In this document: in pieces, positions 1 through 64,000 of the stretch
Layout of the letters: each line of letters opens with the position of its first letter
Position numbering within the stretch: the stretch's first letter is position 1
Assembly (NCBI GenBank): GCA_016788785.1
Contig: JAEUSM010000011.1
Coordinates: forward strand, 143,200 to 207,199
DNA length: 64,000 bases
Direction: 5' to 3'
Source of the DNA: Candidatus Kapaibacterium sp.
Lineage (GTDB): Bacteria; Bacteroidota; Ignavibacteria; Kapaibacteriales; JAEUSM01
Notes under the pieces: generated by a model
What the model saw: only the letters and a program-made list of their open reading frames with translations
Told to the model about the DNA's origin: nothing
Database searches by the model: none
Program-made: the position numbers and the translations under genes

Positions 1-126
1 AAAACGAAGTGCATCTTGCAATTCTGATGTCAACGCTTCATTACACGCATTGAAACTTTCTGGTCTATTGAGAGTAATGGTATAAACATTCTCTTCTAAA
101 CTTGTGAGTAAGGTTGTATATTCCAT
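1..126 (-). CDS. Enoyl-CoA hydratase/isomerase family protein (partial, N-terminus only)
   Basis: Only the first 42 codons lie inside the window; the gene runs off the left edge. The start ATG is at 126 and follows the stop codon of the upstream hydratase by one base. A GGAAG ribosome-binding site lies in the end of that gene. The visible protein begins MEYTTLL and contains TLNRPESFNA, the first conserved strand and turn of the crotonase fold. It is clearly a paralogue of the next gene, whose N-terminus is MEYTCIL with INRPAVLNALN. By family it should hydrate or isomerise acyl-CoA esters in the cytoplasm, probably in fatty-acid or amino-acid breakdown. The catalytic residues lie outside the window, so the exact reaction cannot be judged. 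Confidence 0.8.
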   Translation of the reverse strand, partial: MEYTTLLTSLEENVYTITLNRPESFNACNEALTSELQDALRF

Positions 127-127
127 A

Positions 128-904
128 TTATCTTCCTTTCCAATTTGGTTTACGTTTTTCTACAAATGCTTCCATTCCTTCTTTTTGATCTTCAGTGGAA
201 AAAAGCATATAGAAGTTTTTCCGTTCGAATTCTAATCCACCTTCTAAGGTTGAGGAGAATGATTTCAAAACAGCTTCTTTGACCAACATTGTCGCAATTG
301 GAGCTTTTGAGGCTACTTCTTTTGCTAATGCTAAGGCTTCTTCAAAAAATACATTGGTAGGAACTACACGATTGACTAACCCAGCAGAAAGTGCCTCTTG
401 TGCTGATATCATTCTACCAGTTAATGCAATTTCCATTGCTAACGCTTTTCCAACGGCACGAGTGAGACGTTGGGTTCCACCAGCACCTGGCATAACGCCA
501 ATATTAATCTCTGGTTGACCAAATTTCGCAGTATCAGAGGCAACAATCATATCGCATAACATAGCTAATTCGCAACCACCACCGAGTGCAAAACCACTGA
601 CAGCTGCAATGATTGGTTTTTTGGTTGTACGGATTTTTTCCCATTTGGCGAATTGGTCTCGTTTCATCATTTCAACGGTATCAGCACCAGTCATTTCTTT
701 AATATCAGCACCAGCTGCAAATGCTTTTTCATTCCCATAAAGAACGATACAACGAACTGTTGTATCAGCATCAAATTCACCAAGTGCTGCAACAATTTCG
801 GTCATTGTTTGCAGATTAAGTGCATTCAAGACAGCAGGTCTATTGATTTGTATCACACCAACTCCATCAATTGGTTTGGTGACAAGTATACACGTATATT
901 CCAT
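128..904 (-). CDS. Enoyl-CoA hydratase (crotonase family)
   Basis: The 258-residue length is normal for a single-domain crotonase that adds water to trans-2-enoyl-CoA in beta-oxidation or related pathways. The CoA-binding and oxyanion-hole region is AAGADIKEM (about 63-71) and GFALGGGCEL (104-113). Both catalytic glutamates known from rat mitochondrial hydratase are present, as Glu112 in GGCELAM and Glu132 in GQPEI, followed by PGAGGTQRL. True hydratase activity is therefore likely, rather than the isomerase or thioesterase activities found in the superfamily. It is followed, with one base between, by a second crotonase gene, so the two are probably co-translated. A strong hairpin terminator upstream separates it from the isocitrate dehydrogenase gene. 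The substrate range cannot be read from the sequence. Confidence 0.93.
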   Translation of the reverse strand: MEYTCILVTKPIDGVGVIQINRPAVLNALNLQTMTEIVAALGEFDADTTVRCIVLYGNEKAFAAGADIKEMTGADTVEMMKRDQFAKWEKIRTTKKPIIAAVSGFALGGGCELAMLCDMIVASDTAKFGQPEINIGVMPGAGGTQRLTRAVGKALAMEIALTGRMISAQEALSAGLVNRVVPTNVFFEEALALAKEVASKAPIATMLVKEAVLKSFSSTLEGGLEFERKNFYMLFSTEDQKEGMEAFVEKRKPNWKGR

Positions 905-923
905 TTTTTTTGATTAAGTATGT

Positions 924-957
924 ACAAAAAAAATGGCGAGTTTGTTGAACTCGCCAT
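924..957 (-). terminator. Rho-independent terminator of the isocitrate dehydrogenase gene
   Basis: A perfect 10-bp inverted repeat (ATGGCGAGTT at 933-942, AACTCGCCAT at 948-957) has a 5-base loop. On the minus strand it is followed by a run of T (the A run at 924-932). It lies 18 bases past the stop codon of the isocitrate dehydrogenase gene and before the hydratase start, which makes these two transcription units. Confidence 0.9.
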
Positions 958-974
958 AATGAATTTAGATTGGA

Positions 975-2420
975 TTATTGTCCTTGACCCATAGAGAAAC
1001 CATATTCTCCATCGAAAGTACAAAGATTCTCAGTTTTAATAAAATCAATTCCAGCTTTAGAACAAGCATCCAAAATAGAAACAATGTCATTGTGAGAAAT
1101 TGCATTAGAATCGCTTCCCATATAACGACATCTCCAATGATCTGTGCAGAACGTTTCAGGGTTTCCATTTGGCCATACTTTGAGACCACGGTTAGAAATC
1201 ATGGATAGTTTCAAGTTTCCAGATGGAACCGCTTGTAACTTAGCGGCTAATTCGTCGGTTGTTCCTGCATAATGAACGAAAACATCAACACCTAATGTTT
1301 CTTTTTTTGCAACCTTACGAGGAGATGCACCCATTGCTTTTACTGCTTTTGCATCTTTGTTATAAACAACAGTTTTTAACGTTGAAGGATTTTGTCCCAA
1401 ACGAGCAATCACTGCATCTGCAAATTCTGATGTACCCACTTTTTGAGTAGAAACACCTTCTTTGTAAATATCGTAGGTATGAATTCCATCTTCCATTGTT
1501 TTTAACCATGCATTGTGGATACGTTCTGCCACTTCTGGTTGACCAATGTGAACCATCATCAAAACACCACCCAACAGTAGTCCACTTGGATTCGCCATAT
1601 TTTGACCAGCTCTACGAGGTGCAGAACCATGGATAGCCTCGAACATTGCGAAGTTTTCACCGATATTTGCTGAACCTGCTAATCCAACAGAACCTGCGAT
1701 TTGTGCAGCAACGTCAGAAAGGATATCACCATAAAGATTTGGCATTACGATGACATCAAATGCTTCAGGAGTATCTGCTAATTTTGCAGCACCAATATCA
1801 ACAATCCAATGCTCATTTTCGATTTGTGGATATTCAGCTGCAATTTCATCGAAAATTTTATGAAACAACCCATCGGTTAATTTCATAATATTATCTTTAG
1901 TAAAGCACGTTACTTTTTTTCTGTTATTACGAACAGCATACTCAAACGCATAACGAATGATTTTTTCACTTCCCGGACGAGAAATGAGTTTCAAACATTG
2001 GTATACATCATCTGTTTGACGGTGTTCAATCCCAGCATACAAATCTTCTTCGTTTTCACGAACAATTACTGTATCCATAATTGGGTGTTTTGTTCTTACA
2101 AATGGACTATAAGAAACACATGGGCGGATATTCGCATATAAACCTAATGTTTTACGAACGGTTACATTCAAACTTTTGTACCCACCACCTTGTGGAGTTG
2201 TAATTGGTGCTTTGTAAAACACTCGTGTTTTACGCAATGAATCCCAAGCAGAGGCTTCAATTCCTGAAGTTTCTCCACGTAGGTATACACTTTCGCCAAT
2301 TTCTATAGTTTCGATATCGATATTTGCCCCTGCAGCCTTGATAATGCGTAACGATGCATCCATGATTTCTGGACCAATACCATCGCCGTACGCCACCGTA
2401 ATTGGTGTTTTTTCTGACAT
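975..2420 (-). CDS. icd: Isocitrate dehydrogenase, long (Thermus/Rickettsia-like) type, probably NADP-dependent
   Basis: This 481-residue protein oxidises isocitrate to 2-oxoglutarate in the TCA cycle. The N-terminal YGDGIGPEI loop, the substrate-binding stretch NVTVRKTLGLYANIRP (about 105-120), VIVRENEEDLYAGIEH, the metal-binding region NLYGDILSDVAAQ, and EAIHGSAPRRAGQ are all typical of the isocitrate/isopropylmalate dehydrogenase family. The roughly 140-residue C-terminal extension beyond the catalytic domain is the feature of the long isocitrate dehydrogenases of Thermus and alphaproteobacteria, and excludes isopropylmalate dehydrogenase. After HGSAP the protein has Arg-Arg, where the NADP-specific E. 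coli enzyme has Lys-Tyr. A positive pair there suggests NADP preference, but this is an inference. A TATTTTTG promoter element lies about 40 bases upstream and a strong terminator follows. Confidence 0.92.
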   Translation of the reverse strand: MSEKTPITVAYGDGIGPEIMDASLRIIKAAGANIDIETIEIGESVYLRGETSGIEASAWDSLRKTRVFYKAPITTPQGGGYKSLNVTVRKTLGLYANIRPCVSYSPFVRTKHPIMDTVIVRENEEDLYAGIEHRQTDDVYQCLKLISRPGSEKIIRYAFEYAVRNNRKKVTCFTKDNIMKLTDGLFHKIFDEIAAEYPQIENEHWIVDIGAAKLADTPEAFDVIVMPNLYGDILSDVAAQIAGSVGLAGSANIGENFAMFEAIHGSAPRRAGQNMANPSGLLLGGVLMMVHIGQPEVAERIHNAWLKTMEDGIHTYDIYKEGVSTQKVGTSEFADAVIARLGQNPSTLKTVVYNKDAKAVKAMGASPRKVAKKETLGVDVFVHYAGTTDELAAKLQAVPSGNLKLSMISNRGLKVWPNGNPETFCTDHWRCRYMGSDSNAISHNDIVSILDACSKAGIDFIKTENLCTFDGEYGFSMGQGQ

Positions 2421-2461
2421 AATTGCCTTTCTATTGTATAGAGATTTTATTCAAAATTTTT

Positions 2462-2469
2462 CAAAAATA
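2462..2469 (-). promoter_or_regulatory. Possible Bacteroidota-type -7 element of icd
   Basis: On the minus strand this reads TATTTTTG, matching the TAnnTTTG element bound by the Bacteroidota primary sigma factor. It lies 42 bases upstream of the icd start codon. No clear TTG at -33 was found, so the call is tentative. Confidence 0.4.
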
Positions 2470-2524
2470 TGGAAAACCAATTGTTTTTCCTAATATATTG
2501 CTCTTTATTACTCAGTGATTTTAT

Positions 2525-3532
2525 TTATTCTATTTCTGTCAAACCAATCTTTTTGTAGACTTTACGAAGTGTTTTCCGTGCTATATTCTGAGCATTTTTT
2601 GCTCCTGTTGCCATAACATCATTGAGAAAATCTTTTTGCGAACGAATTTCAGTATATCGTTCTGAAAATGGTTTCAAAAACGTAACCAATTGTTCACCCA
2701 GTTCTTTTTTAAACGTTTCAAACCCTACACCATTAAACTCTTGTTCGATTTCTTTGATAGGTCTACCAGTTGCAACAGAATAAATTGTAAGGAGATTTGA
2801 AATTGCAGGACGTGATTCGTCATAAGTAATAGTAGTTCCAGAATCTGTAACTGCACGTTTGATTTTTGAACGAATTTCATCCGCAGTATCTGTTAAAAAT
2901 ATCGTTGCTCGTGGATTTTCATCTGACTTGGACATTTTTTTTGTCGGTTCTTGTAAACTCATAATCCTTGCACCTTCTTCAGGAATAAACGGTTCAGGTA
3001 CAACAAAGGTCGGTGAGTATGTACCATTAAATCGCTCAGCAAGATTTCGAGCTAGCTCCAAATGTTGTTTTTGGTCAGCACCAACTGGCACAACATCTGT
3101 TTGATAGAGCAAAATATCCGCTGCCATCAAAACAGGATACGTAAATAAACCAACATTTTGAGAAAATTTTTCTGATTTTTCTTTGTATTGCGTCATTTTT
3201 GAACATTCACCCATTTGAGCAAAACAATTTAACACCCATGTCAATTGCGAATGTTCTGGAACGTGTGATTGAACAAAGACAATACTTTTTTCTGGGTCGA
3301 TTCCTGTAGCAATATACATTGCAATAAAATCCAAGGTTTGTTTTCGAAGTAATGCTGGATTTGGACGAATTGTTAATGCGTGTAGGTCCACCACAGAAAA
3401 AATACCTTTGTAGCTATCCTGAAAACCAACCCATTGACGTAATGCACCAATGTAATTACCAAGCATCAATTGGTTTGTTGGCTGCATTCCTGAGAAAATG
3501 ATTTTTTTTGAGGGCTGTAATTCTTCTGACAT
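2525..3532 (-). CDS. trpS: Tryptophan--tRNA ligase
   Basis: This 335-residue class I synthetase charges tRNA-Trp. The first signature, FSGMQPTNQLMLGNYIGAL (about 13-31), is the TrpRS form of the HIGH region, and KKMSKSDENP (about 197-206) is the KMSKS loop. The reading frame stays open upstream to 3760, but the ATG at 3532 is the right start. It places the protein 10 residues before the conserved IIFSGMQ, as in other TrpRS enzymes, and a TATATTTG promoter element at 3598-3605 lies inside the longer frame. Using the upstream start would also overlap the divergent BatA-like gene. It is transcribed toward icd, with about 100 bases between them. Confidence 0.96.
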   Translation of the reverse strand: MSEELQPSKKIIFSGMQPTNQLMLGNYIGALRQWVGFQDSYKGIFSVVDLHALTIRPNPALLRKQTLDFIAMYIATGIDPEKSIVFVQSHVPEHSQLTWVLNCFAQMGECSKMTQYKEKSEKFSQNVGLFTYPVLMAADILLYQTDVVPVGADQKQHLELARNLAERFNGTYSPTFVVPEPFIPEEGARIMSLQEPTKKMSKSDENPRATIFLTDTADEIRSKIKRAVTDSGTTITYDESRPAISNLLTIYSVATGRPIKEIEQEFNGVGFETFKKELGEQLVTFLKPFSERYTEIRSQKDFLNDVMATGAKNAQNIARKTLRKVYKKIGLTEIE

Positions 3533-3597
3533 AACACAATACGTGATGATAAGGAATGTTTTCTCTCTTTTTTTGAGGAAATTTGATTTTTTCGGTA

Positions 3598-3605
3598 CAA
3601 ATATA
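3598..3605 (-). promoter_or_regulatory. Bacteroidota-type -7 element of trpS
   Basis: The minus strand reads TATATTTG, a perfect TAnnTTTG. Transcription would begin near 3590, giving a leader of about 60 bases before the ATG at 3532. This supports the shorter start of trpS. The -33 box is not clear. Confidence 0.6.
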
Positions 3606-3704
3606 ACTAATTGAAGGGTTCTTTCGTGTAAAATCATTGTCGTAGCAAATCGTAATTGATTAACGTTGTTTTGTCTCGTAACCAGAATCTGAAATTTATC
3701 CTCC

Positions 3705-5768
3705 ATGAATTTTCTCAATCCCTTTGTCTTATTTGGTTTAGCTGCTGCAGCAATTCCCATTTTACTTCACTTATTAAACTTACGTAAAACTCAAACTATA
3801 GAGTTTTCAACATTGTATTTTTTGAAAGAATTGAAAAAATCAACGATTCGTACAATCAAAATCAAACAATGGATTTTGTTGTTACTACGAACATTATTGA
3901 TTTTATTTGCTGTTTTAGCATTTTCACAACCCATTTATAATGGTTCTTTACCATTTTTATCATCGTTGCAAAATAATCGTAGCATCATTGTTGTTGTTGA
4001 TAATACTTCATCGATGCTTCATTCTACTAATGCTGGAACATTATTCTCACAAGTCAAAAACGACCTACGCACACTTATAGATGATTTGCAAGAAAATGAT
4101 GAATTGTGTATCATTCCGTTGGTTTCTTCAAATACATATCGTTTTTCATCCTCGAAACAACAGTTACTTCAAGAAGTTTCTACGTTGGCTCCATCAATTG
4201 CCTCTGCAACTGTACGAGATGTTTTTCAAAAAATCACTGCTGTTTCCGCTACAGCAAAGCACTCTTCCAATCTTTCTGTTTTTGTAGCAAGTGATAATCA
4301 AGCAGAACCATTTGAGCGACTATTGCAAGATTCAATACAATTTCAATTTCCGTTTCCTTCAGTATTTTACAAATCATTTGCTCCTTCCTCTATCAATGAT
4401 GAACCAAATAGTTCTGTTGATACCATTCAGTTTAAAACTACTATGTTTAGAAGTGGTAAGCCAATCGAACTTGAAATGAAGGTCAGAAATACGTCTTCTA
4501 AAGAAATCACCACAACACTCTATTGTCAATTTGGTACTTCAATCGTTGGTCAACAACAAGTTACCATACAACCAAATTCGACAACAAAGGTTCCATTTTC
4601 TGTACTATCGTCTGAAAATGGGTTGGTTTCTGTCAAAGGATTTATTGAAAATGATTCCTATGAGGCAGATAATGCATTTTACGCTAGTATTCGATTAAAT
4701 GGTAAACCAAATGTAATTGTCATTGGCTCACAAGAGAAAACATCCTTTGTAAAAAAAGCACTCCAACTTCCTGGAAGTGTGATGGCATCAATAAATACGA
4801 TTACTGCAATAGAAATTGGGAATCAAAGTTTTTCAGGTATTCAATCTGTATTTATCGTTGACCAATTGAATGAAATTCAGCCATCGTTTCTTTCTCAATT
4901 AAGTGAAAAAGGTATTGGGATATTTCTTTTCGCAGATGGTAATGAGCAAAAAATCGAATCATTTGTACAAATGATAGGCGGTTCTGGAATTAGCGAACAA
5001 GTGGGTAAACCATCATTACAATTTAGCAATACTGATCGAAGACACCCTTTATTTCAAGGTGTTTTTAAAGATGATACCAAAGGAATTGTTGAAAGTCCAA
5101 CAATCTATAAAGCCTATCCAGCACAAGGTGGAATTCCTATCATCGAAATGCAAGGCGGAGCATTTTTGAGTGAATTTCGATTTGGCCAATCAAGTATTCT
5201 GTATTGTGCAGTTCCTGCTAATATTATACAATCAAATTTTCCATTACTTTCTTTGTTTCCTGTGTTACTCAATCGCAGTGTTTCATTTCTATCTCAATCA
5301 GAAGGAATTGGTAATTTGAAAGAAGGTGGTGTACCCATTACTGTTGAAATTTCAAAATCATATCAAGAACATGCTCTAACTGTCACTGACCCTAATGGTA
5401 TGATTTCTACCGTAAATCCGTATTCATTGCCTTCCAAAACTGCATTACAATTAGCATCACAATGGAATTTGGGAACGTATAAAATTACGACAAAAGACAA
5501 AGAACCAATAACGTCTTTTTCTATCAATATTCCGCAAATTGAACGAAACAGAATTGACCCAATAGCTGGGAAAATGGAAAAAGTTTTGAGGCAATTGGCT
5601 CCCAAATTGTCAATTGAATCTATTCAAACTTCCAAATTATATGCAAAAACTTTATCAAATACACATACAAAAACAGAATTGTGGCAATTTTTTCTTACAT
5701 TAGCACTACTTTGTGCATTTACTGAACTAATTGTTGCCTCTCAATTTAAAGAAGTAACTGAATCTTAA
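3705..5768 (+). CDS. BatA-type membrane protein with von Willebrand A domain
   Basis: This 687-residue protein begins with the N-terminal double-helix region of BatA/aerotolerance proteins: MNFLNPFVLFGLAAAAIPIL is a first membrane helix with the usual NP near the start, and a second helix lies at about 56-78. A vWA domain follows, with a MIDAS-like metal site DNTSSM (about 98-103; canonical DxSxS). The middle and C-terminal parts look like beta-rich periplasmic or glutamine-amidotransferase-like regions. A last membrane helix lies close to the C-terminus, in the stretch FFLTLALLCAFTELIVA. Such proteins are common in Bacteroidota, often with MoxR ATPases, but no MoxR gene is seen here. The exact role is unknown. 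It is followed after 3 bases by the M32 peptidase gene, so the two are probably in one operon. Confidence 0.85.
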   Translation: MNFLNPFVLFGLAAAAIPILLHLLNLRKTQTIEFSTLYFLKELKKSTIRTIKIKQWILLLLRTLLILFAVLAFSQPIYNGSLPFLSSLQNNRSIIVVVDNTSSMLHSTNAGTLFSQVKNDLRTLIDDLQENDELCIIPLVSSNTYRFSSSKQQLLQEVSTLAPSIASATVRDVFQKITAVSATAKHSSNLSVFVASDNQAEPFERLLQDSIQFQFPFPSVFYKSFAPSSINDEPNSSVDTIQFKTTMFRSGKPIELEMKVRNTSSKEITTTLYCQFGTSIVGQQQVTIQPNSTTKVPFSVLSSENGLVSVKGFIENDSYEADNAFYASIRLNGKPNVIVIGSQEKTSFVKKALQLPGSVMASINTITAIEIGNQSFSGIQSVFIVDQLNEIQPSFLSQLSEKGIGIFLFADGNEQKIESFVQMIGGSGISEQVGKPSLQFSNTDRRHPLFQGVFKDDTKGIVESPTIYKAYPAQGGIPIIEMQGGAFLSEFRFGQSSILYCAVPANIIQSNFPLLSLFPVLLNRSVSFLSQSEGIGNLKEGGVPITVEISKSYQEHALTVTDPNGMISTVNPYSLPSKTALQLASQWNLGTYKITTKDKEPITSFSINIPQIERNRIDPIAGKMEKVLRQLAPKLSIESIQTSKLYAKTLSNTHTKTELWQFFLTLALLCAFTELIVASQFKEVTES

Positions 5769-5771
5769 AAT

Positions 5772-7280
5772 ATGTCAACCACAACTACATTGTTTGAATC
5801 TGTATCTCAATTGATGAATAAAATCAAGGATATCCAAGCGACGATATCGCTGTTAGGATGGGATCAGGAAGTAAATATGCCAACAGGTTCTGCACCTGCC
5901 AGAGCAGAACATATCTCAACCTTGTCAAGTATTTCTCACGAGTTAATAACAAACGATTCTGCTAAATCACTCTTTGAAGACGCAAAATCTCATTTAGATT
6001 CTTACTCTGGCACGGAGAAGCGACTTCTTACTCTGTTTATAGAAGAATTTGAACAAAACATTGTTTTACCTATGCAGTTGATAAAAGATACTGCCAAAGC
6101 TCGTGCTTTGGGTCAAACTGCATGGAGACAAGCATATCACGACTCCGATTATTCCTTATTTCAACCGTATTTGCAACGGTTATTGGATTTAAAAATAGAA
6201 GCAGCTGAACATATTGGATACAAAGAACATCGTTACGATGCAATGTTGGACAATTATGAAAAAGGTGCTACAGTAACATTGCTTACTCCAATTTTTGAAG
6301 AGTTACGACAAGGTACTATTGAATTACTACAAGAAGTTGATTCCAAAAAAGAATATGTAAACCGCGATTTTTTACATAGAACATTTGAACCAGTAAAACA
6401 GCTATCATTTGCAAAACAAATGTCTGAACGATTGGGTTTTGACTTCAACAAAGGTAGAATTGACTTGTCAACCCACCCTTTCTGTACTTCCTTTTCTCCA
6501 ATTGATGTACGCATTACAACAAGAGTTTCTGAAGACAAATTTCATTCTTGTTTTTTTGGTGTTATTCATGAAACTGGTCATGCTTTATACGAGCAAGGTG
6601 TAAATCAAGAAATTGCAAGAACCTTCGCTGGTGGAGGTTCATCACTTGGTATACATGAATCACAATCACTATTTTGGGAAAATTATGTCTGTAGAAGTGA
6701 AGAATATTGGATGTATGCGTTTCCTATTTTGAAAAAAGAATTTCCTGATCAATTTTACAATGTCAATTTAGAACAATTCTTCAAAGCAATCAATAAAATT
6801 TCTACGTCATTAAACCGAGTTGAATCTGACGAGATAACATACAATCTTCATATTATCCTACGTTTTGAAATTGAAAAAGGGTTATTCGAAGGGTCAATCC
6901 GTACTGAAGACATTCCTGAAATTTGGAATACCAAAATGAATGAATATCTTTCTGTTGTTCCTGAGAATGACAAACAAGGATGTTTGCAAGATGTTCACTG
7001 GTCATTTGGTGGATTTGGTTACTTCCCAACCTATACTTTAGGAAAACTTTACGGTGCTATGTTTTGGAATCAAATTAATAAAGACATTCCAAAAACTAAG
7101 GATATGATAGCACAAGGAAACTTTACGGATATTTTGCAGTGGTTACGAACAAATATCCATCAATATGGCCGTTTGAAAACTCCTCAAGAGATAGTAAAAG
7201 ATGTTACTGGACGACCATTAACAGCAACAGACTTCTTAGAATATGCTAAAAACAAAGTTACAAAGGTGTACGGTGCGTAA
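5772..7280 (+). CDS. Metallocarboxypeptidase, M32 (Taq/Pfu carboxypeptidase) family
   Basis: The 502 residues match the full length of M32 carboxypeptidases, which remove C-terminal amino acids from peptides in the cytoplasm using zinc or cobalt. The metal site is complete: HETGH (His266, Glu267, His270) and the third ligand Glu296 in GIHESQS. Other family features are the N-terminal LLGWDQEVNMP (about 27-37), RTFAGGGSS just before the HES motif, and VHWSFGGFGYFPTYTLG in the C-terminal third. There is no signal peptide. The gene starts 3 bases after the BatA-like gene. Its last codons overlap the likely GTG start of the next gene, so it sits in the middle of a four-gene operon. Confidence 0.95.
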   Translation: MSTTTTLFESVSQLMNKIKDIQATISLLGWDQEVNMPTGSAPARAEHISTLSSISHELITNDSAKSLFEDAKSHLDSYSGTEKRLLTLFIEEFEQNIVLPMQLIKDTAKARALGQTAWRQAYHDSDYSLFQPYLQRLLDLKIEAAEHIGYKEHRYDAMLDNYEKGATVTLLTPIFEELRQGTIELLQEVDSKKEYVNRDFLHRTFEPVKQLSFAKQMSERLGFDFNKGRIDLSTHPFCTSFSPIDVRITTRVSEDKFHSCFFGVIHETGHALYEQGVNQEIARTFAGGGSSLGIHESQSLFWENYVCRSEEYWMYAFPILKKEFPDQFYNVNLEQFFKAINKISTSLNRVESDEITYNLHIILRFEIEKGLFEGSIRTEDIPEIWNTKMNEYLSVVPENDKQGCLQDVHWSFGGFGYFPTYTLGKLYGAMFWNQINKDIPKTKDMIAQGNFTDILQWLRTNIHQYGRLKTPQEIVKDVTGRPLTATDFLEYAKNKVTKVYGA

Positions 7281-7842
7281 ATACTTTTATACTTTCATTG
7301 TTTTTCTCGTCATTTCTGTTTCAGTAAGTTATTCTCAAACGGAAGGCACACTGCAAGGTTGCAAAAAGTGGTTTAATACTGCAATGAAAGACTTCAAAAA
7401 AGACAAAAAGTCATTTGTCTCTAAATATTGTAAATTACCATTTTTAGTAGGTAGTGGTGGAGATGCTTATTATTCGTATTATACAATCGAAGATGAAGAC
7501 GGAGTGTTAGGATTAATGGAACAATACATTTCTAGTTGTAAGAAAGAGCTATCTAAATCAAAAAATGTTGGTTTTTCTCAAACTTATGTGAGTGATTCTA
7601 CATTATCTTATCTTTGTAATTCATATGAATACAACGAACGTGATGAAAATGGTACCAAAGTCAATCCAGATGCAAAACCTCCATATTATGGTTTGATAGC
7701 AGAAGGTGAAACTGTATATTCAATATCTTATGGATGTGGATATGTAGATCATTACGACACCTATGTTGCTCATGAATTATATGTTGTCTTTGATAAAGTT
7801 AGCCAATCTTACAGATTTTGGGCAGCTAATTCAGGATTATAA
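7273..7842 (+). CDS. Hypothetical secreted protein, tandem paralogue 1
   Basis: I do not recognise this family. The frame is open from an ATG at 7243, but a GTG at 7273 is a better start. It overlaps the preceding stop by 8 bases (GTGCGTAA), has AAAGG six bases before it, and gives a clean signal peptide: positive VRKY, a hydrophobic stretch rich in I, V, F and S, then SYSQ. The mature part of about 165 residues has CKKWF near its start, KLPFL about 35 residues later, and VVFDK...YRFWA at the end. The same landmarks occur in the next gene, so the pair arose by duplication. It is probably periplasmic or at the outer surface. The paired cysteines may form disulfides. Confidence 0.75.
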   Translation: MRKYFYTFIVFLVISVSVSYSQTEGTLQGCKKWFNTAMKDFKKDKKSFVSKYCKLPFLVGSGGDAYYSYYTIEDEDGVLGLMEQYISSCKKELSKSKNVGFSQTYVSDSTLSYLCNSYEYNERDENGTKVNPDAKPPYYGLIAEGETVYSISYGCGYVDHYDTYVAHELYVVFDKVSQSYRFWAANSGL

Positions 7843-8429
7843 TGAGAAATTATCAAATAAAGACCTTTTTTGCACTTTGGCTATTTTTCATTTCGTTAAA
7901 TAGTATATCACTTCAAGCACAAAGTGGAGGAAATATTGAAGATTGTAAAAAGTGGTTCTTTTCTATTACAAAAGAACTACCAAAAAACAAACACACTTTT
8001 GCAAAAAAGCATTTTAAGATCCCGTTTTTAGAGGGTTTGAGTAGTGATGCTCATTTTACGTATAATAGGATATCATCACCAAAGCAATTAGTATATAGTG
8101 TAAAAACATTTTTCACTGACTGCTCTAAAGACCTCAAAAACACTTCAGCAATTCAGTTCAAAGAAGTAAGTGCAAATGAACAAACATTGGAAAACCTTCT
8201 TTTGTCCTATGCTTACACAGAAGTTGATGACAATGAAAAAAAAGTGAACCCCAATGAACCTGTCTCGTATTTAGGATTAGTGAATAATGGGGATCAAGTT
8301 TTTGTTATAACAACACCTTGTGGACCTGTGTATGAAATTTACGACCTACCGTTGTCTGTAACATATTATGCTGTTTTTGATAAAACATCAAAAGCATATA
8401 AATTTTGGGCATCAGTTATAGGTTTCTAA
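7842..8429 (+). CDS. Hypothetical secreted protein, tandem paralogue 2
   Basis: This 195-residue protein has an N-terminal signal peptide (MRNYQIKTFFALWLFF, cleavage near LQAQ). It shares landmarks with the preceding gene: CKKWF near the mature N-terminus, KIPFLEG, a central KVNP followed by YLGL, and AVFDKTSKAYKFWA at the end. Its ATG overlaps the preceding stop as TAATG, so translation is coupled. The stop codon overlaps the tail of the convergent trmO-like gene by a few bases. The family is unknown to me. The position downstream of a vWA membrane protein and a peptidase does not by itself give a function. Confidence 0.8.
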   Translation: MRNYQIKTFFALWLFFISLNSISLQAQSGGNIEDCKKWFFSITKELPKNKHTFAKKHFKIPFLEGLSSDAHFTYNRISSPKQLVYSVKTFFTDCSKDLKNTSAIQFKEVSANEQTLENLLLSYAYTEVDDNEKKVNPNEPVSYLGLVNNGDQVFVITTPCGPVYEIYDLPLSVTYYAVFDKTSKAYKFWASVIGF

Positions 8430-9214
8430 GAATTTTTACTCAACAATATTTTCTCTTGAAACAACCTAATTTCTTCAAAATATTGCGTTGGATATCCTTG
8501 ACATTTTGCTTGGTCAATATCATATTCTGAGGCAACATCTATCGAAAGAATAGTAACAGAATCGTGTTTAACTTCGTACAAAATTCTCCATAATTTCACA
8601 GCTATTAGATACCTGTCTTCATCAATTTGTCTAATTCTTCTGTAAGGATGCGGTAGTGGATCTTTTTGTAGCAACTCGATAACGTATTGATGATTTTCAG
8701 GAGACACATCTGCAAATACTTCCCAATGTTGCGAACATTCCTCAGTAACTGAAAGTGTACAATGATTTCCTAAAAGTCCTTCCATCCAACCGATGGTAGC
8801 ATCAGGTATGGAATCTGCATGAGGCAAATAGGGTTTTATGTCTAAGATTGGAGTACCATCTAACAAATCATTGGTTCCTATAAATATTTTTCTTCCTTCA
8901 ATACTTACTAATGGTACTGCTGAAATTCCAATCGGATTAGGTCTATGGGGTGAACGTGTGGCAAATACCCCTTTTTTTTCACGAGATAATGGAGAAAGAA
9001 TTTTTGGTTTATTCAGTTCATTTCCTTCGAAATACGCAATTATCCAAATATGTGAAAACCCACATAAATCTTCTATTGCTTGTTCATAATTTCGTTGAGG
9101 TAATACTTCAATATAAGTCTTTGTATTGACAGGTATGGTCGCTTGACGTGGTAATTCGTACTTTGATAGAGAGGATGTATGAATATATCCTATTGGTGAG
9201 AAAAGAATATTCAT
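8426..9214 (-). CDS. trmO: tRNA (N6-threonylcarbamoyladenosine(37)-N6)-methyltransferase TrmO family (TsaA/YaeB)
   Basis: By family this enzyme uses S-adenosylmethionine to methylate t6A37 in a tRNA, which tunes decoding of Thr codons. The conserved beta-barrel core starts with FSPIGYIHT (5-13). The SAM-binding signature RSPHRPNPIG is at 87-96, and DGTPILDIKPYLPHAD at 119-134 is also diagnostic. The 262-residue length is slightly above the E. coli protein (about 235). The C-terminal part from about 150 on is the small accessory domain and is poorly conserved. The ATG at 9214 has normal spacing from the first motif. The 3' end overlaps the convergent secreted-protein gene by a few bases, with no terminator between. 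The assignment to tRNA-Thr is family knowledge, not visible here. Confidence 0.9.
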   Translation of the reverse strand: MNILFSPIGYIHTSSLSKYELPRQATIPVNTKTYIEVLPQRNYEQAIEDLCGFSHIWIIAYFEGNELNKPKILSPLSREKKGVFATRSPHRPNPIGISAVPLVSIEGRKIFIGTNDLLDGTPILDIKPYLPHADSIPDATIGWMEGLLGNHCTLSVTEECSQHWEVFADVSPENHQYVIELLQKDPLPHPYRRIRQIDEDRYLIAVKLWRILYEVKHDSVTILSIDVASEYDIDQAKCQGYPTQYFEEIRLFQEKILLSKNS

Positions 9215-9227
9215 AAATATATACGAT

Positions 9228-11081
9228 TTATGATGAAGTCTTCGATTTTCTATCTGCTATGAATGCAGACAATTTGGTATACATTTGATCATTCAATTCT
9301 TTGAGCAATTCCGCTTGTTCTGTTGCTTCATCAAAATGATTTCTTTGAGCCATAATGACTGCATAGTTGAATCGTGCACGAGCTAATTCTGGGTCATATT
9401 CAAAAGCTTTTTTGTATGCACCTAATGCTAAATCATATTCGCTTAACTGTTCGTAAATTACTCCTAATCCAACATAGACATTGGGTTGTTTTGGGTCAAT
9501 ATGGAGAGCTTGTTTGTACGAATCAATTGCTGCTTGGTACCGTTTTAATTGTGTATAAGCAAGACCAATATGGACGAAAGTTTCAGGTTTACCTGGAGAT
9601 AGTTTTATAGATTGTTTAAATGAACCAATTGCACGATTGTATTCACCAAAATGTGCATCAATAACACCTAAGTAATAATGTGCATCAGATAAATCTGGCA
9701 TAATTTCGATTGCTCGTATCAAATTTTCTCGAGCTACTTCCATTTTTCCCAAGGCACGTTGAGTGATTCCCAAACGCATCAGAACCATAGGCGAATCTGG
9801 TTTCATATCCCGTGCTTTTTCCAAAACTTCTAATGATTGATCAAGATCACCTTTTTCAAAGTAAGAAAACCCTAAGCCAGCATATGCTTCAATATCACTA
9901 GGGTTTTGTTTGATTGCAGCAGTAAAGACTTTTATAGCCATATCAATCTTACCTTTTTTTACCAACATATTCCCAAATTCAACCTTTATAGTAGAAGTTG
10001 ACTGTTCGGAACTTGCTGCTAATCGCATAATGTCTAATGCATTCGAATCCTTACCTAATTTAGAATAGACAACTCCCAAAGTAACAACCGCTTCTTCATT
10101 ATTTGGTTGAAGAGAAACAGATTTTTCTAAATCTAACAAAGCATCGGATAAATTATTCAACTTGTAATGTAACATTCCTCGCAAAAATACCGTTTCTGCA
10201 GAATTATCACCTAATTGAATACAACGTGTATATACTTCTACAGCTTGAACATATCGTTTTAAGGTTGTTAAACAATGTGCTATTTTCAACATTCCAGGAA
10301 TATAGGATTTGTTGTTTTGTACTGCAATTTTAAAAGATTCTAAGGCTTGCTCAAATTCCTCTAATGCAAGATAGGTCATTCCTATATTATAATGAGTTGC
10401 AAAATAATAGGGATCAATTTCTAAAGCACGTTGAAAAGATTTGATGGCATTAGAATAATCCTCAATAGCATTATAGACTATTCCTAAACTATTATACGCA
10501 TTTAAAAATTTTGGTTGAGCTTGAATTGCTCTTACAAAGTTTCGTAAAGATTCTTTATATTCTTTAATGTTAAAATAACACATGCCTAATGAGTACAATG
10601 CGTCTGCGTTTTTGGGATTTTGAGTTACTACTTTTCCAAAACATTCTATAGCAGAAGAATATTTTCCTACACTCATATAGGCTGATCCAAGATTTTGAAT
10701 CGCTTCGTAATATTCTTTATGTTGATCTACTGCCTTTTGAAAACTAAGTATTGCTGTTTCGTTGTCTTTTAATGCAACTAAAATCGAGCCTAAGACATTA
10801 TATGCAGAGGGATATTGAGGTTGGTTTTCAATTGCCTTTTGCGCAGCATTTGCTGCCTTATCAAAAACATTTAAATTGTAGTAAGCAACTGCTAAATTAT
10901 ACCATGATTTTGCATGATTTGGTACCATTGCTACAACTTGCTCAAACTGATAGGCTGACTCTTTCCATTGTGATGAACGAATGAGAGTAACACCTAACTC
11001 AAAAAATTGTAAGGCATCACCACTCAGACCCTTATTATGATCATCATTTTTTTGTCCTGAAGAAAAGAGATTTTTAAACAT
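9228..11081 (-). CDS. Long tetratricopeptide-repeat (TPR) protein
   Basis: The protein of about 617 residues consists almost entirely of 34-residue TPR units, around 16 by eye. They show the usual pattern in which W/L, G, Y, A, F, A and P recur, for example AWYNLAVAYYNLNVFDKAAN and ALYSLGMCYFNIKEYKES. TPR solenoids bind partner proteins. There is no catalytic domain, no clear signal peptide and no membrane helix. The frame extends upstream to a TTG at 11129, but the ATG at 11081 (MFKNLFSSGQK) is the likelier start. The segment upstream of it looks non-coding. The repeats explain the partial self-similarity of the DNA in this stretch. The partner is unknown; it sits between trmO and pgk, which gives no clue. 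Confidence 0.88.
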   Translation of the reverse strand: MFKNLFSSGQKNDDHNKGLSGDALQFFELGVTLIRSSQWKESAYQFEQVVAMVPNHAKSWYNLAVAYYNLNVFDKAANAAQKAIENQPQYPSAYNVLGSILVALKDNETAILSFQKAVDQHKEYYEAIQNLGSAYMSVGKYSSAIECFGKVVTQNPKNADALYSLGMCYFNIKEYKESLRNFVRAIQAQPKFLNAYNSLGIVYNAIEDYSNAIKSFQRALEIDPYYFATHYNIGMTYLALEEFEQALESFKIAVQNNKSYIPGMLKIAHCLTTLKRYVQAVEVYTRCIQLGDNSAETVFLRGMLHYKLNNLSDALLDLEKSVSLQPNNEEAVVTLGVVYSKLGKDSNALDIMRLAASSEQSTSTIKVEFGNMLVKKGKIDMAIKVFTAAIKQNPSDIEAYAGLGFSYFEKGDLDQSLEVLEKARDMKPDSPMVLMRLGITQRALGKMEVARENLIRAIEIMPDLSDAHYYLGVIDAHFGEYNRAIGSFKQSIKLSPGKPETFVHIGLAYTQLKRYQAAIDSYKQALHIDPKQPNVYVGLGVIYEQLSEYDLALGAYKKAFEYDPELARARFNYAVIMAQRNHFDEATEQAELLKELNDQMYTKLSAFIADRKSKTSS

Positions 11082-11156
11082 TATAGTATAAAAGGTCTGA
11101 AGAAAATACAAGTTACGAAAAATAATCAATTTATCGTAATTATATCAGTAATTTTG

Positions 11157-12356
11157 TTAATTTGACAGTAAAAGTGCATTAACCCCTGGAAGTGTTTTTC
11201 CTTCTAAATATTCAAGAGTAGCACCGCCGCCAGTTGAAACATGTGTTACTCCTTTTTCCATGCCAAATTGATGGATTGCAGCAGCAGAATCTCCACCACC
11301 TATGACAGAAATTGCACCCTTTGAAGTAGCAGTAACGATTGCAGATGCAATTGCTTTAGTACCATGTTCATAATTTGAAAACTCAAACACTCCCATTGGT
11401 CCATTCCACAAAATGGTTCCAGCATTTGAAATAGCTTCAGAAAACTGTTGCTCAGATTTCGGTCCAATATCCAATCCCATTTGATTCTCAGGAATTTCAC
11501 AACAGTCTACGACGTTAGGTTCAAAAGCATTTGAAAACTCCGGTGATGTTCTCACATCAAACGGAAGTAACAATTGAATTCCCTTTTCTTTTGCTTTGTT
11601 GATGAGTTCTTTTGCTAATTCAATTTTATCTTCTTCGACCAAGGAAGTCCCTGTGGAGTGACCAAATGTACGTAAAAAGGTAAACATCATTCCACCACCA
11701 ATAATAATGGTATCGCAAACATTCATCAAATTTTCAATAACGTCAATTTTACCTGAGATTTTTGAACCTCCAATTATTGCTACGAATGGTTTTTGGGGTT
11801 GTTCTGTAACAGATTTTAAAATACGCAATTCCTTTTCCATTAATAAACCAGCATATTTTTCTGTTGGAAAAAACGCTGCAATTCCTGTGGTTGAACTGTG
11901 AGCTCTATGTGCGGCACCAAAAGCATCATTGACAAAAACATCACCATTGGCAGCCAATTGCTTCGAAAATTCGTTATCATTGATTTCTTCTTTTTGGTAA
12001 AATCGTACATTTTCTAATAAAAAGATAGTACCAAGTTCAGCACTTTGAATAGTTTTTTGTACCTCCTCACCAATACAATCATCTATAAATTGAACAGATG
12101 CTTTTACGAGTGTTGGTAAATACTCTGCAACAAATCGAAGTGAATATTTTAAATTTTTCGTTCCTTTTGGGCGACCATAATGAGCCATCAAAACAATCTT
12201 TGTATTTTGTGACAGTAAGTACTCTAACGTGGGAAGTGTTTCGCGAATACGTTTATCGTCAGTAATGACGCCATTTTCATCGATGGGAACATTATAATCA
12301 ACACGAACTAAAACTGTTTTTCCATTGAGATTAGCTTGCTGTAAAGATGGTATCAT
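11157..12356 (-). CDS. pgk: Phosphoglycerate kinase
   Basis: This 399-residue glycolytic enzyme transfers phosphate from 1,3-bisphosphoglycerate to ADP. Substrate-binding motifs are VLVRVDYNVP near the N-terminus, LMAHYGRPKG, and LLENVRFY. The nucleotide side shows GGSKISGKI, LWNGPMGVFE and GGGDSAAAIHQFG, then STGGGATLEYLEGK near the C-terminus. The frame opens with a TTG at 12383, but the ATG at 12356 gives the standard N-terminus (MIPSLQQANLNGKTVLVRVD). A very good Bacteroidota-type promoter lies upstream at 12401-12430, divergent from the glycyl-tRNA synthetase gene. All catalytic motifs are intact. Confidence 0.97.
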   Translation of the reverse strand: MIPSLQQANLNGKTVLVRVDYNVPIDENGVITDDKRIRETLPTLEYLLSQNTKIVLMAHYGRPKGTKNLKYSLRFVAEYLPTLVKASVQFIDDCIGEEVQKTIQSAELGTIFLLENVRFYQKEEINDNEFSKQLAANGDVFVNDAFGAAHRAHSSTTGIAAFFPTEKYAGLLMEKELRILKSVTEQPQKPFVAIIGGSKISGKIDVIENLMNVCDTIIIGGGMMFTFLRTFGHSTGTSLVEEDKIELAKELINKAKEKGIQLLLPFDVRTSPEFSNAFEPNVVDCCEIPENQMGLDIGPKSEQQFSEAISNAGTILWNGPMGVFEFSNYEHGTKAIASAIVTATSKGAISVIGGGDSAAAIHQFGMEKGVTHVSTGGGATLEYLEGKTLPGVNALLLSN

Positions 12357-12400
12357 TTGAATTGAACACAGGGTAGGGTACAAAAATGTTTTATATAGTA

Positions 12401-12430
12401 CAAAAATACAATCCTTTCTTCATTCTTCAA
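12401..12430 (-). promoter_or_regulatory. Bacteroidota-type promoter of pgk (TTG-N19-TATTTTTG)
   Basis: On the minus strand TTG (12430-12428) is followed after exactly 19 bases by TATTTTTG (12408-12401). This fits the -33/-7 consensus of the Bacteroidota primary sigma factor. The predicted start near 12395 leaves a leader of about 39 bases before the ATG. Confidence 0.75.
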
Positions 12431-12461
12431 TAGATTTCACGAAAATTTACGTGTTTTTTCG

Positions 12462-12469
12462 TATATTTA
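12462..12469 (+). promoter_or_regulatory. Possible -7 element of the glycyl-tRNA synthetase gene
   Basis: CGTATATTTACTG here closely resembles the CGTATATTTGCTG found before ribH, but with A for the last G of TAnnTTTG. It lies about 45 bases before the ATG at 12515. Confidence 0.45.
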
Positions 12470-12514
12470 CTGAATATTTCCACACATTTCAACCTAAAGA
12501 TTTTTTCAAAAAGT

Positions 12515-13942
12515 ATGAGTACAACAAAAATAACTATGGATTCAATTCTATCACTTTCAAAACGAAGGGGATTCGTTTTTCAATCTTCTGAAATTTATGG
12601 AGGATTGAATGGATGTTGGGATTACGGTCCTTTGGGTGTTGAACTTTTGCGAAACATCAAAGAAGCTTGGTGGAAATCAATGACCTATCGTGATGATATC
12701 GAAGGTATTGATGCTTCAATTTTGATGCACCCTCGAACTTGGGAGGCTTCTGGGCATTTGTCCCAATTTTCTGACCCAATGATTGATAACAAAACATCAA
12801 AATCTCGTTATCGAGCAGATACCCTCATAGAAGAATATATCGCCAAATTACGCAATAAAAACAAAACTATCAAAGCTGACGAAGTAGAAAAGCGATTAGC
12901 ATCTGTTTCTTCCAATGAAGATTATTATTCCATTATCATTGACGAAGGAATCACTGACCCTGTCAGTGGAACTGCAGAGTGGACAGAGGTTCGTAATTTC
13001 AATTTGATGTTCAAAACCTATTTGGGTCCTACTGAAGATTCTAACGCTGTCGTCTACTTACGTCCTGAAACTGCTCAAGGGATTTTTGTCAACTTCAAAA
13101 ACGTTTTGGATACTTCTCGTCAAAAAATACCATTCGGAATAGCACAAATTGGAAAATCGTTCCGTAATGAAATCAACACAAAAAATTTCCTCTTTCGTAC
13201 TCGTGAATTCGAACAAATGGAGATGCAGTATTTTGTGAAACCAGGTACACACAAAGAGTATTATGAAGAATGGGTACAAATTCGTCGCGATTGGTACAAA
13301 CGCTTAGGAATGAAAGATGAATCATTGCGGTTCAAAAACCATGAAAAACTTGCACATTATGCTGATGCTGCTGTTGATATAGAATTTTTGTTTCCATTTG
13401 GTTGGGGAGAAATCGAGGGTATCCACTCTCGTACTGATTTTGATTTGATGAAACATCAAGAATTTTCCGGTAAAAAATTAGAATTTGTGGACACAGTTAC
13501 AAAAGATAGATTTGTGCCATATGTTGTGGAAACTGCTGCCGGTGCATCTCGAAACTTTATGGCGTTTTTGTGTAATGCGTATGATGAAGAAACTGTTACA
13601 GACGACAAAGGTGGCGAAGAAGTAAGAACAGTGTTACGATTTAGTCCTGAACTTGCTCCAGTAACTGCAGCTGTTTTTCCACTCATTAACAATGAAAATT
13701 TGTTGGAAATTTCTACAAAATTGTATAAATCACTTCAACAGTCAATGAAGGTACAATTTGATAAATCCGGTGCTATTGGACGTCGTTACAGACGCCAAGA
13801 TGAAATTGGTACGCCATTCTGTATCACTGTTGATTTTGAAACTATCGATGACCAATGTGTAACAATTAGAGAACGAGATTCTATGATGCAAGAACGTGTG
13901 TCACTTGATCAAGTTCGTTCTTATATTCAATCAAAAATGTAG
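12515..13942 (+). CDS. glyS: Glycine--tRNA ligase (dimeric class II type)
   Basis: This 475-residue enzyme charges tRNA-Gly and belongs to the eukaryote/archaea-like alpha2 form, not the alpha2beta2 form of E. coli (for which the glyQ/glyS names were coined). It starts with SKRRGFVFQSSEIYGG and GCWDYGPLGVEL (about 14-43). Class II motif 2 is SFRNEINTKNFLFRTREFEQMEM, and the glycine-binding region follows as EIEGIHSRTDFDL. Motif 3 is GRRYRRQDEIGTPFCITVDF near the C-terminus, so all three catalytic motifs are present. An anticodon-binding domain forms the last third. The gene is followed after 7 bases by gpsA and forms an operon with it. A possible promoter lies about 45 bases upstream. Confidence 0.96.
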   Translation: MSTTKITMDSILSLSKRRGFVFQSSEIYGGLNGCWDYGPLGVELLRNIKEAWWKSMTYRDDIEGIDASILMHPRTWEASGHLSQFSDPMIDNKTSKSRYRADTLIEEYIAKLRNKNKTIKADEVEKRLASVSSNEDYYSIIIDEGITDPVSGTAEWTEVRNFNLMFKTYLGPTEDSNAVVYLRPETAQGIFVNFKNVLDTSRQKIPFGIAQIGKSFRNEINTKNFLFRTREFEQMEMQYFVKPGTHKEYYEEWVQIRRDWYKRLGMKDESLRFKNHEKLAHYADAAVDIEFLFPFGWGEIEGIHSRTDFDLMKHQEFSGKKLEFVDTVTKDRFVPYVVETAAGASRNFMAFLCNAYDEETVTDDKGGEEVRTVLRFSPELAPVTAAVFPLINNENLLEISTKLYKSLQQSMKVQFDKSGAIGRRYRRQDEIGTPFCITVDFETIDDQCVTIRERDSMMQERVSLDQVRSYIQSKM

Positions 13943-13949
13943 TAAGATT

Positions 13950-14945
13950 ATGAAAGTTTGTGTCTTAGGTGCCGGTAGTTTTGGAACTTCTATTGCTAAT
14001 GTGTTAGCTCACAATGGTCATACAACTATCCTATGGGGTCGTGAAAAAGAGCTAATAACCGATATTCAAACGAAATTTGTTAATACTCTCTATCTTCCGG
14101 ATTTTAATCTTGACCCAAACCTAACAGCAACTACCTCACTGGACGATACTCGTGACTGTGATATTACTTTCATGGCTATTCCTACACAATATATTCGGTC
14201 AACTATTCATGAATATTCCATTTCTTTAACCTCTCCTATTGTTGTCAATTTATCAAAAGGAGTTGAACAACGTACTCTTTTGACAGGAAGTCAGATATTA
14301 GAACAAGTTGCAGGTATCTCATCTGACAGGTTTTGCGTTCTCACCGGACCCTCTCATGCTGAAGAAGTAGTTCGAAGTATCCCAACAGCTGTTGTAGTTG
14401 CATCTACAAATACTGAAATTGCTCAAACTGTTCAGCGAGCATTGATGAATGCTTTTTTTCGAGTCTATACTACGACTGATGTAATTGGATGTGAGTTGTC
14501 TGGCTCTTTAAAAAACATCATTGCTATTGCTGCTGGTATTATCGACGGTTTAAAATTGGGAGACAATACGAAAGCTGCAATGTTTACACGCGGTATTGCA
14601 GAAATTAGTCGTTTGGGTGTTGCACGTGGTGCTGAGATGTCAACGTTTTTTGGACTTGCAGGAATTGGTGATTTGATGGTTACTTGTAATTCTGTGCATT
14701 CTCGTAATCGTTTCGTTGGTGAACAAATTGGAAAAGGTAAACGCTTAACTGACATTCTTGCCGGGATGAAGTCTGTTGCAGAAGGTGTCATCACGACAGC
14801 TGCAGCCTATGATATGTCCAAAAACTATAATGTCGAAATGCCAATTACTGAACAAATTCATCAAATTCTTTTTGATTATAAAGAACCGATGAAAGCAATG
14901 TTCGATTTGATGAGTAGAAGCTCCAAATCTGAAGTTTGGTGGTAA
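13950..14945 (+). CDS. gpsA: Glycerol-3-phosphate dehydrogenase [NAD(P)+]
   Basis: This 331-residue cytoplasmic enzyme makes sn-glycerol 3-phosphate from dihydroxyacetone phosphate for phospholipid synthesis. The Rossmann motif GAGSFGTSIAN (7-17) sits directly after the start MKVCVL, which identifies the ATG at 13950 as the start rather than the upstream in-frame codon at 13896. VNLSKGVE, LTGPSHAEEV and the catalytic region GSLKNIIAIAAGIIDGL are present, with the lysine of LKN. FGLAGIGDLMVTCNSVHSRN is the C-terminal signature. The gene begins 7 bases after glyS and is followed after 3 bases by a secreted protein gene. Nothing is missing. Confidence 0.96.
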   Translation: MKVCVLGAGSFGTSIANVLAHNGHTTILWGREKELITDIQTKFVNTLYLPDFNLDPNLTATTSLDDTRDCDITFMAIPTQYIRSTIHEYSISLTSPIVVNLSKGVEQRTLLTGSQILEQVAGISSDRFCVLTGPSHAEEVVRSIPTAVVVASTNTEIAQTVQRALMNAFFRVYTTTDVIGCELSGSLKNIIAIAAGIIDGLKLGDNTKAAMFTRGIAEISRLGVARGAEMSTFFGLAGIGDLMVTCNSVHSRNRFVGEQIGKGKRLTDILAGMKSVAEGVITTAAAYDMSKNYNVEMPITEQIHQILFDYKEPMKAMFDLMSRSSKSEVWW

Positions 14946-14948
14946 GCC

Positions 14949-15842
14949 ATGAATAACATAAAGCTGTTCTGGTTACAAAGTATTGTTTTGCTTTTTTGTG
15001 GGGTATCACTTCATTCACAAACATCTATACTTCCCAAAGGTATTGAATCGATAACATTTACATTGGATTCACTCAATACAGTAGAGTACAAAAAAATTGA
15101 AACAGAATTCCAACTGACGCTTTTAGAAAAAGATTCACTTTGTTATGCACGATTTGAAAACGGAGCCTTATTTGAAGTCAAAGAACTCCCCTTAGGTTCG
15201 TTAGTCAATGCAAGAGGTTCGTGGTCTTACTCTACTAATCCTGTTAGTGCGTTAACGTTACATTTCACTGAGGCAAATGGGTATAAAAAAATCAATCAGA
15301 AAGAAATTTTGATTCTTCGAGGAAAAACCGACTCGACTATTGTTGCTACGACTACAAAGACATTTGGCTCAACAGCCGAAATAAAACAATTTGCCATTTT
15401 TTTGAAAGCGAAAGAAACTATTTCCTCTTTTAATATTTTTTTGAAAGCGTTTGCCTCAGTTGTTAGTTCGAAAAAATCTGACAAAATACTCTCGTTCATT
15501 TCAGAACCATTCTTTTCTCATGATGTAGGTTTTCTTTGTTCCAAATTAAAGATGAAACAACCTGTTTCGCTCAAATCTGAATTTTCACACAATGAATTGA
15601 AACCTTTTTTACCATGTTTATTTACCAAGGATGTTATTCAACAAATGAACAACTACAATGGTGTTCGTATGGAACGTGAAGAATCAGACGACGATTTCTA
15701 TGGCGTCAGTTATACATATACATTCCCTTTTTACAGAACTAAAAACACTCTCATTTGGTTTACCTTTGGCTATAGCACCATCTCCCACCAATGGAAACTG
15801 GTGATGACCGACAATGTTAGTTTTGATACTGACGAGGAGTAA
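14949..15842 (+). CDS. Hypothetical secreted protein
   Basis: This 297-residue protein starts 3 bases after gpsA. It has a signal peptide (MNNIKLFWLQSIVLLFCGVS, cleavage near LHSQ) and no further membrane helix. I do not recognise a domain. It is rich in Lys, Ser and Phe. The C-terminal part has an acidic stretch (EESDDDFYG) followed by alternating aromatic and hydrophobic residues that suggest beta strands (YTYTFPFYR, LIWFTFGY). It is probably periplasmic or on the outer membrane. No sorting domain like those of the large cargo proteins is seen. The stop lies one base from the end of the convergent DUF4287 gene. Confidence 0.75.
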   Translation: MNNIKLFWLQSIVLLFCGVSLHSQTSILPKGIESITFTLDSLNTVEYKKIETEFQLTLLEKDSLCYARFENGALFEVKELPLGSLVNARGSWSYSTNPVSALTLHFTEANGYKKINQKEILILRGKTDSTIVATTTKTFGSTAEIKQFAIFLKAKETISSFNIFLKAFASVVSSKKSDKILSFISEPFFSHDVGFLCSKLKMKQPVSLKSEFSHNELKPFLPCLFTKDVIQQMNNYNGVRMEREESDDDFYGVSYTYTFPFYRTKNTLIWFTFGYSTISHQWKLVMTDNVSFDTDEE

Positions 15843-15843
15843 T

Positions 15844-16398
15844 TTACCCTGCAGTGTTGTAAGCTGTTTTTATCCAATTTAATACTTCTTCATTTACTTC
15901 TTCTGATGAATGAATAACAATTTTATGTGAACACATTGAACTGTTTGAAGTAATTTTTTGTAATACACCTTCGTTTTCAAAACCTTTAACATTTAATCCA
16001 ATTTCAAATTGTTTTTTTGACTTTGGTTGTAACATTGCAAATTGTTTTTTTCGGCGTAAACTAACATAAGAAATTTTTGGTGCTACTTCAATATCATCGC
16101 CAAATTTTAGAATTTCCTTTAATATTAAATCATATAAGCTTTTAAAGTGTTCCTTTCCTTCATACTGTTTAGAAATCAAATCATCTTTGTTTTCATGTGA
16201 ACCTGCATCAGATTTTTTTGATTTGTGAGCTATAAAGTTTGCAAAACCATAAGTAAATGAGTGCTTTGCTTTCAGAAAATTAATTATATCTGAGTGCTTT
16301 TGAAATTGCTCTTTTTGAACAATTTTCAACCATTCCTCTAAAGGAATTCCGGTGTTTTTGAGAATATTCTCTACCATTGTTTGTTCTGCCTGATCCAT
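15844..16398 (-). CDS. DUF4287/DUF5655 domain protein
   Basis: This 184-residue cytoplasmic protein has two small domains of unknown function usually found together. The N-terminal DUF4287 part has TMVENILKNTGIPLEEWLKI followed by KHSDIINFLKAKHSFTYGFAN. The C-terminal DUF5655 part has FGDDIEVAPKISYVSLRRKK, then FAMLQPKSKKQFEIGLNVKG, and resembles predicted nucleic-acid-binding or transport-associated domains. The frame extends to 16470, but the ATG at 16398 gives the usual N-terminus. A TATATTTG promoter element at 16427-16434 lies inside the longer frame. The gene ends one base from the convergent secreted protein gene. No function is known to me. Confidence 0.85.
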   Translation of the reverse strand: MDQAEQTMVENILKNTGIPLEEWLKIVQKEQFQKHSDIINFLKAKHSFTYGFANFIAHKSKKSDAGSHENKDDLISKQYEGKEHFKSLYDLILKEILKFGDDIEVAPKISYVSLRRKKQFAMLQPKSKKQFEIGLNVKGFENEGVLQKITSNSSMCSHKIVIHSSEEVNEEVLNWIKTAYNTAG

Positions 16399-16426
16399 TT
16401 TTGTGCTAACAAAAGTTTGTAAAAAA

Positions 16427-16434
16427 CAAATATA
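16427..16434 (-). promoter_or_regulatory. Likely -7 element of the DUF4287 gene
   Basis: The minus strand reads TATATTTG, a perfect TAnnTTTG. It is placed about 29 bases before the ATG at 16398, which supports that start. Confidence 0.5.
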
Positions 16435-16488
16435 CAAATTTATGAAATTACAGAAATTGACATATATCAAATAAATAATAGTTCTCTA

Positions 16489-17121
16489 TTACTCTCCTCG
16501 TATTGCTGCCCACACCAATTTAGGTGACAATTGCCATTTACGTACCATTGTAACCCACAACAAGGTCATGTGTTCTAAGTGCAATGCTTGTGACAAATCC
16601 CCACAATCCATTGGTTCAAATCCCATTTCTTCAATAAGTTTTGCTACGAGGACTTTACATTCGATATTATTACCTGCAAACGGCATCATTGGTCTTATTG
16701 AAGCATTTTCGAACCACTGCTCAACCAAATTTTCATATCCATAAATTGTGAATGCTTTGACAACATTCGCACTTGGTACTATCTTTTGCAAATACTCCGA
16801 ACCTGATTCGACACTTTTCAATCCGTGAGTCAATCCAGCACCAACAGGATTGGTACAATCTACCAATGTTTTCCCTTTAAAGTCTATTCCAGCCAATAAT
16901 GCCTCTGTTGCAAAAAATGGCGTTGCAACAAAGATGACATCTCCATTGTTGACTGCATGTTGTAATGGCAAAACAGAAAAATTCGGATTTTTCTCTAATG
17001 CCGTATCGAGACTTTTTGACATTTCTTTAGTCGATGCAACGATAATTTCGTGACCGTTTTGTTGGAGTTTGTTCGCTATTGCAAATCCAACATTTCCAAT
17101 TCCAATAAATGCTAATTTCAT
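16489..17121 (-). CDS. NADPH-dependent F420 reductase-like oxidoreductase
   Basis: This 210-residue protein has a dinucleotide-binding motif directly at the start (MKLAFIGIGNVGFAIANKL) and belongs to the family named after coenzyme F420:NADP oxidoreductase. Other family marks are DVIFVATPF, LVDCTNPVG, and VVKAFTIYGYENL in the second half. In bacteria without F420 such proteins act as NAD(P)-dependent reductases of uncertain substrate. I see no F420 synthesis gene here. It is divergent from an HxlR-type regulator 106 bases away, an arrangement in which the regulator often controls the oxidoreductase. A TATTTTTG promoter element and AGTATA half-sites lie between them. Confidence 0.85.
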   Translation of the reverse strand: MKLAFIGIGNVGFAIANKLQQNGHEIIVASTKEMSKSLDTALEKNPNFSVLPLQHAVNNGDVIFVATPFFATEALLAGIDFKGKTLVDCTNPVGAGLTHGLKSVESGSEYLQKIVPSANVVKAFTIYGYENLVEQWFENASIRPMMPFAGNNIECKVLVAKLIEEMGFEPMDCGDLSQALHLEHMTLLWVTMVRKWQLSPKLVWAAIRGE

Positions 17122-17150
17122 TTTACTTCTTCTGATAGTACATAATTATA

Positions 17151-17158
17151 CAAAAATA
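17151..17158 (-). promoter_or_regulatory. Likely -7 element of the F420-reductase-like gene
   Basis: The minus strand reads TATTTTTG, a perfect TAnnTTTG, 30 bases before the ATG at 17121. The palindrome at 17185-17200 lies just upstream of it, close to where a -33 box would be. Confidence 0.5.
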
Positions 17159-17184
17159 GGTATATTGAACAAATTAACTTTATA

Positions 17185-17223
17185 TATACTGAAAAGTATA
17201 GTACTCACTTTTTTGTAAGTATA
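17185..17223. promoter_or_regulatory. Candidate HxlR operator between divergent genes
   Basis: A perfect 6-bp inverted repeat, TATACT-GAAA-AGTATA, is at 17185-17200. Another AAGTATA half-site is at 17217-17223, 23 bases (about two helical turns) downstream of the first and 4 bases before the hxlR-type start codon. The spacing suits binding of a dimeric winged-helix regulator that controls both genes. Binding is inferred from position and symmetry only. Confidence 0.5.
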
Positions 17224-17227
17224 CCAA

Positions 17228-17575
17228 ATGCCAAATTTTATTTACGACCAAAAAGTCTATTATAATCCTGTTGAATTTGCAATGGACAAAATTGGCGGGA
17301 CATGGAAAATGCCCATTTTATGGCGGTTACAAGACACCACTCTTCGCTATAGTGAAATCAAAAAAACTCTTCCCACCATTACCCACAAAATGCTCACGAC
17401 CTCGCTTCGAGCATTAGAGGAAGATGGTTTCGTTATTCGTACTGTCTATCCAGTTGTTCCTCCAAAGGTCGAATACACCTTAACTGATCGCGGAAAAAAA
17501 GCAATTGACATCATCAAAACCATACGCGAATATGGACTCGAACTTATGAAAGATTTCGGTATTTCCGAAAAATAA
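17228..17575 (+). CDS. HxlR-family winged-helix transcriptional regulator
   Basis: This 115-residue protein is of normal length for the family. It has PVEFAMDKIGGTWKMPILWRL at its N-terminus, the recognition region LRYSEIKKTLPTITHKMLT with SLRALEEDGFVIRTVYP, and the wing PPKVEYTLTDRGK. In redox-sensing members a Cys lies just before the first Pro (CPVE). Here this position is Asn and the protein contains no Cys at all, so it cannot use the usual thiol switch. It probably controls the divergent oxidoreductase gene and itself, through the palindromes in the shared upstream region. A strong terminator follows. Confidence 0.92.
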   Translation: MPNFIYDQKVYYNPVEFAMDKIGGTWKMPILWRLQDTTLRYSEIKKTLPTITHKMLTTSLRALEEDGFVIRTVYPVVPPKVEYTLTDRGKKAIDIIKTIREYGLELMKDFGISEK

Positions 17576-17601
17576 AAAAGCCCTAATTTGGGGCTTTTTT
17601 T
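17574..17601. terminator. Bidirectional Rho-independent terminator
   Basis: AAAAAAGCCC (17574-17583) and GGGCTTTTTT (17591-17600) form a 10-bp stem with a 7-base loop, and T runs follow on both strands. It lies between the ends of the convergent hxlR-type gene and the WD40 protein gene and can serve both. Confidence 0.9.
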
Positions 17602-17617
17602 GGAATAGTATAGAATT

Positions 17618-19648
17618 TTATTTTACAATCATCAACGGCACTGTTTGTGTTGTTGTTGCTGATGTAAAGGTAACATAATAAACTCCAGATGAGAAATTGT
17701 TGGTGCTCAGAGATTCAAACATTGTAGCAACTTCTGAATGTGGTAATGTTTTTGTGTACACAATCTGCCCAATTTGATTTGTGAGGGTCAGTTGTGCCGA
17801 ACCTGCTTCAGCACGGTCAAGCTCCAGCTCAATCCGTCCACCGTTTACGGTCAACGCCACAAGACCAGTTCTACCAGTCGGATTGAGGAGTCGCGTCCCA
17901 CCTTCCTCGCAGATTCCAAGAAGGGTGAAAATTCCCTCACGCGTTTGAACATAGGACGGTCCACCAATCGGCACCACATTCGTCAAAAACAGTCGAGATG
18001 AAGGTGCATTACCCAAGCCAACTCGACAGCGTACCCGAGCAATCTCACCAGTTATTGCTGGAATATTCTCAAAATGAATAGAAGAAAAACTACTATCAGG
18101 ATCCACCACCGTCGCCTTGAAGCCAACAGGCATTAATAATGTGTTATTAAAATTCAAATCAAAATCAAAAGCTGTAACTCCCGCAATATTCAAATTAGAA
18201 GCATCAGTCAGAATAATAGGAATTTCAACAAAGGTAGAAGGATATGCAGAACGTGAATCAGGATACAACAACACATACCCTGAATCAATTTTTTTCTCGG
18301 TAACAAACGGACTAGAAATAATGGAATCTTGTTTAAAGGTAGAATCTAAATACCAAATTCTTGGAATTCCGTCTCTGCCATGAGTCACTAATCGTTGACT
18401 ATCTGGAGACCATCGTACTGCAAAAACTAAATCTGTATGTCCAATGAGTGTATGTAACAAATTTCCTGTATTTCCATCCCAGATTTTTGCTGTTCTATCA
18501 AATGAGGCTGTAGCAATTCTGCTTCCATCTGGACTCCATTCCAAATAATATACTACATTTTTATGATTAGTTAAATTATGAAGTAATTTTCCTGAATTTA
18601 CATCCCAAACTTTTGCAGTTCTATCGTTAGAACTCGTAACAACTTTCGTACCATCTGGACTCCATTTGACATACCAAACAAGTGCAGTATGACCAATCAA
18701 AATTTGAAGTCTTTGACCAGTATTTGCATCCCAAATAATAGCTGTACCATCTAAACTTGATGTTGCTACTCTAGAGCCATCAGGACTCCAAGAAGAAAAG
18801 TTGACGCCTCCTAAATGACCATTTAAAACAAATTTCGTTGTTTTATTAACTGCATCTAAAATACTCACTTTATTATCTACTCCTGCAGCAACAATTTTAG
18901 TACCATCTGGACTCCATTCTAATTGATTTACTCTACCAGAATGTTCACTAAAAACATGTTCAACAAAACTTGAGTTATCATTAAACAAGTAAACATTTCC
19001 GTCATCACTTGCTGCTGCTAACATTGAGCCTTGTTTATTCCACTCACTCATTGTCATAGGTAATGAATTCGTAAATACAATATTGTTTAAAGTACAATCG
19101 GTATTATAAACTGAAATGGCTCCATTTGAACCTGCTGTTGTTATTTTATTACTGTTTGGATGCCAAAAAACATTATTTACTGTACCATTAAGAACATTAT
19201 TTGTACATTGTAGCAAACCATTTGTTGTTTCAAAAATTCTACTTGTACCGTCAATGCTAGCTGTTGCAATCTTCGCTCCATCTGGGCTCCACTTAGAATA
19301 CCAAACTTCACGATTATGCCCTACAAGTGGCATTGATTTATAGAATTGTTCAATATCGTATTTATCTGAAACTACTTTAATTATATATGTTGTCTCATTA
19401 TTATTAGTATTAACCCATTTGTAACTCCCACCAGTTACATTTGTAGCTTTTAACTCCCAATTAACACCGTTATTAGAAGACTGATAAATTGAAACGGGAA
19501 TTGACATTAAAATCCCAGTCCATTCAACAGTAATTGTGTCAAATTGTTTGAAAGACTGATTTGGCTGTGGTTGGACTATTGTCAACTGTGCATGAATCGA
19601 CAATGTTGTAATAAATGTCCATAAAAAAGTAAAGAAAACTGCTTTCAT
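17618..19648 (-). CDS. Secreted WD40 beta-propeller protein with T9SS sorting domain
   Basis: This 676-residue protein has a signal peptide (MKAVFFTFLWTFITTLSIHA, 1-20). A Kre9/Knh1-like beta domain with VEWTG and SSNNGVNWELKATN follows at about 22-95. Eight WD40 repeats lie at about 108-445, most containing WSPDG and then IWD or a similar motif, enough for one eight-bladed propeller. Residues 455-575 look like a cohesin-type beta sandwich. GICEEGGTRLL at 578-588 precedes a C-terminal T9SS type A sorting domain ending SSGVYYVTF...VPLMIVK. It is probably exported through the T9SS, whose porV and porU genes are directly upstream on the same strand. WD40 repeats usually bind partners. The DNA coding for residues 510-630 is much richer in G+C than the rest. 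Confidence 0.9.
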   Translation of the reverse strand: MKAVFFTFLWTFITTLSIHAQLTIVQPQPNQSFKQFDTITVEWTGILMSIPVSIYQSSNNGVNWELKATNVTGGSYKWVNTNNNETTYIIKVVSDKYDIEQFYKSMPLVGHNREVWYSKWSPDGAKIATASIDGTSRIFETTNGLLQCTNNVLNGTVNNVFWHPNSNKITTAGSNGAISVYNTDCTLNNIVFTNSLPMTMSEWNKQGSMLAAASDDGNVYLFNDNSSFVEHVFSEHSGRVNQLEWSPDGTKIVAAGVDNKVSILDAVNKTTKFVLNGHLGGVNFSSWSPDGSRVATSSLDGTAIIWDANTGQRLQILIGHTALVWYVKWSPDGTKVVTSSNDRTAKVWDVNSGKLLHNLTNHKNVVYYLEWSPDGSRIATASFDRTAKIWDGNTGNLLHTLIGHTDLVFAVRWSPDSQRLVTHGRDGIPRIWYLDSTFKQDSIISSPFVTEKKIDSGYVLLYPDSRSAYPSTFVEIPIILTDASNLNIAGVTAFDFDLNFNNTLLMPVGFKATVVDPDSSFSSIHFENIPAITGEIARVRCRVGLGNAPSSRLFLTNVVPIGGPSYVQTREGIFTLLGICEEGGTRLLNPTGRTGLVALTVNGGRIELELDRAEAGSAQLTLTNQIGQIVYTKTLPHSEVATMFESLSTNNFSSGVYYVTFTSATTTQTVPLMIVK
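18371..19330 (-). repeat. Tandem WD40-coding repeats
   Basis: Eight copies of a unit of about 120 bases code for the WD40 blades. The most conserved stretch is the codons for WSPDG, seen on the plus strand as CCATCTGGACTCCA or close variants (for example near 18651, 18901, 19278). Neighbouring copies differ enough that recent unequal crossing-over is not evident. Confidence 0.85.
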
Positions 19649-19763
19649 GTTGTGCCTTTTATGATTTTTGATTCAACTGTGAATTCATAGCTAAAATACA
19701 ACATTTTTCTTATAAAACAATACTTTTGCAAAATATTTGTGAAATATTTTTTTGTATTAAATG

Positions 19764-19790
19764 AAAAAAGCCCCATAATGGGGCTTTTTT
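19764..19790. terminator. Rho-independent terminator after porV
   Basis: AAAAAAGCCCC (19764-19774) and GGGGCTTTTTT (19780-19790) form a perfect 11-bp stem with a 5-base loop. It is 23 bases beyond the porV stop codon, with a T run on the minus strand. It ends the porU-porV unit and separates it from the WD40 cargo gene. Confidence 0.9.
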
Positions 19791-19812
19791 ATTGAATATC
19801 TTTAAAGAAAGC

Positions 19813-20865
19813 TTAATTTGTCATTTTATCAAAGTTAATAAGCATTGAGAATCGCATTGTATTAGCAAGTGGGTGATTCTGTTCGATTGTATTGATAAAG
19901 CTGAAATCCAATTGGAACATATTATATTGTACACCTGCTCCAAAGGTCAAAAACTGACGTCCACCTATACGCGATGGCTCAGAGAAAAATCCTGCACGAA
20001 GAGCCACTGCTTGAGCATACCAATATTCAGCACCGATTGAAAATTCGGCACCGGGAGTTTGCCATGCGGTAACTAATGATGTTGGAAGTGGGTCTGAGCC
20101 TAAGGAATCTCTTTTTACCAATAGTTTCGAAACATCTACTGCTAATTTGAGATCGTTGAATTCATCGTTTACTAACTGAACTGCTGTACCAAGTCTCAAT
20201 GATGTTGGCAATGGATCTGCTTCACGAATATAGGTTACTTTTGGTCCGATATTTTGCAAATTTACACCGAATGAAAATCTATCATCCAAAAAGGTTGGTC
20301 TCCATAATGCAGACAAATCAAAAGCAAGTGATGTTCCAGCTCCAGCTCCTGCACCACCAGAAGTGATAGGCGAAAGATTGGAACGGATATAACGAACTTG
20401 CACACCTGCACCCAAATTATCAGCAATCAACGTACCGTACGAAAGTCCCAACGAAAATTCATTGGAACGGAATTTGCCAAGCACAGTTCCATTTTCAGAA
20501 GTACGTGTAAATTCGCCTAGATTCATGAGAATGAAATTGACAGCAACCATCCCATTTAATTCATTGACATATTGACCATACGTACCATAGGAATAGTATA
20601 AATCTGCGTTAAATTGTGGTAACCAACGAGAAAAGGAAAGTGAAACTTGACGTTGATTTTCCATAAACCCCATTCCACCGGGATTCCAATAAATAGCATT
20701 GACATTATCAGCAATAGCAGTACCTGCCTCACCCATTCCAGCAGCTCTTGCATCTGGAGCAATAAGCAAAAATGGTACGGCAGCACCACCAGCTTGTGCA
20801 AAAGCTATCTGATTCAACACAATAAATGAACAAAGAAAAAGCGAGAAATTACGCAGGTATTTCAT
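19813..20865 (-). CDS. porV: Type IX secretion system outer-membrane protein PorV
   Basis: This 350-residue protein has a signal peptide (MKYLRNFSLFLCSFIVLNQI, cleavage near AFAQ), followed at once by the PorV/PorQ family start PFLLIAPDARAAGMGEAGTA and AIYWNPGGMGF. The remainder has the alternating pattern of an outer-membrane FadL-like beta barrel and ends in LINFDKMTN. By family, PorV shuttles cargo from the T9SS translocon to the sortase PorU, and porU is directly upstream here (30 bases between them). PorQ is a related alternative, but the porU neighbour and the family start favour PorV. It is followed by a strong terminator. Confidence 0.92.
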   Translation of the reverse strand: MKYLRNFSLFLCSFIVLNQIAFAQAGGAAVPFLLIAPDARAAGMGEAGTAIADNVNAIYWNPGGMGFMENQRQVSLSFSRWLPQFNADLYYSYGTYGQYVNELNGMVAVNFILMNLGEFTRTSENGTVLGKFRSNEFSLGLSYGTLIADNLGAGVQVRYIRSNLSPITSGGAGAGAGTSLAFDLSALWRPTFLDDRFSFGVNLQNIGPKVTYIREADPLPTSLRLGTAVQLVNDEFNDLKLAVDVSKLLVKRDSLGSDPLPTSLVTAWQTPGAEFSIGAEYWYAQAVALRAGFFSEPSRIGGRQFLTFGAGVQYNMFQLDFSFINTIEQNHPLANTMRFSMLINFDKMTN

Positions 20866-20896
20866 TCAGTTAACTCCGAAATGTTTGTTAATTGTT

Positions 20897-23800
20897 TTAC
20901 TTAGTATAAATAAATGTCCCCATTGATTCAAAAACTTCTGTTGAACCAAATGGTTGTATTGAGATGGTATAATAATATGCACCTTGAGCAAGAGCTAAAC
21001 CAACCAGATCTGTCCTATCCCATTGGATTTCACCAGTTTGTAAGGTCGTAATGACTTGCTCGATATTTTTTACCAAGGTACCATCAGATGTATAAATAGC
21101 AACCTTTGCTGTAAAAGCAGACGAAAGAGTGTGCTTAAATCGGAAGTAGGTCAAACCATAATCCACAACGGGATTGGGGAATGTCAAACAATCACTAATA
21201 TACGTAGAGGTAGACGCAAGAGTTTGAAAAAACGTCTCATTTTCAGAAAAATTATTCAGGACGTCCCATGCTCTCACGCGAACAGAATGTGTTCCAGGGG
21301 AAAGTCCGAAGAGTGGAGTAGTCGCTGTTCCACTTCCAGCAGCAGAAATTGAACTCCTAAACGTACCCGTAATGTCCATAGCTTTAGGATTGTTATTGAC
21401 CCATACTTGGATTTTATTTCCAATTCCCTCACCAGTTGCATTCACACCGGTTTCATCGGACAAATCAACAATTAAGGTTGGAATCGGACGAACGATATCG
21501 TATGGTTGAAACAATCGACCATCAAGAAATAAATCAATTTTAGGACCTTCGACATCATCAAATTCTTCTGTGCTGATTCCAGAGACAACAAATTTGTTAG
21601 AGAATCCTACAGCATAGTCATTCTGTTGAGAAAATCCATACATATACAATTGACCAGGATCTGAAGAAAATGTTGTCACTTTTGGAATGACAAATCTTGC
21701 TGTAAAGTTTCCATTTTCAACGGTATAAGCACCTTTATGTAATATTGAACCATTCCGAATAACAGAAAAAAGATTTGTATATCTATCTCTGAAGTTATCG
21801 TTAAAAGGTGCAGAAAACATAGCTATGTTAACCAATCCATTGAAGTTTGTATTGTAAGTAGAATCTATATTTTGTATTTTTCCTTTGAGAGTAACAGTTG
21901 AAAGCGACAAAATTGGAACGGTAGAATCATCTGTTGGGATTGTATTAATTTCATCTATTACGACATTTTGATTCGGTATATGTAATGTTACTAATGGATC
22001 TGCTAACAAGTAAAACTTATCATCATTAGTTTGGGTACGAACTTGTTTCATAGCATAAAATGCTTCACCAATAGTTGGATATATACCATTGGATTTTTTT
22101 CTAAATATTTGACGGTAAAATTCTTCGTTCAATGCAGCATTTGCTTGAGATAGTACCACACGTGAGGCTGACATAACACCAATTGCTCCACCAAACGAAC
22201 TAAACGCAAGCTCTTCTGCACCTGAACGTACGGAAAACTCGTCAAAACGTGAGAAATCGCACGTTGCTCCAGTCATGAAAAACAATTTATCTTTGTTTGT
22301 CATCAATGGAATTGACTTATCTCTATCAAAAACTTCCTCATGAGCCCATACACGTGGAGAACCATGACCAGTAAAATTGAGCAACAAACCACCAGTTTCG
22401 TTGACAGCCTGCAAAATAGCCTCATTTGCTTCAGGAATGCGAATACGAGTTCCTACAAATACATTTGGATAATCTACCAAATATATTTTTTTTGATTGCA
22501 TAAAATTTGGAATATTTCTATGTATCAAATTCTCGGATTGACCGGTATGTAAGGCTCCCTCTCCAGTAGTTTCAGAGGTAGCACCATCATCAGCAATCAT
22601 AATTGTTGAGGCTCTCCAAATATCTTGCGATTGATTATTACGATAATCTTCTAATTTCGAAATATAGACAAGTGCTTCATTATTGGAACGGAATGGTAAT
22701 CGAGCAATAGCAATATCTGGAACTCTGTCATTATCACCACCCAAAATTCTCACATAATGGTCATCAGTTTGGGTAGCATCTACGACACCATTTGTACCTA
22801 ATCTATCGAAAGGAACATAAGAACTATTTTGAAAAATATACGCCATCCACGTTGGAACCAGCACTGGAGATGATGTTGTGATATTTCTATAATCGTAATG
22901 TCCCGTACCCCAAAGGAGAACTTGGGTTGGTTTTGTCGTCCAATTTTCGTAGGCAAAAGCTAAAAAGTCGCGAATAGCCGTAGGGTCTAACTGACCATAG
23001 CTAAATTCGTTCATTATTTGTTCTTGCGTAATAATTTCAATAGTTTTTCCACTATGTTTATGATGCAATTTGTATTGTTCTGCACTTGAAGTCATAGTAG
23101 AATGACAAATCACAACTACATCTGCATTCAACATTTTTGAACGGAGGTATGGAGTTTGAATCGACGATAGATTAATAGGTTCTTTGAGAGATGAAGAGAT
23201 AAAATACTTTCTTACCTTTCCTAATTCAAAAGATTGTCGAACAGTAAACATCCCTCCGATTGAACTTGCATTGGCAACTTCTTGCGGTCGAGCTCTATCA
23301 GTTACATCGAATCCATATACTTTACCAGTAAATCCGCTAAAAGCATATTCGGTAGAACCTTTATCAGTAAACGAAGTAAAGAAATCTATTTCGTTATTCA
23401 AAGCAAAACATTCACGAGGATAATGAATTTCAAAAAAATCTAAAAATCCATTTCCAGTTCCATTATAGGAAAATCGTAAGGTAGAACGTTGATCTGGAGC
23501 GATTTCATTAGATGGTAGGAATCCAGTTACTCTTTGTAAAAAGTGATCTTCGTAGTTTTTGGGATTGATTGATAACAAATTTGCATTTGCTATGGTTTTT
23601 CCATTATCGGAAAGTTGCATAGTTGCCGATGACGACATCGTATGCCCAACTTCAGCAACATAAAAAATTGTATCATTTCGAACCAAATTCGGCAAATTCA
23701 TTGGAAATGTTTGAGGGAAAGCACCATCAACATTTCGTCCGAACCAACGACGTCCCGTAGAAATCTGATACGCATTTCGAAGTTCTTCTTCAAAAACATA

Positions 23801-24931
23801 TCGATGAGTGTATTTCATTGGTTGGGATACTACAGGTTCAGTTGTAGGTGGTATTGGAGAAGTTCTCAAACCACTTCCTTCAGTTCCAACGCTCAAAAGA
23901 TATCGCCCATTACGAATGTAGGTATTGTGAACTCGAGCAATTGTTTTTCTATTGTTAATGGTTGTATCAACAAATGCAATTGGTCCACAAGCATAAAGAA
24001 TAATAGACTCAAGTTCACCTGATGAAGTTGTATTTACAATGATTGGTTGTTCTATTAATTGATTATTTCTACCTGCAGTTTGAGATTCGGGTAGCATCGC
24101 TCCACCATTACCATAGATTTTAATCGACGATATTTCAGCAGGTGATATGGAAATCCCAGCAGATGATAACATTGATGGAGTGAGCCGATAAATCCCTTCA
24201 GATGGTATATCAAAGCTGCACCATTTACCAGATAAGAAACGTTGTTCAGATTTTTTTGCACTAAGTTGTTTTGTTGGCTCTTGTACCAAAAAATTAGGTA
24301 CGGTAGAACCATTGATGGTTACATCAAAAGAAGATGTTTTTGGTGTTGTTTGTGAAGATGCATGAGACACTGTAGGTGAAAAACGAATAGTAACAACGAT
24401 ATCTTCTGCAATTTCTGTTTTTTGAGAAGTAGCATTCCATTGAGCCACTATTACATCCAAATGGGCGATATGTCTATCTCGTGCAAGACCTTTATACTGC
24501 AACGAAGCCCAAGATTTCGGAGAAGATTGTGTATACAATTCTTCCTTTGGTTCGTAAAAAGGAGTATGACGTTCATTAATAAATTGTTGCGATGGTATTG
24601 GAACAATCGGCAAAGAAATCGATTTACCAGAATTTACCTTAATTGACTCAATTGATGCTCCAGTTTCGTTAGGAACAGTTATTGGAATTGAGATGACAAA
24701 ATTCGCAGGTGACCCAGAAATAGAATGCAAATCTGTACTGACAGAAAATTGAGGATTTACATAATTTTTTCCATTAATTCGAAGTGTATCCACTGATTTT
24801 AAAACGGGCTTGATAGCAAGTATAAGTACATGTTCATTGGAAGAAAGAACAGAAATAGCAGGATTGAAACTTTGTGAAAAAGCAACACAATTTGCAGTCA
24901 AGAGAACGAGAATTGCTGTTAATATTCTCAT
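20897..24931 (-). CDS. porU: Type IX secretion system sortase PorU (C25 gingipain-like peptidase)
   Basis: This 1344-residue protein begins with a signal peptide (MRILTAILVLLTANCVAF). It cleaves cargo C-terminal domains at the cell surface and attaches the cargo to lipopolysaccharide. The C25 catalytic pair is visible: His856 in FTGHGSPRVW and Cys891 in TGATCDFSRFD, a spacing of 35 that matches the gingipain fold. Upstream lies the peptidase alpha/beta region with LLWGTGHYDYR, and VPDIAIARLPFRSN before the catalytic part. Ig-like domains and a FlgD/T9SS-like C-terminal domain (TFPNPVVDYG, LAQGAYYYTI) follow. Its own C-terminal domain is family-typical. porV follows after 31 bases, so the two form one operon. 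Confidence 0.93.
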   Translation of the reverse strand: MRILTAILVLLTANCVAFSQSFNPAISVLSSNEHVLILAIKPVLKSVDTLRINGKNYVNPQFSVSTDLHSISGSPANFVISIPITVPNETGASIESIKVNSGKSISLPIVPIPSQQFINERHTPFYEPKEELYTQSSPKSWASLQYKGLARDRHIAHLDVIVAQWNATSQKTEIAEDIVVTIRFSPTVSHASSQTTPKTSSFDVTINGSTVPNFLVQEPTKQLSAKKSEQRFLSGKWCSFDIPSEGIYRLTPSMLSSAGISISPAEISSIKIYGNGGAMLPESQTAGRNNQLIEQPIIVNTTSSGELESIILYACGPIAFVDTTINNRKTIARVHNTYIRNGRYLLSVGTEGSGLRTSPIPPTTEPVVSQPMKYTHRYVFEEELRNAYQISTGRRWFGRNVDGAFPQTFPMNLPNLVRNDTIFYVAEVGHTMSSSATMQLSDNGKTIANANLLSINPKNYEDHFLQRVTGFLPSNEIAPDQRSTLRFSYNGTGNGFLDFFEIHYPRECFALNNEIDFFTSFTDKGSTEYAFSGFTGKVYGFDVTDRARPQEVANASSIGGMFTVRQSFELGKVRKYFISSSLKEPINLSSIQTPYLRSKMLNADVVVICHSTMTSSAEQYKLHHKHSGKTIEIITQEQIMNEFSYGQLDPTAIRDFLAFAYENWTTKPTQVLLWGTGHYDYRNITTSSPVLVPTWMAYIFQNSSYVPFDRLGTNGVVDATQTDDHYVRILGGDNDRVPDIAIARLPFRSNNEALVYISKLEDYRNNQSQDIWRASTIMIADDGATSETTGEGALHTGQSENLIHRNIPNFMQSKKIYLVDYPNVFVGTRIRIPEANEAILQAVNETGGLLLNFTGHGSPRVWAHEEVFDRDKSIPLMTNKDKLFFMTGATCDFSRFDEFSVRSGAEELAFSSFGGAIGVMSASRVVLSQANAALNEEFYRQIFRKKSNGIYPTIGEAFYAMKQVRTQTNDDKFYLLADPLVTLHIPNQNVVIDEINTIPTDDSTVPILSLSTVTLKGKIQNIDSTYNTNFNGLVNIAMFSAPFNDNFRDRYTNLFSVIRNGSILHKGAYTVENGNFTARFVIPKVTTFSSDPGQLYMYGFSQQNDYAVGFSNKFVVSGISTEEFDDVEGPKIDLFLDGRLFQPYDIVRPIPTLIVDLSDETGVNATGEGIGNKIQVWVNNNPKAMDITGTFRSSISAAGSGTATTPLFGLSPGTHSVRVRAWDVLNNFSENETFFQTLASTSTYISDCLTFPNPVVDYGLTYFRFKHTLSSAFTAKVAIYTSDGTLVKNIEQVITTLQTGEIQWDRTDLVGLALAQGAYYYTISIQPFGSTEVFESMGTFIYTK

Positions 24932-25176
24932 TGGTTATTCGAAAAAAATGAATAAAATTCTACATTGAACTAATGTAATTATTCTAAACACAAATTGTTA
25001 GAAAAAAGTTACAATGTACCAATATAGAAAAACCGTTGATTAAAATGTAAAAATACCCAGCAAAATCCTTTGTGTAATTTTAGAAATAAACGCTAACGAA
25101 AAAATTTCATTGTAAAGTGAGAGGATAAATGTGCATTTATCTTAATATGCATTGAACAAACTTGAACAAAATCTTA
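24932..25176. other. Intergenic region with an 18-bp palindrome
   Basis: This AT-rich stretch of 245 bases lies between the orphan gene end and the porU start and should hold the porU promoter, though I see no clear TAnnTTTG. It contains one perfect palindrome, GATAAATG-TG-CATTTATC, at 25124-25141. No T run follows on either strand, so it does not look like a terminator. Confidence 0.5.
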
Positions 25177-26094
25177 TTATCGCACACTTATGATTTTATG
25201 TGCATATTCATGCAAAGGTCGATTTTCTATTTGGCCAGATTTAGGAAGTTTTATTCCTTGTTTAGGTCGGGGATTAGGTTCGAACAATAAATACTCAACC
25301 TCAAATTTGAATTTGACCATATTGTGAGGTTCCCAGTTCTGTTTTTTAAAAAAGAAAACCCAATCATTACCAGACTTACGAACACCTTTTGTGATAAGAT
25401 ATGCAGCACTAGGGATATTCTCAAAAGTAGTTTGGTTATCAACAGTAAATTGATACCATTGTTCTGCAACCACCTCACCAGATTCTAAGGGCCATCGACA
25501 TATCAAATTAGGTGGCTTTGTTGAATGATCATCACGACCAAACCCAGTATGGGCACCATCGCCCGAATTGCCATAGACAAACTCCATTGGTACATCTGAC
25601 ATAAAATCATTGAAAGGAGAACTATTTGGAGGAATTCGGTACTTGATATGCTCACGAGTACCAACGTTTTTTAACGAATTCATATTTCCAGTACTACTTT
25701 TCCAACGAAATTCCATTACATGATGAAAAGATTGAACCGGAGTAAATCCCATTACTAAAGTAGATAGATTATTCCTACCTTCATTATCAATTGCAGGATA
25801 AGAATATTCAGAAGTTCCGGTCCTTTGCAATTGCATTGTTGGTTTTACAGGACAACCACAAATTTTTACTCCTAATTCTGTCGCCAAATAATCCAGAGCT
25901 TGTTTGTATTTTAATTGTTTGTCGAATGGAATGAAAAAAATTGCATTCTGAATTGCTTTCTTTTTTTCTGGTGTTGGGAATCCATTAAATCCTGATAATT
26001 CTTGAAAAAGCAACGACAAACTACTTTCTTTAAATCTTGAAAGATGAGAATTGACCCTTGAAATATGTCCATTAAATAAATTGATATCAAACAT
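25177..26094 (-). CDS. Orphan hypothetical protein
   Basis: I do not recognise this 305-residue protein. It has no signal peptide and no membrane helix, and begins MFDINLFNGHISRVNSHLSRF. The first 90 residues look mainly helical. A Cys pair, KICGCPVKP, is at about 92-100. The rest is rich in aromatics, Asn, Gly and Pro, which suggests a beta-rich domain, with HHVMEFRWKSS, DGAHTGFGRDDHS and LICRWPLESGEVVAEQWYQF as its most distinctive pieces. The C-terminus is basic. It stands alone, with AT-rich gaps of 245 and 304 bases on either side. Codon use and base composition are like the rest of the region. A horizontally acquired gene or an effector-type protein are possibilities that I cannot test. 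Confidence 0.7.
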   Translation of the reverse strand: MFDINLFNGHISRVNSHLSRFKESSLSLLFQELSGFNGFPTPEKKKAIQNAIFFIPFDKQLKYKQALDYLATELGVKICGCPVKPTMQLQRTGTSEYSYPAIDNEGRNNLSTLVMGFTPVQSFHHVMEFRWKSSTGNMNSLKNVGTREHIKYRIPPNSSPFNDFMSDVPMEFVYGNSGDGAHTGFGRDDHSTKPPNLICRWPLESGEVVAEQWYQFTVDNQTTFENIPSAAYLITKGVRKSGNDWVFFFKKQNWEPHNMVKFKFEVEYLLFEPNPRPKQGIKLPKSGQIENRPLHEYAHKIISVR

Positions 26095-26398
26095 ACTAAT
26101 TAATTAAAACCAGAAATTTTGTTAAGATAAATTTACGACTCTCTTTAGCAATATACAGTTTAACTTTCAAATTCCAATTTTTCGTTTACTTTATTTTGCA
26201 AATTTTAAACGATAATTGATAGAAACGGGCATGAACTGTTTCTATAAAAAACATTCATGCATAACACTTGTAATTATAAAAAAAACACAGCTATCCACCC
26301 GCCTCTTCGTGGTTCCCCTCCAATAAAGTGGAATTAAACTTTTCCAATTCTGAAGCCCATTTTGCCAATTAACCGACAATTTTTCGTACATTTGTACT
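26095..26398. other. Intergenic region between the orphan gene and tamB
   Basis: This 304-base stretch is AT-rich apart from a short G+C-richer patch at about 26286-26325. On the minus strand the patch contains CCAC...GTGG followed by T8, which could be a weak terminator of an unknown transcript. The right end holds the tamB promoter. No open frame here looks real; a 63-codon minus-strand frame across the tamB start has no supporting features. Confidence 0.45.
26361..26394 (+). promoter_or_regulatory. Bacteroidota-type promoter of tamB (TTTG-N22-TACATTTG)
   Basis: TTTG at 26361-26364 and TACATTTG at 26387-26394 match the -33/-7 consensus with a 22-base spacer. The -7 element ends only 4 bases before the ATG at 26399, so transcription is predicted to start at or next to the start codon and the mRNA may be leaderless. 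Confidence 0.65.
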
Positions 26399-29300
26399 AT
26401 GGAAAAGACCGTCGAGCAAGTATCGTTTTTCAAAAGGGCTTTTGTTTTTTGTGCAAGAGTGTTCCGTTTTGTGTTTTTACTGTCAGTTGTACTGTCGGTG
26501 ATATTATACTTTGTTGCTCATACGGAAATGTTTCAATCGTGGGCTAAACATCAATTACTCACTATTGCTAATGACAATCTTCGTGGTAAAATCAATTTTG
26601 GTTCATTGGATATCGATATTTACAAAGGTCTTTCACTCAATGATTTGCATGTCTATGCAGATGGAGATACGGTCGTTTCCTGCAAATCGATGTCTATCCA
26701 TTATTCTATAGAATCATTGTATTTCAAAACAATTTCTTTGCAATCGTTGATATTGAAAGAACCTCGAGTAAAGGTACTTCGGTCAAACCAAGATTCGATT
26801 TGGAATGTAGAGAAAATAGCCAAACCTTCTGCAGATACTACTAAGAGTGAACCGTTTGATTGGTTTATTGCAGTTCGAGATTTGCAAATTCAAGACGGTA
26901 TGTTTGCGTTGGTTGACTCTATTTACAAAGGGAATCAACAAAAAGGAAATGTCGATTACATTCATATGGTTTATGACCAATTGCAATTCCGTTCTGCATT
27001 TTATGGTAGACCTACTCAGCGGGAATTTACTCTCGCTTTGCATACTATTTCCCTAGTCGAAAGAAATTCGCAATTCAAATTGAATAATCTTTCTGGTGTT
27101 TGTAAATTTGATTCGACTGGTGTTGAAACATACGGTTTGGAGGTGGTAACTCCAACAACTGAATTTACCTTAATTGCAAAATGGAAGAATATCAATTTTT
27201 TTGCTCTCACAAATGAAATGCTCTTCACTGCTCCTTTTGAAGCAGTGATAGATGCTCCGAAGGCATCTGCACATGATGCTCGATTTTTCATTCCACCTGT
27301 ATTTATTGTTGGTGGTGATGTAACCAATCTTCGCGGAAAAGCAAGTGGGTCGTTGCGTAATATGGATGTAGATTATTTGGAGATGGCTACGAAACTATCG
27401 AAGGTTAGTGTGCGTGGAAGCTTACGTAATTTGGATATAATTGACAAGTTCACTTATGATGTAACAATGGAAAATAGTTTCGGAAACTATGATGAAGTTC
27501 GTTCCTATTTACCAACAGTTCCTTTACCAAATCTTCCATTTGTCGGTACAACAACCATTCGATCAGCTCGAGCGACGGGTTCAATCCGTCATGCTGATGC
27601 TTCATTTGATGGTGTTGCAGCTTGTGGTGGTTTCAAGGGTGAAATGGGTAGCAACTTTGACCCCAAAAAGACTCTAAGCTATTACTTAAAAGGTACTTTA
27701 ACTCAATTTGATTTGCATAAAACTCTTCCAACCGTTGAACAGACCCAAAATACCATACTAACTGGTGAAGTAGATATTAAAGGTTCAGGAACATCATTAA
27801 ATCAATTGGAATTATCAATGTTTGCGGACCTGTCAGCTTCTATTATTGGCGGGATTGCTTTAGAGGGATGTGATATTCGAATGCACTCTGAAAAAGGTTC
27901 ACAATTTTTTGTTGACACATTAGCAGTACGTTTCAAACAACTTTCGACTGAGACAATTGACAATCGTATCGTTCAAAATGAATTGGAAAAAGGTTCATCA
28001 ATGTTTGCCAGTGGGAAAATATTGCTTCGAAACAGTAAGAACCCAGAATACTTTTTGGATTTTAAAGCAACTAATCTGCCTCTTGCTACATTAACCAAAT
28101 CGTCATTGTTGCCTGAATACATTAGTTCTGAATTCAAAGTAAATGGGAGCGGTTTTCATCCAGATTCTATTCAAGCAAGAGTTACAGGAGCAAAGATTCC
28201 ATTCTGTTATGTAAACAATACTCTCATCAATCCTTTTGAAATTCAAAGATTTATACTCTCAAAAATTGACGGAGAAAGAAAATTAGATTTTCGCTCAGAT
28301 TACCTTTCAGTTTTAGTTACTGGGAACTATCGATTCGAACCATTGGCTGCCATTTTTCAACAGCAAGTTGCTGATGTGATGCACTTTTTTGAATCAAAAT
28401 CGAATTTTGTCATTGATGGGAAAGAACGTATCGAATTTGATACATTGCAAGTTCGTCCTAATCTTCTTACTGAGCCTATAAATGCTTCCATTTTCGTTGA
28501 CGTAAAGCCAAATATTGTTCCCATATTAACTACCTATACAAAAGCTCCAATAGAAGAAATCCAAGGGAAATTTTATATTTCTGTTGAATCTAAAGACAAT
28601 ATCAATACTGTTTCTGTGTTACCTTCAACGTTTTTGGAAAAAGCAACAATTGTCAGTGAAGATGATGTGTTGTTTTTGGATAAAATCAAGTTTTCTTCTT
28701 CGATTAAATCCTCTCCATTGAATCGATACGAACCAATTACTATTGTCAATGCTACAATGTCAACTGACTCTTCAATTGTTTTGGGAAGTACCGAATTTAG
28801 CCATCCAAAGGTATCATTTGCTTATGCAGACAAAAAAGCAACGTATAAAGCATCTACTGCATTAACAAATATCGGTGCTTTTGATATTGTTGGTTCCATT
28901 GTAACCTTACCTCAGTCATATGAATTTTATATTGATTCGTTGGATTTTGACTATCAAGGCAAAGCTTATTGGGAGCTAATGAAGCCATTTCAGATTCACC
29001 TTGAAAATAGAATATTTACTATTGATAGTGCTTCACTTCAACGAAATCAAGCGGAAACTATTCGCATAGCTGGGAGTGCTGATTTGGAACAGTTTTATAA
29101 TATGACTGTAGATATTAGCTCATTTCCTTTATCGCAAGTCCCATTATTTACGAATGATGAATCTCTGAATGAAATCATAAAATCACTAAAAGGAAATGTT
29201 AATAGACTGTTGCTAACTTTAAATAAAGAATTTAAAAACCCTTCTGTAGAGGTTGTTGGATCTTGTAGTAATTTAGAGTTTAATGAAGTAAAATTAGGAA

Positions 29301-31057
29301 ATGCAGTCATTGATATGGCGTATGCAGAAAGTTCTATGACTGGCATTATAGATATCATTCCATCAATGCAAAGAAAAGACCAAAAGTTAGTTGAGATCAC
29401 TATTGATACACTTCCATTGAATCTAAATTTTTCGGAAAGTAATGCATTCCTTTTGGAAAATAAACCAGTCAGAATGAATGCGAAAGTATCGAAGTTACCA
29501 TTAGCAATTGCCTCTCCATTTATTCCTAGTGTACGAAATTTGACTGGTATTGCAAACCTTAATTTGGAAATTCGTGGTGATAACTATCATGACCTTCAAT
29601 ACACTGGATTAGCAAAAGGGCAAAACATTCGCTTTGTTTCGGTTTCAAATAATATGGAGTATTTGGCTGATGCCTCTGCAAGAATCAAAAACAACAAGGT
29701 GTATATTGATACCGCAATTGTGAGAAATAATCCATTGGATTTACTGAATGGTCGCGCGGATATCACTGGGGATATAACTATTAAAGATTTGGCAATAGAC
29801 AGTTTTAACTTTGATATCACCTCAAAACAAATTGCCATTCTTTCAGATGATTCACGCTCTACTTCATTAGGGATGTATGGTCCATTTGTTATTGGCACTA
29901 CAAAAGAACCAATTAAATTCTATGGAACATTTGAAAAGCCGTTTTTAACAGGTCCGGTAATTGTTCGATATGGTAATATTGTGGTAGTTCCAAAGGTTAA
30001 AAACCTGAATGCAGTTACAGAATTTGAGTATATTGTCTTAGACTCCATGTTCCGTTTCCAAGATTCAGTACCAATCTACAAAGATACGACAGTAATTAAA
30101 TCCAAGTTTAGACCCATTACAACTCAAAATTCTAATACTAAACAAGAAAATCAAAAGGTAGAAAAACCAAAAATTGAAGGTGCACAAAAAGCATTTGCAG
30201 AAGTACTCACTATGGATTTGAATGTTGAAATCGTTGGCGCTTTTACTGTAACGATGGATTTGACCACACCTGGAATGCTTATTCCAACAACTTTGGTTGC
30301 AAAAATTTCACCATGTGAACTAAACTATAAACAAGAAAACAATATTCCTCAGTTGTGGGGAACAATGAAATTAGCAGAAAATTCTATTTATAGTTTCTAT
30401 AAACCATTTATTGCAAATGGTACGTTAGAATTTAATGGTGATATGTATAATCCATCATTACAATTAGAAGCTAAACTCTTAGCTAATCGATATTTCAATG
30501 AGAGTAATCAATCATATAAAATTAAAATGGATATTACTGGAACTCAAGAGTTTCCTGAAATTAAGTTTTATTTAGAAATTGATGGTCTACCCCAAAATTA
30601 TGAACAAGACAGAGTAAAAGGTGATGCAATAATGATGATTTTAATGGGGAGAACCCAACGCGAATTAGGAAGCCAAACTGCCGCTGCTGGAACAGACATT
30701 GCTTCATCTTCGTTTGCAGCAATTTTGTCCAAATTAGCATCTGACTTTTTGCAAGGAAGTAATGTGATTCAAAGTTTTGATTTGCAATTTCAGAATGGGA
30801 ATACTAATTTAGAAAATGCACAAGTACAAGTAGGAGGAAATCTCATTAGTGAATTCAGTTGGCGTTTTTCAGGAACTTTAGCGGATTTGTCTACAAATAG
30901 TCTCATAACAATAGAATTTCCGTTAGCTGCTCTTATCAATAAAGAATATTTTCAAAACGTTGTTTTCCAATTTATTCGGTCGGCAAATACGGTAACTAGT
31001 GTCAATAGATTGCAAAAAGAATGGGAACTTAAGTTGTTTATCAGAAAAATTTTTTAA
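26399..31057 (+). CDS. TamB-like translocation/assembly protein (AsmA superfamily)
   Basis: This 1552-residue envelope protein has one N-terminal membrane helix (about 21-42, FRFVFLLSVVLSVILYFVAH). A very long, repetitive beta-rich region follows, as in TamB and other AsmA-like proteins that bridge the inner and outer membranes and move lipids or assist barrel assembly. The N-terminal part has GKINFGSLDIDIYKGLSLND, the typical AsmA/TamB start. The C-terminal DUF490/TamB domain (about 1300-1552) has VKGDAIMMILMGRTQREL and ends ELKLFIRKIF. In Bacteroidota these often act with BamA-type proteins; none is next to it here. The ATG at 26399 is the only start that keeps the membrane helix. An FHA protein gene follows after 26 bases. 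Confidence 0.88.
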   Translation: MEKTVEQVSFFKRAFVFCARVFRFVFLLSVVLSVILYFVAHTEMFQSWAKHQLLTIANDNLRGKINFGSLDIDIYKGLSLNDLHVYADGDTVVSCKSMSIHYSIESLYFKTISLQSLILKEPRVKVLRSNQDSIWNVEKIAKPSADTTKSEPFDWFIAVRDLQIQDGMFALVDSIYKGNQQKGNVDYIHMVYDQLQFRSAFYGRPTQREFTLALHTISLVERNSQFKLNNLSGVCKFDSTGVETYGLEVVTPTTEFTLIAKWKNINFFALTNEMLFTAPFEAVIDAPKASAHDARFFIPPVFIVGGDVTNLRGKASGSLRNMDVDYLEMATKLSKVSVRGSLRNLDIIDKFTYDVTMENSFGNYDEVRSYLPTVPLPNLPFVGTTTIRSARATGSIRHADASFDGVAACGGFKGEMGSNFDPKKTLSYYLKGTLTQFDLHKTLPTVEQTQNTILTGEVDIKGSGTSLNQLELSMFADLSASIIGGIALEGCDIRMHSEKGSQFFVDTLAVRFKQLSTETIDNRIVQNELEKGSSMFASGKILLRNSKNPEYFLDFKATNLPLATLTKSSLLPEYISSEFKVNGSGFHPDSIQARVTGAKIPFCYVNNTLINPFEIQRFILSKIDGERKLDFRSDYLSVLVTGNYRFEPLAAIFQQQVADVMHFFESKSNFVIDGKERIEFDTLQVRPNLLTEPINASIFVDVKPNIVPILTTYTKAPIEEIQGKFYISVESKDNINTVSVLPSTFLEKATIVSEDDVLFLDKIKFSSSIKSSPLNRYEPITIVNATMSTDSSIVLGSTEFSHPKVSFAYADKKATYKASTALTNIGAFDIVGSIVTLPQSYEFYIDSLDFDYQGKAYWELMKPFQIHLENRIFTIDSASLQRNQAETIRIAGSADLEQFYNMTVDISSFPLSQVPLFTNDESLNEIIKSLKGNVNRLLLTLNKEFKNPSVEVVGSCSNLEFNEVKLGNAVIDMAYAESSMTGIIDIIPSMQRKDQKLVEITIDTLPLNLNFSESNAFLLENKPVRMNAKVSKLPLAIASPFIPSVRNLTGIANLNLEIRGDNYHDLQYTGLAKGQNIRFVSVSNNMEYLADASARIKNNKVYIDTAIVRNNPLDLLNGRADITGDITIKDLAIDSFNFDITSKQIAILSDDSRSTSLGMYGPFVIGTTKEPIKFYGTFEKPFLTGPVIVRYGNIVVVPKVKNLNAVTEFEYIVLDSMFRFQDSVPIYKDTTVIKSKFRPITTQNSNTKQENQKVEKPKIEGAQKAFAEVLTMDLNVEIVGAFTVTMDLTTPGMLIPTTLVAKISPCELNYKQENNIPQLWGTMKLAENSIYSFYKPFIANGTLEFNGDMYNPSLQLEAKLLANRYFNESNQSYKIKMDITGTQEFPEIKFYLEIDGLPQNYEQDRVKGDAIMMILMGRTQRELGSQTAAAGTDIASSSFAAILSKLASDFLQGSNVIQSFDLQFQNGNTNLENAQVQVGGNLISEFSWRFSGTLADLSTNSLITIEFPLAALINKEYFQNVVFQFIRSANTVTSVNRLQKEWELKLFIRKIF

Positions 31058-31083
31058 TTTTGAATAATTAACAGCAAAATATT

Positions 31084-31914
31084 ATGGTTTCAATAACAAT
31101 AGGTCGTAGCACCGATTCAATGATAAATCCTTACATTATTCCCGAACTTGGGGATAGTAAGGTATCTCGTCTTCATGCAGTAATAGAACTTCGTGAGGAT
31201 GGAAGGTCCTTTATTGTCGATAAAAGTGCAAATGGAACTTCCATCAACGGAATAAAAATTCCTGAAAATATTCCTGTTGCTGTTTATCCTGGTGATATTG
31301 TTCAATGCTCCAATTCCGTGAACTTTGATTGGTACCGTGCGTATCAAACTGTACGACAAATTCAAAAGCAAAAACGTGAGCAAAAAAATTCACCTATTGT
31401 TCCTCAAGCTCCTATTTCGCCTATAACTCCAGTCAGTAAAACTCCTGTTGTAGAACCAATTGTATCAGACCCAATACAAGAGCGTGTAGTCACACCAACC
31501 ATCGAGGTGAGTGAAACTCCAAAGGTGAAACAAGTTCTTGAGGTTCCTGCTCAAAAAACTGCTGAAAAAAGCATTCCTAATAATCCAAAAACAAATTTTG
31601 AGGATCAAGCGAAAGAATTGAAGGAAAAATTTCCTCCATTGAAAGAGCTGAATATCCCGAAAAAAAATCCTGTTGAAGAAAAGGCTGCTGTCATAGCCAA
31701 AAAGAATAAATTAGTAACCGCAGGTTACATTTGTGCAATGTATTCCTTCATATTCCCAATTCTTGCAGGAATTGCCGCGATTGTAATTAGTGGTATTCTA
31801 TTCAACAGAGGAGATTCTAAAACGGCTTCCTATCAATTGCTTTTGGTTGTCATTTTAGTTAGTTTAGGACTATTTACAGGCTTGGCAGATATTATGTTGA
31901 TAATGAATCGATAG
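31084..31914 (+). CDS. FHA-domain membrane protein
   Basis: This 276-residue protein starts with a forkhead-associated domain that binds phosphothreonine peptides. The conserved residues are in order: GRS (7-9), SRLHA (28-32) and NGTSING (50-56). A Pro-, Val- and Lys-rich linker spans about 100-205. Two hydrophobic helices near the C-terminus (about 213-240 and 245-270) anchor it, so the FHA domain probably faces the cytoplasm. It follows tamB by 26 bases and is probably co-transcribed. No Ser/Thr kinase is encoded in the window, so its partner is unknown. Its 3' end overlaps the convergent uvrA gene by 23 bases. Confidence 0.9.
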   Translation: MVSITIGRSTDSMINPYIIPELGDSKVSRLHAVIELREDGRSFIVDKSANGTSINGIKIPENIPVAVYPGDIVQCSNSVNFDWYRAYQTVRQIQKQKREQKNSPIVPQAPISPITPVSKTPVVEPIVSDPIQERVVTPTIEVSETPKVKQVLEVPAQKTAEKSIPNNPKTNFEDQAKELKEKFPPLKELNIPKKNPVEEKAAVIAKKNKLVTAGYICAMYSFIFPILAGIAAIVISGILFNRGDSKTASYQLLLVVILVSLGLFTGLADIMLIMNR

Positions 31915-34807
31915 TTTCGTGAGAAAAAAATTCTTTTAATGCTTTTGCTGTATGGGTTGTAAAGAAATTTGCTACCTCACGTGGTTTTCCTTCTGCAACC
32001 AGTTTCCCTCCCATTTCTCCTCCATCAGGTCCTATATCTATAATCCAATCTGCAGTAGCCATCACATGGATATTATGCTCAATAACCACAACCGAATGTC
32101 CACGAGAGACTAAGTATTTGAATATGCGAATTAACTTTGCTATATCATCCAAATGAAGCCCCGTTGTGGGTTCATCAAAAATGAACATTGTATGTTCAAA
32201 GACTTCCGTTTCTAATGCTTTAGCAAGTTTTACTCGTTGTAACTCACCACCAGAAAGTTGATCGGTTGACTGACCTACAGACAAATACCCCAAACCAACA
32301 TCTTGTAATACTGTAAGACGTTGTACAATTTTTGGCTCTTCAGCAAAAAATTCTACTGCTTCATCAACGGACAGTTGCAACACATCAACTATGGATTTGC
32401 CTTTGTAGAGAATTTGTTGAGCTTCACGTTTGTATCGAGTTCCCTTACACGCCTCACATTCCAACGTTACATCAGGCAAAAACTGCATCTCCACTGTTAC
32501 AACACCAGCTCCTTCGCATACATCACAACGTCCACCGGGAACATTGAACGAATAGTGTCCTGGTTTCCATCCTAAGGCTTGTGAACTTTGTGTATTTGCA
32601 AATGTTTCACGAATATAATCGAATGCTTTTGTGTAAGTAACGGCAGTTGACCTAGTGGAGCGACCAATGGGAGATTGGTCGATGAGTTCGACACCAGATA
32701 CATACTCAAGTCCACGAATTTCTTCGCATTCTCCAATACCTTCTGGGATTTTTTTATTCGGATCAGAAAGTACTTCTTTACCAAGTTTCAGACGTTGATA
32801 TAATGTATCGTGAACCAAGGTGCTTTTACCTGAACCGCTTACACCTGTAACAACTATATATTGTTCTAATGGAAAAGAAATGACCCCCGGTTTCAAATTG
32901 TTTGTTCTAGGATTAACAACATCAATCGTTTTCCCTAAAAATGAGTTTTTAACTCCATGTTTTTTCTCCAATTGAGAGGCAGGTTTTATTGCCTCTTTGA
33001 CTCCCATACGGGAATTCATTTTATAAACTTTAGAATCTGGTAAATCGGAAATAGTAGAAAAATCAATTGATTTTGTACCATTCAAATATCCAGCGGTAAT
33101 GGATGTAGAACTTGTGAGTAATTCTTCGTAATTACCTGAGAAGAGAATATGACCACCATTACGACCAGCTTTGGGACCAATATCAATAATAAAATCTGAG
33201 GCTTTCATAATATCTGGGTCATGCTCTACCACGATCACTGTATTACCCAAATTCTTCAATCTATGAAGTATATTGATAAGTCGTTGTGTATCTCTCGGGT
33301 GAAGTCCTATACTCGGTTCATCGAGTACATAGAGAGTTCCTACAAGAGAAGAACCAATAGCTGACGCCAACGAAATACGTTGCATTTCTCCTCCAGAGAG
33401 TGTATGTGCCAATCGGTCTAAGGTCAAATACTCTACACCAATATCGACCAAAAGTCTCACTCGCCAAATAATTTCTTCTATTAGCTTACCTACAGCACTT
33501 TGTTCGTAAGAAGTTAATTGAGGAACAATATCCAAAAAATGGTTTAGCAATTGTTCTAAGTTCATTCCTACCAAGTCTGGGATGCTTTTCCCATGAACAA
33601 AGGAATATCGTGCAGAGACTCTCAATCTTGAACCATTACAAGAATTACATTTCGTATACCCACGATATCGAGCATACAAAATACGATTTTGCATTGTTGT
33701 GGAACGTTCTAAAAACTCAAAGAATCCTTTCACTCCCGAGTAGTATTCATCGCCAAAAAGCAAAAAGTTCTTATCTTCTTCATCTAAAGAATTCCATGGT
33801 TTTTTACGCGAAATCCCACGTTGTCGTGCTGCTTCAAGTAGCATATCATCCCATTGTTCAAATGAACGACGTGTCAATGGTTCGATAGCTCCTTCATCTA
33901 AGCTTTTCGTTGAATCAGGTACAACCAAATCCCAATTTATCCCAGCGGAACGTCCAAATCCTTGACAAGTAGGACAAGCACCAAATGATGAATTGAAAGA
34001 ATAAAGTTTTGGTTCGGGTTCTTGATAAGGTAGTGAGCAAGTTGCACATTCAAATGCTGATGAAAATTTACGTGTACTTTCTGAAGTGATAGAATACACT
34101 TCTACATACCCTCTACCAAATCGTAAACCTTGTTCTATGGATTCTGTTAAGCGTGTAATACCATCTGCAGAATCGTCGAAAACTATTCTATCGATAAGAA
34201 AGGCAATGATGTCTTGCATTTCTGAAGTTGGAGGTGCATCTTCTAATGTCAATAGTGATGTATCTGGCGTCAAACAATATCGAGAAAGTCCATTTTCTCT
34301 GAATATTTGTATTCCTTCATTAAAAGAAACATCCTTTGACATTCGTACTAAAATGTACATTCTCTCTGATTGTTTGCACTGTTGCAACAGTTCTTCAACA
34401 ATACTTTGAGCGTTGTGTTTTTTCACAACAGTACCGCATTTTTTACAATGAACCTTTGCAATTCTACCATAAAGAACACGCAAAAAATCATACACTTCAG
34501 TTGTAGTACCGACAGTCGAACGAGGATTGCGGTTAGCACCTTTTTGTTCAATTGCAATTGCGGGTGGTAATCCAGTGATAGATTCTACTTCTGGTTTACG
34601 CATACGTTCTAAAAACTGCCGAGCGTATGACGAGAGTGACTCTACAAATCGACGTTGACCTTCTGCATAAATGGTTTCGAATGCTAAAGACGATTTCCCT
34701 GAACCAGAAACACCGGTGATTGTTGTGAGTGCATTTCGTGGTATGTCGATAGAAATATTCTGTAAATTATTCGTTTTTGCACCACGAATTTGTATATATT
34801 TTTTCAT
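31892..34807 (-). CDS. uvrA: Excinuclease ABC subunit A
   Basis: This 971-residue DNA-damage sensor of nucleotide excision repair is near the usual length of 940-960. It has two ABC ATPase modules. The first Walker A is GVSGSGKSS (32-40), and the second GVSGSGKST lies near 680. The ABC signatures are LSGGEMQR and LSGGELQR. Zinc-binding cysteine pairs include CATC...CPTC and the C-terminal CDVC...CEAC. The UvrB-binding segment lies between the N-terminal Walker A and signature. The frame extends upstream to 34957, but the ATG at 34807 gives the standard start MKKYIQIRGAKTNNLQNI. The 3' end overlaps the convergent FHA gene by 23 bases. Confidence 0.97.
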   Translation of the reverse strand: MKKYIQIRGAKTNNLQNISIDIPRNALTTITGVSGSGKSSLAFETIYAEGQRRFVESLSSYARQFLERMRKPEVESITGLPPAIAIEQKGANRNPRSTVGTTTEVYDFLRVLYGRIAKVHCKKCGTVVKKHNAQSIVEELLQQCKQSERMYILVRMSKDVSFNEGIQIFRENGLSRYCLTPDTSLLTLEDAPPTSEMQDIIAFLIDRIVFDDSADGITRLTESIEQGLRFGRGYVEVYSITSESTRKFSSAFECATCSLPYQEPEPKLYSFNSSFGACPTCQGFGRSAGINWDLVVPDSTKSLDEGAIEPLTRRSFEQWDDMLLEAARQRGISRKKPWNSLDEEDKNFLLFGDEYYSGVKGFFEFLERSTTMQNRILYARYRGYTKCNSCNGSRLRVSARYSFVHGKSIPDLVGMNLEQLLNHFLDIVPQLTSYEQSAVGKLIEEIIWRVRLLVDIGVEYLTLDRLAHTLSGGEMQRISLASAIGSSLVGTLYVLDEPSIGLHPRDTQRLINILHRLKNLGNTVIVVEHDPDIMKASDFIIDIGPKAGRNGGHILFSGNYEELLTSSTSITAGYLNGTKSIDFSTISDLPDSKVYKMNSRMGVKEAIKPASQLEKKHGVKNSFLGKTIDVVNPRTNNLKPGVISFPLEQYIVVTGVSGSGKSTLVHDTLYQRLKLGKEVLSDPNKKIPEGIGECEEIRGLEYVSGVELIDQSPIGRSTRSTAVTYTKAFDYIRETFANTQSSQALGWKPGHYSFNVPGGRCDVCEGAGVVTVEMQFLPDVTLECEACKGTRYKREAQQILYKGKSIVDVLQLSVDEAVEFFAEEPKIVQRLTVLQDVGLGYLSVGQSTDQLSGGELQRVKLAKALETEVFEHTMFIFDEPTTGLHLDDIAKLIRIFKYLVSRGHSVVVIEHNIHVMATADWIIDIGPDGGEMGGKLVAEGKPREVANFFTTHTAKALKEFFSHETIDSLST

Positions 34808-35015
34808 TGTTTCGCTTTTTTTGTACAACTGTTTCAAGACGTGTAACAGCGTTTTTTTGTGGGTAGGTTCCAATTTTATTTTTACATTCTTCTCAGTTCT
34901 TTGTGTTTCAATTATTTTGACAGCAATAAATTTTGAAAAAATAATTTGTTTATTCAAAAAATAATACTTAATTTGAGGTAAATTATATGATTTACACTAA
35001 TTCACAGATTTTCAT

Positions 35016-38000
35016 ATGAAATTAATTTTACTCTTTTTCTTTGTTCTTGCTCATTCATTAGCACATTCTCAATCGCTCCATGTATTTTCTGTTTCAACAG
35101 AAAATTACCCCAATATAGGTGCAAAGTTTCTCACTTTTGATCAATTTGGACGAAAGGTTCAACCAACACAAGGAACGTTCTCCATAATTGAGAATGGTAC
35201 GGCTAATAGTTCTGTGACCTTTACTTGCCCTGTAAATACACAGAAAAAATCTGCATCAATTCTCTTTGTTATTGATATTTCTGCTTCTATGAGTTCCAAT
35301 TTTTATAATGGAAAAGCTATTGATAAGGTGCAAAATGCAATAAAGAATGTTTTGGTAACCTTGCCACAATACACATTCGAATGTGCGATAACTGCATTTA
35401 ATGATAAAGCATATCTTGTTCAAGATTATACTACTGAAATTCCAAAATTAGAACAATCACTCTTAACGTTATTACCATTTGGAGGTACAAGTGTAGGAAA
35501 TGCTCTGTTAATGCCCCCATCTGGAGCTGTTCAAATTACCAAAAGAGCAAAATATCCATCAACAATTATTTTTCTTACTGATGGGTTTAGTGAAATTTCT
35601 GATACCATTTTTGATCCACTTTTAAGTGAACTGCTTCAACAAAAAGCAACATTGCACACTATTTCTTATGGAATTGATGCCTCTGAAAGCTTAAAAAAGA
35701 TAGTCGATACTACTAATGGTACATTCCATGAGTTTATACTAACTGAAAATGATATCAGTTCAATTCTTATGGATATTTTTAGTTCATCGTTTGGTGAAAG
35801 TCCTTGTATTGCAAATTGGACAACTCCATTAGAATGTACCTTAGGCAGAAAGAATGCAACGTTTGAATGGTCTGGAAAAAGTATTACAAAAGAATATAAA
35901 ACAACAAAAACTGTGGAAGTACCCTTTAATTTCACTCCTGATGAGTTAACATTTGGATTTAAAGGATTGGGAGTTGAATCTGACACCATTTTAAGATTGA
36001 CAGCTAAAGATTTGCCTGTGACAGTTTCAAATCTTGTTTGTACAAATCCATTGTTTACTGTCTCTCCAACTTCTTTTTCACTTCAACCAGGTCAGAGTGT
36101 TGATTTGAATATTTCTTATTCTACTCCCGATAGTTTTTATGCTTTTACCGAATTACGCTTCGATACCCCATGTCCATCAAAGTTCATTGTTCGAGGAGGA
36201 TTTAGACATCTTATTAACCCAAATGGTAAAATTCGTTTGCTTTCTCCGAATGGTGGGGATATCTATCGGGCTGGTTCTGAATATGTCATTCGTTGGGATA
36301 GAGTAGCTCCAAATGACACTGTTACATTGCACTACAGTACCAACAGTGGCAATACATGGCATTTTATTACTGATGAAGCTTCGAACAATGAATACCTTTG
36401 GAAAACACCTAAAATATCTACGAATAATTGTATCGTTCGTGTTTGGCTCAACGACCCTTTTAAAAAGCGTCGTAGAACTGATTCGAATGATATCTATATG
36501 ATTTTACCGACAACAAACGGTGAAATGTCCACTTGGAGTAAGGATGGCTCAAGAATATATTACGGAGCATCAAGACCACTTAAGAATCAAGATTTGTATG
36601 TCATTGATGTTGAAAAGAAGCGATTGATAGATACGCTACGATTACCGCTTTGGTCATCACACGTACGAACTGTTCATAGAAACCCCCAAAGCGAACTTCT
36701 TGCTATTGGTGATTCGAATCTTATTATTTACGACCCTATTGCAAAAATAGAGGTACGACGTTTTCTCACACCAAAACAATGGCATATAGTTCAAGATGTG
36801 AAATGGAGTCCAGACGGTACAAAATTGGCTGCTGTCTACATTTCGCAATTTTCCTTATTTTCGAATATATTCGTTCTTTATGATGTTGCTTCAGGACAAC
36901 GACTTGATTTGATAGAATACATTGATTCAAGAAGAGGAAGAACTCAAGCCGTTGCATGGAGTAAGGATGGAAAGAAAATAGCGTTTTCCGGTTTTGGTGC
37001 TGAAGTTTCTATATACGATGTAACAACTAAAAATATAGATCCACTTATTCAGTTGACGACAGGTTTGAATCGTAAGGATTTGGATTGGTCTTTGGATGGT
37101 GAACGTGTTGCGACTGCTTCTGGAATTCGTGGTGAAGTTTTTGTAGACGATAAAAACATTTTGTATAATACAACCTCTGGACTAGAAGAAGCAGCTGTTT
37201 CTATGTCACATTTTTCACTGCTTTCTGTTTATCATCCCAAAGAAGAATTTATTGTTTTTGATTCAATTGCAAATATCATTGCTTATGAAGACAAAACCCT
37301 ACGGAGATTTCACCGATTTTCTACTCCATATCCAAAACACACATTTACCGATGGTTTTACCTCTTTAGATTTTTCACCCCTTGGCGATCAGTTGATGGGT
37401 ACTATAAATTTTGTTTCTAATTTTAGACAAAATTCTTTGATAGTATGGGAAATTCATGACACATTGATGCCAAGAGACATTTCAGATTCTGTGTTTAGCA
37501 TAGTTCAACCGGAGTTGCAAACTGCAAGTATCGATATGAAAGAAGTTCTGCTCCAAACAGTAAAAGATTCCGTTATAACACCATTCGTTACTAATTCTTC
37601 GATTTTCCCTGTTGGTGTTGAATCTATTCGAATTAGTGGCGTTGATTCTTCTGCATTTATGTTGTTGCAAGGAGTACCGAATAATATCCTGTTACCAAAT
37701 GCTGATGCCACAGCTGAGATACAATTTGCTCCAAAAAAATTGGGTGTCCATAATGCTATCATCATTGTCGAAACCGATGCACGAACTATAACGATACCAC
37801 TTACTGGAATTGGGGTTCGACCTGAAGTTGTGATGAATGGGGAATTTATAGACTTTGGTAAGATTAAATCCGGATCGTCAAAAGACTCTTTTGCTATTCC
37901 GACGGTAATATCTCAAAGCCAAAATCAAATTGTCGTTGACTCCATTTTTATTCGTGGTGGAGATGTGAATAATTTTGAATTTATTTCTGTAGTTCCAGCT

Positions 38001-38828
38001 GGAACTCCAATTTCAACCGTTGATAAACTTCCAGTTGATATTCGATTTATTGCAACTGAAATTCGCAGATTCCAATCAAATCTGATATTGTATCACTCTG
38101 GAATTTTTACTCCTATTACTATTCCACTTTTTGGTGAGGGTACAGATACTGCAACGGGTGAGGTTCGGATTGTCATTCCGCAATTAGAAGCTCGAACTAA
38201 TTCCGTTTTATCAGTTCCCGTATTTATAGAGTATCCTCAAAATACCATCTTTTCAACCGAAGGTGAGGTACTTTTCAATCTTGTTGTCAATGGTACAGTA
38301 TTGTTTCCGCGTCAATTCTATTCAATTTCGAGATATGAAAATGAAAAATTCAACATCCCTGTGATACTTCCATTACAAGCAAATGCACAAGGACTATTGG
38401 GTACAATTCCATTGGAAGTAAATTTAGGAAATGCATCGTTTTCTGTTTTACAAATTGATTCGCTTCGAGTGAGAAATTCTCGATTGCGTGCAACAAAACG
38501 AGATGGATATGTTCTTATTCTCGATATTTGTGAAGAAGGTGGAGAACGTTTGTTGCATACTTCAAAGAAAGTTTCTATTGCCTTAGTTTCTGCTCAACCT
38601 GCGAATGACGAAGCGACTGTGGAAATGACTGTTGCTGAAAAAGGGCAAACAACGCTTTCAATTGTTGACCTAAGTGGAAATACAGTAGCTACATTGTACA
38701 AAGGTTCCCCAGAATTTGAAATGACTCAGATTCGATTTTCAACCTCTATGCTTGCAAATGGAATCTACTTTCTCTCGTTAAAAACGCCAACTGTTGATCA
38801 AATTATTCCTTTGGTGATTCAAAAATAG
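35016..38828 (+). CDS. Giant secreted vWA/WD40-like protein with T9SS sorting domain (paralogue 1)
   Basis: This 1270-residue protein has a signal peptide (MKLILLFFFVLAHSLAH) and then a vWA domain with an intact metal site DISASMS at 87-93. A Kre9/Knh1-like beta domain with LLSPNGGDIY and TNSGNTWHF lies at about 404-475. A degenerate WD40-like propeller spans about 500-810 (VKWSPDGTKLA, VAWSKDGKKIA). Next are HYDIN/ASH-like Ig domains of the choice-of-anchor type (about 825-1045) and a cohesin-like domain. DICEEGGERLL at about 1170 leads into a T9SS sorting domain ending NGIYFLSLKTP...PLVIQK. It is very probably a surface or extracellular protein exported by the T9SS. The function is unknown; vWA domains bind protein ligands through a metal ion. 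The next gene is a close paralogue. Confidence 0.9.
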   Translation: MKLILLFFFVLAHSLAHSQSLHVFSVSTENYPNIGAKFLTFDQFGRKVQPTQGTFSIIENGTANSSVTFTCPVNTQKKSASILFVIDISASMSSNFYNGKAIDKVQNAIKNVLVTLPQYTFECAITAFNDKAYLVQDYTTEIPKLEQSLLTLLPFGGTSVGNALLMPPSGAVQITKRAKYPSTIIFLTDGFSEISDTIFDPLLSELLQQKATLHTISYGIDASESLKKIVDTTNGTFHEFILTENDISSILMDIFSSSFGESPCIANWTTPLECTLGRKNATFEWSGKSITKEYKTTKTVEVPFNFTPDELTFGFKGLGVESDTILRLTAKDLPVTVSNLVCTNPLFTVSPTSFSLQPGQSVDLNISYSTPDSFYAFTELRFDTPCPSKFIVRGGFRHLINPNGKIRLLSPNGGDIYRAGSEYVIRWDRVAPNDTVTLHYSTNSGNTWHFITDEASNNEYLWKTPKISTNNCIVRVWLNDPFKKRRRTDSNDIYMILPTTNGEMSTWSKDGSRIYYGASRPLKNQDLYVIDVEKKRLIDTLRLPLWSSHVRTVHRNPQSELLAIGDSNLIIYDPIAKIEVRRFLTPKQWHIVQDVKWSPDGTKLAAVYISQFSLFSNIFVLYDVASGQRLDLIEYIDSRRGRTQAVAWSKDGKKIAFSGFGAEVSIYDVTTKNIDPLIQLTTGLNRKDLDWSLDGERVATASGIRGEVFVDDKNILYNTTSGLEEAAVSMSHFSLLSVYHPKEEFIVFDSIANIIAYEDKTLRRFHRFSTPYPKHTFTDGFTSLDFSPLGDQLMGTINFVSNFRQNSLIVWEIHDTLMPRDISDSVFSIVQPELQTASIDMKEVLLQTVKDSVITPFVTNSSIFPVGVESIRISGVDSSAFMLLQGVPNNILLPNADATAEIQFAPKKLGVHNAIIIVETDARTITIPLTGIGVRPEVVMNGEFIDFGKIKSGSSKDSFAIPTVISQSQNQIVVDSIFIRGGDVNNFEFISVVPAGTPISTVDKLPVDIRFIATEIRRFQSNLILYHSGIFTPITIPLFGEGTDTATGEVRIVIPQLEARTNSVLSVPVFIEYPQNTIFSTEGEVLFNLVVNGTVLFPRQFYSISRYENEKFNIPVILPLQANAQGLLGTIPLEVNLGNASFSVLQIDSLRVRNSRLRATKRDGYVLILDICEEGGERLLHTSKKVSIALVSAQPANDEATVEMTVAEKGQTTLSIVDLSGNTVATLYKGSPEFEMTQIRFSTSMLANGIYFLSLKTPTVDQIIPLVIQK

Positions 38829-38853
38829 TATGTAAAACTTTTACAACAATGAT

Positions 38854-41800
38854 ATGAAAACGTTTATATTTTCGATTCTTTTTTTGATGACACTCAGTAG
38901 TGTCATCTGTCAAAATGTGCGTTTTCTCTCTTTGAATGCGTCAAATTTTCCGCAAATTTCTTCCTTAATAGTCGCAAAGGATGCCTCTGGGAAAAGCGTT
39001 ATTGCTAATGTTACTGATATTTCAGTTCGTGAGAACACTCTTCCAGTTCAAAATCTTGTTCTCAATTGTCCTCAACGTCCTACAACAGTAAAACCAATTT
39101 CGCTTGTAATCACCTTAGATAATTCAGCTTCAATGTTCGGAGTTCGCAATGGTGAACAGAATATGGAAATTGCCAAACGAGCTGCTCGAAAATTGATTTC
39201 AGAGCTTCCTGCTACAAATGTAGAAGTCGCAATCACCAGTTTTGATGGGTCAAGTATGTTGCGTCAAGATTTCACTTCCGATAAATCCTTACTCATTGCA
39301 GCTGTAAATTCAATTCAACCAAATGGTTCTACAAATTACGAGGCTGGGTTATTTTTGCCACCATCTGGAGCGTTACAAATCACTAAAAATGCTAAATATT
39401 CTCGTAATATTATCTTCTTGACTGATGGTGAATCAACTCTTGTAACAGAACAAACCATTATAACTGAAGCATTGGCTCAACAATGCAAGATAAATGTAGT
39501 TTGTTTACGTACAAACGCGAAAGAGTCGTTAAAGAACATTGCAATAGCAACGAATGGATTAATCTTTGAAAATGTTCAAAATACCGAAGAAATTGAATTC
39601 ATTTTTACAACACTCTTAGAATACTCTCAAGGTATTGAGCCGTGTACACTAACGTGGAATTCGTCTGAACTTTGTGAAAATAGCTTTAAAAATGTTACTA
39701 TAGAATGGTTGCAATCACAAGATTCGAAATCGTATCTCTCACCTATACTTATTACTCCATCATTTTCATTTTCACCATATTTTGCAGAGTTACCGTTTAT
39801 AGGAATAGGAACTGCATCAACTAAAACTGTGACTATCAACAATACTTTCACAACTCCATTAACGGTTGCTTCAATACAATCCTCAAATCCCAATTTTACG
39901 GTGACTCCAACATCATTTACACTCAATGTTGGTCAATCGATTGATGTACAGGTATCAACTACTCCAACTGATAGTATGTATCAGTTTACGACTCTGACAG
40001 TCAATTCAAATACTTGTCCACAGAGCTTTTATGCAGGAATTAACAGAAATCTATCGGCTTTGAAAACTCCATTGGAATTACAAAGTCCAAATGGTGGCGA
40101 AACGTTTATTGCTGGAGTGGACACTATCATTCGCTGGAAAAATGTCGCACCTTCTGATACAGTTTCCTTGTATTACAGCACGGATAATGGGAAAACTTGG
40201 ACACTCATTACCAATACTGCTACAAACTTACAATACCGCTGGAAAATACCAAGCATCAAAAGCGATAGTTGTTTAGTGAAGGTTGAATTTTCTCAAAAAC
40301 CAAAACGTGAAAGAGATTCTAACAATGTTTCAATTTATCACAAGACAAGTTATATAACAGATGCAGTGTGGAACAATGATGGAAAATTTATTTATTATGT
40401 TGAATCAGAAAGAAGTGATATTCAGTATATTAAAGTTTTAGATACCGAACTTGAAAAGGTTGTTGACTCAATACGATTTCTAGATCAAGCTGGAAGATTA
40501 GACTATAATAATACTTTAAATCTTTTGGCTGTTGGCTATGAGAGTGTTAAAGTAATTGATCCAACAACTAAATCTGTTGTTGAATTGATAAATTTTCCAT
40601 CAGGTATAAATTTTACAACTCCTACAGTTTCAGAAATTAAGTGGAGTCCTAATGGGAAATATCTCGCAATTAGCTTTGTTTCTGGAACTTCTAACTTTAG
40701 AAGTTGCTTGTTTGTTTACGATTTTACGACTAAAACAAATGTTTTTACTTTTATAAACAATAATTCGACAAACAACTATATTCGTGCTTTAACTTGGCAT
40801 CCTAATAGTAAACTTTTAGCAATCTCTGCTACCAATTCTGAAATTTCGATTTTGGATATTGATTCTAAACAGTTTACAGTTGAGTTTTCAAATAATCCTA
40901 CAATGTCTCGTAAAGAAATTGCATGGAGTCCAGATGGTTCGCAAATTATGAGTGCTTGTGGTATTGCAGTAAACACATATACCGAAATAGAGAATATTCT
41001 CTTTAATGCTCAAAATGGAAATGTTGAAGGTAGACTAACTATTAGAGCTTTTACAGACAATGTAGACTATCATCCATTCAACAAAACAATAGCTATTGAT
41101 TCTTTTACGAAGGTCATTATTGTTGATGACAAGTCATTAATAAAAACAAAAAGATTCTTACCCCCGAATTTTAATGATGGACTTGGTTTCAGAATAGATA
41201 GATATGCAAATGTACAGTTTAGCCCCGATGGAACTAGGCTTATGGCTGCTACTTTTAATGGCAGTCTAGATAAATTGGCTATCATCGTTTGGGAGATTGA
41301 CGATACCAATTCGCAAGTGGATGTTTCGGATTCAGTCTTTCGGATTGTGGTGCCGGAATTGAAAACGCAAGCGATTGATATGGGTAAGGTATTGGTAGGT
41401 TCTTCGAAAGATTCGGTGATTACGCCGTTTATTGAGAATACTTCGCAAGCTCCATTTGCAGTGAACACAATTCGCATTATTGGACCAGACAAATCTGCCT
41501 TTTCGTTAGTGAGTGGAACTCCTGTTTATACCATCAGTGCGTTTTCGAGTAGCTTTGGAGAGTTTCAATTTGTGCCAAATCGTGTTGGCATTCACAATGC
41601 TTTTGTGGAGGTGATTACGCAAGCCGATTCGGTTGTGATTCCAATTCAAGGTGAGGGTATTCAAGATGCCATTGCTCAAGCGACGAAAATCATCGACTTT
41701 GGAACCATTGATGTGTTTACGAGAAAAGATTCACTAAATGTAACGACGATTTCTGCTGTTTCAGCTACCCCAATTCAGGTAACAAATGCTCGTATTGAAG

Positions 41801-42672
41801 GTGGTTCGGCTTCGTCATTTGCAATCTTGAGTCCATTTGCTGGGAATACAACGATTACTTCTACGGATACACTCAAATTAGATTTGCAGTTCTTTGCTCA
41901 ATCTGTTGGGAGGGTGCAATCGCAACTTATCCTTGACCACACTGGCGTTGGGTCTCCATCAGTGATCACGCTTTTTGGAAACGGAAGAGATACTGCAATT
42001 GGAAATTTGAGAATTGTAGCTCCAGAACTCACTGCCAAAACGAATAACTTCCTGAAAATTCCAATCTATCTTGAAAACCTTGACAATGTCACGTTCTCCT
42101 CAAATGCAATTGTAGATTTTAATTTACGATTCAATTCTACAATTCTTACCCCACGAACTGCAAATACACCAAGCACTATAGTCAATGGTGAACGTTCTGT
42201 TCCACTTTCGTTCCCATTACAGCCTGATGCAAATGGCGTCATTGGAACAATCGATATGCGTGTTGGATTGGGCAATGCTTCGTCCACTCCACTTTCCATC
42301 GATTCGGTTCGAGTGCGAAATTCGCCAGAACGCATCGGCAAACGAGACGGTCTTGTAACCATCATCGACATCTGCGAAGAAGGTGGAACACGACTTGTCA
42401 ATTCCTCAACAAAGGTAGGATTAGCTTTAATGTCTCCAGTACCAGTTTCGCAACAAATAGAACTCAAATTAACCTCTGCAGAAATCGGAATTACAACAAT
42501 CCAGCTATACGATACCGAAGGTAAATTGGTATCAGAACTTTGGAACGGAAACCCTATCATTGGGGATACATATTTGACAGTTCGTGCATCAAACTTTCCA
42601 AATGGAACCTACTTCTTGCTACTGAAAACTCCAACAGTGCAAGAAACCATCCCATTCATCATTCAACGATAG
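38854..42672 (+). CDS. Giant secreted vWA/WD40-like protein with T9SS sorting domain (paralogue 2)
   Basis: This 1272-residue protein has the same layout as the preceding gene: a signal peptide (MKTFIFSILFLMTLSSVIC), a vWA domain with DNSASM near 86-91, a Kre9-like domain with LQSPNGGETF and TDNGKTWTL, a WD40-like propeller (IKWSPNGKYLA, IAWSPDGSQIM), HYDIN-like domains, a cohesin-like domain, then DICEEGGTRLV and a sorting domain ending NGTYFLLLKTP...PFIIQR. It lies 25 bases after paralogue 1, evidence of an old tandem duplication. The propeller-coding DNA is about 28% G+C in a hand count of 180 bases, while the stretch from about 41310 to 42400 reaches 45-53%. This is a sharp change within one gene. 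Its stop is one base from the convergent beta-helix gene. Confidence 0.9.
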   Translation: MKTFIFSILFLMTLSSVICQNVRFLSLNASNFPQISSLIVAKDASGKSVIANVTDISVRENTLPVQNLVLNCPQRPTTVKPISLVITLDNSASMFGVRNGEQNMEIAKRAARKLISELPATNVEVAITSFDGSSMLRQDFTSDKSLLIAAVNSIQPNGSTNYEAGLFLPPSGALQITKNAKYSRNIIFLTDGESTLVTEQTIITEALAQQCKINVVCLRTNAKESLKNIAIATNGLIFENVQNTEEIEFIFTTLLEYSQGIEPCTLTWNSSELCENSFKNVTIEWLQSQDSKSYLSPILITPSFSFSPYFAELPFIGIGTASTKTVTINNTFTTPLTVASIQSSNPNFTVTPTSFTLNVGQSIDVQVSTTPTDSMYQFTTLTVNSNTCPQSFYAGINRNLSALKTPLELQSPNGGETFIAGVDTIIRWKNVAPSDTVSLYYSTDNGKTWTLITNTATNLQYRWKIPSIKSDSCLVKVEFSQKPKRERDSNNVSIYHKTSYITDAVWNNDGKFIYYVESERSDIQYIKVLDTELEKVVDSIRFLDQAGRLDYNNTLNLLAVGYESVKVIDPTTKSVVELINFPSGINFTTPTVSEIKWSPNGKYLAISFVSGTSNFRSCLFVYDFTTKTNVFTFINNNSTNNYIRALTWHPNSKLLAISATNSEISILDIDSKQFTVEFSNNPTMSRKEIAWSPDGSQIMSACGIAVNTYTEIENILFNAQNGNVEGRLTIRAFTDNVDYHPFNKTIAIDSFTKVIIVDDKSLIKTKRFLPPNFNDGLGFRIDRYANVQFSPDGTRLMAATFNGSLDKLAIIVWEIDDTNSQVDVSDSVFRIVVPELKTQAIDMGKVLVGSSKDSVITPFIENTSQAPFAVNTIRIIGPDKSAFSLVSGTPVYTISAFSSSFGEFQFVPNRVGIHNAFVEVITQADSVVIPIQGEGIQDAIAQATKIIDFGTIDVFTRKDSLNVTTISAVSATPIQVTNARIEGGSASSFAILSPFAGNTTITSTDTLKLDLQFFAQSVGRVQSQLILDHTGVGSPSVITLFGNGRDTAIGNLRIVAPELTAKTNNFLKIPIYLENLDNVTFSSNAIVDFNLRFNSTILTPRTANTPSTIVNGERSVPLSFPLQPDANGVIGTIDMRVGLGNASSTPLSIDSVRVRNSPERIGKRDGLVTIIDICEEGGTRLVNSSTKVGLALMSPVPVSQQIELKLTSAEIGITTIQLYDTEGKLVSELWNGNPIIGDTYLTVRASNFPNGTYFLLLKTPTVQETIPFIIQR

Positions 42673-42673
42673 C

Positions 42674-44533
42674 TTACCAAAGAATAAAGGGTATACTTTT
42701 TTCATCAATTCGAAGAAAGTATACCCCTTTAGGGAGATCACTCATAGGTAATTCCAGTATTTGTGTTGTAACTAATTCCTTTTTCACCAAAGTACCAATG
42801 GAAGAATAAATCTCAGCAGTTTTGCCTATAAAGGTTGTCGGTACTTTGATAGAAAGAACTTCTTTCGAACATTCTAAAATCACATCATCATTGTGAATAG
42901 GTGATTCATTAGTACTTGTTGGATTGACAAATTCAATAGCACCGACATTTGTAGATGCTTTTCTTGGTTTATGGAAAAAGTCATCTGTAATATATGGTAT
43001 GGAAATACCAGCACTGACTAATGGTATATTCGATAGCGTTGGAGTCCAAGCTGTATAATCGGTAAAATCAATAGTTATTGGTAATAAAGATTCTTCTTTG
43101 TCCAATTGAAAAGAAATACCATCAATTGAAGGTGTTTTCTTCCAAAGATTTGAGGTAAAACTCAGTTTGTTTTTCCAATCACCATTACAATTCCCAGTTG
43201 GAACGTACATTCGAGCAGTAGAGGAATTAGCACGATTTTCGTCATAACTGACAATATTATTCCGAAAAACGATTGAATTACTATACACAAAAGGAGTATT
43301 CAAATTAAACTCTATCACACCTTTTTTCACACTATCGGTACCTTCAATACCAACAAACGTATTATTTTCTACAAATACATTGTTGATATATCCAAAGTTC
43401 AAAAGTCCAGAAAAAGCGTCCCAAATAGAAATTCCAGAACCTTGAATAATATTATTATTCACATAAATACTATCAATTTGTTTATACCCAACGTGTTTCA
43501 AAATCGGATTGTCATAATCAGTGTATGCACAACAGTGAAGTTTATCACCACAAGAACTATTATAATTTACTGTTGGGAAAAAACATGCGTTTTCACAAGT
43601 TAATTCATTGGCTATTCCAATGGATGCAGCAGTACCTTTTGCACCATAACAATAACGCCAAAAGATAGGATTTTCTATTTCCACACGATTATGAGAAACA
43701 ATGGTATTCGAAGCTGAATGGAGATAGATATTCGCAGAATAATTATCCTTGACCTTGTTATCTTTGACAACAGCAGTGGTAGTATAACTCAGGTTAATAC
43801 CTTCCCCCCAATTTTCCTCGACTGTACAACCAATGATTTGCACATTTGTACAAGAAGTTGTTCTCAGACCAGAAGCCCATTGACACAAATTATTCACTTC
43901 AAATTCATTGCCTTTACACGTTTGTTGCACCGTACTGTTTTTCACCAAAACACGGTCATAACCTTTGACTAAAATTCCAAAAGCAGAAACATTTTTTGTT
44001 ATAACACTGTCAATCACAACATCGGAATGATGGGTTATTTCCGAACCATCTATAATTAATGCAGAATTAGTTCCGTTTTCAATTTGTAGATTTTTAACCG
44101 AAATTCCCGACCCCATCAATAATACCAAAATTGATTTTGGTGGTAATGAATCACCTTTAATCACGACCTCTCCTTCACCACGAAGACTGACATTCTTTTT
44201 CAGCATTCCATTTGGTGTTGATTTTCTCCACTGCTCAACCGTCTGTGTCATTCGTTCGGTATTTTTCAAAAAATACGTTCCTTCTAACAGTACTATTTCA
44301 CAATACGTATTTCCAAATTTATCATCATCGCGAAAGGCAAAATTTGCAACAGCATTATTAAACGTTCTTTTGGGAAACATTGCAGAACCGTCCGCACTGT
44401 CATTCCCATTCGGCGAAATGTAAAGCCTTTGTGTGATTGGAAAGAGAACCGGATTCTGGGGCATTTGTATTTGAGCAATAGAAGTAAATTGAATACAAAT
44501 GAAAAGAAAAACAGTAGAAAAAACCTTTTTCAT
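42674..44533 (-). CDS. Secreted right-handed beta-helix protein with T9SS sorting domain
   Basis: This protein of about 619 residues has a signal peptide (MKKVFSTVFLFICIQF, cleavage near TSIAQ). It then has ISPNGNDSADGSAMFPKRTF, the typical start of pectate-lyase-like parallel beta-helix proteins. The long middle part shows the repeating pattern of such helices (VKNLQIENG, VLVKNSTVQQTC, VQIIGCTVEENW, AVVKDNKVKDNYS, FVENNTFVG). A Cys-rich insertion lies in the middle third. A short sorting domain ends LPKGVYFLRID. Such proteins often bind or cut polysaccharides, but no catalytic residues can be named. Two starts are possible (44548 and 44533). I chose the ATG at 44533 because it begins a standard signal peptide. 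It is convergent with giant paralogue 2. Confidence 0.88.
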   Translation of the reverse strand: MKKVFSTVFLFICIQFTSIAQIQMPQNPVLFPITQRLYISPNGNDSADGSAMFPKRTFNNAVANFAFRDDDKFGNTYCEIVLLEGTYFLKNTERMTQTVEQWRKSTPNGMLKKNVSLRGEGEVVIKGDSLPPKSILVLLMGSGISVKNLQIENGTNSALIIDGSEITHHSDVVIDSVITKNVSAFGILVKGYDRVLVKNSTVQQTCKGNEFEVNNLCQWASGLRTTSCTNVQIIGCTVEENWGEGINLSYTTTAVVKDNKVKDNYSANIYLHSASNTIVSHNRVEIENPIFWRYCYGAKGTAASIGIANELTCENACFFPTVNYNSSCGDKLHCCAYTDYDNPILKHVGYKQIDSIYVNNNIIQGSGISIWDAFSGLLNFGYINNVFVENNTFVGIEGTDSVKKGVIEFNLNTPFVYSNSIVFRNNIVSYDENRANSSTARMYVPTGNCNGDWKNKLSFTSNLWKKTPSIDGISFQLDKEESLLPITIDFTDYTAWTPTLSNIPLVSAGISIPYITDDFFHKPRKASTNVGAIEFVNPTSTNESPIHNDDVILECSKEVLSIKVPTTFIGKTAEIYSSIGTLVKKELVTTQILELPMSDLPKGVYFLRIDEKSIPFILW

Positions 44534-44675
44534 ATCAAACACTTTCATTAAAGAATTATTTTGGGAGTTGTAAAATACAAAAAAAAGTCAAAGTAGCGAT
44601 ACTTTTATAAATAAAGAAACCCAAAAATCGTCACTTGATGACTACTGAACAACTCAATTTACCCTAAGGATCATT

Positions 44676-47600
44676 ATGAAACACCCACTTTTTGACATAC
44701 TCAAAGAAAGAATTTTAGTACTTGATGGTGCTATGGGTACAATGATTCAACGTCACAAATTAGAAGAAGAAGATTTTCGAGGAACATATTTCGCACCAAA
44801 AGATAGTTCGGATTCTTCACTCGGAATGGTACTTTCTCATGATCTCAAAGGCAATAACGATATATTGGTATTGACCCAACCCGAACTAATTAAAAACATA
44901 CATAGAGAATATTTTGCAGCTGGTTCAGATATCGTAGAAACAAATACTTTTTCGGCAACATCTCTTGCCCAAGCGGATTATTCAACCGAACATCTGGTCT
45001 ATGAAATCAACGTTGAGGCTGCACGATTAGCGAAAGAAGCAGCAGAAGAATTTACAAAACTAACACCTCATAAACCCCGTTTTGTGGCAGGTGCTATAGG
45101 TCCTACGAATAAGTCGCTTTCTCTTTCACCTGATGTCAATAATCCTGGCTATCGAGCAGTTACATGGGAGGAAGTAGTTACTTCATACAAAGAACAAACT
45201 CGCGGACTTATTGATGGTGGTGTCGATATCATTTTGATTGAAACAATTTTTGATACATTAAATGCAAAAGCTGCTATTTATGCTATTACTGAAGCGATGA
45301 ATGAAATGGGCAAACAATTGCCCGTAATGATTTCAGGTACAATAGTTGATTTAAGTGGAAGAACTCTTTCAGGACAAACAACAGAAGCATTTTTCTATTC
45401 AATTGCTCATACTCCCAATTTGCTATCGGTTGGGTTGAATTGTGCATTAGGTTCTGCACAAATGCGACCATTTTTGGCTGACCTTTCTGCAGTTGCACCA
45501 GCATTTATTAGTCTCTATCCCAATGCAGGATTGCCGAATGAATTAGGTGGTTACGACGAAACACCACGAATGATGACAGAAGTATTGGAAGAATATATCA
45601 ATGAGGGTTTTGTTAACATTCTTGGTGGATGTTGCGGAACAACTCCTGACCATATAAAACTTTTTTCTGAAGCGGCTGAAGGTAAAACACCAAGACAACC
45701 TGCACCAAAAATTGAAACTACCTCTCTTAGTGGTTTAGAGCCATTTGTCTTTCGTGAGAACACCAATTTTGTAAATGTTGGTGAGAGAACCAATGTAACT
45801 GGCTCTGCGAAATTTGCAAAGCTCATAAAAGAAGGAAAATATGAAGACGCTCTTTCTGTGGCACGTCAACAAGTTGATGCAGGTGCTCAAATTATAGATG
45901 TCAATATGGATGAGGGAATGTTAGATTCAGAAGATGCGATGGTGAAGTTTTTGAATCTCATTGGTTCGGAACCTGATATTTCTCGAGTTCCAATTATGAT
46001 AGACTCTTCCAAATGGTCTGTCATCGAGGCGGGTTTGCAATGCGTTCAAGGAAAGGCAATCATTAACTCTATTTCAATGAAAGAAGGAGAGGCTGCTTTT
46101 ATCGAACAAGCGAACAAAGCCTTGCATTATGGAGCTGCAGTCATTGTGATGGCATTCGACGAAAAAGGTCAAGCTGATACATACGAACGAAAAATTGAGA
46201 TTTGTGAACGTGCCTATAAAATTCTCACTGAACAGGTTGGTTTTCCTCCCGAAGATATTATTTTTGATCCAAATATATTTGCAATTGCAACTGGAATTGA
46301 AGAGCATAATAACTATGCAATGGATTTCATCAATGCAACAAAATGGATTAAAACCAATTTACCAAAAGCTCGTGTATCTGGTGGAGTTTCCAATCTCTCA
46401 TTTTCATTCCGTGGAAATGAGCCCATTCGTCGTGCAATGCATTCTTCTTTTCTTTACCATTCCATTCAAGTAGGAATGGATATGGGAATTGTGAATGCTG
46501 GGCAAATTGATATTTACGATGAAATCCCTAAAGAACTGTTAGAACGTGTTGAGGATGTTATTTTTAACCGTCGAGCAGATGCTACTGAACGCTTAGTGGA
46601 AATTGCAGAGCAATATCGCAATTCTAAAGATTCGACTGATGAAACTGTCCAATTAGCTTGGAGAAATACCACTGTTGAAGAACGTTTGTCTCATGCACTT
46701 GTCAAAGGAATCACCGAATTTATTGATGTTGATGTGGAAGAAGCTCGTCAAAAGTACGAACGTCCACTTCATATAATCGAAGGTCCATTAATGGACGGAA
46801 TGAATGTTGTTGGTGATTTGTTTGGAGCGGGAAAAATGTTCTTGCCTCAAGTAGTCAAATCAGCTCGAGTAATGAAAAAAGCAGTGGCAATTCTTTTGCC
46901 GTATATGGAAGCTGAAAAAGAACTTTCTGGGAATACGCAAAAGAATAATGGCAAAGTGCTTTTGGCAACCGTTAAAGGTGACGTTCACGATATTGGTAAA
47001 AACATTGTTGGCGTCGTATTAGGTTGTAATAATTACGAAGTTATTGATTTGGGGGTGATGGTTTCAGCAGACAAGATTTTAGATGCTGCCAAAACACACA
47101 ATGTTGATGTAATTGGTTTGTCCGGTCTCATTACTCCATCTCTTGACGAAATGGTGCATGTTGCTCGTGAGATGGAACGTTTGAATATGAAACTTCCATT
47201 GCTTATAGGTGGAGCGACAACTTCCCGAGTCCACACTGCAGTGAAGGTAGCACCGAAATATTCTGGCACTGTTATTCACGTTTTAGATGCTTCTCGCGCT
47301 GTTCCTGTTGTAGGTAATCTTTTGCAAGAAGATTCTGTCGATTTTGAGCAAAGCATCAAACAGGAATATGAAAAGGTTCGGACTGATTATGCAAATAGAT
47401 CAAACGACAAAGAATTTTCTACCTTAGCGGTAGCACGTTCGAGAAAACCAACATTTAGTTTTGATTCTATTACAAAACCAACAACATTTGAAACGCAAAC
47501 TTTTTACGAAGTACCAATCGAAATTGTTTCGAACTATATTGATTGGTCACCGTTCTTTTTATCGTGGGAAATGAAAGGCAAATACCCGGTTATTCTTTCT

Positions 47601-48386
47601 GACCCAACCTATGGTGCTGAGGCTACGAAGCTCTTCAATGATGCAAATCAATTGTTACAAGAAATTATCAAAAACAATTCAATTCGTATTAGTGCTGTTT
47701 GTCGTTTATTCCCAGCAAATCGTAGCAGTGACGAAGATGTAACCTTGTTTTCATCCGATGAACGCACAGATGCTTTAGCAACCTTACATTTCTTGCGTCA
47801 ACAAAGCCTGAAAGCACAAGGACAGCCATATTTGTCATTAGCAGATTACATCTCGCCGAATAATGATGATTATATGGGAGCATTTGTGGTGAATGCTGGT
47901 GATGGTGTCGATGAGCTTTGTGCTAAATATTTACAAGATCACGATGATTATTCCTCTATTTTGGTAAAAGCAATTGCAGATCGATTGGCTGAAGCTACTG
48001 CTGAATGGCTTCACGAAAAGGTTCGTACAGAACTATGGGGATATGCTGCTGATGAGACGTTTTCAAATGACGATTTGATTAAAGAGCGGTATGTAGGAAT
48101 TCGTCCTGCTCCTGGTTATCCTGCTTGCCCAGACCATACAGAAAAAGAAACATTGTTTGCTTTGCTGGATGCGACAAAACGCATTGGCGTTTCGTTAACA
48201 GAATCGTATGCAATGTATCCAACAGCTGCAGTGAGTGGTTGGTTTTTTGCTCACCCACAATCCAAATATTTCCCCATTGGAAAAGTAACGAAAGAACAAG
48301 TTGAAAATTACGCACAACGTAAATCAATGTCGCTTCAAGAAACAGAACAATGGTTAGGTCCTTGGCTTAGTTACGACCCTTCGTAA
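44676..48386 (+). CDS. metH: Cobalamin-dependent methionine synthase
   Basis: The 1236-residue length is full for MetH, which moves the methyl group of methyltetrahydrofolate to homocysteine through cobalamin. The four modules are present. The homocysteine domain spans about 1-335, with zinc ligands Cys256 (GLNCALG), Cys319 and Cys320 ([10 protein letters not shown]). The pterin domain (about 355-620) has [11 protein letters not shown] and [13 protein letters not shown]. The cobalamin domain (about 650-890) has the axial His771 in DVHDIGKN. The SAM-dependent reactivation domain (about 920-1236) has [15 protein letters not shown]. The 127-base upstream region shows no recognisable cobalamin or SAM riboswitch. 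A hairpin terminator follows. The organism therefore needs or makes B12. Confidence 0.97.
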
Positions 48387-48408
48387 TTTTATCAACAACA
48401 TGTACACC

Positions 48409-48444
48409 AAATCGACATATAGAAATCATATGTCGATTTTTTTG
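48409..48444 (+). terminator. Rho-independent terminator of metH
   Basis: AAATCGACATAT (48409-48420) and ATATGTCGATTT (48428-48439) form a perfect 12-bp stem with a 7-base loop and a run of T. It lies 23 bases after the metH stop. The stem shares the ATGTCGATT sequence with a second palindrome at 48470-48488. Confidence 0.85.
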
Positions 48445-48469
48445 TGTTTTTTTGACACATAAACTTGAT

Positions 48470-48488
48470 ATGTCGATTCAATCGACAT
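48470..48488. repeat. 19-base palindrome sharing the metH terminator stem sequence
   Basis: ATGTCGATT-C-AATCGACAT is a perfect inverted repeat whose arms repeat the stem of the metH terminator 30 bases away. It touches the stop codon of the HAD gene. With a one-base centre and no T run on the minus strand it is an odd terminator. It may be a remnant of a repeat, a transcription-factor site or a duplicate stem. Confidence 0.55.
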
Positions 48489-49009
48489 TAGATATTGAGA
48501 AGATTCCAAAGAGAATTATCTAATTTTTTCACCGTTATGGTTGCTAAATCTGTTAATTTCTCACCTCTATCAACAAAAACAGTTGCTCGAACTCCCGCCG
48601 CGATTCCTGCTTGTATATCGGATTCTGTATCACCAATCATTATAGATTCGGATAAAGAAATTGAATGAATATTTGTAGCTTCTATCAACATCGTAGGAGT
48701 TGGTTTTCTTCGTGAAAGTTCCGATTTTCGTTCTGTTGCTGCAAAAATATCCAAAAAAGTGTAACCAGTCAATCGTTGTACTTCTTGTTGCATTCTTTGG
48801 TGAACTCGGTGCAAATCCCATTGCGTCATAAGCCCTTTTCCAACACCTTGTTGATTGGTGATAAGGATTGGTACAAAACCTTTTTGAAACACTGATGGGA
48901 AAAATTGAAGAAAGTCTGTATGTAGTTCCAAATCATCAGGTTCACAAACGTAACCACACATAATTCGATGATTAACGACACCATCTCTGTCAAAAAAAAC
49001 TGCTTTCAT
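48488..49009 (-). CDS. HAD-IIIA family phosphatase (GmhB/HisB-N-like)
   Basis: This 173-residue cytoplasmic protein begins with the HAD nucleophile motif FFDRDGVVN (Asp7 and Asp9). It continues with ILITNQQGVGKG, the second HAD motif and the GmhB/HisB-N family sequence, and has the fourth motif MIGDTESDIQAG. GmhB removes the C7 phosphate of heptose bisphosphate for lipopolysaccharide. The zinc-binding Cys loop usual in E. coli GmhB and HisB is absent: only RRKPTPTM remains and the Cys residues are missing. The substrate may therefore differ. Its ATG overlaps the stop of the glycosyltransferase gene (ATGA). It shares an operon with that gene, a Dna2-like helicase and recJ. Confidence 0.88.
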   Translation of the reverse strand: MKAVFFDRDGVVNHRIMCGYVCEPDDLELHTDFLQFFPSVFQKGFVPILITNQQGVGKGLMTQWDLHRVHQRMQQEVQRLTGYTFLDIFAATERKSELSRRKPTPTMLIEATNIHSISLSESIMIGDTESDIQAGIAAGVRATVFVDRGEKLTDLATITVKKLDNSLWNLLNI

Positions 49010-50211
49010 TCTATAACTGATGCAATAATGGAATCAAATGAAGCATAAATTGAATCCCATGTATGATTGGATTCAATGAGTGTTCTTGCTTCTGTGGATA
49101 AAGTTTGTGCCAACGTTGGAGATTCTAACAACCTACAAACACTATAATGCATAGTATCAACTGCTTCGGCAATGAGTACATGTTTTGAATCTATTGCTGA
49201 TATTCCTTGAACACCAGAAACAGTTGTTACTATAGGAATTCCCGTTGCCATAGCTTCAATAATTTTATTCTGTATACCAGTTGCACCTGCATGAGGATGA
49301 ATAAACACCAAATGAGAATGTAAAAACGGCACAACATCCTCTACATTTGCATACAACGTAACAAACGGAATTTTTTGTAGGTAACGTTGCAGTTGTTTGG
49401 AGGGATTTCCTCCAACGATTGATAGTGCAAAGTCAGGAAACTGCTTCCTCACTTTAGGTATAATTACATCGACGATATTCCTCACCATCATTTCATTTGC
49501 CCATACATCTAATTTACCAACGAACAATCCATTTTTTCTATCCGATGAATATGGCGTATAAGTGAATCTATTTTGATCAAATCCATTGGATAACAATGCA
49601 TACTTAGCTTGAGGATTCACTGAAGAAACGAAAGAAATATCCTCATTAGTAACGAATGTGTTGCAATCAAAATTATTCATCACATTTTGTTCATAATTCA
49701 GCAACTTTCGGTATTCCCACGAACGAATGAGTTTTTGCAAAAAGTTCCTTGACGCAGAAGCTGAGCGATATTGATATTCGTAACGACAATCTTCAGCAAT
49801 GAGAACTTTGGGAATTTCTTTGTTTCGAATGTATTCAGCCGTTCGCATAAAAAACGCAATTGCAAGATCAAAGTGTTGGGTTTTCATCAATATATCAACC
49901 GTTTTTTTCATAGTAGGTTGAAGGTAATACAACACCTCCAAAGGCTTTGATCCTAAAAACGAAAAAAGAATTGTTGTTAGTGATGTCAATAGTGATAATC
50001 GAATTGGGATAACCTTAACACCCAATGTAGTCAAATGGCGTACATACTCTTCCAAATGTCTATCGATACCCTGATATACACACACTAAGGTTACATCGTG
50101 GTGTTGAGCCAAATGTTTCAAGAGATGATATGGTTTGATTCTGTCTCCACCGACCAACGGAAACGGAAACCTACAAGTTAGAAATAAAATGGAGAGCGGT
50201 TTTATTGCCAT
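49006..50211 (-). CDS. Glycosyltransferase family 4/1 protein (GT-B fold)
   Basis: This 401-residue protein (from the ATG at 50211) has the GT-B two-domain layout. The N-terminal domain starts SILFLTCRFPFPLVGGDRIK, the usual beta strand and GG loop. The C-terminal nucleotide-sugar domain has GLFVGKLDVWANE and HPHAGATGIQNKIIEAMATG, with the family Glu in NKIIEAM. It moves a sugar to a glycan or lipid. It resembles the family of colanic-acid or exopolysaccharide enzymes that begin with a statement of PFP and GG, but the product cannot be named. The longer frame to 50283 overlaps the helicase gene by 82 bases; the ATG at 50211 overlaps it by 10 and is preferred. It is coupled to the HAD gene (ATGA). 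Confidence 0.85.
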   Translation of the reverse strand: MAIKPLSILFLTCRFPFPLVGGDRIKPYHLLKHLAQHHDVTLVCVYQGIDRHLEEYVRHLTTLGVKVIPIRLSLLTSLTTILFSFLGSKPLEVLYYLQPTMKKTVDILMKTQHFDLAIAFFMRTAEYIRNKEIPKVLIAEDCRYEYQYRSASASRNFLQKLIRSWEYRKLLNYEQNVMNNFDCNTFVTNEDISFVSSVNPQAKYALLSNGFDQNRFTYTPYSSDRKNGLFVGKLDVWANEMMVRNIVDVIIPKVRKQFPDFALSIVGGNPSKQLQRYLQKIPFVTLYANVEDVVPFLHSHLVFIHPHAGATGIQNKIIEAMATGIPIVTTVSGVQGISAIDSKHVLIAEAVDTMHYSVCRLLESPTLAQTLSTEARTLIESNHTWDSIYASFDSIIASVIE

Positions 50212-53165
50212 TGAACATTTGGAAGAAGGTCTATTAAACGGGAGTATTGTTCTGAATATTGAAACATTGTTGCTGAACCACACAGTACAAAATACTCTTT
50301 GGCTCGAGTTATAGCAACATTCAATTTTCTATCAATTTCCATTCCATCTATAGTGGAAATTGATTGCATGGTATTCCATTGTTCTGCGGAAGTAATTGGC
50401 ACACAATAGAAAATGACATCGCGTTCAGAACCTTGAAATCGTTCAACGGTATCAACATCTATCAACTCGACGTTTTTTGATGCAAAGTGTTGAAGTATGG
50501 TATGGTTGAATTTTCTAAATGGAGTAATTACTCCAATACTAAAACATGGAGTATACATTGTAAACTGTTGAATCATTGTATCTAACAACTTCAATATTTC
50601 TTCATCCATCGAACTATTCTCAGGTTGAATATTACAAAAAATCGCTCGAGATTGCAGGAAGTACTGTTGCAACAAAGTAGAATTTCCAAAAAGTTGTTGC
50701 TTCGAGGTTTGTGTAGCTTTAAGTGTGGTTAACTGCTGACGATAATTCATGGTATTTGCCAATTGCTGAATATCAACATGCATACGTCCTTGTTCTTTAA
50801 GCATGGCAATGCAATGTGTCCAGTTATTCTGTTTTGCGTTATGAAGCAAACGGGAAAACAACGATTCTGACAAATCCTTTAGACCAATCGAGTGTAAATC
50901 TTTTGAATTAACTACTGTTGAATCTTTTGGTTGTACAACAATTGCAGGAAGTTGTTTTTCATCACCGATAAAAATACATCGTTCACAAAATGATGCAATT
51001 CCAATACAATATGCTTCCACAATTTGGGCTGCTTCATCAAAAATAGCTGTTTGAAATTTCCAAAACAACAAAACTTCTGGGTTTGAGGCAATAGATGCAA
51101 CAGTTGAAATGCAAATTCGCTTTTTAGCTAAGAAAGAGGAAATTTGTCTAACTTCAATAGTAGTAACCAAATTTGAAAGTAAGTATGGAGTTATTTCAGT
51201 ATTTGCCGTCGAACCCATACGAACCATTAACTCCTCAAACCCTAATCGTACCACCAACGAACATAACTCATCAACAACCTTATTGGTGTATGCAACTATT
51301 AAGATTGTCTCATCAGTATTTTCAATAATGCTTTTAACTATTTCCGCTAATACGACAGAAGTTTTGCCAGTTCCAGGAGGTCCTTGAATGAGAAAATAGT
51401 CATGAGAGTTGATAGCACCTTCTATAGCTTCGATTTGTGATGTTGTTTTCCCTTCAAGTGAAATTGTATAGCTTCTTTGAGAATTTTTCTTTGGTTGAGT
51501 TTGACCCAATAGAATCGATTGCTTTTCCTTGGAACAATAGAGAATATTCGACAAAAGTTTCGTATACATCACTGAAACTGAACGTTGAGTCGAATCAATT
51601 TCAATACACCATAAAGACTGATAATATTTCGAAAACAAATAGTTTGACGTCGTAAAAAATTGCTGTAAGTGTATATGTGTTTTTGAAATGGTTTTAATTG
51701 TTGCCTTAAGAAGGGGCATACTTTCAGGTCGAATTCCTTGAGGATACACCAAAACGGAATCACCAACTCGAAAGGAAGTTTCTCGTTCAGAAAGAACTTT
51801 AAATTCTATTGCACCTAATTGCCAATTTTGAAGTTTCAATGAATCAAAGAAATACAAACTTTGACGTTTTTCAAATTCGGTAAGAAAGAAAAACAACTGA
51901 GATTTTTTTTCTTCAATTCGACCATTTCCAATGACAAAAGTAGAAACTGCAGATTCTTGTTCCAAAAAATAGACCATTGAACGAAAATATAGCAACAACA
52001 GACTTGAACTCGAAGCATATTGAGATTGAATTGCAGTATATTCTGCTACAGAATAGGACGGCAATACTCCTAATTCGTTTTGTAATAAGGCAGAATGGAA
52101 AGAAAACTTTTTCGCGATAATTTCTAATTTAGAAACTACAATTTTGTTCCTCACCTCCAAACACACTCGTTTGTACATAGTTGTTATAGGAACAGAACGT
52201 AAGAAGTTCTCAACTTCAGAGGCATATAAAATAGAATGCCGAATTCCTTTTTCAGGATAAACAGATTCAAGTAATAACTGATAGCATACTACTTGAATGA
52301 AATGAGAACTCCACATAGTTGATGGATATCGAATTGAGCGAAAAAAGAAATTCCCATTAAAGCTAGGTGCTTTGGAAGATTTTAACTCAACGACCTCTAT
52401 AATTGGAACATCAGAATGGACATTCATATAATCCAATCGACCAACAATACTATAATCCCTTGATACAAATTGCGGTTCTATACTAATTGCATCCTTTGGT
52501 AAAAAAGGAATTTTGGTAGACAAGGAATGAAACAATTCCAATCCTTTGTAAAACACCATATCCAATTGGGATTGGTTTTCATCTTCTGATTTGGATAATT
52601 GCAACAGTGCTGGTATTAACGGTTTTGAACGTAAAAACTGCTCAAAAGTAACTGTATACTCTTTGGAAGAATCTAAGAGCAAATCGTCAAAAATTGCATT
52701 TGCCAACGAACCAATAATCATTGGAAGTGACAATGAAATTGGAACCATCACATCAAAATACCCTAGATTAGTATTGATTTCATTGTCCACAACACATTGC
52801 ACTATGTCTGTTACGCTAATTAACCAATCAGGTTCAATAATTAGAATGGATTCATGTGTAAATTGCAGTTGAAAGAAAGCAGGAGTTTGTTCGACAATTG
52901 AAGCATTCAAACATTTGATATTCAATGCTTCAGTGACATCTTCAAACGTTTTTTGAAATTCTAAAGAATAAGTGATTTCTATAGTTTCAGCTGATGAACC
53001 TATCCCTTTGACAACACCAAGAGTAGTTTTAGTCGCTTTAAAATGAGAATGTACTATTAGAGTACATGTTATGAGAGAATTTTTCGGCTCCAATTGATTA
53101 CAACCGTTCGAATTACTCTTCAGAAGGACGGATATCTTTAATGCGAATTTGTGGTGACATACCAC
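50202..53165 (-). CDS. Dna2-like nuclease-helicase (Cas4/RecB-type nuclease plus superfamily 1 helicase)
   Basis: This protein of up to 987 residues has a C-terminal superfamily 1B helicase with GPPGTGKTS (Walker A, about 590-600), AIFDEAAQIVEA (Walker B), GDEKQLPAIV (motif III), VERFQGSERDV (motif V) and VAITRAKEYFVLCG (motif VI). The N-terminal half contains a Cas4/RecB-type PD-(D/E)XK nuclease with GRLDYMN, VVELKSSKAP and QVVCYQLLL (about 235-290). This combination is that of eukaryotic Dna2 and some bacterial relatives. I see no clear iron-sulphur cysteines. The first 200 residues are unrecognised. The start is uncertain: a GTG at 53165 overlaps recJ by 53 bases, and a TTG at 53093 lies after it. 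It is in an operon with recJ. Confidence 0.85.
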   Translation of the reverse strand: MVCHHKFALKISVLLKSNSNGCNQLEPKNSLITCTLIVHSHFKATKTTLGVVKGIGSSAETIEITYSLEFQKTFEDVTEALNIKCLNASIVEQTPAFFQLQFTHESILIIEPDWLISVTDIVQCVVDNEINTNLGYFDVMVPISLSLPMIIGSLANAIFDDLLLDSSKEYTVTFEQFLRSKPLIPALLQLSKSEDENQSQLDMVFYKGLELFHSLSTKIPFLPKDAISIEPQFVSRDYSIVGRLDYMNVHSDVPIIEVVELKSSKAPSFNGNFFFRSIRYPSTMWSSHFIQVVCYQLLLESVYPEKGIRHSILYASEVENFLRSVPITTMYKRVCLEVRNKIVVSKLEIIAKKFSFHSALLQNELGVLPSYSVAEYTAIQSQYASSSSLLLLYFRSMVYFLEQESAVSTFVIGNGRIEEKKSQLFFFLTEFEKRQSLYFFDSLKLQNWQLGAIEFKVLSERETSFRVGDSVLVYPQGIRPESMPLLKATIKTISKTHIHLQQFFTTSNYLFSKYYQSLWCIEIDSTQRSVSVMYTKLLSNILYCSKEKQSILLGQTQPKKNSQRSYTISLEGKTTSQIEAIEGAINSHDYFLIQGPPGTGKTSVVLAEIVKSIIENTDETILIVAYTNKVVDELCSLVVRLGFEELMVRMGSTANTEITPYLLSNLVTTIEVRQISSFLAKKRICISTVASIASNPEVLLFWKFQTAIFDEAAQIVEAYCIGIASFCERCIFIGDEKQLPAIVVQPKDSTVVNSKDLHSIGLKDLSESLFSRLLHNAKQNNWTHCIAMLKEQGRMHVDIQQLANTMNYRQQLTTLKATQTSKQQLFGNSTLLQQYFLQSRAIFCNIQPENSSMDEEILKLLDTMIQQFTMYTPCFSIGVITPFRKFNHTILQHFASKNVELIDVDTVERFQGSERDVIFYCVPITSAEQWNTMQSISTIDGMEIDRKLNVAITRAKEYFVLCGSATMFQYSEQYSRLIDLLPNVQWQ

Positions 53166-54816
53166 CTTTGAAGTAGTTTTCTTCTAATGTGTACACTATG
53201 GAAAACTCTTTTGCACCTGAGACATAGTGAATTTTATCAGCAAGATGATAACCAATAGCATCAATGACAAAGTTTCGTTGAATAGCTCTAAACTTTAAAT
53301 GATTTTGTCCAACAATTTTAACTCCAGAAGTTGTTCGAACATTTTTGGTGAAGAAGATTGGTTTGTGGTTATGATGTCCAAATGGTGAGAACAAGCGTAA
53401 TACTTCAAAAAAACGTGGGGAAAGTTCATCCAAATTTAATTCGGTATCAATGATAATTTCAGGTTCTACCATTTTATCATTTATATAATTTTTGGCTATT
53501 TTTTCAAATGCGATACGAAACTCATCGATGTTTTTTTCTTCTATGGCAAGTCCAGCAGCGTGTTTGTGTCCACCAAATTCGACTAAAAACGATTCACATT
53601 TTTTTAGGGCAGAATGAATGTCAAAATCTTTGATTGAACGTGCGGATCCTTTTGCTAAGCCATCCACACTTGTTAACATCACTGTTGGCAAATTATGTTT
53701 TTCTACTAATCTGGAAGCAACAATTCCAATAACCCCTGCATGCCATTTAGAAGAATGTAAAACTAATGATTTGGCAGAATTATCAACAAGATATTTTTGA
53801 GCAACTTTTTCCGCCTCTGAGAAGGTGTATTCGTCTAATGTTCGACGTTTTCTGTTTTCTTGTTCTAATTGTTGTGCAATATGATAGGCATTAATTTCTA
53901 TTTTTTGAATCATCATTTGCACTGCTCTTCTTGCATCACCAACCCTACCAGCGGCATTGATTCTCGGAGCTAATCCAAAAATAATACTCGAAGTTGTTAG
54001 ATTGCCGAGTTGTAACCCTGCACATTCAACTAATGCTTTGAATCCCGGACGAGGATTCTCATTGAGCTTCCGTAGTCCAAAATGTACCATTATTCGGTTT
54101 TCGTCTATCAATGGAACAATGTCTGCAGCTGAGGCAACTGCAACATAATCTAAATAAGAATATGCGTCTTCAGAAGTTGAAACAACATCACACAATGCTT
54201 GAATAAGTTTAAATGCGACTCCACAAGCTGATAGATATTTAAATGGATAATCACATTTTGGTTTTAGTGGGTCTAGAATAGCAACAGCCTCTGGAAGTAT
54301 CTCAGCAGGTTCGTGGTGATCACAAACAATTGTATCTATTTTTTTTTCTTTTGCGTATCGAATAACATCAACTGAGGTTATACCACAATCAACCGTAATT
54401 ATCAAAGAAGCATTGAATTCTATAGCATGATCAACACTTGCTACAGAAAACCCATACCCTTCTGATAAACGGTCAGGAATATAAAAACCAACCTTAGCAC
54501 CAATTGACTGCAAAAATTGATACATCATTGCAGTCGAAGTCGTACCATCAACATCATAATCACCATGTATCCAGATTACTTCACCATTTTTAATTGATAA
54601 AAGTATTCTTTTTACTGCTATATCCATACCATCCATCAAAAATGGAGAGTATAACTTTGAAAGTTTTGGGTGAAAAAATAATTCACCGTCATTTTCATTT
54701 GTTATTCCACGGGTGGAAAGTACAGACGAGAGACTTTTTGGTATTTTTAATGTTGCTGCTAAGTTTTCAACGGTTTTTTCATCGTCAATTGTTCGGAAAA
54801 TCCAACGGTAGCCCAA
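53113..54816 (-). CDS. recJ: Single-stranded-DNA-specific exonuclease RecJ
   Basis: This 567-residue 5'-3' exonuclease acts in recombination and repair. It has the DHH-family metal motifs GDYDVDG (85-91), VDCGI (142-146) and CDHHEP (165-170), and in the DHHA1 part GIVASRLVE and FGGHKHAAGL. The start is TTG at 54816: no ATG precedes the conserved N-terminal WIFR, and a strong AAAGGGG ribosome-binding site lies 9 bases before it. A TATTTTTG promoter element at 54877-54884 fits a leader of about 55 bases. The Dna2-like helicase gene overlaps or follows it immediately, which suggests the two act together on DNA ends. Confidence 0.95.
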   Translation of the reverse strand: MGYRWIFRTIDDEKTVENLAATLKIPKSLSSVLSTRGITNENDGELFFHPKLSKLYSPFLMDGMDIAVKRILLSIKNGEVIWIHGDYDVDGTTSTAMMYQFLQSIGAKVGFYIPDRLSEGYGFSVASVDHAIEFNASLIITVDCGITSVDVIRYAKEKKIDTIVCDHHEPAEILPEAVAILDPLKPKCDYPFKYLSACGVAFKLIQALCDVVSTSEDAYSYLDYVAVASAADIVPLIDENRIMVHFGLRKLNENPRPGFKALVECAGLQLGNLTTSSIIFGLAPRINAAGRVGDARRAVQMMIQKIEINAYHIAQQLEQENRKRRTLDEYTFSEAEKVAQKYLVDNSAKSLVLHSSKWHAGVIGIVASRLVEKHNLPTVMLTSVDGLAKGSARSIKDFDIHSALKKCESFLVEFGGHKHAAGLAIEEKNIDEFRIAFEKIAKNYINDKMVEPEIIIDTELNLDELSPRFFEVLRLFSPFGHHNHKPIFFTKNVRTTSGVKIVGQNHLKFRAIQRNFVIDAIGYHLADKIHYVSGAKEFSIVYTLEENYFKGGMSPQIRIKDIRPSEE

Positions 54817-54876
54817 GTTACCGCACCCCTTTAATTAAATAATTACCACCAATTTACGAAATTTCTCGTATATACG

Positions 54877-54884
54877 CAAAAATA
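54877..54884 (-). promoter_or_regulatory. Likely -7 element of recJ
   Basis: The minus strand reads TATTTTTG, a perfect TAnnTTTG, about 60 bases before the TTG start at 54816. The palindrome at 54885-54902 is immediately upstream. Confidence 0.5.
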
Positions 54885-54902
54885 TGTGTATTTTTATACA
54901 CA
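54885..54902. promoter_or_regulatory. Palindrome in the recJ/rsgA divergent region
   Basis: TGTGTAT-TTTT-ATACACA is a perfect 7-bp inverted repeat directly upstream of the recJ -7 element, and within the region upstream of rsgA. It could be an operator for either gene; no T run suits it as a terminator. Evidence is position and symmetry only. Confidence 0.4.
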
Positions 54903-54981
54903 CTTTTTACGTTTTATATCATATTTTTTCGCAAAAGGATACCTATAATCAGTAGTAATGATAATTTTTTCGAATTAGAAA

Positions 54982-55982
54982 ATGAACACTTTTCTGATAG
55001 AATTAGTAAAAAATCTAAGTCAAAAACGAAAAGAAAAGACGCATTTACAACCACAGATTCCGAAAGATTAGAAGGGAAAGTAATAGCTTCAAAAGGAAGA
55101 TTTTGGTGTGTAGAAACAAAAAATGGTCTTTATGATTGTGAAGTCGCAGGAACTGTCGTGTTTCCTGAAAACGACGGTTCTTTAGTCGTAGTTGGTGATT
55201 TGGTGGAAATAATAGTCGACGAAGTTACCCCATTTACTGGGAAAATTGTAGTTATTCATCCAAGAAAAACAAAATTGTCTCGAACTGCTGCTGGAAAAAA
55301 CAGTAGAATTGAACAAGTGATTGTTGCTAATGTTGATCAATTAATCATTATGGTTGCAGCAGATGACCCGGCTTACAATACTCGATTTATTGATAGGATG
55401 TTGATATCTGCATCCAAAGGAGATTTGGAACCAATACTATTTATAAATAAATGCGAATTAATGCCCTTAGATTTTTTACAAGAAGATTTAGAAGAATATT
55501 TCAAATTACTGAAAAATAATATTCACATTTTTTCTTTAGAAAAGCAATTGTATTGTGATTCGCTGTTAGATTTTTTTACCGCCAAAACAACTGTCGTCGC
55601 AGGACCATCAGGTGTTGGCAAAACCACGTTGGTTAATTTTTTGCTCGGAAGCAATGTAATGAAAACAGGAAGTACAAGTAAAAAATGGAAAAAAGGTAAA
55701 CATACAACTTCCTCTGTGACCTTACTTCCCTTACCTAATAATGGGTATATTGTTGATACTCCTGGAATACGAGAATTATCAATTTGGTCTATTGATACAG
55801 AAGAGTTAATGTATTATTTTGATGAATTTGAAGAAGTACGGCATCGTTGTCGTTTTGCTACTTGCACCCATAGACATGAGCCAGATTGTGCAGTTATAGA
55901 AGCCGTTGAAAATGGACTCATTTCTGAACGAAGATATGCCTCATATGTAATTTTATTTGAAGAAATCGAACAAAAAAGTTAA
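54982..55982 (+). CDS. rsgA: Ribosome small-subunit GTPase RsgA, with apparent frameshift near its N-terminus
   Basis: RsgA is a circularly permuted GTPase that matures the 30S subunit. The OB-fold part reads LEGKVIASKGRFWCVETKNG from about 55068. It is followed by NKCE (G4), GPSGVGKTT (G1), VDTPGIREL (G3) and the zinc knuckle CTHRHEPDC. The whole frame from 54843 to 55982 is open but contains no in-frame ATG, and the first GTG (55158) would lose half of the OB fold. The only ATG with coding sequence after it, 54982, is one base out of frame. A -1 slip at A AAA AAT (55008-55014) would join it to rsgA, giving about 333 residues. The cause may be an assembly error, slippage or an unusual start. 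Confidence 0.85.
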
Positions 55983-56036
55983 CTTGTAGAAAAATTTATC
56001 GTTTTTCTATACTTTTAAAGCACATTAAGGAACAAC

Positions 56037-57224
56037 ATGGAAACAAAACCTGCAGTATTATGCATCGTTGGAGCGTTATTTGGAAGACCGTTTTTTGTTG
56101 AAGCCAAGCGATTAGGTTGGCGAGTAGATTTGCTAACGGAAGAACGTTATTTGAAAGAAGAATGGAATAGAGATTACATTGATAATGTTTATGCAGTTCC
56201 AGACCTTTACGATGAAAAAGTTGTTCGTAATGTGGTTTGCTTTTTAAGTAGAGAAACTAAATATGATAAAATTGTTGGTTTAGGAGAATTCGATATAGAA
56301 GTAGCCGCTGATTTGCGAGAACATACACGAACAGCAGGAATGGGTGACACAACTGCGCGATATTTCCGAGACAAATTGGCAATGCGTGAAAAAGCTCTCC
56401 AAGAAGGTCTACCTGTTCCAGAATTTACCCGCATTATCAACAATGCAGAAATCAAAAACTATATGGACACAGTAGAACCTACGTGGATTTTCAAACCTCG
56501 AATGGGTGCATCTTCAGCCAAGATTCAAAAGTTTAATTATCAAGAGGAGGTTTGGAGCAAAATTGAAGAATTGGGTGATAAACGAACAGCCTATTTGATG
56601 GAAAAATATATTCCTGGTGATGTTTATCATGTTGATTCGTTAGTATACGATTATAAACCAGTCTTTGACTCTGTATCGAAATATGGGGCAACAATGTTGG
56701 ATATCAACACCAATGGTGGAGTGTTTACAACCTTCAACATCGATAAAAAATCAGATGATTACAAAAAACTATCAAAGTTAAATGCCAAACTGACGAAAGC
56801 ATTTGGGTTAAAAGCTGGTACGATGCACAATGAATATATCAAAAGTCATGCAACAGGTGAATTTTACTTCTTAGAATGTTCTGCTCGAATAGGTGGTGCA
56901 AGAATTCCAGATATTGTTTGGCATAATACAGGACTTTGTTTGTGGCATGAATGGGCAAAAATCGAATTACTTCCTGCTGGTACTTATAAAGTTCCAGAAC
57001 ATAATAATTTTTCTTACGGCGGAGGTATATTTACGATGTCAAATATTGACTTCCCTGATATGAGTTCTTATACTGATCCAGAAATCAAATGGGTACAAAA
57101 AAAGAAGAATTTTGCAGGGTTGATAATTAGTGCCGAATCATCTCAACGGGTACAAGAATTATTGCAGACATATCATCATCGTTTTGCAAATGATTTTATG
57201 ACACATATACCACAAAAGCCATAA
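56037..57224 (+). CDS. ATP-grasp domain protein
   Basis: This 395-residue cytoplasmic protein resembles the carboxylate-amine ligase group of ATP-grasp enzymes. The preATP-grasp Rossmann part is at the start (AVLCIVGALFGRPFFVEAKR). The ATP-binding core follows from about 115 with RDKLAMREKALQEGLPVPEF, then WIFKPRMGASSAKIQK and LMEKYIPGDVYHVDSL, and the metal-binding motif is FYFLECSARIGGARIP (about 280-295). These enzymes join a carboxylate to an amine via an acyl-phosphate; the substrate is unknown. A TAAGGA ribosome-binding site precedes the ATG. It lies between rsgA and a histidine kinase gene, with no other amino-acid-ligase partner nearby. It is not the complete carbamoyl-phosphate synthase. 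Confidence 0.85.
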   Translation: METKPAVLCIVGALFGRPFFVEAKRLGWRVDLLTEERYLKEEWNRDYIDNVYAVPDLYDEKVVRNVVCFLSRETKYDKIVGLGEFDIEVAADLREHTRTAGMGDTTARYFRDKLAMREKALQEGLPVPEFTRIINNAEIKNYMDTVEPTWIFKPRMGASSAKIQKFNYQEEVWSKIEELGDKRTAYLMEKYIPGDVYHVDSLVYDYKPVFDSVSKYGATMLDINTNGGVFTTFNIDKKSDDYKKLSKLNAKLTKAFGLKAGTMHNEYIKSHATGEFYFLECSARIGGARIPDIVWHNTGLCLWHEWAKIELLPAGTYKVPEHNNFSYGGGIFTMSNIDFPDMSSYTDPEIKWVQKKKNFAGLIISAESSQRVQELLQTYHHRFANDFMTHIPQKP

Positions 57225-57261
57225 TTACCAAAGATATGTTTATCGTTAATGTAAAATAGAT

Positions 57262-59382
57262 ATGGCTTCGGAACATTCGAATTCGCTTGTTGAACTTCAT
57301 TCCAAACTTGATCAGCTAATTCAAGAAATTGCCCTTAGCAGTGATTTTACTGTTTCGAGTATGGTATTGCGAGAAGATTTCGTCAATGATATCGAAGATA
57401 CTGACATTCTCTTGTCCCTCAAAAAGCACTTCCTTTTGGGGCATATTTGTTTACAAAAAAAACAAATCCCAGAAGGGATTGTTCATTTTCAACAAAGCAT
57501 ACGTTTACAAGAAGAATTATCGTATGAAGATATAAAGGTTGTAACCTTGACTTCATTATTCGAGTGTTTTCGAATTACAAATTCTGCCCTTCAAACATAT
57601 GAATTTGCATTTTTACTCGAAAACGAGCAGAATATTCCGGAGCAAATTCGCAAAAACATCCTCCTTACATTGATTCTAGGATATTCTTACGTTGGTTTCT
57701 CAAAAAAAGCAATTGAAACATTGCATCTTTATCTCAAAGAGACGTTAACAACCAAAGAAAACGCCTTAGCACAAAAGTCGTTACTTCAATTACAATTTCA
57801 ACAAGAAAGTTCAATACAAAAACGCACAATAGCATTTGATTCATTTGAAAAACTTTTGAAGGAAATTGAATACGATATAGAAGTTGCAACTTCCTATTTG
57901 GATATAGTATTAAGTGCTAAAGAATTTGACCGACTTGGGAAAATGGCTTCGTTATTGAAAGAATTTCATTCAAACAAACAACAACCCTTCGGAAGATTTT
58001 GGTATTTTGAAGTAGTATCTGATCTGAGAAGCAAACAGCGAAAAATTACTGATGTTGAACGAAAAAATATAGCAGAATTATGTATTCGAGAGAAGCAGTA
58101 TTTGTACGCTATAATGGTTAATGTATTATTTGTATCAGAATCGGACAATGCTTGTGAAAATTCTGTGGAAATTCTTGAATCAACAGTAAACTTGTTTGAT
58201 GAATCAATTCCAAATACTACACAAATAGAAGTGTTAGAACGAATAGTTGAGTGTTGTGAAAAAAATAATGAATGGAAAAAAGGTTTGTATTACTTTGAGT
58301 TGTATCACAATGCTTTACAAACCATTGCTAATGAGAACAATGAAAAAACTATTGAAACAATTCAGTTAAAACAGTATATTTCTTCTTTAAATAAAAATTC
58401 TCATATTCCTTCAGTATCTTCAGAGATTTTACAGCGTAGAAATCAAGCTCGCCAACTTCAACAGATTGAATATGAACAGTTTCAACATTCACTAAGAACC
58501 TATGTAAAACAAGGTGTTATACCGCCCTTGGAGTTGTTGTTGGAACTTCCAACAATGCAATACTCTTCTCTTTTTGCAGAAAGCACTATTTTTGCAACCC
58601 AAATGATGATTTCGACTTTTGAAACTATCATCGAATTACACTCTTTAGAAGATGGTACCTATTCAAGTTCTCAAGAGACAATCCCACTAATTACTATTAC
58701 AGAAAAACTTCAATCACAACTGAAGTTTTTAGCTACTCGATATGAGTGTTCCATTGAGATGTACATTGATAGAAAAATTCATTGGTATGGTGATGTTCGA
58801 CTTTTAAGCAAATCCCTATTTCATATCTTACAAAATGCTTGTAAATTTTCTTTGAAACATAGCACTATTGTACTTAAGGCATCTGTTCAAAACAATGAGA
58901 TGGAGATATCGATAACAGATTCAGGAGTTGGTGTTAAAGATGAACATATTGGATTAGTTTTTTCAAAATATTTCCAATACGATCCCTTGTCAACAAGCTC
59001 ACAATCAGCTGGTTTAGGGTTGCCGTATTGCAAAAAAGCCATTTCCTTTATGCACGGAAACATTCAAATTACCTCAAAAGTGGATATTGGCACTGAAGTT
59101 AAAATTATCTTTCCGTTTTCTGTAAATTCTTCAATTCCTGTTCCAATTACACCTACTATTTCTATTTCTCCATTTACCACAGAATTGACCAAAGCAGACA
59201 TCGAAAGACTTACTACAGCTTTAACTTTAAGAACAGAGACCAATAGTTACCAACAGATTATTTCAACGATTGATACTATTGAAGGTTCGCAAGAATTGAG
59301 AGAATGGAAACAAAAACTGTACGTTTCTATGCTATATGGTGAAACATCAATTGTTAACTCGATGCTAGCCCAAATTCACTAA
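57262..59382 (+). CDS. Soluble TPR-containing sensor histidine kinase
   Basis: This 706-residue protein has no signal peptide or membrane helix. Residues 1-390 are helical TPR-like repeats. A possible phosphoacceptor region FQHSLRTYV (His409) resembles the HisKA box HELRTPL, but lacks its Pro. The C-terminal HATPase domain is complete: N box ILQNACKFS, G1 DSGVGV, G2 SAGLGLPYC (about 540-600). About 70 extra residues follow the ATPase domain. The TPR part probably senses a protein or binds a partner. No response regulator is adjacent. The gene has no clear promoter and lies 37 bases after the ATP-grasp gene, so it may be co-transcribed. Confidence 0.82.
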   Translation: MASEHSNSLVELHSKLDQLIQEIALSSDFTVSSMVLREDFVNDIEDTDILLSLKKHFLLGHICLQKKQIPEGIVHFQQSIRLQEELSYEDIKVVTLTSLFECFRITNSALQTYEFAFLLENEQNIPEQIRKNILLTLILGYSYVGFSKKAIETLHLYLKETLTTKENALAQKSLLQLQFQQESSIQKRTIAFDSFEKLLKEIEYDIEVATSYLDIVLSAKEFDRLGKMASLLKEFHSNKQQPFGRFWYFEVVSDLRSKQRKITDVERKNIAELCIREKQYLYAIMVNVLFVSESDNACENSVEILESTVNLFDESIPNTTQIEVLERIVECCEKNNEWKKGLYYFELYHNALQTIANENNEKTIETIQLKQYISSLNKNSHIPSVSSEILQRRNQARQLQQIEYEQFQHSLRTYVKQGVIPPLELLLELPTMQYSSLFAESTIFATQMMISTFETIIELHSLEDGTYSSSQETIPLITITEKLQSQLKFLATRYECSIEMYIDRKIHWYGDVRLLSKSLFHILQNACKFSLKHSTIVLKASVQNNEMEISITDSGVGVKDEHIGLVFSKYFQYDPLSTSSQSAGLGLPYCKKAISFMHGNIQITSKVDIGTEVKIIFPFSVNSSIPVPITPTISISPFTTELTKADIERLTTALTLRTETNSYQQIISTIDTIEGSQELREWKQKLYVSMLYGETSIVNSMLAQIH

Positions 59383-59420
59383 CAAACCATCCTTGGGACA
59401 ATCCCTCGCAAAAATTTTCG

Positions 59421-59428
59421 TATATTTG
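59421..59428 (+). promoter_or_regulatory. Likely -7 element of ribH
   Basis: TATATTTG in the context TTCGTATATTTGCTG is a perfect TAnnTTTG, about 20 bases before the ribH ATG. A TTG at 59393-59395 is the only -33 candidate, at a long spacing of 25. Confidence 0.55.
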
Positions 59429-59447
59429 CTGAAAAGAAAGAAATACT

Positions 59448-59930
59448 ATGCCATTATTATTAGAAGGTGTATTCCACACCGCACAAAATATCAAGGTCGG
59501 AATCGTTGTTTCCCGATGGAATGAATTTATCACTAATCAGTTACTTGATGGTGCTGTTGATACACTCACTCGCCACGGAGTTGGTGACGATAATATTACC
59601 ATTGCTTATTGTCCTGGTTCGTATGAATTACCGTTCATTGCTCGTGAATTAGCCTTAACAAACACTGTTGATGTTGTTATATGTTTAGGTTGTGTTATTC
59701 GTGGTGCAACGACGCATTATGATTATGTGGCAAACCAAGCAGCATCTGGAATTGCTTCTGTAGGAATCGAAACAAGAGTTCCTGTAATTTTTGGCGTAGT
59801 TACTACCGAAACAATTGAACAAGCAATAGAACGCTCTGGTACCAAGGCAGGAAATAAAGGTGCTGAAGCTGCAAAAACCGCTATCGAAGTAACTTCCTTA
59901 GTTTCGACCATACGAGCATTACAATCGTAA
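59448..59930 (+). CDS. ribH: 6,7-dimethyl-8-ribityllumazine synthase
   Basis: This 160-residue enzyme catalyses the penultimate step of riboflavin synthesis and forms 60-mer or pentamer shells. It has VSRWNEFIT at the substrate site, [10 protein letters not shown], and [16 protein letters not shown] with the catalytic His of THYDY. The C-terminal [12 protein letters not shown] is family-typical. Length is standard. No other riboflavin genes are nearby. A Bacteroidota-type -7 element lies about 20 bases upstream, so it probably starts its own unit together with the GT2 and thrS genes. Confidence 0.97.
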
Positions 59931-59951
59931 GAATCACCACAGAAGAATTTT

Positions 59952-60992
59952 ATGAAGAAATTGCTTTCTTTGTCGATGATAGTCAAAGACGAAGAAAAAA
60001 GACTTCCGTTTTGTTTGCAGTCTGTAGAAAATATCGTTGACGAAATTATCATTGTTGATACTGGGTCAACGGATCGAACTGTTGAAATTGCAAAATCTTT
60101 TGGTGCAACCGTAGTTACTTTCCCTTGGATTAATGATTTTGCTGCAGCCCGAAACGTGGGATTGCAACATTGTACAGGCGACTGGATTTTATATTTAGAC
60201 GCCGATGAAACTCTTGCTGACAATTCGACAGAGGCCTTACGTTCATTACTTGCAGCGCAGGAAGATTCCGTTGGAGGAATTGTTTGCACTATTGTGAGTA
60301 AACATCGGCACCATAACTCTTTGGGAACAGAAACACACAAAGGTGGATATCCTCGCATTTTTAAAAATCTTGGTTATCCGAACATTCAATTTAGTGGTAG
60401 GGTACACGAACAAATTACTCCATCCATTTTTCGAGCTGGGAAAACATTAGTTCATTCGTCCATTGAAATCATTCATAGTGGTTATGACCAATCGAATGAA
60501 GTGATGCAACAAAAAATCACCCGTAATTATACTCTTTTGTTGGAACACGTAAGAGAAGAACCAAATAATGCCTACGCATGGTTTCAATTAGGTCAAACCT
60601 TGGCACAAATGAATCTCTGGAAAGAAGCCGAAGATGCTCTTCGTTTTTCTCTTTCTTTGGGTACTCTTTCTACATCTGTAGCAGCATCTGCAAATGCAGC
60701 AATGTCGCAAATTTGCGGAAACAGTAAACGATTTGAAGAAGCATTACTATTTGCAAATGCCTCATTATCTCATGCACCAAATCAAGTGTATGCAAAACAA
60801 CTGAAGGCGTACTCTCTTTTACATTTACAACGGTTGAACGAATCGGAAGCTCTTTTTGAGGAGATACTTTCAGTTCTTCAACAAAAAAATTCGTCAGTTC
60901 CTATGACTGGTTTTGATATTGAACTTCCAATACAAGCAGTTTTTGATGGACTTACTGCCGTGAAACAACGAAAATCAATTTTATCCAAATGA
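59952..60992 (+). CDS. GT2-family glycosyltransferase with TPR domain
   Basis: This 346-residue protein begins LSLSMIVKDEEKRLPFCLQS, with the GT-A strands. It has DTGSTDRT (36-43) and the DXD motif LDADET (82-87), which binds metal and the nucleotide sugar. DFAAARNVG just before the DXD is family-typical. The C-terminal half, from about 205, has TPR-like helices (AWFQLGQTLAQMNLWKEAED). The combination is common in bacteria. The sugar and acceptor are unknown. It starts 21 bases after ribH and ends 7 bases before thrS, so the three may share a transcript. It is not related in sequence to the GT4 protein in the recJ operon. Confidence 0.88.
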   Translation: MKKLLSLSMIVKDEEKRLPFCLQSVENIVDEIIIVDTGSTDRTVEIAKSFGATVVTFPWINDFAAARNVGLQHCTGDWILYLDADETLADNSTEALRSLLAAQEDSVGGIVCTIVSKHRHHNSLGTETHKGGYPRIFKNLGYPNIQFSGRVHEQITPSIFRAGKTLVHSSIEIIHSGYDQSNEVMQQKITRNYTLLLEHVREEPNNAYAWFQLGQTLAQMNLWKEAEDALRFSLSLGTLSTSVAASANAAMSQICGNSKRFEEALLFANASLSHAPNQVYAKQLKAYSLLHLQRLNESEALFEEILSVLQQKNSSVPMTGFDIELPIQAVFDGLTAVKQRKSILSK

Positions 60993-60999
60993 TAGTACA

Positions 61000-62922
61000 A
61001 TGATAACAATAACATTCCCAGATTCTACACAAAAAACATTCGAAAGTGGTATATCCGGTTATGAAATTGCTTCGAGCATTTCCGAAGGTCTTGCTCGAAA
61101 CGCAGTCGGAATATTTGTCAATGATGTGCCATATGATCTTTCACGTCCAATTACAACCGATGCCACTATTCGAATAGTTACCTTCAATGATTCTGAAGGA
61201 AAAGAAATTTACTGGCACTCATCAGCCCATTTATTGGCTGAAGCCTTAGAATCTTTATATTCTGGTGTTAAATTTGGAATTGGACCACCAATTGAGCAAG
61301 GATTCTACTATGATGTAGATTTGCCAGAAGGAGTGAAAATCACAACGGAAGATATAGCTAAAATCGAACAACGAATGAAAGAATTAGTGAAAGCAAATTC
61401 TCCATTTGTTCGTAAAGAGGTTACATGGGACGAAGCGGTTGCATATTTTACCCAAAAAGGTGATGAATACAAATTAGAATTGCTAGATGGACTAAAAGAA
61501 TCGGAAATTACATTTTATACGCAAGGTAATTTTACTGATTTGTGTCGTGGAACACACGTTCCATCAACAGGAATGATAAAATTTCCAAAAATACTTTCAA
61601 TTGCCGGTGCATATTGGCGTGGTGATGTAAGTAGAAAACAACTGACACGTATTTACGGAATATCGTTCCCCAAAAAAGATATGTTAGATGAGTTTGTTCG
61701 TTTAAAAGAAGAAGCTGAAAAACGCGACCATCGCAAATTGGGACGAGATTTGGAATTATATCTCATTACTCCTATTGTTGGAGGTGGACTCCCAATTTGG
61801 CTTCCAAACGGTACCGTTTTACGTCGCACATTGGAAAGTTTTCTGCGTCAAGAGCAAATCAAACGTGGGTATCAAGAGGTAATAACACCGCATATTGGAA
61901 ATTTGGAATTGTACAAAACCTCTGGACATTATCCTTATTATGCTGACTCACAATTCGATCCAATTACCGTCGAAGAAGAACAGTATATGTTAAAACCTAT
62001 GAATTGCCCTCACCACCATATGGTCTATTCATCAAAACCAAGAAGTTACAAAGATTTGCCTGTTCGTTTAGCAGAATTTGGTACAGTGTATCGTTACGAA
62101 CAATCTGGTGAGCTAAATGGACTCTCACGAGTAAGAGGTTTTACACAAGATGATGCTCACATTTACTGTACACATAGCCAGTTAAAACAAGAATTGAAAA
62201 ATACTGTATTGTTAACGCAATTTGTGTTTGAAACATTTGGTATGGAGGTTACTACTCGACTTTCTTTCCGTGATGATAATGCTTCAAAATATGGTGGAGA
62301 CATTGAACTTTGGGAATTATCACAACGAGAAATCAAAGAAGTTGCCGATGAAATGAACTTAAACTATTTTATTGGAGAAGGTGAAGCCTCGTTCTACGGT
62401 CCTAAAATTGATTTTATTGTCAAGGACGCAATTGGTCGCAAGTGGCAATTGGGCACAGTGCAGGTGGATTATGTAATGCCAGAACGTTTCCAATTGGAAT
62501 ATCAAGGAGAAGACAATGCAAAACATCGTCCTGTCATTATCCACAGAGCACCATTTGGCTCGATGGAACGATTTATTTCGATACTTATCGAACATTACGT
62601 AGGAAACTTCCCATTCTGGATAGCACCGGTTCAAATTTCGGTTTTACCAATAGGTCAAGCACAGTATGACTATGCCGAAGCGTTTACTAAAGAGTTATTT
62701 GATTTGGGATATAGAGTTCAATGCGACACTCGTGCAGAAAAAGTAAATCGTAAAATCGCCGAAAGTGAACAAAAGAAAATTCCATTTTCCTTAGTCATTG
62801 GTGCAAGAGAAGTGGAAACAAATTCCTTCAGTTTACGTACACATGGAGAAGGTGATAAAGGAACAATTTCCAAAGAAGAACTTTTGGTTATGTTTCAAGA
62901 ACTTTTAACACAACGAAAATAA
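61000..62922 (+). CDS. thrS: Threonine--tRNA ligase
   Basis: This 640-residue full-length ThrRS charges tRNA-Thr. It starts with a TGS domain (1-60). The editing domain has the His pair HSSAH (H73 and H77) and CRGTHVPSTG. The class II core has LKPMNCPHHHMVY with the zinc Cys, RVRGFTQDDAHIYC (motif 2) and VIIHRAPFGSMERF (motif 3). The C-terminal anticodon-binding domain has PVQISVLPIGQAQYDYA and GAREVE. The ATG at 61000 follows the glycosyltransferase stop after 7 bases. Its 3' end is close to a tRNA promoter. Confidence 0.97.
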   Translation: MITITFPDSTQKTFESGISGYEIASSISEGLARNAVGIFVNDVPYDLSRPITTDATIRIVTFNDSEGKEIYWHSSAHLLAEALESLYSGVKFGIGPPIEQGFYYDVDLPEGVKITTEDIAKIEQRMKELVKANSPFVRKEVTWDEAVAYFTQKGDEYKLELLDGLKESEITFYTQGNFTDLCRGTHVPSTGMIKFPKILSIAGAYWRGDVSRKQLTRIYGISFPKKDMLDEFVRLKEEAEKRDHRKLGRDLELYLITPIVGGGLPIWLPNGTVLRRTLESFLRQEQIKRGYQEVITPHIGNLELYKTSGHYPYYADSQFDPITVEEEQYMLKPMNCPHHHMVYSSKPRSYKDLPVRLAEFGTVYRYEQSGELNGLSRVRGFTQDDAHIYCTHSQLKQELKNTVLLTQFVFETFGMEVTTRLSFRDDNASKYGGDIELWELSQREIKEVADEMNLNYFIGEGEASFYGPKIDFIVKDAIGRKWQLGTVQVDYVMPERFQLEYQGEDNAKHRPVIIHRAPFGSMERFISILIEHYVGNFPFWIAPVQISVLPIGQAQYDYAEAFTKELFDLGYRVQCDTRAEKVNRKIAESEQKKIPFSLVIGAREVETNSFSLRTHGEGDKGTISKEELLVMFQELLTQRK

Positions 62923-62925
62923 TTT

Positions 62926-62956
62926 TTTGTAGATTCAAAAAATTGTTGTATTTTTG
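62926..62956 (+). promoter_or_regulatory. Bacteroidota-type promoter of tRNA-Asp (TTTG-N19-TATTTTTG)
   Basis: TTTG (62926-62929) and TATTTTTG (62949-62956) are separated by exactly 19 bases, fitting the -33/-7 consensus of this phylum. It lies just after the thrS stop and 30 bases before the tRNA. Confidence 0.75.
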
Positions 62957-62985
62957 TACTCTTATCAATCAATTTGATAATAAAC

Positions 62986-63063
62986 GGGATCGTAGTTCAG
63001 TTTGGTTAGAATGCCTGCCTGTCACGCAGGAGGTCGCGAGTTCGAGCCTCGTCGGTCCCGCCA
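62986..63063 (+). tRNA. tRNA-Asp (anticodon GTC)
   Basis: The cloverleaf folds by hand. The acceptor stem is GGGATCG with CGGTCCC, followed by discriminator G and an encoded CCA. The D arm contains GTTCAG...GGTTAGAAT. The anticodon arm is CCTGC-CTGTCAC-GCAGG with anticodon GTC at 63021-63023. The TpsiC arm is GCGAG-TTCGAGC-CTCGT. A G discriminator is the known identity element for Asp. A consensus promoter precedes it and a hairpin terminator follows. Confidence 0.97.
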
Positions 63064-63070
63064 AGAACAT

Positions 63071-63098
63071 AAAAAGCCACTCATTGAGTGGTTTTTTT
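63071..63098 (+). terminator. Rho-independent terminator of tRNA-Asp
   Basis: A GCCACTC stem with GAGTGG (63077-63082 and 63086-63091) and a 3-base loop is followed by T7. It lies 7 bases after the tRNA CCA end. Confidence 0.88.
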
Positions 63099-63229
63099 GT
63101 TTTACGTCACACCACTAATGTTCATCAATTTTTACACATACAATATTTCATTTTGTATTACCAATAAATTGGCTTATATTAGCCATTGTTCGTACGGTAA
63201 TACGACTGTATTTTCAAGGTAATTTTACT

Positions 63230-64000
63230 ATGGTTGTTTGTATTTCTGATGTACATTTTGGCATAGGCTCTAAGGAAAACATTCTTTTACGTGAGAAATT
63301 GTTTATTAGGTTATTGCATCAATTACATCACAAGAATGCAAAACTGTACATAGTTGGTGACCTTTTCGATTATTGGTTTGAATATCGCACAGTATTACCC
63401 AAAGAGTTTTATAGTGTACTTACAGCACTTAAAATAGCACGTGAAAACGGCGTTGAAATCCATTATATTATCGGCAACCACGATTTTGGACATCAACATT
63501 TTTTTGAAGAGGAACTAAAAATTCCATTGTATTGGGAAGATGTGGAAGCAACTTTTTTTGGGAAGCGGTTTCTTTTCTCCCATGGTGATGGCAAAGCATA
63601 CAACGATACTGGGTATCTCATTTTGAAAAAAATATTACGTAATAGATTCTTGAAAAAGTTGTATCAATATGTCCATCCTGATATTGGAATTTGGCTTGCG
63701 AAAAAAAGTTCTCACAAATCTCGAAGTTTTACCGATAAAAAAGAATATACTTCAGCATCACAACAAACGGAAAAAAACGGTTTAGAGGATTTTGCTAAAA
63801 AAGCAATTGAATCTGGAGTTGATTTTGTAATAATGGGGCATATACATTCAAAAAAAGTTCTTCAGCATGGCGAAGGATTTTATTATAATCTCGGAGAGTG
63901 GTTTGGTGAACCTCATTGTGCTGTTTTTACAGAGCATTCTCATTCTTTAATACCTATTACAACTTTCATAATTTCTATGAAAGAAGCTTCTACTTTATCT
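63230..64000 (+). CDS. lpxH: UDP-2,3-diacylglucosamine diphosphatase-like metallophosphoesterase (3' end cut by window)
   Basis: 257 codons are visible with no stop; the gene runs off the right edge. The metal-binding motifs of the LpxH group of calcineurin-like phosphoesterases are in order: ISDVHFG (5-11), GDLFDYWFEY (43-52), GNHDFG, FSHGDG and GHIHS. LpxH hydrolyses UDP-2,3-diacylglucosamine to lipid X in lipid A synthesis, which implies a lipopolysaccharide-bearing outer membrane. An AAGG ribosome-binding site lies 11 bases before the ATG. The visible part is already longer than E. coli LpxH (about 240 residues), so a C-terminal extension or a related phosphoesterase subfamily is possible. 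Confidence 0.88.
   Translation, partial: MVVCISDVHFGIGSKENILLREKLFIRLLHQLHHKNAKLYIVGDLFDYWFEYRTVLPKEFYSVLTALKIARENGVEIHYIIGNHDFGHQHFFEEELKIPLYWEDVEATFFGKRFLFSHGDGKAYNDTGYLILKKILRNRFLKKLYQYVHPDIGIWLAKKSSHKSRSFTDKKEYTSASQQTEKNGLEDFAKKAIESGVDFVIMGHIHSKKVLQHGEGFYYNLGEWFGEPHCAVFTEHSHSLIPITTFIISMKEASTLS

Follow-up and report, generated by a model that had tools for sequence, protein, structure and literature searches.

The gene for the small-subunit assembly GTPase RsgA lacks an ordinary start codon in the 64,000-nucleotide stretch of Candidatus Kapaibacterium DNA analyzed here (the window). On the forward strand, the frame encoding the GTPase domain is open from position 54843, immediately after a TAA stop (54840-54842), to its own stop at 55980-55982, and both a direct reading of the sequence and the list of open reading frames (ORFs) place no ATG, GTG or TTG in this frame before GTG 55158, in agreement with the original prediction. 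On balance, codon usage and alignment to the closest relative support, without proving, the view that translation in the rsgA frame begins before both an out-of-frame ATG (54982) and the A6T heptamer (55008-55014) at which the two frames had been proposed to join by a -1 slip. We regard as probable, though far from certain, that rsgA has a genuine, lineage-specific AUH start, consisting of an AUA or AUC codon within 54918-54948, with AUA 54945 or AUC 54948, behind the sequence AAAAGGA, as the favored candidates. Three components of this reading we infer, namely that the bases are right, which AUH codon is used and that expression is low.

The rsgA frame and its 5' end among relatives

The body of the gene is intact. 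The frame contains no stop codon, and its product matches the RsgA_GTPase family (PF03193) at 163.4 bits, against a cut-off of 30, with the match spanning protein residues 104-281 and all of the domain (positions 1-174 of 174), which places the protein within the family; no other match in the genome exceeds the family cut-off. The region N-terminal to the GTPase domain, which we take to be the OB fold, also lies within the rsgA frame and aligns with relatives, and the stretch from the upstream stop to the first conserved part of the protein holds no canonical codon, the arrangement expected of genes with AUH starts. Counted from the favored AUA codon, the position of which we infer, the gene would span 54945..55982 (+) and encode 345 amino acids plus the stop, with MISSNDNFFELENEHFSDR as the predicted N-terminal peptide. 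Provided that the sequence is right, gene callers that accept only ATG, GTG and TTG would place the RsgA start at GTG 55158, at the cost of part of the N-terminal domain.

The neighboring gene, recJ, which encodes DHH, DHHA1 and RecJ_OB domains, is divergent from rsgA. In the ORF list the recJ frame (- strand, 54816) begins with TTG, and recJ may also have a non-ATG start. Adjoining it is a gene for a helicase-like protein of 987 amino acids with AAA_11 and AAA_12 domains (50202-53165, - strand), the 5' end of which overlaps the 3' end of recJ.

Matches to rsgA are present in 115 of the 123 genomes of the order, this genome included, and a scan of genome contigs with 55158-55979 as the query returned 30 loci with a best identity of 46%, among records that may omit the window's own genome and others close to it. 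The 5' ends were surveyed in 111 of 114 matching relatives, the other three having partial or split matches, using known frames for 66 short loci and treating 45 longer loci separately. Two loci are cut by a contig end and hold no canonical codon in the remaining part, leaving 109 uncut relatives. When codons were counted if in frame and upstream of the region aligning with 55068, all 109 were found to hold a canonical codon (ATG in 85, only GTG or TTG in 24), the presence of such a codon not being proof of its use as a start. As far as seen, the lack of a canonical rsgA start is private to this genome among the relatives examined, which are order-level relatives from outside its genus and family. 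An AUH-only 5' end, the pattern expected of a conserved weak start such as those of ccpN and cvfC1, occurs in 0 of the 109 relatives, which gives no indication that an AUH start has been selected for; as the case of citZ illustrates, conservation of a weak start is not required for a gene to be counted among those with AUH starts.

Among the relatives, family f2 is distinctive in that 16 of its 22 uncut rsgA loci hold only GTG or TTG in frame, against a baseline of 8 of 76 ORFs without ATG but with GTG or TTG in their first 60 codons (seven 20-kb stretches from five f2 genomes), the two counts being unmatched and the related genomes not independent. Across fourteen 20-kb stretches of relatives from the order, the first 60 codons hold ATG in 129 of 146 ORFs, only GTG or TTG in 13 and none of these in 4. 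A weak rsgA start is perhaps usual in family f2, and we regard this as a lead.

The genome comprises 2.97 Mb in 18 contigs, with completeness rated at 99.45%, low contamination and a GC content of 33% in a 464-kb sample made up of the window and loci L095-L114. Using codon log-odds trained on 203 ORFs of the same genome, rsgA among them, we measured, for 291 non-overlapping ORFs of this sample, the coding-like signal that precedes the first canonical start. The gene ranks first, with 15.2 bits over 67 codons (median, 0.47), and the one further ORF with more than 10 bits runs antisense to a long ORF, truncated by the end of a sampled stretch, which we take to resemble DNA polymerase III alpha. 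Once this antisense shadow is dropped, rsgA is the only one of 290 ORFs above 10 bits, the next two scoring 7.0 and 6.7 bits, in a survey that is blind to frame breaks with a canonical codon shortly after them. There is no indication that this genome relies on non-canonical starts in general, rsgA alone standing out among the 291 ORFs. All 203 long ORFs hold a canonical codon in frame, a weak count since rsgA also passes by way of GTG 55158, and both TTG and GTG codons occur close to the 5' end of infC. Frequent indel errors are unlikely, because the assembly is near complete and such gaps are rare among the sampled ORFs. No 16S gene was found in the assembly, which would fit a short-read draft.

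Coding signal and candidate start codons

Codon log-odds are negative in all three frames over 54918-54944. In the rsgA frame (frame 0), the score is -0.45 over 54945-54968, 2.53 over 54969-55007, 2.12 over 55008-55067 and 9.03 over 55068-55157, against 0.07, -1.08, -1.36 and -3.65, respectively, in the frame of ATG 54982. Frame 0 is the best of the three frames over the last three of these stretches, and the first, where the ATG frame has the higher score, offers it no support. In 15-codon intervals, frame 0 leads at starts from 54948 to 55068, and the ATG frame is slightly ahead at 55083 and 55098 despite holding a stop there. Upstream of the heptamer, the coding-like frame-0 segment FELENEHFSDRIS (54969..55007, +) aligns without gaps, in a fixed register, with FDEEDSALSDSLS of the closest relative, G008, at a BLOSUM62 score of 24; the other two frames score -6 and -7 (stops scored as X), and the next best register scores 4. 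This score is reached by 14 of 20,000 shuffles, for a segment that was picked after the alignment had been seen, and the match to G008 begins at 54969 in one search and one codon later, at 54972, in another. Alignment with the N-terminal segment of rsgA is less clean for two further relatives, G116 and G117, than for G008. A pooled test of 54945-55007 against the N-termini of 45 relatives, which are variable and charged, is not significant for frame 0 (z 1.21) and gives z -0.28 for frame 1 and z 2.02 for frame 2 (stops as X).

The favored starts are the adjacent in-frame codons ATA and ATC (54945..54950, +), and the in-frame AUH alternatives are ATC 54918, ATA 54921, ATA 54939 and ATT 55002. 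Codon scores after 54939, 54945 and 54948 fall in the 56th to 64th percentile of real N-termini (58th and 64th for 54945 and 54948), and those after 54918 and 54921 in the 17th and 19th. The Shine-Dalgarno-like sequence AAAAGGA (54933..54939, +) holds the only GGA (54937) between 54900 and 55059. Measured from its first G, the spacing is 8 nt to ATA 54945 and 11 nt to ATC 54948; both values fall in the 7-13 nt range where GGA peaks before the ATG starts of this genome (36 matches over 224 starts), a modest Shine-Dalgarno signal. AUH codons at a normal Shine-Dalgarno-like distance are thus available at 54945 and 54948, with no support from the start-context matrix. This matrix ranks 54945 at 55 of 105 frame-0 codons (23rd percentile of real starts) and 54948 at 85 of 105 (9th percentile), and it rates the out-of-frame ATGs at 54958 and 54982 higher (28th and 38th percentile). 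The matrix is non-discriminating, since A-rich stretches inside the gene receive its top scores.

Further upstream, a leader dyad, ATGTGTATTTTTATACACAC (54884..54903, +), resembles an element located just upstream of rsgA in G008, G116 and G117, where the GTGT...ACAC dyad precedes the rsgA ATG by 12-15 nt. A leader element shared with these relatives would place the start near 54918/54921, against 54945/54948. When the dyad pattern was modeled afterwards, with the window included, one instance with <=2 mismatches was found in the window against 0.31 expected. The shared dyad is a possible promoter or operator. In family f9, GTGT..ACAC is present in three more of 12 rsgA leaders, and TTGACA and CTGACAC repeats precede rsgA in several leaders. 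A consensus scan returned three sigma-70-like sites against 1.6 expected. Upstream of genes in the 464-kb sample, TATAAT is rarer than in mononucleotide shuffles (32 vs 75.6) and TAnnTTTG is commoner (71 vs 29.8), a combination that we take to be the Bacteroidota-type promoter pattern. The TATAAT at 54944-54949 is therefore doubtful as a -10 box. Exact instances of TAnnTTTG are absent from the rsgA leader.

Alternative explanations for the missing start

Among the options that the original prediction had listed, the rare start codon is the one preferred here, and slippage, which had been its headline, is not supported; a sequence error near the true start, outside the A6T run, is a possible rival. 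According to the slippage reading, translation begins at ATG 54982, opens a frame encoding MNTFLIELVKNLSQKRKEKTHLQPQIPKD (54982..55071, +; stop at 55069-55071) and enters the rsgA frame by programmed -1 frameshifting or transcriptional slippage at the A6T heptamer (55008..55014, +). The coordinates of the ATG, of its stop one base out of the rsgA frame and of the heptamer hold, and a single -1 slip does yield, by arithmetic, a protein of 333 residues, as had been estimated. In the ATG frame the heptamer reads A AAA AAT, a slippery sequence for -1 frameshifting, and lies where the two ORFs overlap; the context of ATG 54982 is ordinary, at the 38th percentile of real starts and better than that of ATA 54945; and close to the rsgA start of G117, away from the place of the heptamer, there are A-rich runs that include A7. 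Against this, the rsgA frame is already coding-like and aligned with G008 before either the ATG or the heptamer is reached, where the ATG frame shows no coding signal (-1.08 vs 2.53 bits for frame 0 over 54969-55007). The comparison with related genomes that had been proposed as a check also went against slippage, the three nearest relatives (G008, G116 and G117, read by eye) lacking the heptamer at the corresponding site. Heptamers of this kind are, moreover, frequent by chance: A_AAA_AAN is present in 514 of 7680 off-frame 29-codon stretches and some X_XXY_YYZ (Y = A/T) in 1248 of 7680, a rate of 7-16% in comparable stretches. No stimulatory structure was detected over 55015-55114 by a fold test that covers structures other than pseudoknots (z -0.23, with equal or greater stability in 72 of 200 shuffles). 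The peptide MNTFLIELV, read in the ATG frame before the slip, has no likeness to relatives beyond that of shuffles in the pooled test (z 0.23), and the corresponding nine residues of frame 0 are no more informative there (z -0.06). We judge both the ATG-frame ORF and the heptamer to be chance occurrences. Based on codon score, the alignment to G008, chance frequency and fold, we reject slippage at A6T, which appears extremely unlikely, together with a missing A in this run, an option disfavored because the preceding ATG frame neither scores as coding nor resembles relatives. No frameshift mechanism is needed whether the sequence is right or in error.

A sequence or assembly error elsewhere is the main rival, although we hold it to be the less likely reading. 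A single-base substitution, deletion or insertion close to the true start could hide an ordinary ATG, and the candidate positions are the start codon itself and the T6 runs at 54924-54929 and 54965-54970. Such an error would be in keeping with a missing start seen in one genome only, with the location of the out-of-frame ATG 54958 just before a T6 run and near the first residue aligned to the relative, and with an assembly that, as in a short-read draft, has no 16S gene; it is harder to reconcile with 99.45% completeness in 18 contigs, with the occurrence of such a gap in one of 290 sampled ORFs, and with the lack of a GGA at the usual spacing from ATG 54958 (21 nt). Were it the cause, the missing start would be a small annotation artifact. 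The private nature of the change, with all 109 uncut relatives keeping a canonical in-frame codon, would also fit a recent and real loss of the start by mutation that has left RsgA function greatly reduced or absent (a hypomorphic or null allele), but decay is not apparent in the rest of the frame, which is free of stops and gives a full-length RsgA_GTPase match, the only one above the cut-off in the genome, and we consider a crippled allele improbable. More improbable still is initiation at AUU 55002, which would produce the compact, basic N-terminus MSKKSKSKTKRKDAF: most of the aligned segment 54969-55007 would then fall outside the protein, and no GGA is present at the usual spacing, even though basic N-termini are common in relatives and the context score of this codon (1.27, 33rd percentile) is above that of ATA 54945.

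Relation to known non-AUG and frameshift systems

Several bacterial genes start naturally at AUH codons. According to one report, infC and ccpN of S. aureus start with AUA, cvfC1 with AUU and citZ with AUA in strains of one lineage; reporters of ccpN, cvfC1 and citZ were expressed in poor medium at about 10% of the AUG level, and the ccpN reporter at up to 30% of it in rich medium (PMC13009471). A second report gives AUU as the start codon of E. coli infC and pcnB and describes IF3 as discriminating against its own start (PMC9410913). The gene rsgA resembles the genes with AUH starts (infC, pcnB, ccpN, cvfC1 and citZ) in lacking AUG, GUG and UUG where one would be expected while the gene itself is intact, and in having an in-frame AUH codon preceded by a purine-rich, Shine-Dalgarno-like stretch, which in rsgA, unlike in those genes, is short. 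Like the AUA of citZ, confined to one strain lineage, the change in rsgA is not common to the relatives examined, whereas the weak starts of ccpN and cvfC1 are conserved and have experimental support and the start of rsgA is private and predicted from sequence.

Under the preferred reading of a genuine AUH start, rsgA would be an ordinary gene of full length, translated throughout in its own frame from a near-cognate codon. The initiator tRNA would read this codon with a third-position mismatch, resulting in weak initiation that, by analogy, would be open to discrimination by IF3 and lead to low RsgA output; rsgA would thus be weakly translated, in the manner of infC or ccpN. RsgA matures the decoding center of the 30S subunit. 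A natural AUA or AUC start could conceivably tie the synthesis of this 30S-assembly GTPase to 30S/IF3 stringency, constituting an infC-like feedback on ribosome assembly. We regard this as a speculative and quite improbable extension, in favor of which, and of recurrent weak rsgA starts, the 16 of 22 family f2 relatives with only GTG or TTG were counted. A literature search on titles and the opening parts of abstracts returned no publication on the start codon of rsgA, which does not establish that none exists. With a correct sequence, rsgA would represent a new case of natural non-AUG initiation outside model organisms.

With dnaX-type genes, which undergo -1 programmed frameshifting, rsgA shares an X_XXY_YYZ heptamer in the overlap of two ORFs. 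It departs from them in that its downstream frame is coding-like upstream of the slip site, in that the heptamer is not in place in the three nearest relatives, and in that no stable structure follows it. Compared with the RsgA (YjeQ) small-subunit assembly GTPases, rsgA differs here in its start codon only.
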